A stretch of 64,000 bases of DNA. Origin: Aureimonas ureilytica. GTDB taxonomy: Bacteria; Pseudomonadota; Alphaproteobacteria; Rhizobiales; Rhizobiaceae. Both the position numbers and the translations under genes were made by a program. Numbering within the stretch: the first letter of the stretch is position 1; each line of letters opens with the position of its first letter. Below the pieces are notes generated by a model that saw only the letters and a program-made list of their open reading frames with translations, did no database searches and was not told the DNA's origin. Below are positions 1-64,000 of the stretch, piece by piece. The stretch lies in assembly GCF_001475935.1 (NCBI RefSeq), contig NZ_LDQA01000011.1, positions 1-64,000 on the forward strand, in the 5' to 3' direction.

Positions 1-902
1 CGGCCATCGCCAGCCGCGACCTGTCGCGGGCGCAAGCGCTGGCCGAGCATTTTGGCGCGCGCCACGCCTTCGGCTCCTACGAGGCGCTTCTGGAGAGCGC
101 GGAGGTGGACGCGGTCTATATTCCGCTCCCGACCAGCCAGCATGTGGAATGGGCGCGCCGCGCCATCGAGGCCGGCAAGCATGTTCTGGTGGAAAAGCCG
201 CTGGCGCTGAAGGCCGAATCCATCGAACCGCTGATCGCCGCGCGCGACAAGGCGGGCGTCGAGGTGGCGGAAGCCTTCATGGTGCGTTACCACCCGCAAT
301 GGGCCCTGGTGCGCGAATGGATCGCGGACGGGCGCATCGGCCGCCTCTGCCATGTGCAGGGGGCCTTCTCCTATTACAATGTCGACCCCGCCAATATGCG
401 CAATCAGCCGGAACTCGGCGGTGGCGCGCTTCCCGACATCGGCGTCTACCCCGTCGTCACCACGCGACTTTCGACGGGCGCGGAGGCCGTGTCGGCCCGC
501 GCCACGATCGAGCGCGATCCGACCTTCGGCACGGATCGCTTCGCCGATTGTTCGGTGGACTTTGCCGATTTCCGCCTCTCCTTCTATGTCGCGACCCAGA
601 TGGCCGCGCGCCAGACCATGGTGTTCCACGGCACGGAGGGTTTCATCGAGGTAGACGGGGCCTTCAATGCCGGGCTCTACGCGCAGGCCGCCGTGCATTG
701 GCACGACCGCTCGCATGGGCGCTCGGAGACGGCGCGCTTTGGCGCCGCGGATCAGTACCGCCTCCAGGCCGAAGCCTTCGCGCGGAAAGTCGCAGGCGGC
801 ACTGAGCCTCTGTTCTCGCTGGAGGAATCCATCCTCAACCAGCGCGTAATCGACGCCTTCTACCGCTCCGGCGAAGCGGGTGGCGCCGCCGTCCGGGTTT
901 GA
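1..902 (+). CDS. Gfo/Idh/MocA-family oxidoreductase, 5'-truncated by the window edge
   Basis: NAD(P)-dependent sugar or polyol dehydrogenase family member; the exact substrate cannot be told. The frame is open from base 3, so the start and the N-terminal Rossmann glycine motif lie outside the window; about 299 residues are visible. Seen are the end of the Rossmann fold (DAVYIPLPTSQHVEWA), the family-defining EKPLAL segment with its conserved lysine, and the C-terminal alpha/beta domain with LGGGALPDIGVYPV. An internal GTG at 105 could be mistaken for a start, but the family fold clearly continues upstream of it. Stop is TGA at 900-902. The family assignment is firm; the role is unknown because the upstream neighbours are missing. 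Confidence 0.9.
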   Translation, partial: AIASRDLSRAQALAEHFGARHAFGSYEALLESAEVDAVYIPLPTSQHVEWARRAIEAGKHVLVEKPLALKAESIEPLIAARDKAGVEVAEAFMVRYHPQWALVREWIADGRIGRLCHVQGAFSYYNVDPANMRNQPELGGGALPDIGVYPVVTTRLSTGAEAVSARATIERDPTFGTDRFADCSVDFADFRLSFYVATQMAARQTMVFHGTEGFIEVDGAFNAGLYAQAAVHWHDRSHGRSETARFGAADQYRLQAEAFARKVAGGTEPLFSLEESILNQRVIDAFYRSGEAGGAAVRV

Positions 903-1118
903 GTTCTTCCTGCGAAAGGCGGTTTCCCCGCAGGCACAAGGCGGGGAAACAAGACCTTTGAGCTGTGCGGCGGACCTTCGTTAGGCGGACATGCCCTGCC
1001 CCGCACCAAGCAGAGCGCTCCAGCTTCGGTCCATTCATCTGCCTTAGTTTCGGCCGATCCGTCCGGCTTGGCTCTGCCAGCCGGCATGGCCGATGCCGGC
1101 CGTCCGGAGGAACGCCCC

Positions 1119-2213
1119 ATGCTGTCAGGTTCTCGCTCGCGCCTGTCGCTCGCAACGCTCGGGCTGGTTGCCGCCCTGTCCGGCCCCGCCGGCGCGCAGA
1201 CGCCCGCCAAGGAACTGTTCGGCTCGGAAGCGACCCCCAGCGCCGGCCCGCCGCAGAGCATCGGCTTCTATTCCAAGGGCTGCCTGTCGGGCGCGATGGA
1301 AATGCCCAAGGACGGGCCGACCTGGCAGGTCATGAAGCCTTCGCGCAACCGCGCCTTCGCCCATCCGACCATGATCCGCTTTCTCCAGCGCCTGTCGGGC
1401 GACGCCGCGCGCGAGGCGCATTGGCGCGGGCTTCTGTTCGGGGACATGGCGCAGCCGCGCGGCGGCCCGATGAAGGATGGCCACGCCTCGCACCAGATCG
1501 GCCTCGACGCCGACATCTACCTGACCGAGATGCCGACGCGCCGCCTCTCGCCGCACGAGCGCGACACGATGCCCCTGCCCTCGGTGATCGACAAGCGCAC
1601 CAACCGGATCGACCTGTCGCGCTGGCGGCCCGAGATGCTGAAGCTCATCCGCACCGCCGCGCGCGAGCCGGAGGTGGAGCGCATCTTCGTGCATCCCGGC
1701 ATCAAGGAGCAGCTCTGCAAGACGGCGGGGCGCGACCGGGCCTGGCTCAACAAGGTGCGCCCGATGTTCGGGCACGATTATCATTTCCATGTGCGCATCT
1801 CGTGCCAGCCGGGCTCGCCCAATTGCCAGTCACAGGAATCGACCGGCAAGGGCGATGGCTGCGATAAGCTCGACTGGTGGTTCAACGTCGCGCTGCGCCC
1901 GCCCCCGCCCAACGCCAAGCCCTACAAGAAGCCGCCCCCGATCTTCATGGCGGCCCTCCCGAAGGCCTGCGCGGCCGTGCTCAATCAGCCGGCGGCCAAG
2001 GGCGGCGCGGTGATGGCCTCCTCGCCCGCCCCGAGCTTGCCACAGCCGCCGCCCGTCGCCGCCGCCATGTCGGACGATTTCGACGACGGCGCGCAGCCCG
2101 CGCCCATCGCGAGCCCGGCACCGCCGCCTCTGGCCCCCTCCGCCAGCGCCCCGGCCTATGCGCGGGAGCCCCCCGGCGGATTGCCCATGCCCCGTTTCCG
2201 CCCGGCCCGTTGA
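1119..2213 (+). CDS. mepA: penicillin-insensitive murein endopeptidase (peptidase M74)
   Basis: Periplasmic zinc peptidase that cuts D-Ala-mDAP cross-links in peptidoglycan. The ATG at 1119 is preferred over an in-frame ATG at 1068 because GGAGGA lies 8 bases upstream and the product then begins with a clean signal peptide (LATLGLVAALSGPAGAQ). The 364-residue product has the LAS metallopeptidase motifs HASHQIGLDAD near residue 121 and HDYHFHVRIS near 218, which supply the zinc ligands. The last ~100 residues are proline- and alanine-rich and low in complexity, longer than in enterobacterial MepA (~270 residues). It converges with bioB, with only 16 bases between the stops. Confidence 0.92.
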   Translation: MLSGSRSRLSLATLGLVAALSGPAGAQTPAKELFGSEATPSAGPPQSIGFYSKGCLSGAMEMPKDGPTWQVMKPSRNRAFAHPTMIRFLQRLSGDAAREAHWRGLLFGDMAQPRGGPMKDGHASHQIGLDADIYLTEMPTRRLSPHERDTMPLPSVIDKRTNRIDLSRWRPEMLKLIRTAAREPEVERIFVHPGIKEQLCKTAGRDRAWLNKVRPMFGHDYHFHVRISCQPGSPNCQSQESTGKGDGCDKLDWWFNVALRPPPPNAKPYKKPPPIFMAALPKACAAVLNQPAAKGGAVMASSPAPSLPQPPPVAAAMSDDFDDGAQPAPIASPAPPPLAPSASAPAYAREPPGGLPMPRFRPAR

Positions 2214-2229
2214 GCCGGGCGAAAGCCGT

Positions 2230-3210
2230 TCAGAGCCTTCCAGCCTCCGCGCCGCTCCCCTGAGGGCCGATCGCGGCGAAGAGCGCCGCGTCCTCGCCGA
2301 TACCCGCATTGGGCGTCGTCAGCAGCGTTTCGCCATAGAAGATGGAATTCGCCCCCGCGAGGAAGCAGAGGATCTGCGCCTCGCGGGTGAGCTGCGAGCG
2401 GCCGGCCGACAGGCGCACCCGCGCCTTCGGCATGACGAGCCGCGCCGTTGCGACCATGCGCACGAGATCCAGCGCGTCGATCCGCTCGCGACCCGCCAGC
2501 GGCGTTCCCTCCACAGGCACCAGCGCGTTGATCGGCACGCTTTCGGGGTGCGGGTCGAAGCCGGACAGAACCTGCAACAGGCTGGCGCGATCCATCACGC
2601 TCTCGCCCATGCCGACGATGCCGCCGCAGCACAGCTCGATCCCCGCTCTGCGAACGAGGCCAAGGGTCTCCAGTCGGTCGCGGTAGGTCCGCGTCGAGAT
2701 GATGCGCTCGTAGAATTCGGGCGAGGTGTCGAGATTGTGGTTATAGGCGGTGAGCCCGGCGCGCGCGAGGCGCTCGGCCTGATGGAGCTTCAACATGCCG
2801 AGCGTGACGCAGGCTTCCATGCCGAGGGCGCGCACGCCCTCCACCATCTCCACCACCGCGTCGAACTCGCGCCCGTCCCGCACCTCGCGCCAGGCCGCGC
2901 CCATGCAGAAGCGCGAGGCTCCGGCCGCCTTGGCGGTCTGCGCCAGGGCGATGACCTTGTCCGGCTCCATCAAACGGTCGCGCGTCAGCTCGACCTCGCG
3001 GTGATGGGCCGATTGCGGGCAATAGGCACAATCCTCCGGGCAGCCACCCGTCTTGATCGACAGGAGACTGGCGCGCTGGACATGATCGGGATCGTGATGG
3101 GCGCGGTGCACGGCCTGCGCCCGGCCGACGAGATCGAGCAGCGGCGCTTCGAGAAGCACGGTGATCTCCTCCACGCTCCAATCATGGCGGATCACACCAT
3201 CGGCGCTCAT
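2230..3210 (-). CDS. bioB: biotin synthase
   Basis: Radical SAM enzyme that inserts sulfur into dethiobiotin, the last step of biotin synthesis. The 326-residue product carries the CxxxCxxC cluster motif (C57, C61, C64 in [12 protein letters not shown]), the [12 protein letters not shown] segment, the [10 protein letters not shown] segment with the conserved cysteine, and [12 protein letters not shown]. The start at 3210 overlaps the bioY stop as ATGA, which points to translational coupling and rules out a longer reading that begins inside bioY. Second gene of a bioY-bioB unit, probably controlled by BioR through the sites upstream of bioY. Confidence 0.96.
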
Positions 3211-3767
3211 CGACGGACGTCCGCGCGGCGCGGCAGGGCAAGGCTTGCCACCGCCAGGATCGCGATCTTGAGGAGATCGCCCGGCACGAACGGCCAGACG
3301 CCGACGCTCAGGATCTTGTCCGCTGGCACCAAAAGCGAGAGCCAAGCCGCGCCGCAGGCATAGACGAGGGCGAGGCCGGCCAGCATGGCGCCAAAGCGCC
3401 CGAGGAACTTGCGCCCCGCCGCCCAGTGGCCGACCAAGGCCGAAGCGAGAAGGAAGCCCAGGAGATAGCCCGCTGTCGGTCCCATCATATAGGCCAAGCC
3501 GATGCCGCGCTCGGGCGTACCGGAGAAGACGGGCAGCCCCGCCGCACCGGCCGCGAGATAGGCCAGAAAGATCGAGACCGCCAAGCGAGGGCCTAGAAAC
3601 AGCGCAAAGCCCATCACGGCCATCGTGTGCAAGGTCATGGGCACAGGCCAGAAGGGAATCTGCGCCTTCGCGGCCAGCGTCATGAGGATGACGCCTGCGG
3701 GAATCACAACAAGCTGGGGAAGGATGCCAAACCGGGATGGATGCGTGGACGAGACTGGGGTCGCCAT
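3207..3767 (-). CDS. bioY: biotin transporter BioY (S component)
   Basis: Membrane substrate-binding component of the biotin ECF transporter. The 186-residue, very hydrophobic product has about six membrane segments and the BioY hallmarks [14 protein letters not shown] and [16 protein letters not shown]. No bioM/bioN ATPase or T component is nearby, so it may act alone, as some BioY proteins can, or use subunits encoded elsewhere. A purine-rich AGAGG lies upstream of the ATG, directly abutting a BioR-like site. It overlaps bioB by four bases. Confidence 0.93.
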
Positions 3768-3776
3768 CGAAACCTC

Positions 3777-3861
3777 TTTATCTATTATTTTTAGCGGGTC
3801 GCCTCCCGATCATGAGACGAATTCCCTGATTCGCTCAATCATTCTAAAAATAATAGATAAA
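3777..3861. promoter_or_regulatory. paired BioR-type operators in an 18-bp inverted repeat
   Basis: TTTATCTATTATTTTTAG at 3777-3794 is repeated exactly as its reverse complement at 3844-3861. Each arm contains TTATCTATTA, one base from the known BioR consensus TTATMKATAA. The bioY-proximal arm ends 10 bases before the bioY start codon. Looping or cooperative binding by a dimeric GntR regulator is plausible. The strongly AT-rich arms stand out from the GC-rich surroundings. Confidence 0.75.
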
Positions 3862-3871
3862 ATATGTTGTA

Positions 3872-4510
3872 CTACGTGTGCCCTCTGGAGTGCGTCACCT
3901 GCCCGATCCGCTGCACATGCCGCGCCAGCGTCGAGGCCGCGCTTTCGGCATCCCCGGCCCGGAGCGCGAGGAGAATGGCCCGGTGATCGCGATCGGTCGG
4001 CGCATCCCATTCCGCCCGCCAGCCGGAAAACAGAAAGCGCGCGCTCGCGGCCTGAAGATCGTCGATCGTCTGCAGGAGACGGGGCATGGCGCAGGGGGCG
4101 AGAATGGTGCGGTGAAAGGCGCGGTTCGCCTCTTCCCAGGCCTGCACATTCGCGGCCCGGTCGCCCGCCTCCACCGCCTTATCGGCCTCATCCAGGATCG
4201 AGCGCGTCAGATGCGGAAAGGCGTGGCGGAGCGCGAGGCTTTCCAGCGCCGCGCGCATCTCGGCGACCTCCCGCACTTCGGCTGGGCTGAACCCGGCCAC
4301 ACGCACGCCCCGGCGCGGCTCGCTGACGACAAGCCCCTGGGCCTCCAGCCGTCGAAAGGCCTCGCGCACCGGCACATGGCTGGCGTTGAACTCCAGCGCC
4401 ACATGATCCTGCCGCAGCTTCACGCCCGGCGCGATCGCGCCTGAAATGATGCGCTCGGCCAGCGCGCGACTGATTCTGACCGCCAGCGGGTCGTCTTTGG
4501 CAATGCTCAT
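3872..4510 (-). CDS. bioR: GntR/FadR-family biotin regulator BioR
   Basis: The 212-residue product has an N-terminal winged helix (about residues 10-72, with HVPVREAFRRLEAQGLV) and an all-helical FCD ligand domain (about 80-205). BioR replaces BirA as the biotin-operon repressor in many alphaproteobacteria. Identification rests on the FadR-type fold, the position just upstream of bioYB and the BioR-like sites at both promoters. The ATG at 4510 is chosen because the frame upstream of it reads straight through a BioR-like site and is not protein-like. A site 10 bases upstream of this start suggests self-repression. Confidence 0.85.
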   Translation of the reverse strand: MSIAKDDPLAVRISRALAERIISGAIAPGVKLRQDHVALEFNASHVPVREAFRRLEAQGLVVSEPRRGVRVAGFSPAEVREVAEMRAALESLALRHAFPHLTRSILDEADKAVEAGDRAANVQAWEEANRAFHRTILAPCAMPRLLQTIDDLQAASARFLFSGWRAEWDAPTDRDHRAILLALRAGDAESAASTLARHVQRIGQVTHSRGHT

Positions 4511-4519
4511 GCGTGCGCG

Positions 4520-4530
4520 ATAATCTATAA
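4520..4530. promoter_or_regulatory. BioR-like operator upstream of bioR
   Basis: ATAATCTATAA matches TTATMKATAA with one mismatch when read as TAATCTATAA. It ends 10 bases upstream of the bioR start, the same spacing as the site before bioY, so bioR is probably self-regulated. It may also touch the divergent glk promoter. Confidence 0.6.
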
Positions 4531-4651
4531 AAGCAGGCCCGTCGATGCGCCCTCCGCGACGCATCGCGCGGGGCTGCGACACAGCGCCTTTTTCCCGCAA
4601 CGCTGCGGTGCTATGGCTGGCCCGTCTTCAAACGATTGAAACCGGACCGGC

Positions 4652-5674
4652 ATGACTCCGACGCACGATTCCGCCGAAAACCTGAAGTTTCCGATCCTGA
4701 TCGGCGACATCGGAGGCACCAATGCCCGGTTCGCCCTTCTGGTGGACGCCTTCGCCGAGCCGAAGAACTTCCCGATCGTCCAGACCGCCGATTTCCCCAA
4801 TATCGACGACGCGATCCAGGCGACCGTTCTCGACAAGACCTCGATCCAGCCGCGCTCGGCCGTGCTCGCCATTGCCGGCCCGATCAGCGGCGACGAAATC
4901 GAGCTGACCAATTGCCATTGGGTGGTGCGCCCGCGCCGGTTGATCGAGGATCTCGGCTTCGAGGACGTGCTGCTCGTCAACGATTTCGAAGCGCAGGCGC
5001 TCGCCGTTTCGGCTCTGCCGGACGCCGGCCGCGAGGCGATCGGCCCCGCCGGCACACCGCATGACGGCGCGCGCGTCGTGGTCGGCCCCGGCACGGGCCT
5101 CGGCGTCGCCGGACTCGTCAAGGCGCGGCGCATGTGGATTCCCGTAGCGGGCGAAGGCGGGCATATCGACCTCGGCCCCCGCAGCGCGCGCGATCTCGCC
5201 ATCTGGCCCTATCTGGAGACGATCGGCGGGCGCGTTTCGGCCGAGCAGATCCTGTGCGGACGCGGCCTCGTCAATCTCTACAACGCCATCGGGCGCGCCG
5301 ACGGGCGCGAGGTGCAGCCGCATTCCCCCGCATCGATCACGGCGGCGGCCGGCGCGGGCGACGAAACGGCCCGCGAAGCCATCCGCCTCTTCGGCATCTA
5401 TCTCGGGCGCGTGGCCGGCGATCTGGCGCTCGTCTTCATGGCGCGCGGCGGCGTCTTCATCGCGGGCGGAATCTTCGGCCACATCGCACCCTATATCGAC
5501 CGCGCCGCCATGCGCGCCGCCTTCGAGGACAAGGCGCCCCACGAAGCGCTCTTACGCGACATGCCACTCTATGCCATCACGCTGCCGCTGGCGGCGCTGG
5601 CGGGGCTCGCCACATTCGCCCGCGCCCCGCGTTCCTACGGGCTCGAGACCACCAACCGGCGCTGGACGCGCTGA
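4652..5674 (+). CDS. glk: glucokinase (Glk family)
   Basis: ATP-dependent phosphorylation of glucose to glucose-6-phosphate in the cytoplasm. The 340-residue product has the phosphate-binding motif [12 protein letters not shown] at residues 18-29, [11 protein letters not shown] with the catalytic aspartate, [13 protein letters not shown], and the EGGHIDLGP block that contacts glucose. This is the proteobacterial Glk type rather than ROK, because the ROK zinc-finger cysteines are absent. It is divergent from bioR and is followed on the same strand by an exporter, dapB and gpmA, with a 70-base gap before the next gene. Confidence 0.94.
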
Positions 5675-5744
5675 CGCTCTTTATCCCCCGCACCGCCGCG
5701 CCTGTAGGCAGGAGCGGCGGCAGCGGCTATAGAGCGAGCCGACG

Positions 5745-7580
5745 ATGAACCGGCCGGCCCGATCCTTGACGAAGACCACTCTCTCCTTGAGCGAACCCCG
5801 TCAGCGGGGCGAGGCGCTCCATCTGCTTCGCCGCGTGATCGCGGAAAACGGGCGCGAGCATCTCGCCGGCTACGCGGTGGCGGCCCTGTGCCTCGTCGTG
5901 GTGGCGCTCACCACGGCCTTCATGGCCTGGGTGATGCGCGACGTGATCGACGAGATTTTCGTCGCCGGCAATCGGGCCATGCTGTTCACGCTGCCCTTCG
6001 CGATCTTCTTCGCCTTCTTTCTGCGCGGCATCGCCTCCTATGGGCAGGGCGTCATCCTGGCCCGGATCGGCAATGATGTCGTGGCGCGCTACCAGCGCCG
6101 CCTGTTTGCCCATCTCACCGAACTGTCGGTGGATTTCTTCGGCGAAACGCGCTCGGCGCAGCTCGCCGCGCGCATCAATCAGAACGTTTCGGGCATTCGC
6201 GACACGCTGAACCTGACCGTCACGTCTCTGGCGCGCGATCTCCTGACACTGATCTTCCTGATCTTCGCCATGATCTGGCAGGACTGGGCGCTGTCGCTGA
6301 TCGCGCTGACCGCCGGGCCGCCCATCGCTATCATGATCTCGCGCCTGTCGCGCAAGCTGCGCAAGGCGACGCGCCAGTCGATCGACCTCAACAGCCGGGT
6401 TCTCGGCTCCATGCAGGAAGCGGCGCAGGGCATTCAGGTGGTGAAGGCCTTCACCATGGAAAAGCTCCTGCGTGCGCGCACCGACGATCTGATCGAAAAG
6501 GCGGAAGAGCGCTCCAACCGCATCGCCATCATCACCGAGCGCTCCGGCCCGATCACCGAGACGGTGGCCGGCATCGCGGTGGCGGCCGTGATCGCGTGGT
6601 CGGGCTATCGCTCCATCGTCTACGGCTATTCGCCGGGCTCGATGTTCGCCTTCATCACGGCGCTGCTTCTGGCCTACGACCCCGCGCGCCGCCTCGCCAA
6701 GCTTCAGGTGCAGATGGAGCGGGCGCTCGTGAACGCCAAGATGATCTACGAGATTCTGGACGAGGCGCCGCGACAGGCCGACGCGCCGGATGCCAAGCCC
6801 CTTTCCGTCGCGGGCGGCGAAATCCGCTTCGACGCCGTGACCTTCGGCTATCACGCCGAGGAGCCGGTCTTGCGCGAACTCTCCTTCACCGCGCCCCCCG
6901 GCCGAACCACGGCGCTGGTCGGCGCATCGGGCGGCGGCAAGTCCACGATCATCGCGCTGATCGAGCGCTTCTACGACACCGCCTCGGGCCGCATCCTGAT
7001 CGACGGCACGGATATCGCCACCGTCACCAAGCATTCGCTGCGCTCGGCCATCGCCTATGTGCCCCAGAGCCCCGTCCTGTTCGAGGGCTCGATCCGCGAC
7101 AATATCCGCTTCGGCCGGCCGGAAGCCTCCGACGCCGAGGTGGAGGACGCCGCGCGCAAGGCGCAGGCCGAGGAGTTCATCCTCACCCAGCCGCTCGGCT
7201 ACGAGACGCCCGTCGGCGAAAACGGCGTGACGCTTTCGGGCGGCCAGCGCCAGCGCCTGTCGATCGCCCGCGCCCTCCTGCGCGACGCGCCGATCCTGCT
7301 TCTCGATGAGGCGACCTCGGCGCTCGACACGCGCTCGGAAGTCCTGGTGCAGCGCGCGCTGGAAACCGCGATGCGCGACCGCACCGTCATCGTCGTCGCC
7401 CATCGCCTGTCCACCATCGTCGGCGCGGACCAGATCCTTGTCGTGGATCGCGGCCGGATCGCCGAAAGCGGGACGCATCAGGAGCTTCTGACCCGGCCGA
7501 ACGGCCTCTATGCCCGTCTGCACGGGTTCCAGGGCGGGGCGGACGCATCGCAAACCATCGAAACGGAGACCTTGCCATGA
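5745..7580 (+). CDS. MsbA-like ABC exporter, fused membrane and ATPase domains
   Basis: Half-size exporter of 611 residues that should work as a homodimer. The N-terminal part (about 40-340) has the type IV exporter membrane domain with several hydrophobic segments. The C-terminal ATPase has Walker [10 protein letters not shown] near 395, the signature LSGGQRQRL near 495, Walker [13 protein letters not shown] and the H-loop histidine in VVAHRLST. Alphaproteobacteria have several such paralogues, and the substrate (lipid, drug or glycan) cannot be told. It ends with ATGA overlapping the dapB start, so the two are probably co-translated. Confidence 0.9.
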
Positions 7581-8392
7581 GCGAGCCGATGAAGCTGGTG
7601 ATCCTGGGCGCCGCCGGGCGCATGGGCCGCACGCTGGTGCGCGTCGTCAAGGAAACCGAAGGCGCGAAGCTTTCCGCCGCGATCGAGCGCGAGGGCTCGC
7701 TGGCGCTTGGCAACGACGCCGGGGAACTCGCCGGGGCAGGCCATCTCGGCATTCCCGTCTCCAGCGACCTGGCGGCCGCCTTGGACGCAGCGGACGGCGT
7801 GATCGACTTCACCGCCCCGGCCTCCAGCGTTGCGGTGGCCCACGACGCCGCCCGGCGCGGGCTGGTCCATATCATCGGCACGACCGGCTGCTCGGAAAGC
7901 GACGATGCCGCGATCGCGCGAGCGGCGCAGGCCGGCGCGCGGATCGTCAAGTCCGGCAATATGAGTCTCGGCGTCAATCTTCTCGCCGTTCTGGCCGAGC
8001 AGGCGGCGCGCGCCTTGGGGCCCGACGCGTTCGACGTCGAAATCCTCGAAATGCACCACCGCCACAAGGTGGACGCACCGTCCGGCACGGCGCTGCTTCT
8101 GGGCGAGGCTGCGGCGGCGGGGCGTGAGATCGCCTTGAAGGAACAGTCCGTGCGGGTGCGCGATGGCCATACCGGCCCGCGCGAGGCCGGCACGATCGGC
8201 TTTGCCACGCTGCGCGGCGGCTCGGTGGTGGGCGATCATCAGGTGATCCTCGCCGGCGAGGGCGAGCGCATCGAGCTGAGCCACCGGGCGGAGGATCGCG
8301 CCATCTTCGCGCGCGGGGCCGTGCGCGCCGCACTCTGGGCCAGGGGTCAGTCGCCGGGTCTTTATTCGATGCGTCAGGTGCTCGGCTTCTGA
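7577..8392 (+). CDS. dapB: 4-hydroxy-tetrahydrodipicolinate reductase
   Basis: NAD(P)H-dependent step of the diaminopimelate/lysine pathway. The 271-residue product has the Rossmann motif GAAGRMGRT at residues 11-19, the substrate motif [15 protein letters not shown] with the catalytic His and Lys near residue 160, and the C-terminal [15 protein letters not shown]. It overlaps the preceding exporter by four bases and is followed 61 bases later by gpmA. Confidence 0.96.
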
Positions 8393-8453
8393 CGCTCCAC
8401 AGGTTTTCCACCTCTCGTCCACATCATACGTTCACCCAAGGGAGTTCGCCTTC

Positions 8454-9074
8454 ATGTCCCGCACCCTCGTGCTCGTCCGCCACGGCCAGAGCGACTGGAA
8501 CCTCAAGAACCTCTTCACCGGCTGGCGCGACCCGGACCTGACGGAGCTCGGCGTGGAAGAGGCCAAGGCCGCCGGCCAGCGCCTCAAGGCGGCCGGACTC
8601 CAGTTCGACATCGCCTTCACCAGCGCCCTCTCCCGCGCCCAGCGCACGCTGAAGCTCATCCAGGGCGAACTCGGCCAGGAGGGTTTGGAGACGATCCGCG
8701 ATCAGGCTCTGAACGAGCGCGACTATGGCGACCTGTCGGGCCTCAACAAGGACGACGCCCGCGCCAAGTGGGGCGAGGATCAGGTCCATGTCTGGCGCCG
8801 CTCCTATGACGTGCCGCCTCCGGGCGGCGAGTCGCTGAAGGACACGGGCGCGCGCGTCTGGCCCTACTACATCCACCGCATTCAGCCGCATGTCCTGTCC
8901 GGCGGCACGGTGATCGTCGCGGCCCATGGCAACTCGCTGCGCGCCCTCATCATGGCGCTGGACGGCCTGACGGGCGAGGAGATCGTGGCGCAGGAACTCG
9001 CGACGGGCGTGCCCATCGTCTACAAGCTGAACGCCGATTCCACCGTCGCTTCCAAGGAAGTTCTGGCGGGCTGA
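8454..9074 (+). CDS. gpmA: 2,3-bisphosphoglycerate-dependent phosphoglycerate mutase
   Basis: Glycolytic interconversion of 3- and 2-phosphoglycerate. The phosphohistidine motif VRHGQSDWN puts the catalytic His at residue 10; [13 protein letters not shown], the acid [10 protein letters not shown] and the second histidine [10 protein letters not shown] follow. At 206 residues it is the short form typical of Rhizobiales, versus about 250 in E. coli. An AAGGGAG sits upstream of the ATG. Confidence 0.95.
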
Positions 9075-9232
9075 CCGTCACGAAGCTCGCCCGCTTCAGC
9101 GGGGTGGGCATCACGAACAGACAGTGGGGTGGCGCCTCGGTGCCGCCCTTCTTCTCCGCCGCGTCAACTTGGCGCTTGCGGGATCGACATTCTGAACGGA
9201 TGCTGATGCCTTCCCTTGGAAGGAGGCATCGC

Positions 9233-9640
9233 ATGCGCCGCGTTCTCCTCGGTTTACTTGCCTTGGTCGCCCTCGCTCATCCGGCGCTGGCGGATGATGG
9301 CAGCGATGCCCGCGCCACGATCGGCGGGCAGCTCGAAGCCTTTCGCGCCGACGATGGAGCGCGGGCCTATTCCTTCGCCGCGCCCAATATCCAGCGCCTC
9401 TTTCCCTCGCCCGAGATTTTCCTGAGCATGGTGGCGCAGGCCTATCCCGCCGTTCACCGCGCCGGCAACGTCACCTTCGGCGCGCTGAAGGCCGAGGGGG
9501 CCGGGCTGCGGCAGGAGGTCTACCTGTCGGATGCCAAGGGGCAGAGCTGGATCGCCAGCTACACGCTGGAGCGCCAGCCGGACGGCTCGCTGAAGATCAC
9601 CGGCTGCCAGATGCGCAAGGGCAACGACATCGGAGCCTGA
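9233..9640 (+). CDS. small exported DUF4864-like protein
   Basis: 135 residues with a clear Sec signal peptide (VLLGLLALVALAHPALA). The mature part contains DARATIGGQLEAFRADDGARAY and FAAPNIQRLFPSPEIF, the pattern of the DUF4864 family of small exported proteins with an NTF2-like fold. The function is unknown. The ATG at 9233 is supported by GGAAGGAGG 7-15 bases upstream; an earlier in-frame start at 9104 would add a non-conserved, arginine-rich leader. It converges with the aldo/keto reductase gene. Confidence 0.75.
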   Translation: MRRVLLGLLALVALAHPALADDGSDARATIGGQLEAFRADDGARAYSFAAPNIQRLFPSPEIFLSMVAQAYPAVHRAGNVTFGALKAEGAGLRQEVYLSDAKGQSWIASYTLERQPDGSLKITGCQMRKGNDIGA

Positions 9641-9761
9641 CGACCCTCCGGTCGGCAACGCCTTTCCCCCTCGTGTCCCGCGTCGGCGCGGCATGCGATA
9701 TAGGCTCGGCCGAAGAACCTTTCGCCCCCTCGACAGACCGCAGCGCCTTCGGAAAGCGAGA

Positions 9762-9780
9762 AGGGGCGCAACACGCCCCT
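9762..9780 (-). terminator. hairpin terminator of the aldo/keto reductase gene
   Basis: AGGGGCG-CAACA-CGCCCCT forms a 7-bp GC stem with a 5-base loop, 11 bases beyond the minus-strand stop at 9792. On the minus strand the stem is followed by a pyrimidine-rich TCTCGCTTT, a modest U-tract. It may also act on transcripts arriving from the plus-strand gene. Confidence 0.5.
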
Positions 9781-9791
9781 CCGCTTCGACC

Positions 9792-10808
9792 TCAGTCGCG
9801 ATAGGCCCCTTGGCGCTCCAGCATCCAGCCGGGATATTCGGCCGGCAGGCGCGACACGGCGTCGAGCTTGGCGAGATCGTCCGCGCTCAATTCAACTTTC
9901 GTCGCGCCGATATTGTCGGAGAGCTGCTCCGGCCGCCGGGCTCCGATGATGACGCTGGTCACCACGCTCTGGTGCAGCAGCCAGCTGAGCGCCACCTGCG
10001 CCACTGTGCAGCCCCGGGCGTCGGCCACCTCGCGCATCGCCGAAATTACGGCGCTGCCGCGCGTGCGGTCTACGGGCGGGAAGTCGAACGTGGCGCGCCG
10101 CCCGTCCGCGCCGGTGCCCTCGCCGTCATATTTGCCCGAGAGATAGCCACCGGCCAGCGGGCTCCAGACCATGAGACCGATGCCCTCGGACTGAAGCATG
10201 GGCGCAATGTCGCGTTCGAGATCGCGCCCGACCAGCGTGTAATAGGCTTGAAGGGAGAGAATGGGCGCGAGCCGGCGCATCTCGGCGATGCCGACCGCCT
10301 TCATCACCTGCCAGGCTGCCCAGTTGGACAAGCCGAGATAGCGCACATGCCCGTGGCGCACGAGCGTATCCAGCGCTTCCAGGGTCTCGTCAATCGGCAC
10401 CGCTTTGTCGAAACCATGGATCTGGTAGAGGTCGATATGGTCGAGCCCCAGCCGCTGGAGGCTCTGCTTGCATTGGGAGAGGATATGCGAGCGCGAGGCG
10501 CCGCGCGCGTTCGGCCCCGCACCCATCGGCCCCAGCACCTTGGTCGCCACCACGACATCGTCCCGCGCGACACCGAGATTGGACAGGGAGCGGCCGAGAA
10601 TGCGCTCGCTTTCGCCGCCCGCATAGACATTGGCCGTGTCGATGAAATTGATGCCGGCATCCAGCGCCGTCTTCACCAGCGCGTCGGCCTCGTCCTGCCC
10701 GAGCCGGCCGATCTGGCTCCACATGCCCTCGTTGCCGCCGAAGGTCATGGTGCCCAGGCACAGTTCCGAAACGAAGAGGCCGCTATGGCCGAGCTGTCGC
10801 ATCCGCAT
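9792..10808 (-). CDS. aldo/keto reductase
   Basis: NADPH-dependent carbonyl reductase of the AKR superfamily, 338 residues. The catalytic tetrad is visible: D57 and Y62 in DTANVYAGG, K90 in VVVATKVLG and H131 in YQIHGFD. The LSNWAAWQ and Q-AYY segments fit the YajO/IolS-like branch. A good ribosome site (AAGGAG) precedes the ATG at 10808. The divergent AraC regulator next to it probably controls it, a common pairing. The substrate is not evident. Confidence 0.9.
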   Translation of the reverse strand: MRMRQLGHSGLFVSELCLGTMTFGGNEGMWSQIGRLGQDEADALVKTALDAGINFIDTANVYAGGESERILGRSLSNLGVARDDVVVATKVLGPMGAGPNARGASRSHILSQCKQSLQRLGLDHIDLYQIHGFDKAVPIDETLEALDTLVRHGHVRYLGLSNWAAWQVMKAVGIAEMRRLAPILSLQAYYTLVGRDLERDIAPMLQSEGIGLMVWSPLAGGYLSGKYDGEGTGADGRRATFDFPPVDRTRGSAVISAMREVADARGCTVAQVALSWLLHQSVVTSVIIGARRPEQLSDNIGATKVELSADDLAKLDAVSRLPAEYPGWMLERQGAYRD

Positions 10809-10958
10809 GGATCATCTCCTTGAAAGCGTGGCGATGGGCCGAACCTAAGGCGCGGGGTCGCCTTTGCCTCCGGCCGATCCTCTCAGCCTCTTGCCCGATC
10901 CTCTCAAACCCGCTCGGGGGCGATGGCGTTTTGCGGCCTCGTGCGTACACTCACGGGC

Positions 10959-11846
10959 ATGACCGACCTCGCGCCGCTTCTCGAACGCCAGTTTCTGCGC
11001 CATGGGCGCGAAACGTCGATCAAAGGCCTGCTTCTCAACCGTGCGGAGGGCCCGAGCGGTATCATCCGCTCGGTCTACGGCCCCTCCTTCTGCCTCGTCG
11101 TGCAGGGGGCCAAGCTCTCGACGCTCGGCCCCGACACCTATCGCTACCGCGCGGGCGAAGGCCTGATCGCCTCGGTGGACGTTCCGGTCTCCGCCCGCAT
11201 CGTGGCGGCGAGCCCGGCCGAGCCCTATCTCGCGCTGAGCTTCGCCCTTCCGCCGGAGGACGTGACCGCACTGGTCGCCGAGGCCGAAATCGCGCCCGCG
11301 CCGGCCGCGCCCTTCGCGGCGCTGGCGGCGGGCCGGGTGGACCCGTCCCTGTGCGATCCGATCAGGCGGCTTCTGGAATGCCTGGACCAACCGCGAGATG
11401 CGCCGGTTCTCGTACCGCTGATCCGGCGCGAGCTCGTCTGGCGCTTGCTTCATAGCCCGCTCGGCGCGGCGCTCGCTCAGATGGGCGCGCGCGACAGCCA
11501 CGGCGCGCGGGTCGGCCGGGCCTGCGCCCATATCCGCGCGCATTATGCGCAGAGCCTTCGGGTTCAGGATCTCGCCCGGCTGGCCGGCATGAGCGTTCCC
11601 AGCTTCCATCGGCATTTCAAGGCGGTGACGACCATGACGCCGGTCCAGTTTCAGAAGCTCGTGCGCCTTCAGGAGGCGCGTCGGCGGCTGATGAGAGCGG
11701 AGGAGGTCGCGAGCGTCGGCTATGCCATCGGCTACGAGAGTCCCTCGCAGTTCAGCCGCGACTATCGCCGCCTGTTCGGCAATCCGCCGGCGCGCGACGG
11801 CGCGGCCATCCGCGCGCGCTTCGCGCCGGAGCCCGCGCTCCCCTGA
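10959..11846 (+). CDS. AraC-family transcriptional regulator (AraC_N type)
   Basis: 295 residues. The N-terminal AraC_N-type domain (LLLNRAEGPSGIIRSVYGPSFCLVVQGAK) is followed by a C-terminal double helix-turn-helix (about residues 190-290, with LARLAGMSVPSFHRHFKAVTTMTPVQFQK and YESPSQFSRDYRRLFG). This type often sits divergently beside an aldo/keto reductase or alcohol dehydrogenase that it activates, which matches the neighbour here. The start at 10959 is preferred over GTG/ATG options upstream because family similarity begins at MTDLAPLLE; no strong ribosome site decides it. Confidence 0.87.
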   Translation: MTDLAPLLERQFLRHGRETSIKGLLLNRAEGPSGIIRSVYGPSFCLVVQGAKLSTLGPDTYRYRAGEGLIASVDVPVSARIVAASPAEPYLALSFALPPEDVTALVAEAEIAPAPAAPFAALAAGRVDPSLCDPIRRLLECLDQPRDAPVLVPLIRRELVWRLLHSPLGAALAQMGARDSHGARVGRACAHIRAHYAQSLRVQDLARLAGMSVPSFHRHFKAVTTMTPVQFQKLVRLQEARRRLMRAEEVASVGYAIGYESPSQFSRDYRRLFGNPPARDGAAIRARFAPEPALP

Positions 11847-11945
11847 ACCTCTTGCCGGCTAACGATTTTACCCGCCAAACAGCTGTCATCGAATTGCGGC
11901 ATGGTGCGTCCTCAGCGAACAGCCCAGACGAAAGCGACCGGCCGC

Positions 11946-12887
11946 ATGAGCAACGAAGACAGGACTCTCGACGGTTTCGCCGCGCGCAATGGCGCGGACG
12001 ATTGGCTGCGCGCCGAAATCGAGGATGTGCTGGACGAAGATTTCGAACTGGAACTCTCGCCGCCGTCTCTCAGCGACGAACTCACCAAGATCTACAAGAA
12101 GTCCCACCCGAACGCGCTCGACCGTCTCGTGTATTTCCGCGAGCTGCTGCGTCTTCAGTCCGAGTTGATCAAGCTCCAGAACTGGGTCGCCCACCACAAG
12201 GAAAAGGTCGTCGTCCTGTTCGAAGGGCGCGACGCGGCCGGCAAGGGCGGCGTCATCAAGCGCATTTCACAGCGGCTCAACCCGCGCATCGTGCGCGTCG
12301 TCGCGCTGCCCGCGCCGAGCGACCGCGAAAAGACGCAATGGTATTTCCAACGCTATGTGCCGCATCTGCCGGCGGGCGGCGAGATCGTCCTGTTCGACCG
12401 CTCCTGGTACAACCGGGCCGGCGTCGAGCGCGTCATGGGCTTTGCCAAGCCCAACGAGGTCGAGCAGTTCTTCCATGACGTGCCGGAATTCGAGCGGATG
12501 CTGGCCCGCTCGGGCATCCGTCTCGTCAAATACTGGTTCTCGATCACCGACGAAGAGCAGCAGATGCGCTTCATGATGCGCGTCCACGATCCGCTCAAGC
12601 AGTGGAAGCTCTCGCCGATGGACCTTCAATCCCGCGTGCGCTGGGAGCAATATACCAAGGCCAAGGAAGAAATGTTCGCGCGCACGAGCATTCCCGAAGC
12701 GCCCTGGTACATCGTGGAAGGCAACGACAAGAAGCGCGCCCGCCTCAACTGCATCAACCACCTCCTCAGCCTGATCCCCTATGAGGGCGTGCCCTACGAC
12801 GAGATCACGCTGCCCGAGCGCGTGTTCAATCCCGAATACGAGCGCCAGACCCTGCCGAGCGAGCTTTACGTGCCGCAGCGCTTTTGA
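11946..12887 (+). CDS. ppk2: polyphosphate kinase 2 family protein
   Basis: Transfers phosphate between polyphosphate and nucleotides. The 313-residue product has a single PPK2 domain: Walker A FEGRDAAGKGG near residue 91, Walker B LFDRSWYNRAG near 148 and the lid region RVHDPLKQWKLSPMD. One-domain architecture with the KNWVAHHKEK-type start of the fold suggests class I, which mainly phosphorylates diphosphates, but activity cannot be read from sequence. An upstream ATG at 11901 is also possible. Confidence 0.93.
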   Translation: MSNEDRTLDGFAARNGADDWLRAEIEDVLDEDFELELSPPSLSDELTKIYKKSHPNALDRLVYFRELLRLQSELIKLQNWVAHHKEKVVVLFEGRDAAGKGGVIKRISQRLNPRIVRVVALPAPSDREKTQWYFQRYVPHLPAGGEIVLFDRSWYNRAGVERVMGFAKPNEVEQFFHDVPEFERMLARSGIRLVKYWFSITDEEQQMRFMMRVHDPLKQWKLSPMDLQSRVRWEQYTKAKEEMFARTSIPEAPWYIVEGNDKKRARLNCINHLLSLIPYEGVPYDEITLPERVFNPEYERQTLPSELYVPQRF

Positions 12888-12896
12888 CGCTGCGCC

Positions 12897-13691
12897 TCAT
12901 GCGGAGGGTGGGGGCACCACCCCGCCCGTCGCGGAGAACGCCCGGCAGAGATCGTTCAGGAAGCAGCTCTCGCAGCGCGGGCGGCGCGAGAGGCAGACGC
13001 TCTTGCCGAACTGGATCAGCCAGAAATGGCCGTCGCGGCGCGCCCAGTCCGGCACGTCGCGCTCCAGCGCGGCGGCCGTCTTGTCGGCGGTGCGCTCCTG
13101 CGTGATGCCGGTGCGGTTGCAGACGCGGAAGACATGCGTATCGACGGCGATCACGTCCTCGTCGAAGGTGAAGCTCATGACGATGTCGGCACATTTGCGC
13201 CCGATGCCGGGCAGGCCCATGAGCCCTTCGCGCGTTTGCGGCACCACGCGATCATGCTCCTCGATCAAGGCATGGCAGAGCCGGCGGATGCTGCGGGCTT
13301 TCATGTTGTAGAGGCCGCAGGGCTTGATGGCCGCCGCGATCTCGGCCTCGCTCAGACGAAGCATGTCGTCCGGCGTCCGGGCGAGTTGGAACAGCGCGGT
13401 CACGGCGGCGGCCGTGTTCACATCCCGGCTCTGCGCCGAAAGAAGACAGGACACGACGGACCGGAACGGGTCGGGCTGATCCTTCGGCCCCTTGGCGGTC
13501 GGCGTGCGACCGGGCATGTGCGCGGCGAGGCGACGAAATGTCTCCTCGCGCTCGGCTGCGTCCATGGGCGCGCGCAGTTCGCGAGTCTCCGATACGGCGC
13601 GCTGCGGCTTGCCCTTCGGCGCGGAGGATGTCCGCGCGTCGCCGCGCGCTTTCGGCATGTCCGCCCGTGTGTCGCCCGCCGCCTTGCCCAT
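12897..13691 (-). CDS. nth: endonuclease III, DNA glycosylase/AP lyase
   Basis: Base-excision repair of oxidised pyrimidines. The 264-residue product has the helix-hairpin-helix GLMGLPGIGRKCADIV with the catalytic lysine, the catalytic aspartate in VIAVDTHVFR, and a 4Fe-4S motif C-x6-C-x2-C-x5-C (CLSRRPRCESCFLNDLC) near the C-terminus. A basic, low-complexity leader of about 45 residues precedes the fold. The ATG at 13691 has a GAAGGGAG site; longer readings lack similarity. It converges with ppk2. Confidence 0.94.
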   Translation of the reverse strand: MGKAAGDTRADMPKARGDARTSSAPKGKPQRAVSETRELRAPMDAAEREETFRRLAAHMPGRTPTAKGPKDQPDPFRSVVSCLLSAQSRDVNTAAAVTALFQLARTPDDMLRLSEAEIAAAIKPCGLYNMKARSIRRLCHALIEEHDRVVPQTREGLMGLPGIGRKCADIVMSFTFDEDVIAVDTHVFRVCNRTGITQERTADKTAAALERDVPDWARRDGHFWLIQFGKSVCLSRRPRCESCFLNDLCRAFSATGGVVPPPSA

Positions 13692-13756
13692 CGCATCGCT
13701 CCCTTCACCTGGCAGAAGGGACGCTTGGTCAGCCAATGAGTTCCGCGCTGCGGCGA

Positions 13757-14653
13757 TCAGTCGGGGTGGCGCAGGCCGAACTCCCAGCCCAGCATGGCGC
13801 GCTTGCGCGTCAGCCCCCAATGGTAGCCCGTCAGCGCGCCCGACTTGCCGACCACGCGGTGGCACGGCACCACGAAGGACAGGGGATTGCGCCCGACAGC
13901 CGCGCCCACCGCGCGCGAGGCCTGCGGCGCGCCGATGTCCCGCGCGACGCTGGAATAGGTGTCGGCGCATCCCAGCGGAATGTCGAGAAGGCGCTGCCAG
14001 ACACGCACTTCGAAATCCGTACCGATCAAGACGATGCGCAGCGGCTGGTCGCCCCGCCAGCGCGCCGGCGAGAAGACGCGCGCGACATGATCGGCCGCGC
14101 CCGCATCGTCCCGCTCGGCCTGCGCCTTCGGCCAGCGGCCGAGCATATCGGCCAGCGCGTGCGCGTCCCCGCCCCGCTCCTCGTCGCTGAAGGCGAGCCC
14201 GGCCAGCCCTCGCTCGGTCCAGACAGCCAGCGTGCGCCCGAACGGCCCGTCGGCAAAGCCGTAGCGCAGCGCCAGTCCTTCGCCCTTGGCCTTATGAGCG
14301 CCTGGGCTCATGGCCTCATGCTTGACGAACAGATCATGCAGCCTGGACGGCCCACTGAGCCCGACCTCGATTGCGGCGTCCAGAAGCGGAAGCCCTTCGG
14401 CCAGAAGCCGACGCGCGTGATCCAGCGTGACCGCCTGAAGAAAGGCCTTGGGGCTGAGCCCCGCCCAGCGCCGCAGCGCGGCCTCCAGCTCGGCCTCCGG
14501 CGCGCCCACACCTTCGGCCACTTCGCACAGGCTCGGCTGCGAGCGATATTCCCGCGAGATGAACTCGATCGTGCGCCGTACGAGCGCATAATCGCCGGGG
14601 GGCGGAACCTCCTCGAAGGCGGGACGCGGCGCGATTGGCGCATGGAGGGTCAT
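13757..14653 (-). CDS. Ada-like AraC/methylated-DNA--protein-cysteine methyltransferase fusion
   Basis: 298 residues. An N-terminal AraC-type helix-turn-helix region (about 30-120, FISREYRSQPSLCEVAEGVG onward) is fused to a C-terminal O6-alkylguanine transferase domain with the active-site PCHRV near residue 265 followed by GALTGYHWGLTRKRAML. The N-terminal zinc-cysteine domain of E. coli Ada (methylphosphotriester sensor) is absent, so it may repair O6-alkylguanine and bind DNA without the usual activation switch. An AAAGGAGC site precedes the ATG at 14653. Confidence 0.9.
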   Translation of the reverse strand: MTLHAPIAPRPAFEEVPPPGDYALVRRTIEFISREYRSQPSLCEVAEGVGAPEAELEAALRRWAGLSPKAFLQAVTLDHARRLLAEGLPLLDAAIEVGLSGPSRLHDLFVKHEAMSPGAHKAKGEGLALRYGFADGPFGRTLAVWTERGLAGLAFSDEERGGDAHALADMLGRWPKAQAERDDAGAADHVARVFSPARWRGDQPLRIVLIGTDFEVRVWQRLLDIPLGCADTYSSVARDIGAPQASRAVGAAVGRNPLSFVVPCHRVVGKSGALTGYHWGLTRKRAMLGWEFGLRHPD

Positions 14654-14994
14654 GGGTCGGGCTCCTTTCGAGGCCGCAGCATGGCCCGCCCCGCCCCGCG
14701 AGACCACCCGTTTTTCCCAGAGATCGGCCCACCGCAGCGTCTGTTGCACAGAGACCGATCGCGCTTCGGATCGACAAGCGCAGGCGACCCCGCGCTGGAC
14801 ATCGTTTCGCGGGCGATACTCTACTGGCCGGAACAGGACACGAGCCACCGGCACCCTGCATTCCTGTCACGACCGGGAAGCACAGCGTCGACCTCGTCAC
14901 AATTCCTTGCAGGAGTCCCAGTCTCTATTGCGTGCCTTCCCCGACTTCCGCTCGGCACCGCCCTCCCTCCCTTCCAACCGCCTGCCCCTTGCCG
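14654..14994. other. intergenic stretch, no gene recognised
   Basis: About 340 bases between the Ada-like gene and the 3' end of the ClC pseudogene. No reading frame here looks protein-like, and no repeat or clear hairpin was noticed. It may contain remains of the decaying ClC 3' region. Confidence 0.5.
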
Positions 14995-16095
14995 TCACGC
15001 CATCCCTGCGAAACGGGATCTGTCGCGTTCGTCGCGGCGGTAGTCGGCGCGGGCGCGTAGGAGGTCGCGGCGGGCCAGGAGGCCGATGAGGCGGCCTTCG
15101 TCGTCCACCACAAGCAGGCGACCGATCTCTTCGGCGAGCATCAGCTCGGCGGCGCGGTCGACGGGCAGCAAGGGGGAAACCCGGTGAAGCGAATGGTCGG
15201 CGACGAGTTCGCAAATGGTCGTGTCGGCCTCAGGCGGCGTTTGGGACCAGCGCAAAGCGTCAGTGCGGGACACCAGCCCCAGAACGCGCCCCTCGCCATC
15301 CACCACCGGATAGGCGCGATGCGCGACCTTGGCGAAGAAGGCGGCGGCAACGCCCGCCAGCATCGCGGCATCGCCCGCAAGGGGCGCGGTGAGCACGAAC
15401 ATCGGCCCCGCGCCGATCCATGCAGGCCGCCAGGCGATGGCCGTCAAGGCGGCGACCGACACCGGCACGAAGCTGCGCGGCTTCCACTCGAAAAGCAGCA
15501 CCTCGACTGCCAGGAGCATGGCCGCGACGGGCGTGCCGAAGATCGCCGTCATGCCCGCCGCCGCGCCGCTGAGATGAAAGCATTGGGCAAAGAGCGAGCC
15601 GATCGCACCCCCGGTCAGGATGATCGGCCCTTCCGCGCCGAACGGCCCGCCGGAGCCGATCGAGACGGCCGAGGACAGGGGCTTGAGCACTGCGACCTTG
15701 GGCGACATACGGCTTTGGCCGAACAGAATGGCCTCGATGGCTTCGGGAATGCCGTGCCCGCGAATCTTGTCCGACCCGAAACGCGCCATGAGGCCGATGA
15801 TCAGACTGCCCGCGCCCGGCACCAGCACCGTGGCAAGGCCACCCGTCGCCGGCACGATGCCCTGCACGGCAAAGGACCATTCGCCCTACCAGGCGAGATG
15901 GGTGGCGAGCGCGATGAGCTTCAGGAGCAGCCATGCGGCACCCGCGCCGTCCGTCCCGATGACGAGCGCCATCAGGGAGAGAGCGAGCATTCGCCAGTCG
16001 GCGCTGTGATCGGCCAGTCGCGGCAATGAGACCGGGCCGGAAAGGCCGTTGGGGATGAGAAGCGGAGCGGGGCGAAGGGGATCATAGGCGGCCAA
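14995..16095 (-). pseudogene. ClC-family chloride channel/antiporter with CBS domain, disrupted
   Basis: The N-terminal part (DWRMLALSLMALVIGTDGAGAA...ATHLAW) and the following part (GEWSFAVQGIVPATGG...) are in the same frame but separated by TAG at 15886-15888. ClC signature blocks remain: GSGGPFGAEGPIILTGG (the G-K/R-E-G-P region), GMTAIFGTPVAAMLLAVEVLLFEW, and a C-terminal CBS domain (AYPVVDGEGRVLGLVSRTD and GRLLVVDDEGRLIGLLARRDLL). The reading jumps from GAGPMFVLTAPLAGDAA almost directly into the CBS domain, so roughly 200 residues of the second membrane half are missing. Total coding content is about 360 residues versus about 580 expected. A non-functional relic is the most likely reading. 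Confidence 0.85.
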
Positions 16096-16096
16096 T

Positions 16097-16111
16097 TATC
16101 GCACTACGATA
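16097..16111. promoter_or_regulatory. palindrome between clc and marR relics, likely former MarR operator
   Basis: TATCG-CACTA-CGATA is a perfect 5-bp inverted repeat in the short divergent promoter region between the two broken genes. Its position fits a MarR operator controlling both. No experimental motif is known to me for this regulator. Confidence 0.45.
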
Positions 16112-16135
16112 CTTCTCAAGAATGCGATCGGTGGC

Positions 16136-16549
16136 ATGGAGCGAGCTCGAGTGATCCGATCGACGACGAGGACTATCGCGCGCTGGCGCTGTTCCGCCGG
16201 CAGTTTGCGAAGCTTCCTGAGTTTCAGCGAAGGAGCCGCCGCAGAGGCAGGGCTGACGGCACAGCCGCATCAGGCGCTTCTCGCCATTCGCGCCGCCGCC
16301 GAACGCTCGCTGCCGGTCGGGGAACTGGCGGATCAGCTTGATCTTCGCCCGCACAGCGCCACGGGGCTGGTGAATCGACTGGTGCGGCTAGGGCTGGTGG
16401 AACGCCAGGCCGAGGATAGCGACCGAGGCCGCATCCGTGTCGCGCTCACCCAGAATGGGCTGGACAAGATCGAGACCCTGTCCGCCGCTCATCGCCACGA
16501 ACTGCGGCGCCTTCGCCCTTTGCTGATCGAAATGCTGGGCAAGCTTTAG
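16136..16549 (+). pseudogene. MarR-family regulator with frameshift in the N-terminal region
   Basis: From about 16204 on, the frame encodes a good winged-helix MarR protein (SFLSFSEGAAAEAGLTAQPHQ, LPVGELADQLDLRPHSATGLVNRLVRLGLVER). The N-terminal piece in the same frame is arginine-rich and unlike MarR. The next frame, 16150-16203, instead reads SDPIDDEDYRALALFRRQ, the usual start of this ClC-linked MarR group. One extra T in the run 16204-16206 would explain the shift. The upstream frame also has no usable start codon before 16150, so at least two lesions seem present. Confidence 0.75.
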
Positions 16550-16823
16550 AAGCGGGGCAGGCCCCTCGCGGGTTGGCGCGCGGGCGCTTTGCGCCAGGGG
16601 CGTCGTTGTCGAGGCTTGGCCTTGTGCTGCATCGGCTCCCCCTTTGGGCGAGGCGAAGACGGGCGATCGCCCCCCTGCCCTGCGGTCCAGATTCAAGGCG
16701 GGCGACCGATCGGATCGGTGCTGGATGGATGCGACGACCGGCTCGAATTTTCGCTAGGAGGCACACGAACGAGCCCCTCACCCTCCGTTGACAGGGGGGA
16801 GGCTACGGTCGCAAGCTCAAGGC

Positions 16824-17198
16824 ATGTTTGCTTCGAATACCGTCGAATTGTCCGGGCGCCGTGTGCTGATCGTCGAAGACGAGTATCATGCCGCCGAGGA
16901 ATTGAGCGCGACCATCCGAGCCTCCAATGGGATCGTGGTCGGCCCCGTTCCGACCGTGGACGCAGCGCTGGCGCTGGTGGAGCGAGGCGAAGTGGTGGAC
17001 GCCGCCATTCTCGACATCAATCTCGGGGGCGAGAAGGTCTTTCCCGTGGCCGAGGCCCTGAAGGCCATCGGCATCCCGATCATCTTCGTCACTGGCTACG
17101 ACGATTGGATGATTCCGCAGGAATACGAGGACACGCCGGTGCTGCGCAAACCGGCCGAAGCCGACAATGTGGTCCAGCTGCTGTTCAGCCGGATTTGA
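16824..17198 (+). CDS. stand-alone response-regulator receiver protein
   Basis: 124 residues forming one receiver domain with no output domain. It has the acidic pair in VLIVEDEYHAAEE (E18/D19), the phospho-acceptor D64 in AAILDINLGG, the conserved Thr in IIFVTGYDD and the lysine in VLRKPAE. The LGGEKVFPVAEAL pattern is common in receivers paired with HWE/HisKA_2 kinases or acting as phosphate sinks in Rhizobiales. No histidine kinase is found nearby. Start at ATG 16824; an earlier GTG/ATG reading to 16788 adds a non-conserved leader. Confidence 0.88.
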   Translation: MFASNTVELSGRRVLIVEDEYHAAEELSATIRASNGIVVGPVPTVDAALALVERGEVVDAAILDINLGGEKVFPVAEALKAIGIPIIFVTGYDDWMIPQEYEDTPVLRKPAEADNVVQLLFSRI

Positions 17199-17330
17199 TG
17201 CTTCGAAGCCTTTCGAACAATCGGATCGGATGGGTCCGGTCTTTTCCGGCCCGCTTGCTGATCAATCCGGCTTTGCCGCCGGCCTCGACGGCGTCTGGCC
17301 GTTCAGGAAAAAGACGCCCGCCCCTTCTCG

Positions 17331-17807
17331 CTATCGCAGGCGGGACAGACGGGTCATCAGCACGTCTTCCACCTGATGCAGAGCCGCCGACATGTCCGAC
17401 ACCATGTCGGACGGCAATTGGCGCATCAGGTCGGCGTTCACCTCGCCCCAGACGCGACGCACATGGAGGCGAATCCGCTCGCCCTCCGGCGTGAGACGCA
17501 CGAAGGTGCGGCGCAAGTCGACATCGTCGGCCTCGCGCTGGCACCAACCCCGGCGCTCCAGAATGTCCAGCATTTTGGAGACCGTCGATGGCCGTACGGA
17601 CAGGTGGTTGGCCACCATGCAGATGCTTCGCTGCTCGCGCGGGTCGAGCGCGTCGAGAAGCTGATCCTGCCCGGCCATAACGCCGGTTTCCGCCAGCTTC
17701 AGCGAGACGAGTTGCCGGGTCGACTTGGACAGGGCGATCAAAGGCTGAAGCAGATCGACGCCGGCAACATCATTGTCGGGAATGGTATTCCTATTGGACT
17801 CTGCCAT
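17331..17807 (-). CDS. MarR-family transcriptional regulator
   Basis: Winged-helix regulator of about 158 residues. It contains LDPREQRSICMVANHLSVRPSTVSKMLDILERRGWCQREADDVDLRRTFVRLTPEGERI, the recognition helix and beta-wing of MarR proteins. The C-terminal helix (ADLMRQLPSDMVSDMSAALHQVEDVL) would pack in the dimer. The start is uncertain: ATG at 17807 is taken here, with ATG at 17819 and GTG at 17858 also in frame. No target gene is evident; it faces the orphan receiver across a short convergent gap. Confidence 0.82.
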   Translation of the reverse strand: MAESNRNTIPDNDVAGVDLLQPLIALSKSTRQLVSLKLAETGVMAGQDQLLDALDPREQRSICMVANHLSVRPSTVSKMLDILERRGWCQREADDVDLRRTFVRLTPEGERIRLHVRRVWGEVNADLMRQLPSDMVSDMSAALHQVEDVLMTRLSRLR

Positions 17808-18683
17808 ATCAATTGCCATCCATTCTGGGTCTTGACCGAAATATTCCGCAATCACCACACAGCTGTCGACTGCATTGGGACGATATTCGAAATCATTGCA
17901 GTCACGCGAAAATTTAACTCACGCCTTCGTGAGTTCGACTGTCGTGACGATAGCCGCTCTGATCCGAGCGGAGCGTGCGCGCCGAGCCGGCTTTCAGGAG
18001 CCGAACATGCGCCAAAGCGGGCTGCAAAACCGTTCCGGTTGCTGTTGCCGCATGTTTCCAAGCGTTGGCGACCAGATGGGTTCCATCACAATAGGACAGG
18101 ATCTCATGCGACGGACGACTGGTGACCTCTAGTGTCGAAGCGCCGAGCGGCAGCGAGATCGCTCCTTGCACGCCGTCGCAGCCAAGTGAGCCGGTATGGT
18201 CGGTGATGCGTACCCGTGGGGCAACGCGCGTTCGATCGGGTCGCGGCCATAGTCTTCGTCCTCGGGCATCGACTCGGGCCTCGGCCTGTCGGCCGCCCGC
18301 TTTCGACCCACGCGACGTCTGGATGACCCACAGCCGCGTCAGCGCGCTCCCGCAGTGAAACTGCGTGCTGCGCCCCCGGCGCAGGCGTTCGCGGGTGGAT
18401 CGGACTGCGCAGAAAGATCGGCCCCTCGCCATAGCGCGGACTTGCGGCTTGCATGTGCCGGATGGCGCGTCGGTTCAGCCCCCGGCCGAGGCGTCGGGCT
18501 TCATTTCGAAGGTCGAACACGATCACGCCGCCCCGGCTGCAGCGCCTTTGGACCGGCCAAACGAATCGCGCCATTTGGCTGCCGCTGCTTGGCCATTCGG
18601 AACGAGGTTCCTCCCGCGTCGTTCGAGCGACAGGGCAATCCACGGCCCCATCTTCCCAGCGCGAAGGATCGGAAAGGAACGAC
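17808..18683. other. gene-poor stretch of about 0.9 kb
   Basis: Several overlapping open frames exist on both strands, but none has recognisable domains, a plausible start with ribosome site, or natural-looking composition; most are arginine/serine-rich shadows. It may hold decayed genes. The part at 17840-17950 is AT-richer and is a likely promoter region for the minus-strand MarR gene. Confidence 0.5.
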
Positions 18684-18941
18684 ATGGACCTCACACCCGA
18701 CGAAGAACAGTTTCTGCGCGCCATGCGGGCCATCACGATCAACGAGCGGGGCGAGCAGGTTTTCGTGGGCCTCTCGGCCGATGAAAGCGTGGAGTTCCTC
18801 CGGCTGACGCGCCGCAACGAGAGCGGTGAGGATTTGAGCCACGACCCGCGCTTCACCAGCTTGCGGGACCGGCACGAGGAGGCGCGCCAAAAGATCGTTG
18901 ATGGCAAGGCTCCGCTCGATGGTCCGTTTCACGCGAGGTAA
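18684..18941 (+). CDS. small hypothetical acidic protein
   Basis: 85 residues, charged and soluble, starting DLTPDEEQFLRAMRAITIN and ending in a basic tail. No signal peptide, membrane segment or known motif. Supported by GGAAAGGAAC just upstream of the ATG and by composition that looks coding. It stands alone between two gene-poor gaps. Function unknown. Confidence 0.65.
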   Translation: MDLTPDEEQFLRAMRAITINERGEQVFVGLSADESVEFLRLTRRNESGEDLSHDPRFTSLRDRHEEARQKIVDGKAPLDGPFHAR

Positions 18942-19288
18942 CAAGCCGGTCGACCTCATCCATCTCGCGGGCGGCTCTCGACAGATTGCACGCGAGGGGC
19001 GAAACATGATCTCAGACGAATGGTCGGGGCCCCCTGCGAGCGGAGAATGGTCGAGAGATTTTCGTTCGACGACAGGAAGCGAAGCGCCGTCGGTGCGAGG
19101 GCGCATCGTCGGGCATTCGCGACAGTCCTCGCGGCCGGGCGAGCCGCGAGGATCGCATCGGGCGAGCGAAGAAAATCCGATCGGCCGACCCAGCGAGGAT
19201 TCGCTCCGGCTCTGGAGAGTGCAACAGGCTTGCCCAACGGGTCGGTTCGCCGATCGGGTTGTCGGGCAACGGGTGGGTCAGGCAGAGG
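18942..19288. other. intergenic stretch, nothing recognised
   Basis: About 350 bases between the small hypothetical gene and the AraC regulator. No convincing frame or repeat seen; presumed to contain the AraC gene promoter. Confidence 0.5.
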
Positions 19289-20377
19289 ATGTCGGAGAAC
19301 AAGACCGCTCTGGCAATGAACCACGCTTTGCCGGCGCTTCGCATCAGCAGCCGGGGGCTCCCCGCGCAGGAGGCGTTGCGTTTGTGGAGCGGGGCCATCG
19401 CGCAATTGCGAGCCGAACTGACCGTCGACGCGTGCGATGACATCTTTGTCGACGTCTCCGCCTGGCTGATCGGTTCGTCCATTCTTTGCACGAACCATGT
19501 CTCGCCCGCCTGCCTGTCGCGGGCCGCAGAGCAGTTGATCCCTGGTCCTCAAGGCCATGTCAGCCTGTTCCATATCGTGAGCGGCGAATGGGAGGGCGAG
19601 ATCGGCGGCCAGCCCGTCTCGCTCGGTGCGGGCGATTTGTTTTGCCTCGAATCGTCACAAGGCTTTCGCCTGTCCCATTCGTGGAGCCGGTTTGTCGTCC
19701 TCGTGGTCCCGCGCGAAGCGCTGTCGAGCCTCATGAGCCGGATCCCGCCGCTGCATGGAGAGCGATTGACCTCCCCGAGCGCGTATGTTCTGGCGGCGCA
19801 TCTGAGCGCCCTATCTCGCCACGCGCCTTCGCTCGGGCAGGACGAAGCGACGAGCATGGGGCGCGGCACGCTCGCCCTCGTGTCCGCCGCCCTGCGCGAG
19901 ATCGAGGACCGGCACCTGCCGGAGCGTGAGCGCGAGCCCATGACCCCGACGCTGCGCATCCGCGTGGAGCGGCATATCGAGCAGAACCTGTCCTCGAACG
20001 CGCTGACGCCGGAGGCGATCGCGCGCGATCTGCAAATCCCCCGCTCCTCGCTGTATCGCGCCTTCGCGCCGCTCGGCGGCATTTCCAGCTATATCCAGAC
20101 GCGCCGGCTGGACACGGCCTGCGCACTCCTGCGCCATCCGGAAGAACACCGCAGCATGGGGGAACTGGCCGAAGCGCTCGGCTTCGACAGCACGGCCTCC
20201 TTCAGCAAGGCGTTCCGGCGCCGCTTCGGCTGCTCCCCGCGCGAGGCCCGCAGCAAGGGCCTGCCGACGCTGGGCAACACGCGCACGATGTTCGAAGCCT
20301 GGCTTCAGCTTCAGCCCGCCATCCTGCCGCCGCCGCGCGATGGCGCGTCGAGCGCCCTTCCGCCAGCCGAGGGCTGA
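19289..20377 (+). CDS. AraC-family regulator with AraC-binding-like (AraC_binding_2) N-terminus
   Basis: 362 residues. The N-terminal cupin-like sensing region (about 60-180, with HVSLFHIVSGEWEGEI and GDLFCLESSQGFRL) is followed by a double helix-turn-helix at the C-terminus (about 240-345), with the conserved second helix GFDSTASFSKAFRRRFGCSPREAR. This N-terminal type (AraC_binding_2/FeaR-like) responds to small aromatic or amine-type ligands in characterised members; the ligand here is unknown. The ATG at 19289 is preferred to an ATG at 19259. It is upstream of, but not closely linked to, the polysaccharide locus. Confidence 0.85.
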   Translation: MSENKTALAMNHALPALRISSRGLPAQEALRLWSGAIAQLRAELTVDACDDIFVDVSAWLIGSSILCTNHVSPACLSRAAEQLIPGPQGHVSLFHIVSGEWEGEIGGQPVSLGAGDLFCLESSQGFRLSHSWSRFVVLVVPREALSSLMSRIPPLHGERLTSPSAYVLAAHLSALSRHAPSLGQDEATSMGRGTLALVSAALREIEDRHLPEREREPMTPTLRIRVERHIEQNLSSNALTPEAIARDLQIPRSSLYRAFAPLGGISSYIQTRRLDTACALLRHPEEHRSMGELAEALGFDSTASFSKAFRRRFGCSPREARSKGLPTLGNTRTMFEAWLQLQPAILPPPRDGASSALPPAEG

Positions 20378-20793
20378 GGCGGACGGCGCGTCGGGCATCA
20401 TGCGCCCGACACACCCGCGCGGCCTGGCCAACCTTGCCGCTGCGTTGTTGCAGGCGCGCTGGAGCTGATATCATCCCCAGAAAAAGCTCGCCCTCATGCA
20501 CCACCGTGAAACCCCAGGATACGGGGCAACAGGTGCCTTGCGGCTTTGCCTGGCGATCGAGCCGGCCGCACAAGGGCGTTCGCGCCCCACTTCCCAAGAA
20601 TTCCCTGTTTTATATAGTATAGAGGACTCAATTCCGTGCGTACTATTTTGCATAGAATCGAAATATTGTCTTCACCCATCTCTGCATGACACCCTATCCA
20701 AGATCATCATAAGACAATCCATTGTGCTCCCGTATTTTAATAGTCTCTTAACGAAGTGCGGATTGCCGGCTTCGTGGACGATGCGGGGGAAGC
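20378..20793. promoter_or_regulatory. promoter region of the polysaccharide operon
   Basis: About 415 bases with no gene. The last ~200 bases (20590-20770) are markedly AT-rich against the GC-rich background and end with the GGGGGAA ribosome site of the first polysaccharide gene. A 24-base stretch at 20613-20636 recurs, slightly changed, at 45261-45286. Confidence 0.55.
20613..20636 (+). promoter_or_regulatory. shared motif, copy 1 (upstream of polysaccharide operon)
   Basis: Starts TATAGTATAGAGGA and ends AATTCCG. The other copy at 45261-45286 starts TATAGTATAGATGGA and also ends AATTCCG, with the middle differing by small insertions. The two flank the polysaccharide locus and point in the same direction. 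Could be a promoter or binding site for a common regulator. Confidence 0.4.
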
Positions 20794-22221
20794 ATGTCGA
20801 CGGATCAATGGGTCGGAAACGATGTGTCGCAAGGGCACGCCCGTCTGGAGGGGATTCTCCGTTTCGAGCGGTTGAGCCACGGCTTCGCCCTTTGCGAAAC
20901 GCTGGCGGTCTCGCTGGTCGCGGTGGCGACGGCCGATCTCTACTGGTCCTACGCGCTAGAATGGCACCCGGACCGCTCCGTGACCATGGCGGTCGGCGCG
21001 GCGCTGGGGCTCGGCGTCGCCGGACTGTCGCTGCTGCGCGGCAGCTACGAGCGCGCGATCGAACCGGGGCCGGGCTTTCTCTGGTCCGGGCTGGTGACGA
21101 CGCTGCGGATCTTCACCGCGCTTCTGGCCGTCCTCTTCGTCACGCGGTTCGACGAGGGCTATTCGCGAGGAACCTTCTTCTCGCAATTCGTCACGAGCGG
21201 GCTCGTGGTTCTCACCCTGCGCAGCGTCTTCCAGCGCCTTCTGCGCGAGCGCCTCGCCAAGGGGCGGGTCGAGCGCCAGCGCCTGATGATCGTGGGCGAC
21301 GCCCAGCTCGATCCCCAGCTTCAGGCGCGCCTGTCGGCGCGGGGCTGCCATGTCGTGGCCCGCCTGTCGCTGGCGGACACGGCGCGCGCCGACGAGGCCG
21401 AAACGCTGCGCGCCATCGTGAACACCTGCCGCGAGAGCGGCGTCGAGCGTGTTCTCGTCCACACCTCGGCCGAATTGGGCGATCTCGTGGACCGGCTCCT
21501 GCACGATCTCAGCGAGACGCCGGTGACGGTGGAAGTTCTGCCGCACCGCAACAGCCCGCTCTGGAGGGCCAAGGGCGACGGGCTGGCCGGCTTGCCGGCG
21601 GCCGTCGTGCGCAACCGCCCCCTGTCGCGGCTGCAACTGCTGCTCAAGCGCGTGTTCGACTTCGCGGTTGCGCTGGGCGCGCTGATCTTCCTCGCCCCGC
21701 TTCTTCTGGCCATTGCGGCGGCGATCCGCCTGGACTCCAAGGGTCCCGTCTTCTTCCGCCAGACGCGGCATGGCTACGGCAACCAGCCGATCCGCGTCTT
21801 CAAGTTCCGCTCCATGCGCGTGATGGAGGACGGCGCGGCCTTCCGTCAGGCGACCCGCAACGACCCGCGCATCACCCGCGTCGGGGCGGTTTTGCGACGC
21901 ACCAATCTGGACGAGTTGCCTCAGATCCTGAACGTTCTCTTCGGCGAAATGTCGATCGTCGGCCCGCGCCCGCATCCGATCGCCCTCAACGAGACCTTCG
22001 CCAAGGAAATCAAGCTCTTCCATCGCCGCCACAACATTCGGCCTGGGATCACCGGCTGGGCGCAGATCAACGGGCACCGGGGCGAAACCGATACGCTGAA
22101 GAAGATGGCGGACCGGATCGAGCACGATCTCTGGTATGTCGATCACTGGTCCTTCCTGCTCGATCTCAAGATCATCCTGATGACCGCCTTCTCGCGGGCG
22201 GCCTATCGGAACGCGGGCTGA
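20794..22221 (+). CDS. undecaprenyl-phosphate sugar phosphotransferase (initiating transferase)
   Basis: Starts repeat-unit assembly by moving a sugar-1-phosphate from a UDP-sugar to undecaprenyl phosphate at the inner membrane. The 475-residue product has N-terminal membrane segments, a CoA-binding-like middle (QRLMIVGDAQ), and the C-terminal bacterial sugar transferase domain: KRVFDFAVALGAL, PVFFRQTRHGYGNQPIRVFKFRSM, LRRTNLDELPQILNVL, MSIVGPRPHP and RPGITGWAQINGHRGET. The full-length WbaP/GumD type fits better than short ExoY. First gene of a plus-strand run of five. Confidence 0.93.
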   Translation: MSTDQWVGNDVSQGHARLEGILRFERLSHGFALCETLAVSLVAVATADLYWSYALEWHPDRSVTMAVGAALGLGVAGLSLLRGSYERAIEPGPGFLWSGLVTTLRIFTALLAVLFVTRFDEGYSRGTFFSQFVTSGLVVLTLRSVFQRLLRERLAKGRVERQRLMIVGDAQLDPQLQARLSARGCHVVARLSLADTARADEAETLRAIVNTCRESGVERVLVHTSAELGDLVDRLLHDLSETPVTVEVLPHRNSPLWRAKGDGLAGLPAAVVRNRPLSRLQLLLKRVFDFAVALGALIFLAPLLLAIAAAIRLDSKGPVFFRQTRHGYGNQPIRVFKFRSMRVMEDGAAFRQATRNDPRITRVGAVLRRTNLDELPQILNVLFGEMSIVGPRPHPIALNETFAKEIKLFHRRHNIRPGITGWAQINGHRGETDTLKKMADRIEHDLWYVDHWSFLLDLKIILMTAFSRAAYRNAG

Positions 22222-22227
22222 GCCTCG

Positions 22228-23022
22228 GTGCTGGACGCGACCTCTCCGACCTTTCCGCGCGAGATCGTGGAACTGGGCCTGCGCTTCCACCCGCTCACCA
22301 AGGCCGAGCTGCTGGACGAGATTTTCCGGCCGCGTCCGCCGGGCACGCGGATCGTGCTCGGCGGCGCCAATCTGCACGGGCTCTACGTCACCCATGTCGA
22401 TCCTGCCTATGATCGGCTCTTGGCGCGGCCCGACACGCTGGTGATCCTCGACGGGATGCCTCTCGTCTGGATGCTGCGGGCGCGCGGGCACAAGGTGGAG
22501 CGGGCGCATCGCACGACCTGGGTGGACTGGCTGACGGACAGTTTCGAGCGCGCCGCGCGGGAGGGCAAAGGCGTTTTCGTGCTCGGCCACACGCCGGAGG
22601 TTCTGGAAACCGGCCTCGCGCTCGCGCGGGCTCGCTGGCCGAGTCTTCGGATCGACGGGCATCACGGCTTCTTCGACATGACGGGAGGGTCCGCCGAACT
22701 GGAGGCGGTTCTGGCCAGGATCGCGGCAGCCGAGCCGCACTTCCTCGTGGTCGGCATGGGAATGCCGCGTCAGGAGCGCTTCGTGGACGCCTATCGCGAG
22801 CGCCTCGCGGTTCCCGTCGTCGGGCTGGGCGGGGCGGCCTTTGCCTATTTCGCCGGCTTCGAGCCGACGCCGCCGCGCTGGATGGGGCGCTGGGGGCTGG
22901 AATGGCTGCATCGCCTGGCTGCCGATCCGCGCCGAATGGCGCACCGCTATCTTCTGGAACCGCCTCTTCTGGCCGGCCATCTGGCGCGCCGCGCCTGGAC
23001 GCAGCGCCCGCAAAGCCCCTGA
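22228..23022 (+). CDS. WecG/TagA/CpsF-family glycosyltransferase
   Basis: 264 residues, GT26 family, adding a sugar to the lipid-linked intermediate made by the preceding enzyme. Family marks are LDGMPLVWMLRARGHKVERAHRTTW, a FVLGHTPEVLETGLA segment, and FLVVGMGMPRQERFVDAYRERL followed by VGLGGAAFAYFAG. GTG start, seven bases after the previous stop. The C-terminal basic amphipathic end is typical of membrane association in this family. Confidence 0.92.
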   Translation: MLDATSPTFPREIVELGLRFHPLTKAELLDEIFRPRPPGTRIVLGGANLHGLYVTHVDPAYDRLLARPDTLVILDGMPLVWMLRARGHKVERAHRTTWVDWLTDSFERAAREGKGVFVLGHTPEVLETGLALARARWPSLRIDGHHGFFDMTGGSAELEAVLARIAAAEPHFLVVGMGMPRQERFVDAYRERLAVPVVGLGGAAFAYFAGFEPTPPRWMGRWGLEWLHRLAADPRRMAHRYLLEPPLLAGHLARRAWTQRPQSP

Positions 23023-23080
23023 TTGCGGCCCGCGACCATACCGCCCGCCCCCGATGTTTCGAACGTGAAGTGTAACCTCC

Positions 23081-23947
23081 ATGGCGTTGCGTAATGCGCT
23101 GCAGACGATGAAGGGCCACGCCTTCACGGCGTCGGACCCGGCGGTCCGCTGGTGGGTCGATACGTGCTGGAGACAACAGAGAGCCCGGTCTTGCGCCCAC
23201 GGCCTCACCCGGCCGCTCGTCGTCTCCCTCACCTCCTACCCGCCGCGCTTTGCCACGCTGGCCTATACACTCAAAAGTCTTCTGGCGCAGAGCGTCAGGG
23301 CCGATGAGACCGTTCTGTGGATCGCGCATCGCGACCATGCCGGCCTGCCGCGAGAGGTTCTGGATCTTCAGGACGATGGCCTTCGGATCGGCCTCTGCGA
23401 AGACGTGCGATCCTACAAGAAATATGCCTGGAGCTTCGCCGAGCACCCGGACGCCTATGTCGTCACCACCGATGACGATGCCTATTATTGGCCAAGCTGG
23501 CTGGCGGACCTGACCTCCGGCCTGACCGTTGCCAACGAGAGGGCTATTCCGTCCTTTCGCGCGCACGAGATCACGCTCGATGCCCATGGGGCGCCCCTGC
23601 TCTATGGCGCGTGGCGGCAGAACACAAGCGAGCGCAGGACGGCCCCGACCCTCTTTCCGACGGGGCTTGGCGGCGTGGTCTATGTGCCCTCGCTCCTGCA
23701 TCCCGATGTGCTCGACCTTGACGCCGCGCGCCGTCTGGCGCCGACCGCCGACGACATGTGGCTTTATGTGATGGCGCGCCGCGCGGGCCTTCAGTTTCGC
23801 AAGGTCGGCCCGAAGGTTCGCTTTCGGAACTGGACCGGCAGCCAGGGCAGCGCGCTTTATATCGAAAACGACGCCAGCGGCTCGGCCAACGACGCGCAGT
23901 TCGCCGCGCTGACCCGAGAATTCGGCCGCGTCTGGGAAACGGCATGA
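23081..23947 (+). CDS. putative glycosyltransferase (GT2-like fold)
   Basis: 288 residues. After an N-terminal leader comes VVSLTSYPPRFATLAYTLKSLLAQ, the usual start of a nucleotide-sugar-binding fold, and TTDDDAYYWPSWLADL, a DxD-like metal motif. GLGGVVYVPSLLHPDVL and TADDMWLYVMARRAG resemble the acceptor region and catalytic ED/DD of small capsular transferases. The sugar donor is unknown. It overlaps the next gene by ATGA. Confidence 0.8.
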   Translation: MALRNALQTMKGHAFTASDPAVRWWVDTCWRQQRARSCAHGLTRPLVVSLTSYPPRFATLAYTLKSLLAQSVRADETVLWIAHRDHAGLPREVLDLQDDGLRIGLCEDVRSYKKYAWSFAEHPDAYVVTTDDDAYYWPSWLADLTSGLTVANERAIPSFRAHEITLDAHGAPLLYGAWRQNTSERRTAPTLFPTGLGGVVYVPSLLHPDVLDLDAARRLAPTADDMWLYVMARRAGLQFRKVGPKVRFRNWTGSQGSALYIENDASGSANDAQFAALTREFGRVWETA

Positions 23948-24897
23948 CATCAGTCTCTGCGAACGCCCCTCGCGTCTCCGTCGTCATTCCCGTCTTCAAC
24001 GCCCGCGCCTGCCTCGAAACGGGGGTGCGGTCGGTGCTGGCGCAGACGCTTGGCGATCTCGAAATCATCCTCGTGGACGACGCCTCCACCGATGACAGCC
24101 TGTCGATCGCACGGGGGCTGGCCGGTGAGGACCCCCGCCTTCGCGTCATCGCCCTGCCCCGCAATGGCGGACCATCGGTCGCGCGCAATCGCGGCCTGAG
24201 CGAGGCTCGCGGCGAGTGGATCGCGATTCTGGATGCCGACGATCGGTTCGAGCCGACACGTCTGGAAACCCTCACGCGCTTTGCTGCCGAGCAGGGGTGC
24301 GACATGGTGGCGGACGATCTGGCGATCTACGACCGGGGCTGCGATGCCGTCGTGGGAACGGCCTATCCGGAGCTGCGCGAGCCGCTTCTTCTGTCGCTGG
24401 CGGAGCTTCTGCGCCACGATCTCTCGCCCGATCGCACGCCCTATGGCTGGCTCAAGCCCGTGTGGCGCCGCGAGTTCCTGACCCGCCGCCAACTCGCCTA
24501 TGCCGAAGAGCAGCGATATGCCGAGGATTTCGACCTCCTGTTCCGCTGTCTACTGGAAGGCGCGCGCTTCCAGCTCGTGCCGGAGGCGGGCTACGTCTAC
24601 ACGCCCCGTCACGGGCCGGTCTCCCGCAAAGCCTCGGACATGTCGCAGACCCAGCCGGATTTCGGCGCGGCGCTTGGCGCCAATCGCGCGCTTCTGGTAA
24701 CCTATCGCGCGCGGCTCACGCCCGCGGAGGCCGCCCTCCTCGAGCAGCGGATCGCCAGTTTCGAAGGCCGCGCCGCCTATGGCGAATTCCTTCGCCTCCT
24801 GCGCCGCAAGTCCCCCTCGGCGCTGGTTCGGGCCGCGCGCCACCCTTCCGTCCTGCGGCAGGGATTTCGCGCGCTCGCGCGGCGCTGGAAGCGATAG
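23944..24897 (+). CDS. family 2 glycosyltransferase
   Basis: 317 residues. RVSVVIPVFNARACLETGVRSVL, the LVDDASTDDS block, NGGPSVARNRGL and AILDADDRFEP are the classic GT2 GT-A motifs with the DxD-type metal site; the acceptor-side acid is in EEQRYAEDFDLLFR. Start overlaps the previous stop by four bases; a longer in-frame reading starts inside the upstream gene and is not supported. Adds one sugar of the repeat unit; linkage unknown. The ExoO/ExoU-like GT2 group is similar. Confidence 0.9.
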   Translation: MTSVSANAPRVSVVIPVFNARACLETGVRSVLAQTLGDLEIILVDDASTDDSLSIARGLAGEDPRLRVIALPRNGGPSVARNRGLSEARGEWIAILDADDRFEPTRLETLTRFAAEQGCDMVADDLAIYDRGCDAVVGTAYPELREPLLLSLAELLRHDLSPDRTPYGWLKPVWRREFLTRRQLAYAEEQRYAEDFDLLFRCLLEGARFQLVPEAGYVYTPRHGPVSRKASDMSQTQPDFGAALGANRALLVTYRARLTPAEAALLEQRIASFEGRAAYGEFLRLLRRKSPSALVRAARHPSVLRQGFRALARRWKR

Positions 24898-24902
24898 GTC
24901 TC

Positions 24903-26378
24903 ATGCCCAGCCCTGAGCGCAACCTGAAATCCAAGATGATGGCCGGCACGCTGTGGAGCCTCGGCGGCTCGCTCGGCCAGCAGTTGTTCGGCTTCGTCGT
25001 CTTCGCCATCCTCGCCCGCAATCTGAGCCCGGCGGAGTTCGGCACGGTGGCGATCGCCACCATTCTCATCGACTTCCTGAACATTTTCGGCCGCTCCGGG
25101 CTGACCGACGTCCTGATCTACCGCAAGGATCTTACAGCGCTCGAACTCCACACCTCGTTCTGGCTGAGCGTCGCTCTCGGTCTTCTGGCCATGGCGCTCC
25201 TGTATGTCGGGGCGGGCTCGGCCGCCGCGCTCTTCGACACGCCCGAGTTGGAGCCGATCGTCCAAATCCTGGCGCTCTCGACCTTCATCTACGCGATCGG
25301 CGTCAATCCCGAGGCGCTGATGCGCAAGGAGTTCCAGTTCGCCCTTCTGACCAAGCGCACCATGCTGGCGACCGTCTCCTCCGGCCTCGTGGCCGTCGCG
25401 CTCATCGCGTTGGATTTCGGTGTCTACGCGCTGGTCTTCCAGCGGCTGACCTTCTCGATCCTGAACAGCGGCCTTTTGTGGATGTGGAACGGCTATCGCC
25501 CCGCCTTCCAGTTCTCCTTCGCGATCGCGCGCCGCCAGATGGCGGCAGGGGCCTGGCTCGCCGGTTCGTCCTTCGTCAACATGGCGATCCCCAAGACCTT
25601 CGATCTCATTGTCGGCTCGGTTCTGGGCACCGCCGCGCTCGGCCTCTACCGGATCGGCGCGCGCTATCTCGACCTGATCCTCGACGTGACGATCCGCCCG
25701 CTTTCCTCGGTGGCGCTGTCCTCCTTCTCGGCGCTCCAGTCGGATGCTCTGGCGCGCAACCGCGCCTATCTGCGTGTTCTCCAGCTGACCTCTCTCGTCA
25801 TCTATCCCGCCTTCGCGGGTGCGGCGCTGATCGCCCCGGAGGCTCTTCCCGCCCTGTTCGGCCCGCAATGGACCGCCAGCATTCCGATCGCGCAGATCCT
25901 CGCCCTGTCGGCGCTGCCGCTACCCATCACCTTCCACAACCCGACCATCCTGACCGCGCTGGGGCAAGGCCGGAGCATTCTAGCCCTCAGCCTGTTCGAT
26001 CTCTCCTTGAGCCTCGCGGTGGCCTTCTGCGCGGCGGGCTGGGGCGTCGGGGCAGTGGCGATCGGCTATGTCTGCCGCAACATCGCCTCCGTGCCTCTGG
26101 CGCTGCTGCTGCTCCGCCGCTCCACCGGGCTGCGCCCCGGCGAGGTGCTGCGCACGCTGCTTCCCTCGGCCGCGTGCACTCTGATCATGGTCGTGACGCT
26201 GCTGGGTCTGCGTCAGACGGCGCTGGTCGAAAGCTTCCCCGACCCGCTGCGCATCGCGGTGCTGGTCGTCGGGGGCCTGACGGCCTATGCGATCCCGGTT
26301 CTCTTGTGGCCGGGGCTCCTCGCCGATCTCCTGCGCTTCATCAGGCGCCCCGCGAAAGGCGGGGCCAGCGCGCCCTGA
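24903..26378 (+). CDS. polysaccharide flippase (Wzx/PST family)
   Basis: 491 residues with about 12-14 hydrophobic segments. It starts SKMMAGTLWSLGGSLGQQLFGF and contains LARNLSPAEFGTVAIATI and LDFGVYALVFQRLTFSIL, typical of the MVF/PST exporters that flip undecaprenyl-linked repeat units (Wzx, WzxC, ExoT-like). Last gene of the plus-strand run, five bases after the GT2. A second flippase-like gene lies at 31798-33240. Confidence 0.88.
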   Translation: MPSPERNLKSKMMAGTLWSLGGSLGQQLFGFVVFAILARNLSPAEFGTVAIATILIDFLNIFGRSGLTDVLIYRKDLTALELHTSFWLSVALGLLAMALLYVGAGSAAALFDTPELEPIVQILALSTFIYAIGVNPEALMRKEFQFALLTKRTMLATVSSGLVAVALIALDFGVYALVFQRLTFSILNSGLLWMWNGYRPAFQFSFAIARRQMAAGAWLAGSSFVNMAIPKTFDLIVGSVLGTAALGLYRIGARYLDLILDVTIRPLSSVALSSFSALQSDALARNRAYLRVLQLTSLVIYPAFAGAALIAPEALPALFGPQWTASIPIAQILALSALPLPITFHNPTILTALGQGRSILALSLFDLSLSLAVAFCAAGWGVGAVAIGYVCRNIASVPLALLLLRRSTGLRPGEVLRTLLPSAACTLIMVVTLLGLRQTALVESFPDPLRIAVLVVGGLTAYAIPVLLWPGLLADLLRFIRRPAKGGASAP

Positions 26379-26394
26379 CAGGCGCGGAGCGGCG

Positions 26395-27339
26395 TCAGAG
26401 CCCGGCCATCGCCCCGCCGAAGCGCGCCGCCACATAGGGCGCGCGGCGCGGGTGATGCTTGAGCGCGCCCAGCGCAAGACGAACGCCCGTCCAGCGCCCG
26501 CCATTGCGAAAGGCCTGCGCGGCGCAATAGGTCATCAACGCCACTTCCGCCTCGCGCCTGAGACGCGCCAGCGGCATGTCGCCCGCGCCGGGGCGGGCGG
26601 CGGCGTCCGCATAGATGCGCTCCAGCGCGGGACGAAAATCGGCGAAGCGGCGATGGCCGCCCATCATCACGCTGGCCCCGTGGACGCGGTAGTCCAGAAC
26701 ATGGCGCGGCGTATAGAGAATCGGCCCCAGTGCCGCGAGACGGCACCAGAGATGCCAGTCCTCGCAAAGCGAAAGCGCGGGATCGAAACCGCCGCTGGCC
26801 GCAAACCCTGAACGGGACACGAGCACCACGCCGCCATTGATCAGGAAATTGCCCGACAGCAGCCGTTCGAGGATCAGACCGCTCGGCTTGGCGCGGCGAC
26901 GGCGCAGGAGATGGCGACGGCCGGTGACGCGCCCGTCCGCCGCGATGCGCTCGTAATCGCCATAGACGGCGACAGGCGGCTCACCGCCCTGGACCGCCAG
27001 CCGCAGGAGATGGTCCAGCGCGCCGGGCGCCAGCCGGTCGTCCGCATCCAGAAACAGGAGCCAGCCGGCCTCCGGCACAAGCGCGGCCCCGGCATTGCGC
27101 GCGGACGAGACGCCGTGACCGGGATTCGAGAGAAGCTGGATGCGCGGGTCGCGCATCGCGGCGACGCGCTCGCGTGTATCGTCCGTCGACCCGTCATCGA
27201 CAACGACAACACCGGCCAGACACGCGCCTTGCTTGAGCACGCTCCGCACCGCCTCCTCGATGAACGCCGCGCCATTGCGCACCGCGATCACGACGGCGAC
27301 GAGGGGGGTGGCCGGGGAAGACGAAAGATCAGCCGCCAT
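26395..27339 (-). CDS. family 2 glycosyltransferase
   Basis: 314 residues. PLVAVVIAVRNGAAFIEEAVRSVL, VVDDGSTDDTRERV, NPGHGVSSARNAGAAL and LLFLDADDRLAPGALD give a clear GT2 GT-A domain; the catalytic acid lies in SLCEDWHLWCRLA. It overlaps the upstream minus-strand transferase by 11 bases, so the two form a small operon opposite to the preceding genes. Sugar specificity unknown. Confidence 0.9.
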   Translation of the reverse strand: MAADLSSSPATPLVAVVIAVRNGAAFIEEAVRSVLKQGACLAGVVVVDDGSTDDTRERVAAMRDPRIQLLSNPGHGVSSARNAGAALVPEAGWLLFLDADDRLAPGALDHLLRLAVQGGEPPVAVYGDYERIAADGRVTGRRHLLRRRRAKPSGLILERLLSGNFLINGGVVLVSRSGFAASGGFDPALSLCEDWHLWCRLAALGPILYTPRHVLDYRVHGASVMMGGHRRFADFRPALERIYADAAARPGAGDMPLARLRREAEVALMTYCAAQAFRNGGRWTGVRLALGALKHHPRRAPYVAARFGGAMAGL

Positions 27340-28267
27340 GGATGGTCCGATATTCCTGGTAGCGCAGGCCCATCAGCCCCGCGAGCTTGCCGCCGGCCCG
27401 TGCCAGAAGCAGAAGGCCGGCCACCCGCCGCTGCGGCTTCCAGGCCAGAAGCGTCGCGGACACGAGCCCGACACCCAGCGCGCCGGCGATCTTGGAGGTC
27501 TCGCGCAGCGGCGTGAAACTCGGCGGGCGGTGCTTGAGATTGATGAGAATGTCCGTGTTGCCGCTGCGATAGGCGCGGCGCAGCATCCAGCCGAGCGTGC
27601 AGCGGCTGGCGGGATAATCCTCCCGCACCGCCGCCTCGCGCGACCAGGCAAAGCGCGCGCCGGCCAGTTGCAGCCCGATCAGGAAGTCGCGATCCTCGCC
27701 GCCGAGCAGCGAATAGGCCGGGTCGAACCAGGGCTCGGAGCGCGCGCGAAACAGGGCCGCGTCGAACAGGATGTTGCTGGTCGCATCCACCAGATCGACC
27801 CGCCCCGTGCGCAGCGCGCCATAGGCCCCTTCCGACGCGCGCAGGACATGGGCCGCCGGCGGGCGCTCATAGGAGCGATCCACCGGGCCGCCCACGACAT
27901 CGGCGCCCTCGCGGCGCTGGACGGCGAGAAGCTGCGTCAGCCAATCCGGTTGCGGCCATTCGTCATCGTCGATCATCGCGATGTGCGACACGGCGGGGTC
28001 CTCCAGCGCGGCGCGCACCAGCACGTTGCGCGCCGCCGCCACGCCGCGCTCCTGCGCCGGCACGAGTTGCAGCGGCCAGCGATAGCCCTCGGCGACAAGC
28101 GCCGCGCAGACCGCCTCCCCCTCGCGCCGCTCCATATCGTTTTCCGCCACGATGACGCGCAGCGGCCCCGCGTGGTCGAGCCGCCCCACGGCCTCTAGGC
28201 AGCGCCGCAACGCGCGTGGCCGGCGACAGGTCGGGATCGCGACCACGATATTGTCCTGTCCAGCCAT
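27329..28267 (-). CDS. family 2 glycosyltransferase, ExoM-like
   Basis: 312 residues. NIVVAIPTCRRPRALRRCLEAVGRL, ERGVAAARNVLVRAAL and IAMIDDDEWPQPDWL are GT2 motifs with a DDD metal site, and GGEDRDFLIGLQLAG holds the catalytic acid. The TCRRPRALRRCL opening and IDDDEWP pattern resemble rhizobial ExoM-type transferases. The start at ATG 28267 (AGQDN) is preferred to an upstream in-frame ATG at 28288. C-terminal hydrophobic helices suggest membrane attachment. Confidence 0.87.
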   Translation of the reverse strand: MAGQDNIVVAIPTCRRPRALRRCLEAVGRLDHAGPLRVIVAENDMERREGEAVCAALVAEGYRWPLQLVPAQERGVAAARNVLVRAALEDPAVSHIAMIDDDEWPQPDWLTQLLAVQRREGADVVGGPVDRSYERPPAAHVLRASEGAYGALRTGRVDLVDATSNILFDAALFRARSEPWFDPAYSLLGGEDRDFLIGLQLAGARFAWSREAAVREDYPASRCTLGWMLRRAYRSGNTDILINLKHRPPSFTPLRETSKIAGALGVGLVSATLLAWKPQRRVAGLLLLARAGGKLAGLMGLRYQEYRTIHGG

Positions 28268-28419
28268 ATTCGCCTGTACGCTCCGCACCTGTTTGCCCGA
28301 CCCAACGCCCTTGGGTGATGCAACCTGATGTAAATTATGCTTCCGCTAAACTCTACCTATAAGGGCATTTCCGTCCGCACGGGATTGGAAGGTCGGGACC
28401 GCTGTCGAAAGAAAACCGC

Positions 28420-29424
28420 GTGCGCAAGATCGTCATCACCGGCGCGGCGGGCTTTATCGGGTTCCATCTGGCAGATCGGCTGCTGTCCTCGCCGAGCGAC
28501 GGGCCAGTCGTGGTTCTCGGCCTCGATTGTCTGGACGATAGCTATGACGTCAGCCTCAAGCGTGAGCGTCTGGCGCTCCTGTCGCGCCATGCCGGCTTCG
28601 CCTTTCGCCCGCTCGACATTGCCGAGCCCGAACCACTGGCGGCGCTGATGCGGGCGCAGACGCCCGATCTCGTGGTGCATCTGGCCGCGCGCGCGGGTGT
28701 GCGGCGCTCGCTGGACGAGCCCTTCGCTTATGCAAGCGCCAACGTCACAGGCCATCTCAGCGTGCTCGAAGCCTGCCGACGCATGAGCCGGCCGCCGCGC
28801 CTCGTCTATGCCTCGTCGTCCTCGGTCTATCGCGGCACCGGGCTCACGGCTTCGGCCGAGACGGACGTGTCCGACAGGCCCTCCTCGCTCTATGCCGCGA
28901 CCAAGCGGGCGGACGAGTTGATGAGCGAGACCTATGCCGGATTGTTCGGGCTGGAGCAAGTCGGGCTGCGCTTCTTCACGGTCTATGGTCCGTTCGGGCG
29001 GCCCGACATGGCCTGCTGGCGCTTCACCGACAAGATCCTGAAGGGCGAGCCGATCGAGGTCTATGGCGGTGGGGCGCACTGGCGCGACTTCACCTATGTC
29101 GACGACATCGTGTCCGGGATCCTGTCGGTCGCCTTGACGCCGCTCACCCTTCCGGCCGAGCGCCCGCACGCGATCTACAATCTCGGTTGCGGACGGCCGG
29201 TGCGCCTGTCCGCCTTTATCGACCTTTTGGAACAGGCCATCGGCCGGCCGGCGATCCGTCAGGCTCTGCCGATGCAGCCGGGCGACGTGGAGGGCACGTT
29301 CGCCGATATCGGCGCGATCGCGCGCGACTATGGCTACCAGCCGCAAGTGCCCGTCGAAGAGGGGGTCCGGCGCTTCGTGCGCTGGTTTCGCGCGCGCTAT
29401 CCCGGCGGCGTGAGCGCGCCTTGA
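28420..29424 (+). CDS. NAD-dependent sugar epimerase, probably UDP-glucuronate 4-epimerase
   Basis: 334 residues of the extended SDR family. GAAGFIGFH (residues 8-16) binds NAD, and YASSSSVYRG plus YAATKRADE give the Ser/Tyr/Lys catalytic set. VYGPFGRPDMACWRFT and VYGGGAHWRDFTYVDDIVSG match the UDP-GlcA 4-epimerase (LpsL/CapI) group, which makes UDP-GalA. Epimerisation of another UDP-sugar cannot be ruled out. GTG start; divergent from the ExoM-like gene. Confidence 0.85.
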   Translation: MRKIVITGAAGFIGFHLADRLLSSPSDGPVVVLGLDCLDDSYDVSLKRERLALLSRHAGFAFRPLDIAEPEPLAALMRAQTPDLVVHLAARAGVRRSLDEPFAYASANVTGHLSVLEACRRMSRPPRLVYASSSSVYRGTGLTASAETDVSDRPSSLYAATKRADELMSETYAGLFGLEQVGLRFFTVYGPFGRPDMACWRFTDKILKGEPIEVYGGGAHWRDFTYVDDIVSGILSVALTPLTLPAERPHAIYNLGCGRPVRLSAFIDLLEQAIGRPAIRQALPMQPGDVEGTFADIGAIARDYGYQPQVPVEEGVRRFVRWFRARYPGGVSAP

Positions 29425-29444
29425 GCCCTTTTCCCCGCCTCCCA

Positions 29445-30698
29445 TCATCGCGCCCAATCGACCCGCGCGAAGCTCCGGGCCATCAGCTCGTCCTCCGCAT
29501 GGCGCGCCGGGTCGAAGCTTTCGCGCTCGGAACGGTCATATTTCCAGTTGGTGCTGATCTCGCGGAAATGGCGGAAGCGGAAGTCGCGGCTGACGAGGCG
29601 TGCCCGCCACCAGCCGTTGATCGTGTGCGTGTGCCACTGCGCTTCCGGCGGGCAGCGGGCGGGCACGACGGCCCATTTCGGGTTGCAGCGCATGGGATAG
29701 CGCGGGATCAGCCCATAGCGATAGGTCACGACGGGCGCGAGCTTGTGGCGATAATCGGTGAAGCGCGCGGGCGCGGCCTCGTCCAGCGGACGCGTCACGC
29801 CCTCGATCCCGAAAACCCAGTCCCCATAAAAAGAGGTGACGCCGGCGGGGGAGGCTTCCGTCGCCTCGAAGACCGAGCGGCCCGAGCGCGACAGGACCAG
29901 CTCGTCCAGATCGCAATTGAGCACCGAGCGCGCGCGCTGAAGAAAGCGCCAGCGCGCATCGGCGAACATGCCGAGCTGCGAGAAATTGGAGTCCCAATAG
30001 CGCTTGGAGCCATATCCGGGCGGCCCGTGGCGGAAGGGCCATTGGACGACGGTCACGCGCCTGAACCCCTCGACCTCGCGAAGCGCCGCCAGAAGTTCCT
30101 CCGGCCCGTAGCGCGTGGAGCCGTTGTCATAGATCAGAAGCGCCGTCGCGCCATGGACATCGCGGTAGAAGCGCGCCCAGTCCTGAAGCCAGACGAGTTC
30201 GTTGTTCTTGGACAGGGTGAGGACGACGCGCTCGCCCTCGAACGCATCGAAGCGCGGCGGGCTCACCTCGACGCGGAAGCGACCGAGCGGCCCGTCGATC
30301 TCCAGCGCCTGCGTGCCCGGCTCGACCTCGACCAGAAACTCCTCGTGCCGGTCGAGCAGGCGGTGATGGGCGCGGCAGGGCCGGCCGGAGGGCAGCGCGG
30401 TGATACCGGCGGCCAGCACGGGCTCGCGCAGGTTCAAAAGCGCCGGGCAGAGAAGGCGCACGTGGCGCCCATCCTCGCTGCCCACCGCATCGAAGACGAG
30501 CGTGTGGAAGTCGAAGCGCGCGTCGAAATCCGCGCCGCGAAACTCCTCGGGGCGGCTCGGAATGCGGCGCACCGGCGCGTCCTCGGGAAGCACGAGGGAG
30601 CGGACCGTCTCGACCGCCTCCTGTCGTTCGGGCAGCGTGACGGACGGGGCGGGGGACATGCGGGTCATGCTCATCTGCTGATATCTCGGGCGCCGCAT
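29445..30698 (-). CDS. glycosyltransferase, GT92/DUF23-like
   Basis: 417 residues. The N-terminal ~120 residues are of unknown type. The C-terminal part has VVLTLSKNNELVWLQDWARFYRDVHGATALLIYDNGST, VTVVQWPFRHG and LNCDLDELVL, the arrangement of GT92-like transferases with a DxDE metal motif. The ATG at 30698 overlaps the stop of the acyltransferase, placing it last in the long minus-strand operon; a longer reading runs through that gene and is rejected. Donor and acceptor unknown. Confidence 0.8.
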   Translation of the reverse strand: MRRPRYQQMSMTRMSPAPSVTLPERQEAVETVRSLVLPEDAPVRRIPSRPEEFRGADFDARFDFHTLVFDAVGSEDGRHVRLLCPALLNLREPVLAAGITALPSGRPCRAHHRLLDRHEEFLVEVEPGTQALEIDGPLGRFRVEVSPPRFDAFEGERVVLTLSKNNELVWLQDWARFYRDVHGATALLIYDNGSTRYGPEELLAALREVEGFRRVTVVQWPFRHGPPGYGSKRYWDSNFSQLGMFADARWRFLQRARSVLNCDLDELVLSRSGRSVFEATEASPAGVTSFYGDWVFGIEGVTRPLDEAAPARFTDYRHKLAPVVTYRYGLIPRYPMRCNPKWAVVPARCPPEAQWHTHTINGWWRARLVSRDFRFRHFREISTNWKYDRSERESFDPARHAEDELMARSFARVDWAR

Positions 30699-31801
30699 CA
30701 CGCGTCCGCCTTCCGGCGGAAGCCACGCCGCCATCCCGCGCGCCAGGCCTCGCGCGCCGGCCGCTCCAGACCATGGAACGTGACCAGCGAAACGAGCATG
30801 ACGGCGGGCACGAAGAGAAAGCCGGCGAGCGGTGTCAGGGTCTCGATCCCGCGCCCCAGAAGCGCCTTGCACAGGCCCGCCGCGACGATGATCAGCGCGC
30901 CTTGATTGAGATAGACGCCATAGGACATGTCTCCCAGCCAACGAGCGACCCAGGCCGGGACGGGCCTCAGCGAAGCGCCGATGCCGGCGGCGACCAGGAG
31001 GGGCATGAAAAGGCCGATCGTCAGGAGATCGACCCAAGGCGCAGGGCCGAGCGCGGGCTTCCATTGGACGATCGCCAGCCACGCGACCAGAAGCGCGCCG
31101 AGCCCGATGGCGGGGCATGTCCATGGGCGGCGTCGGTAGGCCCGATGCAGCAGCATTCCGAGGCCGAAGGAGAAGAAGACGCGTGGGAAGCCGCCCCAGA
31201 TGTTCGACGTGGCCCAGCCGATATCGGCACTGCCGTAGAACAGGATGGCGGCCAGCAGACCCGCTCCGGCGGCCAGCGTGACAAGGAGAAGCGGGCCTGT
31301 GCCAAGTCGCGCAAAGGCGATGAAGAAAGACAAGCTCGCGATCATCTCGAAGAAGATGGACCAGGTCGCGCCATTGAAGGGGAACAGGGTCTCCTTGCCA
31401 TAGGGCTCGAAGAAGCTCGGCAGCATCGCGAGGTTGACGGCCCCGGTCGGCCCGAGTCGCGCGGCGTCGATCCAGCCTTCGTTGGCGTGGAAACGCGCCG
31501 TCATCACGAAGAAGCCGAAGACGGTCGTCGCCAGAAACAGCGGATAAAGACGCGCCAGGCGCAGCGTGAGGAAGCGCCCGAAGCCGACCGCGCCGCTCGC
31601 CACGCGCTCGCCATAGGTCAGCGACAGGACGAAGCCGCTCAGAAGGAAGAAGAGATCGACCGCGAGATAGCCGCCCGGCAGGAGATGGCCGCGCAGGCCG
31701 AACATGAAATCGACGTGGTAAACCAGCACGACCAGCGCGGCGAGGCCGCGAATGAGGTCGAGACTTTCGAAATAGGCGGAGCGTGCGACGGGCGAGGTCA
31801 T
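30698..31801 (-). CDS. acyltransferase family 3, membrane O-acyltransferase (ExoZ-like)
   Basis: 367 residues with about ten membrane segments. YFESLDLIRGLAALVVLVYHV gives the conserved Arg/His active-site motif of the acyltransferase-3 family, and YLAVDLFFLLSGFVLSLTY is the next signature. Such enzymes acetylate or succinylate polysaccharide repeats. It overlaps its upstream neighbour by ATGA and the downstream GT by one base. Confidence 0.9.
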   Translation of the reverse strand: MTSPVARSAYFESLDLIRGLAALVVLVYHVDFMFGLRGHLLPGGYLAVDLFFLLSGFVLSLTYGERVASGAVGFGRFLTLRLARLYPLFLATTVFGFFVMTARFHANEGWIDAARLGPTGAVNLAMLPSFFEPYGKETLFPFNGATWSIFFEMIASLSFFIAFARLGTGPLLLVTLAAGAGLLAAILFYGSADIGWATSNIWGGFPRVFFSFGLGMLLHRAYRRRPWTCPAIGLGALLVAWLAIVQWKPALGPAPWVDLLTIGLFMPLLVAAGIGASLRPVPAWVARWLGDMSYGVYLNQGALIIVAAGLCKALLGRGIETLTPLAGFLFVPAVMLVSLVTFHGLERPAREAWRAGWRRGFRRKADA

Positions 31802-33240
31802 GCGCGGCGGCCTCCCTTCAGCCAGTGGAGTGCCTGGGGCAGGACGTCCCGCCGCAGGTTCGCGACATCGAGCAGAACAGCCGCGAGCCCATAGGTCCCA
31901 GCCCCGGCCAGCACCGTGAGTGCCAGAAGAACAGTGGGCGACATCTCCGCCCCATGCAGGACGGCGAGGCAGGTTGCCGTCATGGCCAGCGCGGCCAGAC
32001 CGACCCGGCCGAGGCTCGGGAGCGGCACTGGCATGGGGAACACCGACCGCAGAAGCAGGATCGACACCAGAACGCCCACGATGTCCCCCAAGACGATGCC
32101 ATAGGCCGCGCCGAGGACGCCGAACGGACCGATCAGCAGGATCGACGCCCCCACATTGACCAGAAGCGTGACCGCGCCGCAGACGACCTGCCGCAGCGGG
32201 CGCTCCACGATCTGGAAGCCGATATGGAGATAGAACTGGGCGAAGGCGTTGAGCCCGCGCGAGAGCGCCAGAAGCGGCATGAGAAGTCCGACTTCGGCCT
32301 CGAACGCCCGGCCCGCCACGACCTCGCCGAACAAGGGCGCAACGAGGATCAGGCCCACGACCACCGGCACCATGGCGGCCAGAAACAGCTCAGCGCCATC
32401 GGCCAGATGCTCGCTCGATCCGCGTCGGCCTGATGTCACATGGGCGCGGATCGCCATCGGTCCGACAATGGCCGCGACCGAGGCGGCGACGATGCCGGTC
32501 AACTGACTGGTGACATCGAGCGCCGCACCGAAATGCCCGGCCGCCTCGGCACCCAGCAACCAGCCGACGATGAGGCGCGCCAGCGTCGCATTGCCGGAGA
32601 AGACGAGGCCCGAAAGCGAGAGCGGCAGGCCGTAGCGCCAGAAACGCCGGATCACAGCGTCCCCTGCCCGCTCGCTCGGGGCGGCGCGCAGAAGAGCGAC
32701 GAGTGAGAGGATGGACAGCGCCGCAAAGCCCGCCGCGATGCCTGCCACCACGGCCGAGCCGGAGACGAACAGAAAGGCCGCGCCGGTGCCGAGCGTGAAG
32801 CTCGTCAGACTGCGCGCGATGCTGAGCCGAGCGAAGGCGGCGGAATGGTGGCGCGCGCGGCGCACCTCCTGCGTGATGTCGAACAGCGCCTGCGCCACCG
32901 TCATGGCGAGGACGGCGAACACCGCGAGGATCGAAAACTCCGGCAGGAACTGGACGGCACCGAGGGCCAGCGCGGGAACGGCCAGACCGGAGAGCACCGC
33001 GAACGAGGCCAGCGTGAACGGCAGGAAGTCGGTCTGCGGCGCTTCGGACTGATAGCGTCCCAACGCGAAGCGCAACCAGCCATAGAGCACGTTACCGATC
33101 AGGTAGGCGAGGCTGACGCCGACCGAATACACGGCATAGTCGGCCGGGCTCAGGACGCGCGTATAGATGCCGAAAGACACGAAGCCCATGATGCCGGGCG
33201 TGGCGAAGGCCATGAGATAGATCAGCGCGTGCCGGGTCAT
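31798..33240 (-). CDS. second polysaccharide flippase-like protein
   Basis: 480 residues, about 12-14 membrane segments, starting ALIYLMAFATPGIMGFVSFGIYTRVLSPADYAVY, characteristic of the PST/MVF exporters. Either a second Wzx for another repeat unit or a divergent paralogue of the one at 24903. Four-base overlap with the acyltransferase and four with the upstream polymerase gene show a tightly packed operon. Confidence 0.85.
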   Translation of the reverse strand: MTRHALIYLMAFATPGIMGFVSFGIYTRVLSPADYAVYSVGVSLAYLIGNVLYGWLRFALGRYQSEAPQTDFLPFTLASFAVLSGLAVPALALGAVQFLPEFSILAVFAVLAMTVAQALFDITQEVRRARHHSAAFARLSIARSLTSFTLGTGAAFLFVSGSAVVAGIAAGFAALSILSLVALLRAAPSERAGDAVIRRFWRYGLPLSLSGLVFSGNATLARLIVGWLLGAEAAGHFGAALDVTSQLTGIVAASVAAIVGPMAIRAHVTSGRRGSSEHLADGAELFLAAMVPVVVGLILVAPLFGEVVAGRAFEAEVGLLMPLLALSRGLNAFAQFYLHIGFQIVERPLRQVVCGAVTLLVNVGASILLIGPFGVLGAAYGIVLGDIVGVLVSILLLRSVFPMPVPLPSLGRVGLAALAMTATCLAVLHGAEMSPTVLLALTVLAGAGTYGLAAVLLDVANLRRDVLPQALHWLKGGRRA

Positions 33241-34595
33241 ACGCGCCGCGCCAGAGAGGGCGGGCGCGGCAGCCGGCGCGTCGCGGGCTCGGGCACGAAG
33301 GCCCTTTTGGCGCTTTCCACACGGCAGCGGCGAATGCCCGCGACACCGATGATCAGGAACAGCCAGGCATTGTCGGCGCGCCCCAGCATGTTGGACTCCG
33401 TGCCATTGTGCAGGAGGCCGAAGAGCCAGAAGGACACGAACATGCCCAGAAGCCGCGTGTCGTTTCGCGGAATGGTGGCGAGGTCCAGAACGGGCCGCAC
33501 GAGGATGAACAGGAGAGCCAGCGCCAGCCCCGGCAGGCCGATCGTCGCGGCCGTGTCGAGATAGCCCTGATGCCCGTAGGAGGCGACGGAAACCCAGGTG
33601 TTGCCGTCCGTCGCGGCGGGCGAGGCCGCGCCGATCTGCCAGAAGGACAACATGCCCGCGCCCATGAACGGATGCTCGCCGATATAGCGCACGAGCATGG
33701 CCCAGACATCCGTGCGCCCGGTGAAGCTGGCGTCACCGATCACCACCCGCGCGAGATCATGGAAAAAGTCGCTCATGGTGGAGAGGATCGTCAAGGCGTT
33801 GATGGCGAAGACCGCGCCGCTGGCGATACCCAGAATGGCGAAGAGCGACCGCGTGCGCAGGATCGCGGTGGTGAGGCAGAAGACCGCGACGAGCAGCGCG
33901 AGACTGGTCTTGGAGCCCGACATGACGAGGAAAATCACCTGCGGAATGGCGAGGAGCATGAGCCAGGCCGCCGGCACCCGCCCCCGCGCCGCATACAGGA
34001 TGAAGAGTTCGAAGACGCAGACCGGGCCGGCGATGTTCTTGTGCGCGAACTGCCCCTTCCACAAACCGTTCAGCTGCGGCTCGGCCCCGAGGAAGCCATG
34101 GCGGCCAAGGCCCGGCAGGGCGAAGACGAAGACATATTTCGTCACCGTCTCGGCCAGGATGATGGCGAGGAACAGCCAGAGGATCGTCACCATGCGCCGG
34201 GGCGAGGCCACGCAGAGAATGGTCGCGAGCAGGGCAACCAGCGTGAAGATGTAACGGCGCATCGACACGTCGGGCAGGATGGCGATCGGCACGCTGGCGG
34301 CACACCAGCCCATCAGGAGGATCAAGGACAGGTCGAACTGCTGGCGCACGTCCGACCAGCGGTCCTGCACGTTGAGAAGCGCGAAGGCCAGCGATCCGAA
34401 CCAGAGAAGCTGCACGATCAGCGTGCCCTCGCGGCCCGCGCCCGGGTCCTCGCGGAAGCTGACGGCGTTCGGGTTCGGGAAGAACCAGATCATCAGGAAG
34501 AACCCGATGAAGGACGCCATGCGCAGGTGATCCCATTCGAGGCGAAAGCCATGGGAGGCGCGAGGCGGCACGCGGCCGGCGGCAAGCCTAGCCAT
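33237..34595 (-). CDS. O-antigen ligase/polymerase-like membrane protein (Wzy, ExoQ-like)
   Basis: 452 residues with about 11 membrane segments. The large periplasmic loop carries GRTDVWAMLVRYIGEHPFMGAGMLSFW and YGHQGYLDTAATIGLPGLALAL, the Wzy_C/O-antigen ligase signature with its conserved Arg and His. Between wzc and a flippase, a polymerase role fits better than a ligase role. The ATG at 34595 lies within the wzc stop region (8-base overlap). Confidence 0.87.
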   Translation of the reverse strand: MARLAAGRVPPRASHGFRLEWDHLRMASFIGFFLMIWFFPNPNAVSFREDPGAGREGTLIVQLLWFGSLAFALLNVQDRWSDVRQQFDLSLILLMGWCAASVPIAILPDVSMRRYIFTLVALLATILCVASPRRMVTILWLFLAIILAETVTKYVFVFALPGLGRHGFLGAEPQLNGLWKGQFAHKNIAGPVCVFELFILYAARGRVPAAWLMLLAIPQVIFLVMSGSKTSLALLVAVFCLTTAILRTRSLFAILGIASGAVFAINALTILSTMSDFFHDLARVVIGDASFTGRTDVWAMLVRYIGEHPFMGAGMLSFWQIGAASPAATDGNTWVSVASYGHQGYLDTAATIGLPGLALALLFILVRPVLDLATIPRNDTRLLGMFVSFWLFGLLHNGTESNMLGRADNAWLFLIIGVAGIRRCRVESAKRAFVPEPATRRLPRPPSLARRV

Positions 34596-36765
34596 AATAG
34601 GCGCTCTTGCCGGGGGCGTATTCATATTCGAAATAGCGTTTGGCCGCGCGGCCATCGACCTTGTTGAGGACAATGCCGACGGTTTTCCTCTGGATCCGGT
34701 CGGAGAGTTCGAGAGCCCGGCGCGCATTGTCGGCGAGCGTCCCGCCCCATTCCACGGTGAAGACGAAACTGTCGATCATCTCGGCCGAGGCGCGCGCGTC
34801 GATGATCGGCAGAAGCGGCGGCAGGTCCACCACGACATAATCGTAATGGCGCTTGAGTTCGGCCAGCAGGCCGGCCATGGCCGGGGACGAGAGAACGTCG
34901 TTGGAACTCGTGCCCTCCTCCAGCCGGACGGCGGGCAGGAAGTCGAGGCGGCGGTCGCGCGTCTTGACGAGGGCCTGGGCGGCCCGGCCGCCGATAAGAT
35001 CGGAGAACGGCAGGCGGGCCGTGCCGGCCAAACGCCGCGTCAGCGAGGGATTGCGGAAATCCCCGTCCACCAGAAGGGCACGCGCGCCCGACTGGGCGGC
35101 GAGTTCGGCGAAATTGGCCGCCAATGTCGATTTGCCCTCGCCCGGCAACGCCGACAGGAAGCCGACGATCTGCGGCCCGCGCTCGGGCGGATGATCGTCC
35201 ACCGCCAGCTTGATCGCGCGGATGGCCTCGGCAAAGCGCGAGATGGGATGGGCCACGACCTCGCGCAGCATCCCCGCTTCCGGCCCCTCCAGGCTGGGAA
35301 CATTGGCAAGGCAGGCGAAGCCCAGCTGGCGCTCCACATCAGCCGGGCGGCGCAGCGTCTTGTCCGTGGCATCGCGCAGGAAGGCGAGGCCGAAGCCGCA
35401 AAGCGCCCCCATGACCAGCGCGCCGGCCAGCGTCATCGAGGCGCGCGGCTTGCTCTTCTGACTGGGCGGCGAGGCGCTGGTGATGAGCCGCGCTTCCGTC
35501 AGCGGGAAGGACTGCTGCTGCACCGTTTCGCGGTAGCGCTGGAGGAAGCTGTCATAAAGCGCGCGGTAGCTCTGGGCCGAGCTTTCCAAAGCGCGGAGCT
35601 GCACCTGCGCTTGACCCGACAATTGCGCCTCGGCCACCGCCTCCTTCAGATTGGTCTCGATGGTCTCGACGCGCGCGCGCGCGATCTCGTAATCGCTGCG
35701 ATAGCCCTCGCCGATGCGCTTCAGCTCCTCGTCGATCGAGCGCTTCACCTCGGACAACTCGTTGCGCACGTTGGTGACCGCCTGATGCTGGCTGCCGAGC
35801 CGCTTGATCAGATCGGCCTCGCGCTTGGTCACCTCCGAATATTGGTTGCGCAGCTTGATGATGACCTCGTTGCGCAGGGCGTCGGTCAGCGTCCAGTCGG
35901 ACAGGTCGGAGGCGAGCACCTGCTCCACGCGGTCGAGGCGCGCGCGCGCCTCGCTGGCCGTGCCCCGCGCGCCCGAAAGCTGGGTGCTGAGTTCGGTCAG
36001 CTGCTGCTCCGACAAGAGCCGCCCGCCGCCGGCATCGACGATGTTGTTGCGGGCGCGGAAGTCCACCACGGCGCGCTCGGCGTCGGTCGCCTGCGCGCCG
36101 AGCTCGGCCAGGCGCTCCTGCATCCAGACGCCGGCGCGCCGGGTAGACTGGTACTTGGCGTCGAGCTGGTCGGTGACATAGGCGTCCGCCACCGCATTGG
36201 CGATCTCGGCCGCACGCACCGGATCGTTCGCGGTGAAGGTGATCTCGAACACGAAGGTGACGCCGACGCGGCGCACCGACAGATTGTTATCGACCAGCGC
36301 TGCGGCCGCGCGCAGCTTCTGCTCGGGGGTCGGCGGCGTGGGCGCCGAGATCCACGAGCGGAGCGCGCCCTTGAGCGCGCCAAACCCGCTCGGGCGCGTC
36401 AGATCGGGGTCTTCGTCCAGCTTCAGCTTGCGTACGACGGCGAACGCGATGTTCTCCGAGCGCAGGATTTCCAGCTGGCTTTCCACGGTCGGATTGTCCA
36501 GCGGCGTCTCGGTCTGGTTGGCGGCCGACGGGTTCATCATCGTGGTGGACTTGCGCGCGTCCATGACCATGACGGCCGTGGCCGTGAACTGCGGCGCCGC
36601 TGTCATCAGATAGAGGATGGCCAGCGCCAGAAAAGCGCCCGTCACCGCGCCGATCAGCACCAGATGGCGCCGCGCCGTACCCCAGATCTGGAACAGGAGT
36701 TCCGTGGGCGACAGGATCGCGGAGGCCGGTTCCCGCTCGACAGGTGAAGGGGCGCGATGGAGCAT
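34588..36765 (-). CDS. polysaccharide co-polymerase with tyrosine-kinase domain (Wzc/ExoP-like)
   Basis: 725 residues. The N-terminal Wzz domain has a membrane segment (LIGAVTGAFLALAILYLM), followed by a long coiled-coil periplasmic part (about 200-420), a second membrane segment near 440, and a C-terminal BY-kinase. The kinase has Walker A LPGEGKST, Walker A' LLVDGDFRNP and Walker B YDYVVVDLPPLLP. The C-terminal tail holds five tyrosines in its last 16 residues, the expected autophosphorylation cluster. It sets chain length and couples polymerisation to export. Twelve bases downstream of uxs. Confidence 0.93.
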   Translation of the reverse strand: MLHRAPSPVEREPASAILSPTELLFQIWGTARRHLVLIGAVTGAFLALAILYLMTAAPQFTATAVMVMDARKSTTMMNPSAANQTETPLDNPTVESQLEILRSENIAFAVVRKLKLDEDPDLTRPSGFGALKGALRSWISAPTPPTPEQKLRAAAALVDNNLSVRRVGVTFVFEITFTANDPVRAAEIANAVADAYVTDQLDAKYQSTRRAGVWMQERLAELGAQATDAERAVVDFRARNNIVDAGGGRLLSEQQLTELSTQLSGARGTASEARARLDRVEQVLASDLSDWTLTDALRNEVIIKLRNQYSEVTKREADLIKRLGSQHQAVTNVRNELSEVKRSIDEELKRIGEGYRSDYEIARARVETIETNLKEAVAEAQLSGQAQVQLRALESSAQSYRALYDSFLQRYRETVQQQSFPLTEARLITSASPPSQKSKPRASMTLAGALVMGALCGFGLAFLRDATDKTLRRPADVERQLGFACLANVPSLEGPEAGMLREVVAHPISRFAEAIRAIKLAVDDHPPERGPQIVGFLSALPGEGKSTLAANFAELAAQSGARALLVDGDFRNPSLTRRLAGTARLPFSDLIGGRAAQALVKTRDRRLDFLPAVRLEEGTSSNDVLSSPAMAGLLAELKRHYDYVVVDLPPLLPIIDARASAEMIDSFVFTVEWGGTLADNARRALELSDRIQRKTVGIVLNKVDGRAAKRYFEYEYAPGKSAYYG

Positions 36766-36777
36766 GAGCGAACCCGC

Positions 36778-37722
36778 CTAGACCAGGGACCGGAAGTAAT
36801 GGACGGTGCGCTCGATCCCGTCGGCGAGCGCCACCTTCGGCTCCCAGCCGAGATCGGCCTTGGCGCGCGAGATGTCGGGGCGGCGCTGGCGCGGATCGTC
36901 CGAGGGCAGCGAGCGGAACTCGATGCGCGACGATGAGCCCGTCACCTTCAGGACGAGTTCGGCCAGTTCCAGCATGGAGAATTCGCCGGGATTGCCGATA
37001 TTGACCGGGCCGGTGAAGCCGTCGGGCGTATCCATGGCCGCGAGCATGGCATCCACCAGATCGTCCACATAGCAGAAGGAGCGCGTTTGCTCGCCCGTGC
37101 CGTAGATGGTGATGGGCTCGCCCTTCAGCGCCTGCACGATGAAGTTGGACACGACGCGCCCGTCATTGGGGTGCATGCGCGGGCCATAGGTGTTGAAGAT
37201 GCGCACGACCTTGATGCGCAGCGCATGCTGGCGCCAATAATCGAAGAACAGCGTCTCGGCGCAGCGCTTGCCCTCGTCATAGCAGGAGCGCATCCCGATC
37301 GGGTTCACATGGCCCCAGTAATCCTCCACCTGCGGATGGACGAGCGGGTCGCCATAGACCTCCGAGGTCGAGGCCTGAAGGATGGGCACGTTCAGCCGCT
37401 TGGCGAGGCCGAGCATGTTGATTGCGCCATGCACGCTGACCTTGGTGGTCTGCACGGGGTCGCGCTGGTAATGGATCGGCGAGGCCGGGCACGCCAGATT
37501 GAAGACCTGCGACACCTGCACATAGAGCGGAAAGGTGACGTCGTGGCGCAGCACCTCGAAGCCGGGATGCCCGATCAGACCCGCGATATTGGCGCGCGTG
37601 CCCGTATAGTAATTGTCGACGCAGACGACATTCGTCCCGCGCCCGATCAACCGCTCGCACAGATGCGAGCCGATGAATCCGGCGCCGCCCGTGACGAGCG
37701 CGGTTTGCGTATAGGGGTTCAT
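36778..37722 (-). CDS. uxs: UDP-glucuronate decarboxylase (UDP-xylose synthase)
   Basis: 314 residues, extended SDR fold. NAD motif [10 protein letters not shown] (11-20), [16 protein letters not shown] (the UXS-type loop), STSEVYGDP and Y148/K152 in SCYDEGKR. The [13 protein letters not shown] and [14 protein letters not shown] blocks are typical of UXS. It makes UDP-xylose from UDP-GlcA, which the neighbouring dehydrogenase supplies. The ATG at 37722 is chosen; longer readings extend into low-complexity DNA. Confidence 0.92.
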
Positions 37723-37810
37723 CCCGAGGCTCCCACCACAGTCGGAAAAGGCGCCGCCCTCATGGCGCGCCCTTGGGGCCTGCCCGCCTTCGGGCCGGCC
37801 GGTCGCGCGA

Positions 37811-39154
37811 TCAGGCCGCCGCCTCGGTGCGCGCGCGCATCGGCGCGTCGCCGCCCCGGCCGACATCGTGATACTGGAAGCCCTTGGCCTCCATGATCTC
37901 GCGCTTGTAGACATTGCGCAGGTCGAGAAAGACCCGGCCCGTCATGGCCGCACCGATCCGCTCCAGATCGAGCGCGCGGAACGTGTTCCATTCCGTCACC
38001 AGAACCACGGCATCCGCCCCGGCCGCGCAGTCATAGGCGTCGCTCGCGTAGGCCACGTCGTTCAGCACCAGCGCGGCCTGCCCCATGCCCTCGGGGTCGA
38101 AGGCGCGCACGTTCGCGCCGCCGTCTTGGAGCGCGGTGACGATGGCGAGCGAGGGCGCGTCGCGCATGTCGTCCGTGTTGGGCTTGAAGGTGAGGCCCAG
38201 CAGGGCCACCGTGCGCCCGCGCACGCTGCCGCCGAGCGCCTCGATCACGCGCCGCGCCATGGAGCGCTTGCGCTGGTCGTTGACGGCGGCCACCGTTTCC
38301 ACGATGCGCGAGGGCGCGCCGAAATCCTGCGCCGTCTTGATCAGGGCGAGCGTGTCCTTGGGGAAGCAGGAGCCGCCATAGCCCGGCCCGGCATGAAGGA
38401 ATTTCGCGCCGATGCGATTGTCGAGACCCATGCCGCGCGCCACGTCCTGCACGTTGGCACCGACCTTCTCGCAGAGATCGGCCATCTCGTTGATGAAGGT
38501 GATCTTGGTCGCCAGAAAGGCGTTGGCGGCGTATTTGGTGAGCTCCGCCGTGCGCCGGCTGGTGTGCAGGATCGGCGCGCTGTTGAGATAAAGCGGGCGA
38601 TAAACCTCGTTCATCACCTCGCGCGCCCGCGCGTCGTCGGAGCCGACCACGATGCGGTCCGGCCGCTTGAAATCGTCGATCGCCGCGCCTTCGCGCAGGA
38701 ATTCGGGATTGGAGACGACCTGGAAATCGGCGTCTGGGCGCAACTCGCGCACGATGCGCTCCACCTCGTCGCCCGTGCCGACCGGAACGGTGGACTTGGT
38801 GACGAGCACGGTATGGCCCCGCAGCGCATGGGCGATGTCGCGCGCGGCGGCATAGACATAGGTCAGATCGGCGAACCCGTCGCCGCGCCGTGAGGGCGTG
38901 CCGACCGCGATGAACACGACCTCGGCCTCGGCGACGGCAGCCGACAGATCGGTGTCGAAGGACAGACGCCCCGCCGCCATGTTGGAGGCCACCAGCCCGT
39001 CCAGGCCCGGCTCGAAGATCGGAATGCGCCCCTCGCGCAGGGCCGAAATCTTGTTGGCGTCTTTATCCACACAGCGCACGGCGTGGCCGAAATCGGCAAG
39101 GCAAGCGCCAGACACGAGTCCGACATAGCCGGAACCGACAATCGCGATCTTCAT
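37811..39154 (-). CDS. ugd: UDP-glucose 6-dehydrogenase
   Basis: 447 residues. [23 protein letters not shown] is the N-terminal NAD fold; catalytic Cys is in [13 protein letters not shown]; the C-terminal domain has [17 protein letters not shown]. It makes UDP-glucuronate, the precursor for the UXS and the 4-epimerase in this locus. First gene of the minus-strand operon that runs down to 29445. ATG 39154 is preferred to the ATG four codons upstream because the fold starts there. Confidence 0.94.
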
Positions 39155-39352
39155 GAAGGGGCTCACTACGACAGGGAAATAAAGATTAGACGTGCCTGCC
39201 GCTTCGGCCGGCTCCGTACTTCCTAAACGCCACTCTAGATGGTTCTTTTCCTACATCACCCAATCCATGGTCAAGTGCGGTGCAGCAATATTATTGTATT
39301 TTTCGTAATATATACTTCTATATAGGAATTCATATACATGATGTAGGATTGC
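39155..39352. promoter_or_regulatory. divergent promoter region between ugd and the RTX/GH16 gene
   Basis: About 200 bases, AT-rich from 39240 to 39350. It must contain the promoters for the ugd operon (leftward) and the RTX glycanase gene (rightward). No clear consensus was identified. Confidence 0.5.
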
Positions 39353-42300
39353 TTGTTTAAAATTGATACGCGCAGCTTGGTAATCTCTACCGACATCGCT
39401 GCGAGGATCGGAGCCATCATCACGAATGGAACGATCGACCGCGCCCCCCGGCGCTCGATCGCTGCGGGAGACAAGGCCTTGCCAACGCAGACCGATCCGA
39501 CGAACACCGGCACACCCGCCAACAGTCTGACAGCCGAGATCGCGGCGGCGCTCGCCAACCTGGCGCGCTCCCAGGCGGCGGAGGCGACCGGGCGTCCCGT
39601 CGCCTGGCGCTATGCCGACACGGCGGGCACGGCCGTATCGGGCACCGCGCGCGCCGACGAAATCCGCGGCGGTGCCAACACGGTCCTGTCCGGCGGCGAA
39701 GGCGATGATGTCTATATTGCCTGGAACCAGACGACGCGCATCATCGAAAAGGCCGGCGAAGGCATCGACACGGTCAAGACCTGGGCCTCGTCCTTCACGC
39801 TCGACAACACGCAGTCGATCGAAAATCTCGTGCTGGCCGGCACGGCCAACTCGTCTGGCACGGGCAACGATCTCGACAATGTGCTCACCGGCAACAGCGG
39901 CGACAATATCCTGAACGGCGGGCGCGGCAACGATGTGCTGATCGGCGGCGGCGGGCGCGACACGTTCGTGATGCAGAAGGGCGGCGGCCAGGATGTGGTG
40001 CGCGACTTCGCCGCATCGGGTGCCTCGGCCGACAAGCTGCTGATCGAGAACACGGGTTTCGCAAGCTTCGCGCAGTTGAAGGAGCGGATCGTACAGGTCG
40101 GCGCCGACACGCTGGTGCTGCTGGAGGAAGGCGACGCCGTTCTCCTCAAGGGCGTGAACTCGGGCGACCTGACGGAGGCGAACTTCGCCTTCAAGCCCAG
40201 CGCCACGACCTCCTCCCCCGTCCAGAAGGATGCTGCCCCTGTCGAGACCCCTGCTCCCCAGACCGTCGTGATCGCCCCCTCGGCCCTCACGGAAAAGCTC
40301 CTGGCGGTGTCCGGCGGGCCGGGCGCATGGCTCAGCGCCAAGACCGCCAATGGCAGCCTTCAGGGCGGCGCGGGCAACGACCAGCTGTCGGCCCAGGCCG
40401 CCTCCGTGACGCTCATCGGCGGGGCGGGCGACGACACCTATATCGTCAACCCGACGACGCGCATCGTCGAGAAGGCCGGCGAAGGCATCGACACGGCGCA
40501 GAGCTGGTACAGCTACAAACTCCCCGGTGACCAGTCGATCGAGAACCTCACGTTGATGGGCTCGGGCGCGATCGACGGCACGGGCAACGATCTCGACAAC
40601 ATCATCACCGGCAACGACGCCAGCAACGTGCTGGAAGGCGGCCGGGGTGCGGACACGTTGACCGGCCGGGGCGGCAGCGACACGTTCGTCGTCATCCAGG
40701 GCACCGGCACCAAGACCATCACCGACTTCACCGTCAGCGGTCCGGCCGCCGACACACTGCGCATCGACGGCGCGTCGTTCGGCAGTTTCGCGGCCCTCAA
40801 GCAGCGCATGGTGCAGGTCGGCGCGGACACGCATATCGACCTCGGCGGGCGCGAGGGCGTCATCCTCAAGGGCGTGGCGATCGGCAGTCTCTCGGCCGCC
40901 AATATCCGCCTCGTCAACGTCGCCGATACGATCATCGGCACGGCCGGCGTCGACACGCTGGACGGGGGCGACGGCAACGACACGTTGACGGGCGGCGCCG
41001 GGCGCGACGCCTTCGTGATCGCCAAGGGCAACGGGTCCGACACGATCACCGATTTCGCGGCCGGGTCGCAGGGCGACTTTCTCGATCTGAAGGGCTTCGC
41101 CTTCGAGAGCTTCGAGGCCTTCCGCGCCGGGGCGACGCAGGTCGGCGCGGACACGGTGATCGCGCTGGGTGGGGGCGAGACGCTGACTCTGAAGGGCGTC
41201 ACCGCCTCCAAGCTGGTGGCCGAAAACGTCCTGTTCGAGAACGCGCTGCCCCTCACCGGCTCGTCGGGCGCCACCTTTTCGTCCAGCACCGCTGGCGCCA
41301 GCGTCAACGGGTCGGCCGGCAACGACTACATGATCGCCACGGCCAGGAACGTGACGCTCATTGGCGGCTCCGGCGACGACACCTATGTGGCCTCCGACAC
41401 CACCATCAAGATCGTGGAGAAGGCGGGCGGGGGCATCGACACGGTGCTCAGTTGGAACGACATCGGCTTCGCCCTGCCGAGCGGCCAGTCCGTCGAGAAC
41501 GTGACCCTGATGGGCAAGGCGAACTCTTCGGCCATCGGCAACGAACTCGCTAATCTCGTCACCGGCAATGACGGCAACAATGTCCTGAACGGCAAGGGCG
41601 GAAACGACGTCCTCTCCGGCAAGGGCGGGGCCGACACGTTCGTCGTCGCGCGCGGCGAAGGCTCGGACCTGATTACCGACTTCTCCTCCACGGAGGGCGA
41701 TCGCATCCGTCTCGACGGCTCGCGCTTCAAGAGCTTCGCGGAACTGAAGGGCGCGATCAGCCAGGTCGGCACCAACAGCTTCATCGCGCTCGGCGAGGGG
41801 CAGACGCTGACGTTGCAGAACACGGTGGCGAGTTCGCTTTCGGCCAAGGACTTCGTCTTCGACCTCGACAAGAGCGGGATGGTTCAGACCTTCCGCGACG
41901 ATTTCAACAGCTTCTCGCGCTTCGACGGCACGGGTGGCACCTGGCGCACCCAGTTCGAATGGGGCGGCGTCAACGCCTATACGCTGAGCTCCAACGGCGA
42001 GGGGCAGCTCTATGTCGACAATACGTTCAAGGGCCTGCCCGGCAAGGAAGCGGCCGCTCCCCTCGGCCTCAACCCGTTCTCGGTCCAGAACGGCGAGCTG
42101 ACCATCACGGCCAAGGCCCTCCCCGCCTCCGTGTCGGGGTCGACCGGAAACTTCCAATACATGTCCGGCCTCATGACCTCGGAGGCCACCTTCGCCCAGA
42201 CCTACGGGCATTTCGAGATGAAGGCGACCCTGCCGCAGGGCGCGGGCGCCTGGCCGGCCTTCTGGCTGCTGCCGGTCAACAACACCTGGCCGCCCGAACT

Positions 42301-43861
42301 CGACGTGATGGAAATTTTCGGCGACCAGCCGGGCGCGGTGCATTTCGACGCCCATTCGGCCAGCGACGGCATGAACAAGGGCAATTACGGCCTCGTGGGC
42401 GACCTTTCGGGCTCGCACACGTTCGGCGTCACCTGGACGCCCTACACGCTGACCTATTTCGTGGACGGGCACGAAATGCTGACGGTGGACACGCCGTCCG
42501 ACATGAACAGCGCCATGTACATGCTCGCCAATATCGCGGTCGGCGGGCTGGCCGGCGAGCCGGGGAAGGATTTCCTGGCGCAGATGAAGATCGACTCGAT
42601 CTCCGCCTATCAGCTCAGCGACTATACGCTCGCCCATTACACGCTGAAGACATCGGCAACGCCAACCACGACCATCACCGGCACGAGCGCCAGCGAAACG
42701 CTCAATGGCACGGCCGGGGCCGACCGGATCGACGGCGGCGCGGGCGTGGACACGCTGGTCGGCGGGCTGGGCGACGACACCTATATCGTGCGCAATGGCT
42801 CCACCAAGATCGTGGAGGCGAGCGGCGGTGGCATCGACACGGTGCGCTCCGAGGTCTCCTTCACGCTTTCCGCTTTCGTGGAGAACCTGACGCTGACCGG
42901 CTCCGCCAACATATCGGCGACCGGCAATTCCCAGTCCAATATCCTGATCGGCAATGCCGGCGACAATGTCCTCAACGGCATGGGCGGCAACGATATCCTG
43001 ACCGGGGGCGCCGGTCGCGACACGTTCGTGATCGGCAAGGATGCGGGCTCCGACATCATCACCGATTTCGAGGCCGGGAAAGGCGCGGGCGATGTGGTCC
43101 GGCTCGACGCCTCGCCCTTTTCGAGCTTCGCGGACGTGAAGGGCGCGATGACGGAGGTCGGTGCCGACGTTCACCTCGCCCTGTCGCCCTACGAGACGCT
43201 GGTGTTCCGCAATCACAAGATCGCGGATTTCGCCGCCGACGACTTCCAGCTGCCCGCCGCCCCGCCCGTCAGCGCCGGCTACAGCCTGAACGTGACGGGC
43301 ACGAGCGGCGCGGACCGCCTTGTCGGCTCGGGCTCCAACAATCTCATGGACGGCAAGGGCGGCAACGACACGCTGATCGGCGGACGCGGCGACGACACGT
43401 ACCGCGTCTATGCCGGCGACAAGGTGACGATCATCGAGAAGCCCGGCGAGGGCGTCGACACGGTGGAGACCTACGCCTCCTTCACGCTGCCCGACAATGT
43501 CGAGAACCTGACGGCCATGACCTGGAACGTCTCGCTGACGGGCAATGCCATGGCCAACCGCATCACCGGCCATGGCGGCGCGGAAATTCTCAACGGCAAG
43601 GGCGGCGACGACTGGCTGACGGGCGGCGGCGGCAACGACATCTTCGTCTTCGAAAAGGGCTCGGGCTTCGACACGATCACCGATTTCCACGCGGCCGGCA
43701 CGGGCAAGGAGCACGACACGATCCGGCTGGTCGGCTTCGGCAGCGGCGCGACGCTGACCCATGAGGGCGATGTCTGGACCGTGCATCACACTGGGGGCAC
43801 AGACTCGTTCCGCACGCTCGGCGTCGAAGCGCTCGACGCCAGCGACGTGGTCTGGGCCTGA
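39353..43861 (+). CDS. large RTX protein with an internal GH16 glycanase domain (ExsH-like)
   Basis: 1,502 residues, no signal peptide, which fits type I secretion. Four haemolysin-type calcium-binding modules precede (approx. 39630-40190, 40350-40915, a short one 40930-41245, 41300-41865) and two follow (42675-43235, 43300-43858) a GH16 domain at about 41880-42620. Repeats show GGxGxDxx-type nonapeptides, each module ending in a DTFVxxxGxGSDxITDF-like segment. The GH16 active site is ELDVMEIFG (E, D, E near residues 982-987). ExsH-type enzymes cut the exopolysaccharide during or after synthesis. The start is TTG at 39353, since an in-frame stop lies at 39344 and no ATG or GTG precedes the repeats. 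Confidence 0.87.
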   Translation: MFKIDTRSLVISTDIAARIGAIITNGTIDRAPRRSIAAGDKALPTQTDPTNTGTPANSLTAEIAAALANLARSQAAEATGRPVAWRYADTAGTAVSGTARADEIRGGANTVLSGGEGDDVYIAWNQTTRIIEKAGEGIDTVKTWASSFTLDNTQSIENLVLAGTANSSGTGNDLDNVLTGNSGDNILNGGRGNDVLIGGGGRDTFVMQKGGGQDVVRDFAASGASADKLLIENTGFASFAQLKERIVQVGADTLVLLEEGDAVLLKGVNSGDLTEANFAFKPSATTSSPVQKDAAPVETPAPQTVVIAPSALTEKLLAVSGGPGAWLSAKTANGSLQGGAGNDQLSAQAASVTLIGGAGDDTYIVNPTTRIVEKAGEGIDTAQSWYSYKLPGDQSIENLTLMGSGAIDGTGNDLDNIITGNDASNVLEGGRGADTLTGRGGSDTFVVIQGTGTKTITDFTVSGPAADTLRIDGASFGSFAALKQRMVQVGADTHIDLGGREGVILKGVAIGSLSAANIRLVNVADTIIGTAGVDTLDGGDGNDTLTGGAGRDAFVIAKGNGSDTITDFAAGSQGDFLDLKGFAFESFEAFRAGATQVGADTVIALGGGETLTLKGVTASKLVAENVLFENALPLTGSSGATFSSSTAGASVNGSAGNDYMIATARNVTLIGGSGDDTYVASDTTIKIVEKAGGGIDTVLSWNDIGFALPSGQSVENVTLMGKANSSAIGNELANLVTGNDGNNVLNGKGGNDVLSGKGGADTFVVARGEGSDLITDFSSTEGDRIRLDGSRFKSFAELKGAISQVGTNSFIALGEGQTLTLQNTVASSLSAKDFVFDLDKSGMVQTFRDDFNSFSRFDGTGGTWRTQFEWGGVNAYTLSSNGEGQLYVDNTFKGLPGKEAAAPLGLNPFSVQNGELTITAKALPASVSGSTGNFQYMSGLMTSEATFAQTYGHFEMKATLPQGAGAWPAFWLLPVNNTWPPELDVMEIFGDQPGAVHFDAHSASDGMNKGNYGLVGDLSGSHTFGVTWTPYTLTYFVDGHEMLTVDTPSDMNSAMYMLANIAVGGLAGEPGKDFLAQMKIDSISAYQLSDYTLAHYTLKTSATPTTTITGTSASETLNGTAGADRIDGGAGVDTLVGGLGDDTYIVRNGSTKIVEASGGGIDTVRSEVSFTLSAFVENLTLTGSANISATGNSQSNILIGNAGDNVLNGMGGNDILTGGAGRDTFVIGKDAGSDIITDFEAGKGAGDVVRLDASPFSSFADVKGAMTEVGADVHLALSPYETLVFRNHKIADFAADDFQLPAAPPVSAGYSLNVTGTSGADRLVGSGSNNLMDGKGGNDTLIGGRGDDTYRVYAGDKVTIIEKPGEGVDTVETYASFTLPDNVENLTAMTWNVSLTGNAMANRITGHGGAEILNGKGGDDWLTGGGGNDIFVFEKGSGFDTITDFHAAGTGKEHDTIRLVGFGSGATLTHEGDVWTVHHTGGTDSFRTLGVEALDASDVVWA

Positions 43862-44017
43862 TCGGCTCGGGGAGGCTCGGGGTGAACGTCCGGGCCTCCG
43901 CACGGTGATCGTCTCACCGCCGCGAGCCATCTCGTCCGCCCACCGGACAGCATGGGCGAGCAGGCGGCCGACCGAGGGAAGGCGCGCAAGCCGCCGGCCC
44001 GGGATCGCGGGAAGTCT

Positions 44018-45130
44018 CTATCCCGCCGCGCGGATCGCGGTTTCGATCACGCCCCAGAGCGGCTTTCGCTGGAATTGGGCGTCGAAGGCGAGCGGGCGCA
44101 GCGGACGCCCGTCCCGCCGCCGGCTCCAGTCGTAATACTGGTACCAGCTCTTGTCGTCCGTATAGCCCCAGGTCGTGATCGTGACGGGCTTGGCCTCGGC
44201 CATGACGCAGTCGAGATAGGTCTTGGCATGGTCGGCGGCGAGCCGGTCGCGTTCCGCCTCGTCGGCCGGCATGGCCGTGTCCTTCACGTCGAGCTCGGTG
44301 ATGGCGATCTTGTAGCCAAGGCTCACCACCTCCCGCGTGAAGGCCGACAGCCCGTCGAGATCGAGCCGCCCGGTTCCGTCGAGATGCGATTGGAACCCGA
44401 CGCAATCGACCTCGGCCTTCTGGTCCCGCAGGTGCCGCAGAAGCTTCAACAGACTGTCGCGCTTTCGCCGGTCCTCCGCCTTGGCATATTCGAACCCGTA
44501 TTCATTGTAGCAGAGCAACGCCTTCGGGTCGGCCTGCCGCGCCTGCGCAAAGGCGCGGGTCATGTAGTCGGGGCCGAGGCGCTGAAGATAGAGCGTGTCG
44601 CGCAACCCGTCCTCGCGCGGGCTTTTGGGGTCCACCTGCTCGTTGATCACGTCCCAGCGCACGACCTGCCCGCGAAAGCGCGAGACGGTATGGTCGATAT
44701 AGGTCGCCATCGCCTGCTCGAAGGCGGCGGGATCGTTCACGGACTTCAGCCAGTCGGGCACCGTCTGGAACCAGATCAGCGTATGGCCGACGAGGCCGAC
44801 CTTCTTCTCCGCAAGGTAACGCGCGAAAAGATCGAGCTTGGTGGTGTTGAAGACCTTCGGGCCCGGCTGGACAGCGCGCCAGTGGAACTCGTTGCCCGGT
44901 ACGCAGAGCGAGCATTCGGCGAAGAGCTGGTCCATATAGGCGCGATTGGCGGGAAATCGGCTCGCCGGCTCGCAAAGGCCGAAGGGAATGCCCGCCTTCT
45001 GCCCGGTTTCGCGCAGGCTCGGATGCGACGAGAGTGCCGCTCCGCTCTCGGCCGCCCTTGCCGGGCCGCCGGCCGTCGCCGCGCCCAGAAGCGCGACGCC
45101 GCCGCCGATGAACTGCCGCCGATCGAGCAT
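44018..45130 (-). CDS. GH10 endo-beta-1,4-glycanase (xylanase family), Tat-exported
   Basis: 370 residues. The N-terminus DRRQFIGGGVALLGAA is a twin-arginine signal, so it folds before export. GH10 marks: GNEFHWRAVQPGP, GHTLIWFQTVPDWL, acid/base E164 in WDVINEQVD, FQSHLDG, nucleophile E279 in ITELDVKD and TTWGYTDDKSWY. The family normally cuts beta-1,4-xylan; inside a polysaccharide locus it may instead trim the xylose-containing polymer. It converges with the RTX/GH16 gene. Confidence 0.92.
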   Translation of the reverse strand: MLDRRQFIGGGVALLGAATAGGPARAAESGAALSSHPSLRETGQKAGIPFGLCEPASRFPANRAYMDQLFAECSLCVPGNEFHWRAVQPGPKVFNTTKLDLFARYLAEKKVGLVGHTLIWFQTVPDWLKSVNDPAAFEQAMATYIDHTVSRFRGQVVRWDVINEQVDPKSPREDGLRDTLYLQRLGPDYMTRAFAQARQADPKALLCYNEYGFEYAKAEDRRKRDSLLKLLRHLRDQKAEVDCVGFQSHLDGTGRLDLDGLSAFTREVVSLGYKIAITELDVKDTAMPADEAERDRLAADHAKTYLDCVMAEAKPVTITTWGYTDDKSWYQYYDWSRRRDGRPLRPLAFDAQFQRKPLWGVIETAIRAAG

Positions 45131-45260
45131 CGCACCATCCCGTCCGCAAGAAGAGGAAAGCAGGCCCTGCCCGCCGCGATGGCATTCTTAACGAGTCATA
45201 TCGTCCGAATGAAGTCCAGATCCAGAAAAAGCCTGGAGACCTCAGTCCTCACAAATCCTC

Positions 45261-45286
45261 TATAGTATAGATGGATCGAAATTCCG
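45261..45286 (+). promoter_or_regulatory. shared motif, copy 2 (distal end of polysaccharide locus)
   Basis: Begins TATAGTATAGATGGA and ends AATTCCG, matching the stretch at 20613-20636. Downstream on the same strand are a possible 31-residue reading frame and then the convergent opp operon, so the motif may drive a small transcript. The region from 45181 to 45300 is AT-rich. Confidence 0.4.
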
Positions 45287-45366
45287 GCGATAACTATATC
45301 TCTCAACGAAGCCGCAGGGCGCGTCGACCTAAGGTCACCCCAAACAAGAACGCAGGGAGAACCGAC

Positions 45367-45462
45367 ATGCTGCTCTGGGCCATCGTCCATCTGGTCTCGG
45401 CGCTCGCCGTCATCGCGCTGTCCGACCACGCCTCATGCGAGGACAGGAGAGGAGCGGCCTGA
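45367..45462 (+). CDS. possible small membrane peptide
   Basis: 31 residues: a hydrophobic N-terminal helix (LLWAIVHLVSALAVIAL) and a short polar tail. GCAGGGAGA lies 7-15 bases upstream of the ATG, a strong ribosome site. It lies downstream of the shared TATAGTATAG motif. No homologue is recognised, and chance occurrence is possible. Confidence 0.4.
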   Translation: MLLWAIVHLVSALAVIALSDHASCEDRRGAA

Positions 45463-45477
45463 CGCCGCCCTTTCCGT

Positions 45478-46472
<995 letters not shown>

Positions 46473-46476
<4 letters not shown>

Positions 46477-47498
46477 GCGGCGATCCCGCCTTCGCCCGCC
46501 CGGCGGAAGCCGCGCTTCACCTCGTCCGGCAGGAAGCAGGCGACCTCTTGTGCGCCATCGGGCACGAGCGGCGGGCGCCCGGCGCAAGGCTCGAACCGAT
46601 AGCGGCAGCGCGGCGCGAAGGCGCAGCCTTGCATCGGCGCGCCGGAGGATGGCGGCAGGCCGGGAATGCCCGTCAGCCGCTCGGGCCTTGCACCCCGCAG
46701 CGGCGGGATCGAGTTGAAAAGCCCATGCGTATAGGGGTGACGTGGCGCGGAAAACAGCGCGCCCACCGGCCCGCTTTCCACGATGCGCCCAGCATACATG
46801 ACGGCCACCTTGTCGGCGATCTCCGACACGACGCCGAGATCATGCGTGACGAAAACCACCGCCGTGCCATGGTCGCGGCGCAGCCGGTCGATCAGATCGA
46901 GGATCTGCGCCTGCACGGTGACGTCGAGCGCCGTGGTCGGCTCGTCGGCGACGATGAGCTTGGGTTCGCAGGAGACCGCCATGGCGATGACGATGCGCTG
47001 GCGCATGCCGCCCGAGAGCTGGTGCGGATAGCGATCGAACACGCGCTTGGGGTCGGGAATGCCGACCTCGGCCAGAAGCCCTTCGGCCTTTTCGCGCGCG
47101 GCCCTTGCGGAAAGCTTCGTATGAGCGCGGATCTGCTCGACGATCTGCGCGCCGACCGTATGAACGGGTGTCAGCGCCGTCATCGGGTCCTGGAAGATCA
47201 TGGCCGCCTGCTTGCCGCGAATGCGGCGCAGACGCTTTTGCGACATACCGACGAGTTCTTCGCCCTCCAGCCGCACCGAGCCGGAAATCTCGGCGTTCGG
47301 GTCGAGGATCAGGCCGAGGACGGAGAGCAATGTCTGCGTCTTGCCTGAGCCGGACTCGCCGACGAGCCCCAGGACTTCGCCGGCCGAGACTTCCAGCGAC
47401 ACGCCTTCGACGGCGCGTACGAGGCCCCGCTCGGTGCGGAAGGCCACGCACAGATCGCGGATCGACAGAAGCGGTTCACGCACGGGCTCAACGGGCAT
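46473..47498 (-). CDS. oppD: oligopeptide/dipeptide ABC transporter ATPase (OppD/DppD type)
   Basis: 341 residues. Walker A GESGSGKT, AAMIFQDPMTALTPV (Q-loop), signature LSGGMRQR, Walker B LIVADEPTTALD, H-loop FVTHDLGVV, and the C-terminal Cys-rich extension CAFAPRCRYRFEPC. The N-terminus overlaps the oppB stop by 11 bases. Partner of OppF in the ATPase heterodimer. Confidence 0.92.
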
Positions 47499-48462
47499 CG
47501 CGCACCCTTGGATCGATCACGGCATAGAGCATGTCCACCAGCGCATTGGCGGCGACGACGAAGAACGAGGCATAGAGAACGGTGGTGAGGATCACCGGCA
47601 GGTCCAGCGTCTGGAGCGCGTCGTAGGTCAGCTTGCCGACGCCGCGCAGGCCGAACACGACCTCGGTGAGCAGCGCACCGCCGCCGATCAGCGCCCCGAA
47701 ATCGAGGCCGAACATGGTGACGAAGGCGATGAGCGAGGAGCGCACGCCGTGGCGCAGGAGAATGCGCCGCTCCGACAGGCCCTTGGCGCGCGCGGTGCGC
47801 ACGAAATCTTCCTGCAGCGTCTCGATCAGATCGGCGCGCAGGATACGCCCGTAAAGGCCGATATAGAGGATCGCGAGCGTGATCCAGGGAATGACGAGGG
47901 CGCGGAACCAGCCGACGGGATCGGTCAGAAGCGGCTTGTAGCCGAGCGGCGGCACCCAGGAGAAGAGGAACGTGTCGTGCATCCGGCTCTGGCTGAGGAG
48001 GTTCATGACCTCGCCCACCCAGAAGACGGGCATGGACACGCCGATGAGGCTCAGCGCCATCAGCGCCTTGTCGGTGATCGAGCCGCGCATGGCGGCCGCG
48101 ACGACGCCGACCAGGAGCCCGCCGACGATCCAGAGCACGGCCGCGCCGAAGACGAGCGAAAGCGTGACGGGAATGGCCTTGGTGACGGCCGGCACGACCT
48201 TCTGCCCCCGGTTCACGAAGGAGGTGAGGTCCTGCGTGATGAAGAGGCGCTTCATCATCACGGCGTATTGCACCGGCAGCGGCTGGTCGAGGCCGAAGCT
48301 CGCGCGCACCTGCTGCAGCGTTTCGGGCGACGCGTTGCGCCCCGCGATGCGCGCGGCGGGGTCCGCGCCGGGCGTCGCGAAGAAGATCAGGAACACGATG
48401 ACGCTGATGCCGAACATGACCGACACGAGCCTGATCAGGCGGGAGAGGATCGCGAACAGCAT
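47488..48462 (-). CDS. oppB: peptide ABC transporter permease (OppB/DppB type)
   Basis: 324 residues with six membrane segments. N-terminal LFAILSRLIRLVSVMFGISVIVFLIFF and the EAA-like loop RTARAKGLSERRILLRHGVRSSL are typical of the DppB/GsiC group. One-base overlap with the upstream permease gene. Confidence 0.92.
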   Translation of the reverse strand: MLFAILSRLIRLVSVMFGISVIVFLIFFATPGADPAARIAGRNASPETLQQVRASFGLDQPLPVQYAVMMKRLFITQDLTSFVNRGQKVVPAVTKAIPVTLSLVFGAAVLWIVGGLLVGVVAAAMRGSITDKALMALSLIGVSMPVFWVGEVMNLLSQSRMHDTFLFSWVPPLGYKPLLTDPVGWFRALVIPWITLAILYIGLYGRILRADLIETLQEDFVRTARAKGLSERRILLRHGVRSSLIAFVTMFGLDFGALIGGGALLTEVVFGLRGVGKLTYDALQTLDLPVILTTVLYASFFVVAANALVDMLYAVIDPRVRDAR

Positions 48463-49493
48463 CAGGCGATCCTCACCTTGGCGCGCGGATCGAACGCATC
48501 CCGCACCCCGTCGCCCAGGATGTTGAGCGCCAGAACGGTGAGCGCGATGGCGATGCCGGGCGCGAGCGCGACGACGGGCCGCGAATAGAGGAGCCCCTGC
48601 CCGTCCTGAATGATCGTGCCCCAGGAGGCGTCCGGCGGCTGGACGCCGATCGACAGGAAGGAGAGCGAGGATTCGGTGATCATGTTGAGCGCGATCAGGA
48701 TCGGCACCAGCACGATGACGCGCGGCAGGATGTTGGGCAGCAGATCCTTGAAGAAGATGCGATGGGCGGGAACGCCGAGGGCCTTGGCCGCCGTGATGAA
48801 TTCCGAGCGCATGAGCGAGAGCGTCTGGCCCCGGATCGGCCGCGCGACATAGGGCACGTAGACGATGCCGATGATGAAGACCGGTAGCCAGAGGCTTCCC
48901 GAGCGCAGCTCGATCGGCCCGATCGACACGCCCTGGCTGATCAGGACGATCGAAAGCGAGATGGCGAGAAGATAGATCGGGAAGGCCCAGAGCACATCCA
49001 GAATCCGGTTGAGCACGCCGTCCACCAGTCCGCCGAAGAAGCCGCAGGCGAGACCCACGACGACGGCGAGGCTGAGCGTCAGCACCGTCGCCGCACCCGA
49101 GATCAGAAGCGAATTGCGCCCGCCATAGAGAAGCCGCGCCGCGACGTCCCGCCCCTGATTGTCCGCGCCCAGCATATAAGGGCCGAATTCCCAGGTCGGG
49201 CCGATGGGCGTGACGCCAAGGCCGAGGCCCGTGGTGGAGGGCTCCAGAACCGAGCGCACCTGCCCATCGACGGTAATCTGGCCGTTGAGATTGGTGGCGA
49301 ACGGGTTCGTGCCCGATACGTGCGAGGCGTAGAGCGGCGCGGCGAGACAGGCGAGCGCGACGAGCACGAGAAGGCCGAGCGCCAGCATGGCCGCGCGGTC
49401 GCGCCGCAGCCGTCGCCAGGCGGTGGCCCAGGGGCCGGGCGATACGTCGCGCGCGGACGCTACGGAGGCTGAAGGGGAAAGACTGTCGGTCAC
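48462..49493 (-). CDS. oppC: peptide ABC transporter permease (OppC/DppC type)
   Basis: 343 residues with an N-terminal cytoplasmic leader and six membrane segments. It has the OppC_N motif RDRAAMLALGLLVLVALACL, LGADNQGRDVAARLLYGGRNSL, and the EAA loop SEFITAAKALGVPAHRIFFKDLLPN. GTG start at 49493. Separated from oppA by 130 bases that contain a strong hairpin. Confidence 0.92.
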   Translation of the reverse strand: MTDSLSPSASVASARDVSPGPWATAWRRLRRDRAAMLALGLLVLVALACLAAPLYASHVSGTNPFATNLNGQITVDGQVRSVLEPSTTGLGLGVTPIGPTWEFGPYMLGADNQGRDVAARLLYGGRNSLLISGAATVLTLSLAVVVGLACGFFGGLVDGVLNRILDVLWAFPIYLLAISLSIVLISQGVSIGPIELRSGSLWLPVFIIGIVYVPYVARPIRGQTLSLMRSEFITAAKALGVPAHRIFFKDLLPNILPRVIVLVPILIALNMITESSLSFLSIGVQPPDASWGTIIQDGQGLLYSRPVVALAPGIAIALTVLALNILGDGVRDAFDPRAKVRIA

Positions 49494-49569
49494 GATGGGT
49501 CTGCCGTCGTCCGGCGCGACGGGCGGTGAGCGCCCGTGGCTGGCCGGATGCCTCTCAAGGGAAAAGGAA

Positions 49570-49604
49570 CGGCCGGCTCCGGGCAGGACTGCCAGAGCCG
49601 GCCG
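49570..49604 (-). other. intra-operon hairpin between oppA and oppC
   Basis: CGGCCGGCTC (49570-49579) and GAGCCGGCCG (49595-49604) form a perfect 10-bp stem with a 15-base loop, starting 20 bases beyond the oppA stop. With no U-tract, it is more likely an mRNA-stabilising or partial-termination element that lets the binding protein be made in excess. Confidence 0.6.
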
Positions 49605-49623
49605 GAGGATCAGACGAACCGGG

Positions 49624-51288
49624 TCACTGCACCGCGATCTTGGAGAAGATGGCGTAGAATTGCGGGCTGAAGGTGAAGTTCTGGACCCGCGAGGAGACGA
49701 AATCGACGCGCTTGGGCGTGAAGAGCACGGCGGCGGGCGCGGCGTCCGTCACCATTTTGTCCACTTCCGACCAGATCGGCAGGGCGGCCTTGGGGTCCTT
49801 CACGCCGGCGGCGAAAGCTTCCGCCATCTTGGCGTCCACGGCCTTATCGCAGAAGCCCGCGATGTTGACCGAGGCGTCGGAGCCCGGATGGAACGAGGCG
49901 CAGGAGAAGAGCACGTTCAGGAAGTTCGAGGGCGAGGGATAGTCCTGGAACCACTGCGAGATCGAGATCTGCACCTTGTTGTTGGTGTTCTGGATGTAGG
50001 TGAACTGGAGGTTCTGCGAGATCGGCTGGACGCTCGCCTTGTAGCCGAGTTCGCTCAAGATATCCTGGAGATAGACGCCGATCGCGCGGGAGACCACCGT
50101 ATCCTCGGCGATGATCTTGACCTCCTGACCCGCCGTGCCGGATTCGGCGACGAGAGCCTTCGCCTTCTCCATGTCGGGCGCCGACCAGGTGGTGCCAGGG
50201 TTCAGCGTGTAGGGGCAGTAGGGCACGTGGCCGGGGAAGTCCGGCGGCAGGATCTGACAGGCCGGCTGGGCGAGGTTCGCACCGCCGAAGAGCTTGACGA
50301 TGGCGTTGCGGTCGATCGCGAAGTTCACGGCCTGACGCGCCTTGATATTGTCGAAGGGCGCGAGATTGGTGTTCATCGGCGCGTACCACATCGCCGTCAG
50401 CGGATGCAGGGACACCTGATTGGCATATTGCGTGCCGATCTCGGACAGGCGATCGGGCGGCGGCTGATCGAACATCCAGTCGGCGTCGCCGTTCTGAATG
50501 GCGGTGACGGCGGCTTCCTCGGTCAGGCCGAAATCATAGGAAATGTCGTCCGCGAGGCCATCGGGCTGCGCCTCGGCGCTCCATTCCTTGAAATTCGGAT
50601 TGCGCACGAACTTGATCGCAGCGTTCGGATCGTAGGATTGGATCGCGTAAGGCCCGGTGCCGGGGATCGGCGTCGTGCCCTGGTCGCTCGCCGGGGTGCT
50701 GGCCGGCATGATATAGGCGTGCGGCACCGCGATCTTCTGAAGGAATTCGCCGTCCGGCGCGGTCAGGTTGATCGTCACCGTGCCGGCCGCCTTGTCGGCC
50801 ACGACGCCGCCTTCCAGCGTGCAGTCGGCGGGGCTCGCGATGCATTTGTCGGCCCCGACAATGCCGTTGTAGAAGGTGCCGGCCGTCGGGCCGGAAATTT
50901 TGAAGATGCGCTGGAAGGAGGCGACCACGTCGTCGGTCGTCAAATCTTGGCCGTTGGAAAACTTGATGCCCTTGCGCAGCTTGAACGTGTAGCTCTTGCC
51001 GTCGTTTTCCGGGGTCGGCAGCGCTTCGGCGAGATCGGGCACGACCTCGAAGCCAGTCTTGTCGCCGGCCTTGCGGAACGTTACGAGCCCATCATAGGTG
51101 ATGTAGAACAGCTGCCAATATTGCAGCGTGTAGTTGATCTGCGGGTCGATCGTCCCGGCCGCCGCGCGGGCCAGAAGCCGCAGGCTGCCGCCCTTTTCCT
51201 GGGCGGAGGCGGGGCTTGCCGCCAGCGCGCAGGCGAGGGCCGTGCCGGCCAGCGCCGCGGATAGGGCTCGTAGTCTCAAAGACGGCAT
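49624..51288 (-). CDS. oppA: extracellular peptide-binding protein of the ABC transporter (SBP family 5)
   Basis: 554 residues with a Sec signal peptide (ALSAALAGTALACALAASPASA). Family 5 marks: GGSLRLLARAAAGTIDPQ, LAEALPTPENDGKSYTFKLRKGIKFSNG, PGTGPYAIQSYDPN and MNTNLAPFDNIKARQAVNFAIDRNAIV. It delivers peptides or peptide-like compounds to OppBC. An AAGGAGAT site lies before the ATG. It lies next to a LuxR regulator and an iminopeptidase, which hints at import of a signal peptide or amide. Confidence 0.92.
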   Translation of the reverse strand: MPSLRLRALSAALAGTALACALAASPASAQEKGGSLRLLARAAAGTIDPQINYTLQYWQLFYITYDGLVTFRKAGDKTGFEVVPDLAEALPTPENDGKSYTFKLRKGIKFSNGQDLTTDDVVASFQRIFKISGPTAGTFYNGIVGADKCIASPADCTLEGGVVADKAAGTVTINLTAPDGEFLQKIAVPHAYIMPASTPASDQGTTPIPGTGPYAIQSYDPNAAIKFVRNPNFKEWSAEAQPDGLADDISYDFGLTEEAAVTAIQNGDADWMFDQPPPDRLSEIGTQYANQVSLHPLTAMWYAPMNTNLAPFDNIKARQAVNFAIDRNAIVKLFGGANLAQPACQILPPDFPGHVPYCPYTLNPGTTWSAPDMEKAKALVAESGTAGQEVKIIAEDTVVSRAIGVYLQDILSELGYKASVQPISQNLQFTYIQNTNNKVQISISQWFQDYPSPSNFLNVLFSCASFHPGSDASVNIAGFCDKAVDAKMAEAFAAGVKDPKAALPIWSEVDKMVTDAAPAAVLFTPKRVDFVSSRVQNFTFSPQFYAIFSKIAVQ

Positions 51289-51499
51289 GACGATCTCCTT
51301 CCAAACCAGGTCGCGCGGGCCTCGCGGCTCGCCCGCCGCTCCGCTCGAAAACGGATGAACCTTCGCTCACGAAGGGCTTGGCTGGCGGGGAGGAAAACCC
51401 TCTCCGCCCGAACCGCACCACCCCAACGAGCTTGCGTGTTTCGAAGTGTGAACCGGCGTCCGGGCCGGGACTAGCTATCAAAACACATAGGGTCGGGCC

Positions 51500-52279
51500 T
51501 CAAGCCGCTTGGCCCTCGCTCTCGAGGTCGAGCAGACGGTAATGCGCCGCGCGGGCGACGGCCTGGAAGCGGTTGCGCGCGCCGAGCTTGCGGCCCGCGC
51601 TGTTGAGATGGAGCGTCACGGTCGGCACCGAGCGGTCGAGACGCCGGGCGATTTCCTTGGCGGTCAGCCCTTCGGCGCAGAGGCTGAGGCACTGCACCTC
51701 GCGCGGCGACAGACGCATGTGGCGCGAGCGGCGCGTCTCGGGTGCGAAGCCCGCCTGCACCACGTCATGAAACGTCTGGCCGAGAATGCCGATGGCCGGC
51801 GCCAACTCCGCCGCCTGTGCGCCGAACCCCTCCTTGGCGTCCACGCAGATGGCAGTGAAAGTCGCGAGATCCCCGCCCGGATGATGGATCGGCACGGTGA
51901 CGCCGCAGGAGAAATGCATGTCGCGCATATAGTCGAGCACCGGATCGTGCCGCTGGCACAGGACCGTTTCCATGACCCGGCTCTGCCGCCCGCAGGCCGA
52001 CCAGACGAAGGGCGCGGCCGAGGCGAGCGCGGCGTCCTGCACGGGGTCGAGCTGGTAGAAGCCCGAGCGCCACAGACGCATCATATCCTCGGGCACCTCG
52101 CGCCCTTCGAGGATATTGGGCGTGATGAGAACGCCCTCATGCGTGCGGGGAACGGGCGTGTAATCGTAGATCACCGAAGTGAAGCCGACGCGCTGCACGA
52201 GAGCGAGCGCGGCGTCGAGCGCCGGGTCGAGGGCGGTGCCGGGGCGAAGTCGCTGGGTGAGATCGGTCAGAAGCGTCAT
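51500..52279 (-). CDS. LuxR-family solo regulator, PipR/OryR-like
   Basis: 259 residues: an autoinducer-binding domain (about 15-180) and a LuxR helix-turn-helix (about 193-250, SPREVQCLSLCAEGLTAKEIARRL). No luxI synthase is in the window. In the binding domain the usual Trp57/Tyr61 pair appears as Met (M66) and Trp (W70) four residues apart, ahead of the conserved DP (D78/P79) and Trp93. This Met/Trp swap is the known mark of plant-responsive LuxR solos (OryR, XccR, PipR, NesR). A divergent proline iminopeptidase gene and a co-directional peptide transporter complete the characteristic neighbourhood. Confidence 0.87.
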   Translation of the reverse strand: MTLLTDLTQRLRPGTALDPALDAALALVQRVGFTSVIYDYTPVPRTHEGVLITPNILEGREVPEDMMRLWRSGFYQLDPVQDAALASAAPFVWSACGRQSRVMETVLCQRHDPVLDYMRDMHFSCGVTVPIHHPGGDLATFTAICVDAKEGFGAQAAELAPAIGILGQTFHDVVQAGFAPETRRSRHMRLSPREVQCLSLCAEGLTAKEIARRLDRSVPTVTLHLNSAGRKLGARNRFQAVARAAHYRLLDLESEGQAA

Positions 52280-52439
52280 GACAGGATGGAAGCATTATAG
52301 ACTTCTGCCCGTCAATTGTGCGCGCCCACGAGATGGGCAGTAGCGCGCAAAAATCCGCCCGCCCCCTCTTCTTTTCGATAGCTGTCGGCGTCTTTTCCCG
52401 CGCCGTAAGCTCGGCTCATTCGAGACAGGGAGCCACCAT
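52280..52439. promoter_or_regulatory. divergent promoter region between luxR-type and pip genes
   Basis: 160 bases. No canonical 20-bp lux box (ACCTG...CAGGT) was found. CTGCCC at about 52306 and GGGCAG at about 52335 form a loose inverted repeat, too short to be sure of. Confidence 0.35.
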
Positions 52440-53339
52440 ATGTCCGCCATTTCCACCATCGAGGGTTTCGCCCCTCACAAGGACTACCAGACCTGGTACC
52501 GTGTATCAGGCGATCTCGCCTCCTCGCGCCTGCCGCTGGTGATCGCCCATGGCGGGCCGGGCTGCACGCATGACTATGTCGACAGTTTCAAGGAACTCGC
52601 CGCCCATGGGCGCGCGGTGATCCATTACGACCAGATCGGCAATGGCCGCTCGACACATCTGCCGGACAAGGGCGGCGACTTCTGGACCGTCGACTTCTTC
52701 CTTGGCGAACTCGACAATCTCCTCGCCCATCTCGGCATTCAGGACCGCTACGCGCTTCTCGGCCAATCCTGGGGCGGGATGCTGGGGTCGGAACATGCCG
52801 TGCGCCGGCCGAGCGGGCTGAAGGCGCTGATCCTTGCCAATTCGCTGGCCGCCATGCCGCTCTGGATCGCGGGCGCGGCGAAGCTCCGCGCCGCCCTGCC
52901 GGACGATGTGCGCGAGGCGCTGGACCGGCACGAGGCGGCCGGCACCGTCACCGACCCCGAATATCTCGCCGCCACGCGCGAATTTTACGACCGGCATGTC
53001 TGCCGCGTCACGCCCTGGCCGGAGGAAGTGGCGCGCACCTTCGCGGCGGTGGAAAGCGATCCGACCGTTTATCACACGATGAACGGGCCGAACGAATTCC
53101 ACGTTGTCGGCACGATGAAGAACTGGACGGTGGTGGACCGCCTGTCGCAGATCGAAGCGCCGACGCTGGTGTTCCGCGGCGCCCATGACGAAGCGACGCC
53201 CGAATGCGTGCAGCCCTTCATCGACCGGATTCCGAACGTGGAAAGCGAAGTCTTCGCCGATTCCAGCCACATGCCCCATGTGGAGGAAAAGGAAGCCTGT
53301 CTCGCCCGCGTCGAACGCTTCCTCGAAAAGCACGACTGA
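52440..53339 (+). CDS. pip: proline iminopeptidase (alpha/beta hydrolase, peptidase S33)
   Basis: 299 residues. Oxyanion motif HGGPG at 37-41, nucleophile S110 in GQSWGG, acid near residue 250 in [11 protein letters not shown], and His near 277 in [11 protein letters not shown]. It removes N-terminal proline or similar residues from small peptides and amides. Cytoplasmic, no signal peptide. Next to a PAB-type LuxR gene, as in Xanthomonas and plant-associated Pseudomonas, where pip is the regulator's target. Confidence 0.93.
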
Positions 53340-53399
53340 CAGGACAAAGGCAGGGGCGCGGCTTGGTGGCTGCGCCCGCCCATGCTTCACTGGCCTCCA

Positions 53400-53562
53400 A
53401 GAGCCTGTTTGACAACTCGCCGGCGGAGGACCGGCGAGGGAATTTTTGTCCCTGTGAGGCGCCAAACGCAGTCGATGCCGGCGGCATCGTCTGACATTGG
53501 CAACGAAACAGGGGCGAAAAGGACCCGCCGGGCCAACCCGGCCGGGTTGTCAAACAGGTTCT
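53400..53562. repeat. MITE-like element with 17-bp terminal inverted repeats
   Basis: AGAGCCTGTTTGACAAC at 53400-53416 matches the reverse complement of 53546-53562 with one mismatch. The interior also folds (CTCGCCGG/CCGGCGAG; CCGGG/CCCGG). The 163-bp element has no coding capacity and fills most of the gap between pip and the next gene. The ends look like those of a DNA transposon or a REP/RIME-type palindrome; target-site duplications are not obvious. Confidence 0.65.
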
Positions 53563-53579
53563 AAGCCGGAGACCCGACC

Positions 53580-54194
53580 ATGCCGCTGCAAAATCGCGTG
53601 ACGCCCTTCGGTGAGATCGTCGCCGACCCAGCGCGTGGGCTCTTCATGGGCAATCGCGGCATCCTGCATGACGAGGCGAGGCAACTCGGCCGCAGCCGCT
53701 GGAAGCATCCCAATTGGATCATCTGCCGGCTCGATTATCGCGGGACGAAGCGCCCCTTGATGTCGCCCGGCGCCTATACCGAACTCTTCTTTCTGGACGA
53801 GGCGACGGCACTGGCGGCGGGCCACCGCCCCTGCGCACTGTGCCGACCGGACGCCTTTCGGCAGTTTGCCGCGTCTTGGGCGCAGGGTCATGGCGGCCAG
53901 CCTCCGTCCGCCAAGGCGATGGACGCTGCGCTTCATGCCGCGCGGGTGACGCGCGACCGGCAACAGGTGAGAACCCGAGCCGCTCCCGCCACCCTGCCGG
54001 ACGGCGTGATGATCGAGCAGTCCGGCGCGCCCTGGCTGATCTGGCAAGGCCGCCGCCATCTCTGGCGCTTCGAAGGCTATGGCGACAGCGCGCCGTTGGA
54101 CGAAGGCGAGGTGACGGTTCTCACACCCGCGCCGACCCTCGCCGCCCTCCGCCATGGCTACGCGCCCGTGCTGCATCCAACGCTGCGCGCCTGA
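53580..54194 (+). CDS. conserved protein of unknown function with HRPCALCR motif
   Basis: 204 residues, soluble, no signal peptide. It has GHRPCALCRPDAFRQF, a Cys-x-x-Cys pair reminiscent of the metal-binding knuckle in Ada-type and HNH-like proteins, preceded by WIICRLDYRGTKRPLMSPGAYTELFFLDEA. The C-terminal half has a small beta-rich region (GVMIEQSGAPWLIWQGRRHLWRF). I do not recognise a named family. The start lies 18 bases from the MITE end, so the element may have replaced part of its promoter. Confidence 0.72.
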   Translation: MPLQNRVTPFGEIVADPARGLFMGNRGILHDEARQLGRSRWKHPNWIICRLDYRGTKRPLMSPGAYTELFFLDEATALAAGHRPCALCRPDAFRQFAASWAQGHGGQPPSAKAMDAALHAARVTRDRQQVRTRAAPATLPDGVMIEQSGAPWLIWQGRRHLWRFEGYGDSAPLDEGEVTVLTPAPTLAALRHGYAPVLHPTLRA

Positions 54195-54340
54195 CGCCTC
54201 ATCCGGCGGAGCGTCCTTGAACGGTCGCCGGACACCCTTACGAAAATTCCTCGCGGAGAGGCCGCGAGGGCCTTGCGCGTGACGAAATCAAATGTCCGTT
54301 ATGCCGCTCAACTTTTCAGATCGGATGGCGGAGCCAATCC

Positions 54341-55171
54341 ATGACCAAAAACCAGAAGAAGGCGCTGCGCCGCATCGCCATCGCCTTGCCCGTGGTGGCG
54401 CTGCTCCTGTGGTTCATTCCTTGGCTGACGCTGTTCTGGCTCGTCTGCGGCGTGATCGACGTGGCGCGCAACAAGGGCAAGAACCAGCTTCTGATCAGCC
54501 GCTACTTCATGGGCAACGGCATTCTGACCTGGCTGCTCTCGCCCTTCAACCTCTTCGTGGACCTCATCAGCCACCGCAACCCCGGCATCTACACGCTGGA
54601 GGATTTCCCGGCCGAATGGCGCGAGGAGATCGAGACCGTGCTGAACACGTTCCGCACCCGGCGCGACGAGATCACCGGCGAGATCGACGCCAAGTTCCAT
54701 GACGGGCGGCGCGGCATGTATGTCTATCGCTGGTACGGCAAGAAGAATATCGACACGGTTCCCGAATTCAATCGCGAGTTCAAATACGTCAAGACGATCG
54801 CGGTTTCGGTGTTTTCGGGCAAAGAATCCACCACCTGGCACTACGGCCCGCTGCGCCTGACGCTGCGCGTGCTTCTCAACCTCAAGCCGGCCGACAGCGA
54901 TCGCGTCTTCATCGAGTGTAACGGCCAGCGCCATCTCTGGCGCGACAACCCGCTCTATATCTTCGACGACACGCTGTTCCATCGCTCGGTGAATGAGGTG
55001 GACGCGCGGCGCTACAATGTCTTCATGGACGTGATCCGCCCGAGCCCGGTGCCGGGCTTCCTCGGCGCGCTCCTGTCCGGCGTGTCGATGATCGCCGACC
55101 AGATGAAGTCCATGTTCTACAAGAACTGGCGCATGATCGGAAACCGCCCTGCCGCCAACGCCAAAGGCTGA
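54341..55171 (+). CDS. LpxO-like Fe(II)/2-oxoglutarate aspartyl/asparaginyl beta-hydroxylase
   Basis: 276 residues. An N-terminal membrane helix (IAIALPVVALLLWFIPWLTLFWL) and a catalytic domain. MYVYRWYGKK, TTWHYGPLRLTLRVLLNL (first iron His near 167) and IECNGQRHLWRDNPLYIFDDTLFHRSVNE (second His near 213, with RW-DN-FDDT-H pattern), then ARRYNVFMDVIRP. This matches the Asp/Asn hydroxylase family, closest in layout to LpxO, which hydroxylates a lipid A acyl chain at the inner membrane. Lipid A is a plausible substrate; other acyl lipids are possible. Confidence 0.8.
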   Translation: MTKNQKKALRRIAIALPVVALLLWFIPWLTLFWLVCGVIDVARNKGKNQLLISRYFMGNGILTWLLSPFNLFVDLISHRNPGIYTLEDFPAEWREEIETVLNTFRTRRDEITGEIDAKFHDGRRGMYVYRWYGKKNIDTVPEFNREFKYVKTIAVSVFSGKESTTWHYGPLRLTLRVLLNLKPADSDRVFIECNGQRHLWRDNPLYIFDDTLFHRSVNEVDARRYNVFMDVIRPSPVPGFLGALLSGVSMIADQMKSMFYKNWRMIGNRPAANAKG

Positions 55172-55349
55172 CCTCAGCTTCATCGAGACGGCCGAAACCC
55201 GTGCGCATTGCCTGCGCGCGGGTTTCCTTTTGTCCGCGAACCGGGCATCTCCAGCCCGCCTGATATCGCCGCTCCGCGATCGGCCGGGATTGTCTTGGTC
55301 CTGTCATGAAACGCGCCGACATTCCGCGCCACGACGAACCGGGTGCCTC

Positions 55350-57707
55350 ATGGACTATTTCCGACGCTTTACCTTCCTTTTCGCCACGCCTTCCTTCGAC
55401 GCCAACGACCTCGAAGGGGCCCGCTTCAATCAGATCGTGGCGGAAATCGAGCATTCCGGTTTCGAGGTGGTGCGGGCGCGCAGTCTGGAAGATGCCGAAA
55501 TCTCGGTGCAGACCGATGCCGCCATCGGCTGCATGATCGTCGATTGGGGCAAGAAGGGGCTGGAAGGCAAGACCGCCGCCCTGATCAACCTGATGCGCCG
55601 GCGCGGGCTCGACTTCCCGATCATCCTCCTGATCCGCCGCAAGCGCTTCGAGGACGTGCCGGTCGAGGTTCTCGATTTCATCGACGGCTATGTTTTCCTG
55701 TCGGAGGAAACCCCGGCCTTCATCGCCAAGAACCTTATCAGCCGCCTGAAGCAATATGCCGAGACGCTGAAGACGCCCTTCTTCGGCGCGCTGGTGGACT
55801 ATGCCGAAGAGGGCAACCAGCTCTGGACCTGTCCGGGCCATAATGGCGGCGTCTTCTACAGCCGCTCGCCGATAGGGCGCGTCTTCATGGAGCATCTCGG
55901 CGAAGCCGTGTTCCGCGACGATCTCGACAATTCGGTGCTCGATCTCGGCGACCTCCTGACCCACGAGGGGCCGGCGCTCGCCGCGCAGAAGGAAGCGGCG
56001 AAGATCTTCGGCGCCGAGAAGACCTATTTCGTGCTGAACGGCACCTCCACCTCCAACAAGGTGGCGCTCGCCGCGCTGGTCACGGACGGCGATCTCGTCC
56101 TGTTCGACCGCAACAATCACAAGGCGGCCCATCACGGCGCGCTTCTGATCTCGGGCGGCATTCCCGTCTATATCCCGACCGCGCGCAACTCCTACGGGCT
56201 GATCGGCCCGATGGACTATGCCTCGCTGGATGAGGCGGCGCTGCGTGAGCGCATCCGCACCCATCCCCTCGTCAAGGACCCCGAGGCCTGGAAGAAGCCC
56301 CGCCCCTTCCGCGTCGCCGTGGTGGAACAGTGCACCTATGACGGCACGATCCACAATGCCGAGATGATCCTGAAGTCGATCGGGCATCTGTGCGAATACA
56401 TTCTCTTCGACGAGGCCTGGGCGGGCTTCATGAAGTTTCACCCGCTTTATGCCGGGCGCTTCGCCATGGGCTTGGGCGAACTCGGACCGGACGCACCGGG
56501 CATCATCGCCACCCAGTCCACCCACAAGCAGCTGGCGAGCTTCAGCCAGGCCTCGCAAATTCATATCAAGGACCGGCACATCAAGGGCCAGAAGCGCCGC
56601 GTGGAGCATCGTCGCTTCAACGAAAGCTTCATGCAGCACGCCTCCACCTCGCCCTTCTATCCGCTCTTCGCCTCGCTCGATGTCGGCGCGCAGATGATGA
56701 AGGGCCGCTCGGGCGAAGTGCTCTGGGACGACACGATCCGCTTGGGCATCGAGCTGCGCAAGAAGATCCGCGCCGTGCGCCGCGAGTTCGAAGAGAAGGA
56801 ACAGCGGCCCGACCGGCGCTGGTTCTTCGAGCCCTTCGTGCCCGACACGGTGGCGATCCCCGATGCCGCGCGCCCCGGCGCGGTGCATAACGTGCCCTGG
56901 GAAAGCGTCTCGACCGACCAGCTCGCCACCAACCCGGCCTTCTGGCACCTGACGCCGGATGCGCGCTGGCACGGCTTTGAGGGCATGGAGCCGGGCTTCG
57001 CCATGACCGATCCCAACAAGCTGGTGCTCTTGACGCCCGGCTTCGACGGGTCCAACGGCACCTATAGCGAGCACGGCATTCCCGCGCCCATCGTCGCGCA
57101 ATATTTGCGCGAAAACCGCATCGTGGCGGAGAAGAACGATCTCAACTCGCTTCTCTTCCTGCTGACGCCGGGCGTCGAAGCCTCCAAGGCCGGCACGCTG
57201 ATTTCGGGCCTCGTCGCCTTCAAGCGGCTGCACGACGAGAACGCGCCCCTGGAAGAGGTGATCCCCGAATTCGCCCGCCGCCGCGCGGCGCGCTATGCGG
57301 GCGTGCGGGTGCGCGATCTCTGCGCGGCCATGCATCGCTTCTTCCGCACGGCCAATGTCAGCGCGCTTCAGGCGCTGCAGTTCTCGGCGGGCCACCTGCC
57401 CGACATCGCCATGTCGCCGCACGATGCCGCGCGCTGCCTCGTGCGCAACGACGTGGATTATCTGCCGATCGGCGAGATCGAAGGGCGCATCGCCACGACC
57501 CCCTTCGTGGTCTATCCGCCCGGCATCGCCACGATCGTGCCCGGCGAGCGTCTCAACGAGCGCTCGCGCCCGATGATCGACTATCTCAAGATGTTCGAGG
57601 CCTCGTTCAACACGTTCCCCGGCTTCGAAGTCGAAATCCAGGGCGTCTATCGCGAAGTGGATGAATCGGGCCGCGTCCGGCTCTATACCTACGTCGTGGC
57701 CGAGTAG
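55350..57707 (+). CDS. Orn/Lys/Arg decarboxylase (fold type I, PLP)
   Basis: 785 residues. The N-terminal receiver-like domain (LFATPSFDANDLEGARFNQI) is followed by the PLP domain: CPGHNGGVFYSRSPIGR, LNGTSTSNKVAL, the aspartate in LFDEAWAGFMKFHP and the PLP lysine near 392 in STHKQLASFSQAS, then the C-terminal domain. Makes a polyamine or cadaverine/agmatine from a basic amino acid; the exact substrate cannot be read. The start at ATG 55350 is supported by domain similarity; an upstream in-frame ATG at 55230 leads into non-conserved sequence. Confidence 0.92.
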   Translation: MDYFRRFTFLFATPSFDANDLEGARFNQIVAEIEHSGFEVVRARSLEDAEISVQTDAAIGCMIVDWGKKGLEGKTAALINLMRRRGLDFPIILLIRRKRFEDVPVEVLDFIDGYVFLSEETPAFIAKNLISRLKQYAETLKTPFFGALVDYAEEGNQLWTCPGHNGGVFYSRSPIGRVFMEHLGEAVFRDDLDNSVLDLGDLLTHEGPALAAQKEAAKIFGAEKTYFVLNGTSTSNKVALAALVTDGDLVLFDRNNHKAAHHGALLISGGIPVYIPTARNSYGLIGPMDYASLDEAALRERIRTHPLVKDPEAWKKPRPFRVAVVEQCTYDGTIHNAEMILKSIGHLCEYILFDEAWAGFMKFHPLYAGRFAMGLGELGPDAPGIIATQSTHKQLASFSQASQIHIKDRHIKGQKRRVEHRRFNESFMQHASTSPFYPLFASLDVGAQMMKGRSGEVLWDDTIRLGIELRKKIRAVRREFEEKEQRPDRRWFFEPFVPDTVAIPDAARPGAVHNVPWESVSTDQLATNPAFWHLTPDARWHGFEGMEPGFAMTDPNKLVLLTPGFDGSNGTYSEHGIPAPIVAQYLRENRIVAEKNDLNSLLFLLTPGVEASKAGTLISGLVAFKRLHDENAPLEEVIPEFARRRAARYAGVRVRDLCAAMHRFFRTANVSALQALQFSAGHLPDIAMSPHDAARCLVRNDVDYLPIGEIEGRIATTPFVVYPPGIATIVPGERLNERSRPMIDYLKMFEASFNTFPGFEVEIQGVYREVDESGRVRLYTYVVAE

Positions 57708-57730
57708 AGCGTGGGGTTTCGAGTTCGTTG

Positions 57731-58294
57731 ATGACCGGAGAAAACGACGTCACCATCCGCCCCTCGCGTGATGGTGACGTGGAAGCCATGCTGGCGATCT
57801 ATCGCCGGCATATCCATCGCGGTGTCGAGGCGGGTCTGGAGGATGGCGACACGCCGGAGCCCGACGACCTGCGCGACCGCCGCAAGAACCTCAAAAGCCG
57901 CCGGCTTCCCCATCTCGTGGCGACCAGGGCCGACGAGGTGGTGGGCTATGCCTATGTGGTGCCCTTTCGCAAGCGCCCGGCCTATCGCTACACGGTGAAG
58001 CACTCGATCTATGTGCATCATCAGCAGCTCGGCCGCGGCATCGGGCGGCTTCTCATGCGCGGGCTGATCGACGCCTGCGCGGCGGCGGGCTTCCGGCAGA
58101 TGATCGGCTATATCGACTCCGACAACACGGCCTCGCTGGCGCTTCATACGAGCTTCGACTTCCAGCGCGTCGGCCATCTGCCGGCGGTCGCCTATCGCTA
58201 CGGGCGCTGGGCCGACAGCGTGATGGTGCAGCGCTCGCTCGGCACGGGCTCCACCACGCCTCCGCCGCCCCTGCCGCTTTCGACGCGCCGATAG
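57731..58294 (+). CDS. GNAT-family N-acetyltransferase (Pat/Bar-like)
   Basis: 187 residues. VTIRPSRDGDVEAMLAIYRRHI opens the GNAT fold, VVGYAYVVPFRKRPAYRYTVKHSIYV gives the central strands, and QLGRGIGRLLMRGLI is the acetyl-CoA loop (Q/RxxGxG/A). The layout matches the phosphinothricin/aminoacid acetyltransferase-like subgroup. Substrate unknown. The C-terminal tail is Pro/Thr-rich. Spaced 23 bases after the decarboxylase. Confidence 0.88.
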   Translation: MTGENDVTIRPSRDGDVEAMLAIYRRHIHRGVEAGLEDGDTPEPDDLRDRRKNLKSRRLPHLVATRADEVVGYAYVVPFRKRPAYRYTVKHSIYVHHQQLGRGIGRLLMRGLIDACAAAGFRQMIGYIDSDNTASLALHTSFDFQRVGHLPAVAYRYGRWADSVMVQRSLGTGSTTPPPPLPLSTRR

Positions 58295-58321
58295 GGAAGG
58301 CAGGGCTGAGACCAAAGAGCC

Positions 58322-58352
58322 TGAGAGCTTGAGAGCTTGAGAGCTTGAGAGC
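58322..58352. repeat. tandem 8-bp repeat
   Basis: The unit TGAGAGCT occurs three times in a row plus a partial fourth copy, in the gap between the GNAT and cytochrome c genes. Probably a slippage tract of recent origin; it lies between convergent genes, so a regulatory role is unlikely. Confidence 0.85.
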
Positions 58353-58397
58353 CGGGAAGGCACATCCGGACTGAGGGCTCCGCGTGCCCGCCCGGCC

Positions 58398-58874
58398 TCA
58401 GCGCGACTGGCTCTTCAGATAGGCGATGAGATCGGCCCGCTCCAACGGGTCCGCCATGCCCGGATAGTTCATCTTGGTGCCCGGCGCGAAGCGGCTCGGG
58501 CTGGCGAGCCAGGCATCCATGGCCGCGTCGGTCCAGTCGCCGCCGACCGAGCGCAGGGCCGCCGTATAGCCATAGCGTTGCAGCCGATGGCCGATCGGCG
58601 CGCCCATCACACCGTGAAGATTGGGACCGGCCAGGTCCGGCCCGCCACGTCCGATCGTGTGGCAGGCGGAACAAGGGCCATAGAGCGAAGCGCCGGCAGC
58701 CGGGTCGGCTATGGCCATGCGCTGCTCCAGCGTCGGATCGGGACCAAGCTGGCTGCGCCGCGCCTCGCGGTTGCCGTCGCCGCAGGCCCCGAGCGCTGGT
58801 AGCAGCCATGCAAGGAGGCCGAGCCGCCGCGACATCCCCCCGCATGCGCGCCATAGCTCCCTGATCGCCGTCAC
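58398..58874 (-). CDS. small c-type cytochrome, probable lipoprotein
   Basis: 158 residues. A hydrophobic signal ends in a lipobox-like LPALGAC, so it may be a membrane-anchored lipoprotein. One haem-binding motif CSACH near residue 68, GPNLHGVMG, and an axial Met in GTKMNYPGM: a class I cytochrome c of the cycM/c556-552-like kind. GTG at 58874 with GGAGG six bases upstream is taken as the start; ATG at 58835 is the alternative. Confidence 0.87.
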   Translation of the reverse strand: MTAIRELWRACGGMSRRLGLLAWLLPALGACGDGNREARRSQLGPDPTLEQRMAIADPAAGASLYGPCSACHTIGRGGPDLAGPNLHGVMGAPIGHRLQRYGYTAALRSVGGDWTDAAMDAWLASPSRFAPGTKMNYPGMADPLERADLIAYLKSQSR

Positions 58875-59056
58875 AAATTGCCTCCGCTCATGGCTTGCAT
58901 ATCCTCAGACAAGACTTTGCGACTGTTGTTGTAGATCAGCCGGCTTGAGAAAAAACATAGGCTTCGACGCCGAACAGTTAAGTTTGACGCATCTTTCGCA
59001 AGCTTAAATTAAAGCGCATCACAGAGCCTGATCGTCGAGATTGATGGAGATGCTCG

Positions 59057-60802
59057 ATGAAAGATTTGTCCAACTATACGCTGACCTTCAGCGACGAGTT
59101 CGACAGCCGCAGCATCTCGCAGAACGGCGGCGGAACGACCTGGGCCGACATTCGCCCCGAATGGCGCCTCGACGCCAATTCCGACATCGGCTTCGGCCGC
59201 TCGTCCTTCGTGGACGCCGCGTCGGGCTACGACCCGTTCAAGGTGCAGGACGGTGTCCTCACCATCACCGCCGTCCCCGACCGCACGCCCTATGGAATGC
59301 CCGGAAGCTGGGAGTCCGGCCTTATCCACACGCGCGGCTCGTTCCAGCAGACCTATGGCTATTTCGAGATGCGGGCGGACTTCTCCGACGCCAAGGGCGC
59401 ATGGGACGCGTTCTGGCTCCTGCCGACGCAGCAGATCAACCAGGGCAAGAATGGCGGGTGGCAAGAGCTCGACATCGTCGAGCACTACGGCAACAACCCG
59501 AACGGCGTTTATCGCTGGCTCCATACGACCGACGCCCATGCCGACCCCAACGCCGATCTTCAGGTCTATAGCGAGCACGCCGGCATCACGACGGGCTTCC
59601 ACACCTACGGGATGGACTGGCAGGCCGACACGATCAGCTTCTATTTCGACGGGCAGCTCGTCGGCACCAAGGCGACCCCGAGCGATATGCACGGGCCGAT
59701 GTTCATTCTGGCCAATCTCGCCATGGAAAATGGCGCCGATCCTTCCGCCCCGCCCGCCGAAATGAAGATTGACTATATCCGCGCCTATGCCGAGAAGCCT
59801 GCGGTCGTCACCCCTCCACCCGAGCCGATCAACATCGTCACCGGCACGGCCGGAAACGATGTGTTGCGCGGCACGAGCGGCCGCGACCGGCTGATCGGCG
59901 GTGAGGGTTCCGATACGCTGATCGGCGGCAAGGGCGCCGACGAGCTGATCGGCGGCGATGGGCAGGACACGGCCTCCTATGCCAACGCGCAGCAGGGCGT
60001 TACCGCGAGCCTTCTCGACCCCTCCAAGAACACGGGCGACGCGGCGGGCGACACCTATTCCTCGATCGAACGCCTGATCGGCAGCGACTACAACGACACG
60101 CTGGAAGGCGATGCCGGCGACAATATCCTGAACGGTGGCAAAGGCGCCGACCGCATGATCGGCGGCGGGGGCAACGATGTCTATTTCGTCGAGAACACCT
60201 GGGACATCGTGATCGAGGCGGCCAAGGGCGGCAACGATCTCGTCATCACCACGACGAGTTACAAACTGGCTGCGGGCCAGGAAATCGAGACCCTGCGCAG
60301 CGCCGAAGGCTGCGGCAGTCTGACGCTGACCGGCAACGAGATCGACAATTACCTCTACGCCAACGAGAGCGCGACCAAGCTCTATGGCGGCCTCGGGCGT
60401 GACGTCCTGGTCGGCGGCAAGGGCGACGACTGGCTGTCCGGCGACGCGGGTTCGGATCGCCTGACGGGGGGCGCGGGCCGCGACACGTTCGTCTTCTCCA
60501 CCGCCCCGCGCGCGGGCGAATACGACGTGATCACCGATTTCAATGTGGTGGACGACCGGATCGCCCTCTCGCTCGCTGCCTTCGGCAAGGCCGGCGCCGC
60601 CCCCGGCGCGCTCGACCCGTCCGCCTTCTACGCCGGCACAGGCAACACGGCGCACGCGGCCTCAGACCGCATCATCTACAATTCCAAGACGGGCGATCTC
60701 TTCTACGACGCCGACGGCACCGGCCCCGACGCCGCCATTCGCTTCGCCCAAACACAGCCCGGCCTCGCCCTCACGGCAGACGACTTCTTTCTGATCGGTT
60801 GA
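59057..60802 (+). CDS. RTX protein with N-terminal GH16 glycanase domain
   Basis: 581 residues without a signal peptide. GH16 domain at about 5-250 with FSDEFDSRSI, GSWESGLIHTRGSFQQTYGYFEMRADF and the active site E137, D139, E142 in QELDIVEHYG. Calcium-binding nonapeptide repeats follow (about 265-480, for example GSDTLIGGKGADELIGGDGQ) and a C-terminal uncleaved type I secretion-like end. A second glycanase of the ExsH type, with the catalytic domain at the start instead of embedded. Its substrate may be the exopolysaccharide of the main locus. Confidence 0.88.
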   Translation: MKDLSNYTLTFSDEFDSRSISQNGGGTTWADIRPEWRLDANSDIGFGRSSFVDAASGYDPFKVQDGVLTITAVPDRTPYGMPGSWESGLIHTRGSFQQTYGYFEMRADFSDAKGAWDAFWLLPTQQINQGKNGGWQELDIVEHYGNNPNGVYRWLHTTDAHADPNADLQVYSEHAGITTGFHTYGMDWQADTISFYFDGQLVGTKATPSDMHGPMFILANLAMENGADPSAPPAEMKIDYIRAYAEKPAVVTPPPEPINIVTGTAGNDVLRGTSGRDRLIGGEGSDTLIGGKGADELIGGDGQDTASYANAQQGVTASLLDPSKNTGDAAGDTYSSIERLIGSDYNDTLEGDAGDNILNGGKGADRMIGGGGNDVYFVENTWDIVIEAAKGGNDLVITTTSYKLAAGQEIETLRSAEGCGSLTLTGNEIDNYLYANESATKLYGGLGRDVLVGGKGDDWLSGDAGSDRLTGGAGRDTFVFSTAPRAGEYDVITDFNVVDDRIALSLAAFGKAGAAPGALDPSAFYAGTGNTAHAASDRIIYNSKTGDLFYDADGTGPDAAIRFAQTQPGLALTADDFFLIG

Positions 60803-61028
60803 GGATCGTCCATCGGCCGAAGGCCCCAGAGAAATACCCAGATGTTCCTCTGGAGTCCCGTTGAGACCGATCGCGTTGTGTCGGAGTCGACTGAACGATC
60901 GCGACACCACAATCGCGCCCTTCCAGCTCATAACCAGACGCATTGGTTTTATGTTGCAGAGCAAAACATATAATGTTTATTTGATGGAGAATTGATCGAG
61001 TCCAACGTCTGACGGCCGGGTATTCCTT
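60803..61028. other. intergenic region before the acyltransferase gene
   Basis: About 225 bases, AT-richer in its second half (60945-61000, including ACATATAATGTTTATTTG). Probably the promoter of the acyltransferase gene; no specific motif identified. Confidence 0.4.
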
Positions 61029-62153
61029 ATGCAAGATGGAACGGCCGGAGCGGCATCGTTCAGCCGCGAACTTCATGGGGCGAGAGGCTTGTTTGCCTTT
61101 CTCGTCTTCGTGTTTCACGTCCAGAATTCAGGTCTGACGCCGCTTTTCGGTTCGGAACGTCTCTCGTCTTTGCTTGCGCCGCTGGTCTTCGGCGTCGAGC
61201 TCTTCTTCGCTTTGAGCGGCTTCGTCATTGTTGGCACGCTTGCGCGGGCCAGTCGTCCTTGGTTCTTCCTGATCGATCGGCTGACGCGCATCTACCCCGT
61301 GCTTTGGGTGGGCGTCCTGACCGTTGTGGCCCTATCGCTTCTCAGCGGCCGCGAAGCGCCGGCCACTTATCAAGGCTGGACGCTGGCTCTCTATACGCTC
61401 GCAAACATGGCGGGCCTGCCCAATCTCATCCCCGTCCCCCTGTTTCTGGCCCCGGCTTGGACGCTGAGCTACGAGCTCTGCTTCTACATCCTGGGTTCGA
61501 TCTATCTGGTGGCGCGTCGAAGATGGGCGATGAATCTGTTCCCACTTCTTCTGATTCTCAGCTTGCCCATCATCAACACGCATCCTCGGACGCTGTTTTT
61601 CTTGAGCGGAATTCTGGTGGCGACCAGATATGGGCGCTTCCTGCGCATTCCCGGGATCGAGAAGATGCCGGCTCTCGCGCTGCTCGTCTTCTTGTGGAGC
61701 TGGAGTTCCGCCTGGACCTACTACATCGAAGCTTTGGAGCCCCCCTCCTATACTTTGGTCGGTTGGATGGCCGATCCTCATATCCTCTACGTCGTCATAG
61801 CTTTCGCGTCCGCCACTTTGTTTCTGGATGCACTTGTACGAGGCGCGGGATGGGAGTCGACGTTTCTGCGCTCGCAGGTAGCGTTGTATTTCGGCACGAT
61901 CAGCTACAGCTTCTACCTCTGGCATCCCGTGGTCATGGCCCTCGTCAAGGCCGGTCTGAAGGGGACAGGACTCCTCGCCATCGCGGGAAGCTTATCGCAG
62001 CTTCTTCTCTTCGTGGCTGCCTTGCCACCGTCGATTGTTGTTTCCCATGCCAGCCAACGCTGGCTGGAGCGCGACCTGACGCATTTCATCCGCAGCAAAC
62101 TTCGCCGCGAGGCCAACGTATCCGCCCGTCCCGTTCGGGCAGAAGCCACCTAA
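61029..62153 (+). CDS. acyltransferase family 3 membrane protein
   Basis: 374 residues with about ten membrane segments. SRELHGARGLFAFLVFVFHVQNSG carries the conserved Arg/His motif, FGVELFFALSGFVIVG and WTLSYELCFYILG are family signatures. Like the ExoZ-like gene at 30698 it probably acylates a surface or secreted glycan. It is the last chromosomal gene before the tRNA-derived attachment site. Confidence 0.88.
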   Translation: MQDGTAGAASFSRELHGARGLFAFLVFVFHVQNSGLTPLFGSERLSSLLAPLVFGVELFFALSGFVIVGTLARASRPWFFLIDRLTRIYPVLWVGVLTVVALSLLSGREAPATYQGWTLALYTLANMAGLPNLIPVPLFLAPAWTLSYELCFYILGSIYLVARRRWAMNLFPLLLILSLPIINTHPRTLFFLSGILVATRYGRFLRIPGIEKMPALALLVFLWSWSSAWTYYIEALEPPSYTLVGWMADPHILYVVIAFASATLFLDALVRGAGWESTFLRSQVALYFGTISYSFYLWHPVVMALVKAGLKGTGLLAIAGSLSQLLLFVAALPPSIVVSHASQRWLERDLTHFIRSKLRREANVSARPVRAEAT

Positions 62154-62194
62154 GGCTCGGCCTCCGGCCGATTGCGAAGCGCATGAAAGAAGCT

Positions 62195-62242
62195 TGGTGA
62201 TCCCAGTTGGATTCGAACCAACGACCCCCAGATTAGGAATCT
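62195..62242 (-). mobile_element. 3' fragment of tRNA-Arg(CCT), attachment site of an integrated island
   Basis: Read on the minus strand, 62242-62195 gives the last three bases of the 5' anticodon stem (AGA), the loop TTCCTAA (anticodon CCT), TCTGG, a 5-base variable loop, a perfect T-arm (GTTGG-TTCGAAT-CCAAC), the acceptor strand TGGGATC, A73 and CCA. Beyond 62242 the match fails (the stem reads CAAGA where CCAGA is needed) and no D-arm or 5' acceptor strand follows. This is the classic remnant left when an integrase uses a tRNA gene: the intact tRNA should lie at the far end of the island, past the right edge. Confidence 0.85.
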
Positions 62243-62250
62243 TGGATAAA

Positions 62251-62266
62251 CCATTGAGTTCAATGG
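62251..62266. repeat. perfect hairpin at island end
   Basis: CCATTGA-GT-TCAATGG is a 7-bp stem with a 2-base loop. It sits inside a wider inverted repeat, AACGACCCCCA (62220-62230, within the tRNA fragment) and TGGGGGTCGTT (62264-62274). May be part of the recombination site or a terminator-like element for the leftward genes. Confidence 0.6.
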
Positions 62267-62360
62267 GGGTCGTTTTCCTTCGTTAGGCATTCTGCTTGAG
62301 CCCGGTCCGATAGGGCCGTTGCATGTTCGATACCCCTAATAGAACAGCGGGCATTCTACC

Positions 62361-63503
62361 CTAGGAGTCTGTCTTTTTCGGAGGCTCAAATAATAGATTG
62401 AAAGTCCGAACATCTTTCGTGGAAACTATGTTGTTGAGTATTTTTTCCCAAGAACTGGTAATAGCGTTCAGATTCTCATCGCTATCTTCTTGGCTTGAAG
62501 GTGTGTCGCCCTGAATCGGCACGGTGGCAGCAGACGCCTCGTTCGCACTACGTTTCTCAACCTCTTTGAATGCGATTTCCCATTTCGAAGCATAGTCCTG
62601 ATAAGCTTTTGGAAGAGAAAATTCTTTCTTACTCAAACTAGGCAAGCAAGGGGTATCTATATTTTCGACATTCATAAAAGATGTTAGAAAATCTCTTATA
62701 TTTAAAGGCGTTGTGCCACCACCGCCTGTTAATTGTCGCTCCCGATCTCTAAGTTCACGGCGAAGAGCGTTCCGTTCTGTATTGATTGAAATTATCGGGT
62801 AAGGGCGCCCACCATGCACCCCCTTGAGTATTTCACGATTATGATAGGAGAACTTTATTGATGTCTTGTGCGATATCTCGGATTCCGCCAGCAACCACGC
62901 AAGCTCAATCGACACTACGCATTGATCTGAAGTGGCAAACCTAGTAAGTCGGAATCCTGTGTCTATACCTTTGCCTAAAAAGTCATAAGACGATGGAAGA
63001 CGATCTGCATCTTCTTCCTCTTCTTCAGAAGGTAGCTCTTCGTATCTTACGTCACCAATTTTTCTAGGCGAAACAGCTACAATAACATTGTCGGTTGGAA
63101 AAGTCGCGATCCAAGCTCCACCTTTGACATCGAGATACCGGCCGCGGGAATCTAAGGTCGAGCCGTACTCACTCAAAGCGGCAGTAAACGAGACGACACA
63201 CAGCGCTAAATGCTCCAAGCTTGTCACCGCACAACAAAAAACAAGCTCGTCACCAATAGTCTTCCAAACAGCTGGAATGATCCGCTCATCCGTTATGGCG
63301 ACACCCATACGAGGAGCATTATCCAAACAAAAGCGATGCAGAAGATCAGGGAACTCGGAATAAAAGTTTCTAATCTCCTCCACCCAAGCTTGCCGCATCG
63401 AGGTTTCGTCGCGGTTGCTACCTGGACCAGCTTTATAGGCGGTCGACCCAACAAGATCGACAGACATGAATAAACGCAACCTATAGTGAGGACATGTAAT
63501 CAC
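62361..63503 (-). CDS. class III nucleotide-cyclase-like protein with novel C-terminal region
   Basis: 380 residues, GTG start overlapping the stop of the upstream peptidase gene by one base. Residues 9-240 look like a class III cyclase catalytic domain: LFMSVDLVGST (metal Asp16), WKTIGDELVF (K81 and metal Asp85), GKGIDTGFRLTRFA (position of the N...R motif; Asp181 where Asn is usual, Arg185 kept) and HNREILKGVHGGRPYPI. An acidic run (EEEEED, 160-165) interrupts the domain. Residues 240-380 match nothing I recognise. Whether it makes cAMP, cGMP or a cyclic pyrimidine, as Pycsar cyclases do, cannot be told. Confidence 0.72.
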   Translation of the reverse strand: MITCPHYRLRLFMSVDLVGSTAYKAGPGSNRDETSMRQAWVEEIRNFYSEFPDLLHRFCLDNAPRMGVAITDERIIPAVWKTIGDELVFCCAVTSLEHLALCVVSFTAALSEYGSTLDSRGRYLDVKGGAWIATFPTDNVIVAVSPRKIGDVRYEELPSEEEEEDADRLPSSYDFLGKGIDTGFRLTRFATSDQCVVSIELAWLLAESEISHKTSIKFSYHNREILKGVHGGRPYPIISINTERNALRRELRDRERQLTGGGGTTPLNIRDFLTSFMNVENIDTPCLPSLSKKEFSLPKAYQDYASKWEIAFKEVEKRSANEASAATVPIQGDTPSSQEDSDENLNAITSSWEKILNNIVSTKDVRTFNLLFEPPKKTDS

Positions 63504-64000
63504 TATGCAAGCTCTAAGCTTCTAGCGCGAACCTCCGCAGCCTTCTCACTAACACCAAACATTAACGCAACAACTGATAAGTTTCCTTCGTAGATCCTAA
63601 CAGCATCCTGGAAAGCCTTTGCAGGCATCAAAAAAGAAGCAGCAAACCAATTCGCCTCCCATTCGCCACGCCGTTGCTGATCATCCGACTCATCTACCCA
63701 ACGGGTAGCGACCATTCTAGAGCCATGCCACCTATTAGCAACGAGTGGGTAATGCAGTAGGTAATGCCCTAGCTCGTGAGCAATAGTAAACCGGTCACGC
63801 TTGGCTGACGTCAGGCTAGTTAGATATATCGTAAACTTACCGGACGGCTCAACAGAAATGGACTCTGGAATACCAGTCAATTCATCCACGGGGGTGTAGA
63901 ACACAATGCGCCCACCGAGCTTCTCTATCAGAGGCTCAATGGCATCGCCCGGCTTAAAGCCCAGGTTACGAGCAGCGTTTTCCGCAAACTCCTGCACCGC
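63503..64000 (-). CDS. ImmA/IrrE-family metallopeptidase, possibly 5'-truncated
   Basis: At least 164 residues. Zinc motif HELGH in FTIAHELGHYLLHYPL, with the third ligand in GEWEANWFAASFLMP; typical ImmA/IrrE start RNLGFKPGDAIEPLIEKLGGRIVFY. Such peptidases cleave phage-type repressors or are partners of toxin-antitoxin and defence regulators. A GTG at 63997 could be the start, but the frame stays open to the window edge, so the gene may begin outside. It is directly upstream of, and overlaps, the cyclase-like gene. Confidence 0.85.
   Translation of the reverse strand, partial: AVQEFAENAARNLGFKPGDAIEPLIEKLGGRIVFYTPVDELTGIPESISVEPSGKFTIYLTSLTSAKRDRFTIAHELGHYLLHYPLVANRWHGSRMVATRWVDESDDQQRRGEWEANWFAASFLMPAKAFQDAVRIYEGNLSVVALMFGVSEKAAEVRARSLELA

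Follow-up and report, generated by a model that had tools for sequence, protein, structure and literature searches.

Near the end of a stretch of Aureimonas ureilytica DNA, a gene for a cyclase-like protein overlaps a gene for an ImmA/IrrE peptidase, which raises the question of whether the two form a defence or stress-signalling module, and what would switch it. The stretch analysed, called the window, covers 64,000 nucleotides (C13:1-64000 of a 117,201-bp contig). The original prediction described two open reading frames (ORFs) overlapping by one base, and both are present, sharing base 63503. The cyclase-like gene lies at 62361..63503 on the minus strand and encodes 380 aa from a GTG start, an assignment based on the ORF, predicted fold, family alignment and PHROGs. 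The peptidase gene, on the same strand, occupies 63503..64000 within the window and was assigned from its ORF, Pfam, a predicted model and a match to CapP; the whole protein has 188 aa and runs past the window edge to about C13:64069, taking as start an ATG at L002:6070 chosen by the analyst.

The predicted model of the cyclase-like protein has the class III cyclase fold in Foldseek and VIA comparisons, as had been proposed from sequence, with known PycC structures absent among the 50 matches listed by Foldseek or VIA, an absence that does not argue against kinship with PycC. The core spans approximately residues 4-252 (62748..63494, minus strand) and carries D16, K81, D85, D174, D181 and R185, as judged by VIA model ranges and residue counts. 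The four residues named in the original prediction, Asp16, Lys81, Asp85 and Arg185, are invariant in 13/13 aligned rows; across 54 distinct rows they are kept in 50/50 (rows with a letter), 52/53, 52/53 and 53/53, respectively. Fold and residue counts together place both metal-binding Asp of class III cyclases in this protein. Class III cyclases also use a transition-state pair, Asn–x3–Arg. This pair is not matched, since Arg185 is kept in 53/53 rows and Asp181 stands at the Asn position in 53/53; in the alignment, Rv1900c, an active cyclase according to its PDB title, likewise has no Asn there.

An acidic insertion and the C-terminal region had been called unexplained. The insertion is shared with relatives, its residues E160, E163 and D167 being invariant in 13/13 aligned rows. 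The C-terminal region is, in the predicted model, helical over 246-325 and mostly disordered afterwards, with pLDDT below 50 at 331-345 and 358-380, so that the tail proper (residues 299-380; 62364..62609, minus strand), defined from the model and tail counts, comprises one helix followed by mostly disordered sequence. The protein belongs to phrog_18024 (E 5.9e-36), a PHROG entry that carries no function, and searches of Pfam, PADLOC and NCBIfam gave nothing at E<=1. The PADLOC search was run with no PycC positive control and with the presence of a PycC model in the library unconfirmed; two accessions taken as possible PycC models turned out to be Old and PifA. A near-identical cyclase was found in 0/3 listed genomes of the same genus.

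The residues that select the base in PycC are F60/K104/F109 in clade D and F100/R142/Q144 in clade E (PMC11224242). Aligned by spacing from the metal Asp, these residues are absent in the present family: the Phe position of both clades holds Ser14 (50/50), and relative to the second metal Asp there is Lys81 at -4, the variable residue 83 at -2 and Ile/Leu/Val at +3. Because base-selecting residues vary between PycC clades and the comparison covers D and E only, the mismatch lowers the claim to Pycsar membership and does not close the question.

The peptidase is, as predicted, an intact zinc peptidase of the ImmA/IrrE type, matching Pfam Peptidase_M78 at E 1.3e-16 (61 bits against a cut-off of 22). 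Its HExxH motif is kept in 48/48 distinct cyclase-paired proteases. Both structure and profile comparisons rank CapP first, and the peptidase ends at CapP residue 183/278, covering the PADLOC capP profile up to 150/242; it is thus a protease that lacks the C-terminal part of CapP. No sensor domain or helix-turn-helix repressor that would explain infection sensing was found at the locus.

The pair was described as lying on an AT-rich, tRNA-associated island. The base composition holds (the final 2 kb of the window have 48.8% G+C, most of the remainder approximately 61-71%), while ARAGORN found no whole tRNA gene within the 64,000-nt window and only a 46-bp fragment of tRNA-Arg(CCT) is present, and the island proved to be the end of a prophage. 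The fragment, the 3' part of the tRNA at 62197..62242 on the minus strand, sits 119 bp from the cyclase stop and is an exact repeat of C13:104299-104344, within the intact tRNA-Arg(CCT) at C13:104299-104373 (ARAGORN). Adjoining that tRNA is an integrase gene (C13:103014-104231, plus strand; phrog_1 8.2e-9, Pfam 0.076, below cut-off). Terminase, portal, tape measure, tail fibre J and endolysin genes lie between the repeats according to PHROGs. The repeats, integrase and phage genes delimit a prophage of approximately 42.1 kb, which occupies 62197..64000 of the window and runs to C13:104344. The same DNA is present in IMG/VR on a 40,729-bp contig that starts at the protease, with 6,242/6,242 compared bases identical. 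Just outside the prophage end, window positions 59057-62153 hold a 581-aa ORF that by eye contains calcium-binding repeats and resembles glycoside hydrolases of the laminarinase type, as well as a 374-aa acyltransferase-like ORF, also by eye.

The original prediction suggested looking beyond base 64,000 for a third partner, such as a helix-turn-helix repressor. A defence-type gene is there, and it is not a repressor but PycTM. This divergent GTG ORF of 162 aa (C13:64259-64747, plus strand; L002:6260-6748) starts 189 bp upstream of the peptidase start and matches Pfam PycTM (PF18967) with 36.6 bits against a cut-off of 27.2, and PADLOC PycTM at 4.2e-16. It is the sole PF18967 match in the 5.0 Mb genome, and with the pair it sits at the prophage end distal to the integrase. 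Pycsar loci are recognised by a PycTM or PycTIR effector gene adjoining the cyclase; here PycTM lies directly beyond the peptidase, in divergent orientation. No inverted repeats were found in the divergent promoter region, where promoter and terminator counts were near shuffled expectation.

PF18967 was searched in 41 genomes and then in nine more (one a repeat of G754), and was present in 7/41 and 2/9. It adjoins a cyclase of the present family at only two places, the Aureimonas locus and L078 in genome G112. The L078 cyclase (locus 4180-7195) is a distant family member of 584 aa that has no protease; PycTM follows it at a distance of 40 bp, and a 223-aa ORF with no assignment lies upstream. 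Among the protease–cyclase pairs of the scanned genomes, 40/41 have no adjoining PycTM, the Aureimonas pair being the exception. A tblastn search of 12 loci gave no relatives of its PycTM, and no relatives of the L078 PycTM were found on plasmids. All-against-all BLASTP of neighbouring ORFs from 46 loci gave no recurrent third gene family, the largest cluster being three antisense or dubious ORFs. Of ten neighbours chosen by hand and scanned with PADLOC, seven had no match; weak TIR/PDC matches came from the surroundings of L085 and L010, and a type IIG restriction fragment from those of L006. Since 40/41 pairs have no adjoining PycTM and no neighbour family recurs, PycTM is a partner at its own locus but no constant component of the module. 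Three points argue that it is a partner there and no bystander: its being the only copy in 5.0 Mb, the G112 case and a layout seen on rhizobial plasmids.

In that layout, found on two annotated plasmids, PycTM is divergent from a FecR gene that is followed by a class III cyclase; three plasmids were looked at among 72 records with a PycTM relative. The annotated cases are Sinorhizobium meliloti pSymB (CP140955; L112:1-4447), with PycTM/DUF5706, a FecR-domain gene and cyaK as the cyclase, and Rhizobium sp. BG4 pRPC2 (L110:1-4447). A similar arrangement was also seen at L114:1-4278 and L111, in both of which the FecR-like ORF was recognised by eye. These may be Pycsar-like loci with a different input protein.

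Conservation of the pair in other genomes had been named as a check that could refute the proposal. A protein search returned 12 loci in genome contigs, seven plasmid records, three phage records and two provirus contigs, with six regions of the plasmid and phage records examined in detail. Profile surveys found a match in 15/385 genomes of the class, 22/398 of the phylum, 3/397 of the order and 7/247 of the family, in overlapping samples that each include the Aureimonas genome. Among 54 loci, the protease lies directly upstream on the same strand in 44 and not in nine, and the remaining sequence (L077) ends too near, 26 bp upstream; the genome-survey loci alone (L065-L098) give 25/33. With four further distinct loci, all protease-bearing, the count becomes 48/57, in a sample that was chosen for resemblance to paired cyclases and does not represent cyclases at random. 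Three duplicates were dropped (L101, the same place as L066; L126, identical to L013; L127, identical to L011), and L014, L070, L087, L096, L098 and L077, being broken or cut, were excluded from trees or tail counts. No protease remnants were found near the protease-less loci by tblastn or profile. The pair thus recurs widely, so that neither of the two refuting conditions checked, lack of conservation and lack of a cyclase fold, went against the proposal; it occurs on Leptospira plasmids, on a Mycolicibacterium plasmid and in phage LE1, where its first gene is annotated as an immunity region protein. Where annotation was seen, the pair is mostly labelled ImmA/IrrE peptidase and hypothetical protein.

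The distance between the two genes is -95 to +23 in 43/44 loci, taking the first start codon as ORF start. Protease and cyclase trees of 41 pairs correlate with a Spearman coefficient of 0.66, against a highest value of 0.36 in 2000 permutations, and have 17/38 splits in common. Judged from these trees, the pair is inherited as a unit. Its G+C is below that of the flanks in 36/39 loci, by a mean of 9.3 points, which fits imported genes. In L099, L100 and L129 the pair is flanked by phage genes for structure, packaging or lysis, L004 and L014 have integrase genes or fragments close to it, and neighbour candidates at L006 and L007 had no PHROG matches. A tRNA gene beside the pair was considered as a general rule and rejected, as tRNA or tmRNA genes occur in only 8/42 pair loci and adjoin the pair in few.

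Some relatives carry additional parts. One protease-linked cyclase (L094:6135-7604) continues at its C-terminus into a fused NUDIX domain (PF00293 1.3e-7), and another (L005:8001-9368) has a C-terminal Xre-type helix-turn-helix (PF01381 4e-13), perhaps through fusion with an antitoxin gene next to it. On Mycolicibacterium chubuense pMYCCH.02 (L104:2617-5002), the pair is preceded upstream by another ImmA/IrrE gene.

The tail differs with the presence of the protease. Beyond position 298, cyclases linked to a protease (42 loci) extend for another 37-154 residues, compared with 0-37 in eight of the nine unpaired ones and 92 in L078 (Mann-Whitney p 0.0025, from a previous count in which one duplicate, L101, was still included). 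Under phylogenetic contrasts the association is not significant, with one supported independent pair and four on the best tree. The length of the tail was therefore rejected as proof that it is cleaved, as the association is not independent of phylogeny and the contrasts are too few. A broken cyclase stands beside an open protease frame in three loci: L014, through an insertion, and L070 and L098, through frame changes. No locus has a long-tailed intact cyclase with a broken protease, L078 having no protease at all. At L014 (7432-11121), the cyclase is split by an inserted element with transposase-like ORFs, IS66-like by eye. Such broken cyclases would fit a protein that is harmful when active, though the cases are few and may include assembly errors.

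Taken together, the locus is tentatively read as a prophage-borne, Pycsar-like abortive-infection module made of a CapP-like ImmA/IrrE protease, a class III cyclase and a divergent PycTM, a reading to which we give nearly an even chance. By analogy with PycTM biology, the cyclase, once on, would make a cyclic nucleotide that opens PycTM and so damages the membrane of the infected cell, so that the host population of the prophage survives a rival phage. The sensor-less protease, encoded on the same message as the cyclase and probably binding it, could be the switch. It might, on sensed infection, cut the flexible cyclase tail and thereby release or destroy the cyclase, an idea suggested by tail length in paired cyclases and by predicted disorder. 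Pairs that have no PycTM would use an effector elsewhere or of another kind. Counting against this reading are the 40/41 pairs with no adjoining PycTM, the lack of a recurrent third gene, the missing clade D and E residues, a tail association that is lost on phylogenetic correction, and the failure to find a repressor or sensor domain at the locus. It is also possible, with somewhat lower probability, that protease and cyclase make up a two-gene module for immunity or stress that spans phyla and is as yet undescribed, in which the protease cuts the cyclase tail to start or stop signalling and PycTM is one of several outputs, supplied at this locus through the prophage. The pair may be a system of its own.

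A self-contained system could also run in the opposite direction, with the cyclase or its product activating ImmA, which then cuts a host or phage protein, and PycTM riding as separate prophage cargo. Inheritance of the pair as a unit across phyla with no constant third gene in most loci agrees with this, as does a protease that has no sensor part of its own. We consider it unlikely, however, given that the only PycTM of the genome lies 189 bp from the protease start, that L078 joins the same cyclase family to PycTM with no protease, and that the M78 fold is not known to have a cyclic-nucleotide pocket. Carriage by prophages, phage LE1 and plasmids would instead suit a toxin–antitoxin or prophage-maintenance module, in which the protease restrains a harmful cyclase and the use is maintenance, not defence. 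The three broken cyclases beside open proteases, with no reverse case among long-tailed intact cyclases except the protease-less L078, point the same way, but many pairs sit among chromosomal genes with no maintenance genes, the broken genes are few and some are possibly assembly errors, and PycTM is a known defence effector; this explanation is quite improbable. Ordinary control of the CapH+CapP type, where ImmA cleaves a repressor encoded elsewhere and so raises cyclase–PycTM expression after DNA damage, draws on CapP being the best structural match and on the precedent, described in PMC13373217, of CapH+CapP governing neighbouring immune operons, including Pycsar, through repressor cleavage. 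Yet no helix-turn-helix gene lies between the three genes, the protease is operon-linked to a cyclase and not a repressor in 48/57 loci, and it has no counterpart of the C-terminal part of CapP and PprI; in PprI the GAF-like part is required for activation by ssDNA (PMC10904395). Such control is very unlikely to be the explanation.

On the preferred, Pycsar-like reading, a same-message, sensor-less protease conserved across three phyla provides a concrete switch candidate for cyclic-mononucleotide immunity. As the pair is mostly annotated as a peptidase and a hypothetical protein, can be found by sequence and occurs on prophages and plasmids, it may have been overlooked as a component of immunity carried by mobile elements. 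A description of the pair was not found in open-licence literature, a scope that leaves aside preprints and most subscription journals, where one may exist; nor did any open-licence paper searched name Pycsar together with ImmA IrrE, ImmA IrrE together with adenylate cyclase, or peptidase M78 together with cyclase.

Among known systems, Panoptes (PMC12657218) concerns another synthase and effector. PprI/IrrE–DdrO of Deinococcus differs in that the present protease has no GAF-like domain and the locus no DdrO-like partner. Compared with Rv1900c-type class III adenylyl cyclases, the present family is set apart by the motif WKxxGDE, by D181 in place of the usual Asn, by a C-terminal extension and by its protease partner. 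CapH+CapP shares the protease fold and HExxH; in contrast, there is no CapH here, the locus neighbours are a cyclase and PycTM, the C-terminal sensor part of CapP is missing, and the partner is a cyclase and not a repressor. The original prediction held that the known Pycsar partners are membrane or TIR effectors and not ImmA/IrrE; a membrane effector is indeed present, and an ImmA/IrrE-type peptidase near Pycsar has a precedent in CapH+CapP (PMC13373217). In Pycsar, the cyclase product activates PycTM and the membrane fails (PMC11224242). The present locus resembles it in the class III cyclase fold, the two metal Asp and the adjoining PycTM, and would presumably share cyclic-nucleotide signalling and membrane action; it differs in the ImmA/IrrE protease within the cyclase operon, in the divergent effector and in that most relatives have no adjoining PycTM. 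It was not filed as Pycsar because it lacks the residues by which clades D and E select the base and because its cyclic-nucleotide product is a presumed one. The best reading is that the locus works like Pycsar, with the protease as a built-in control.
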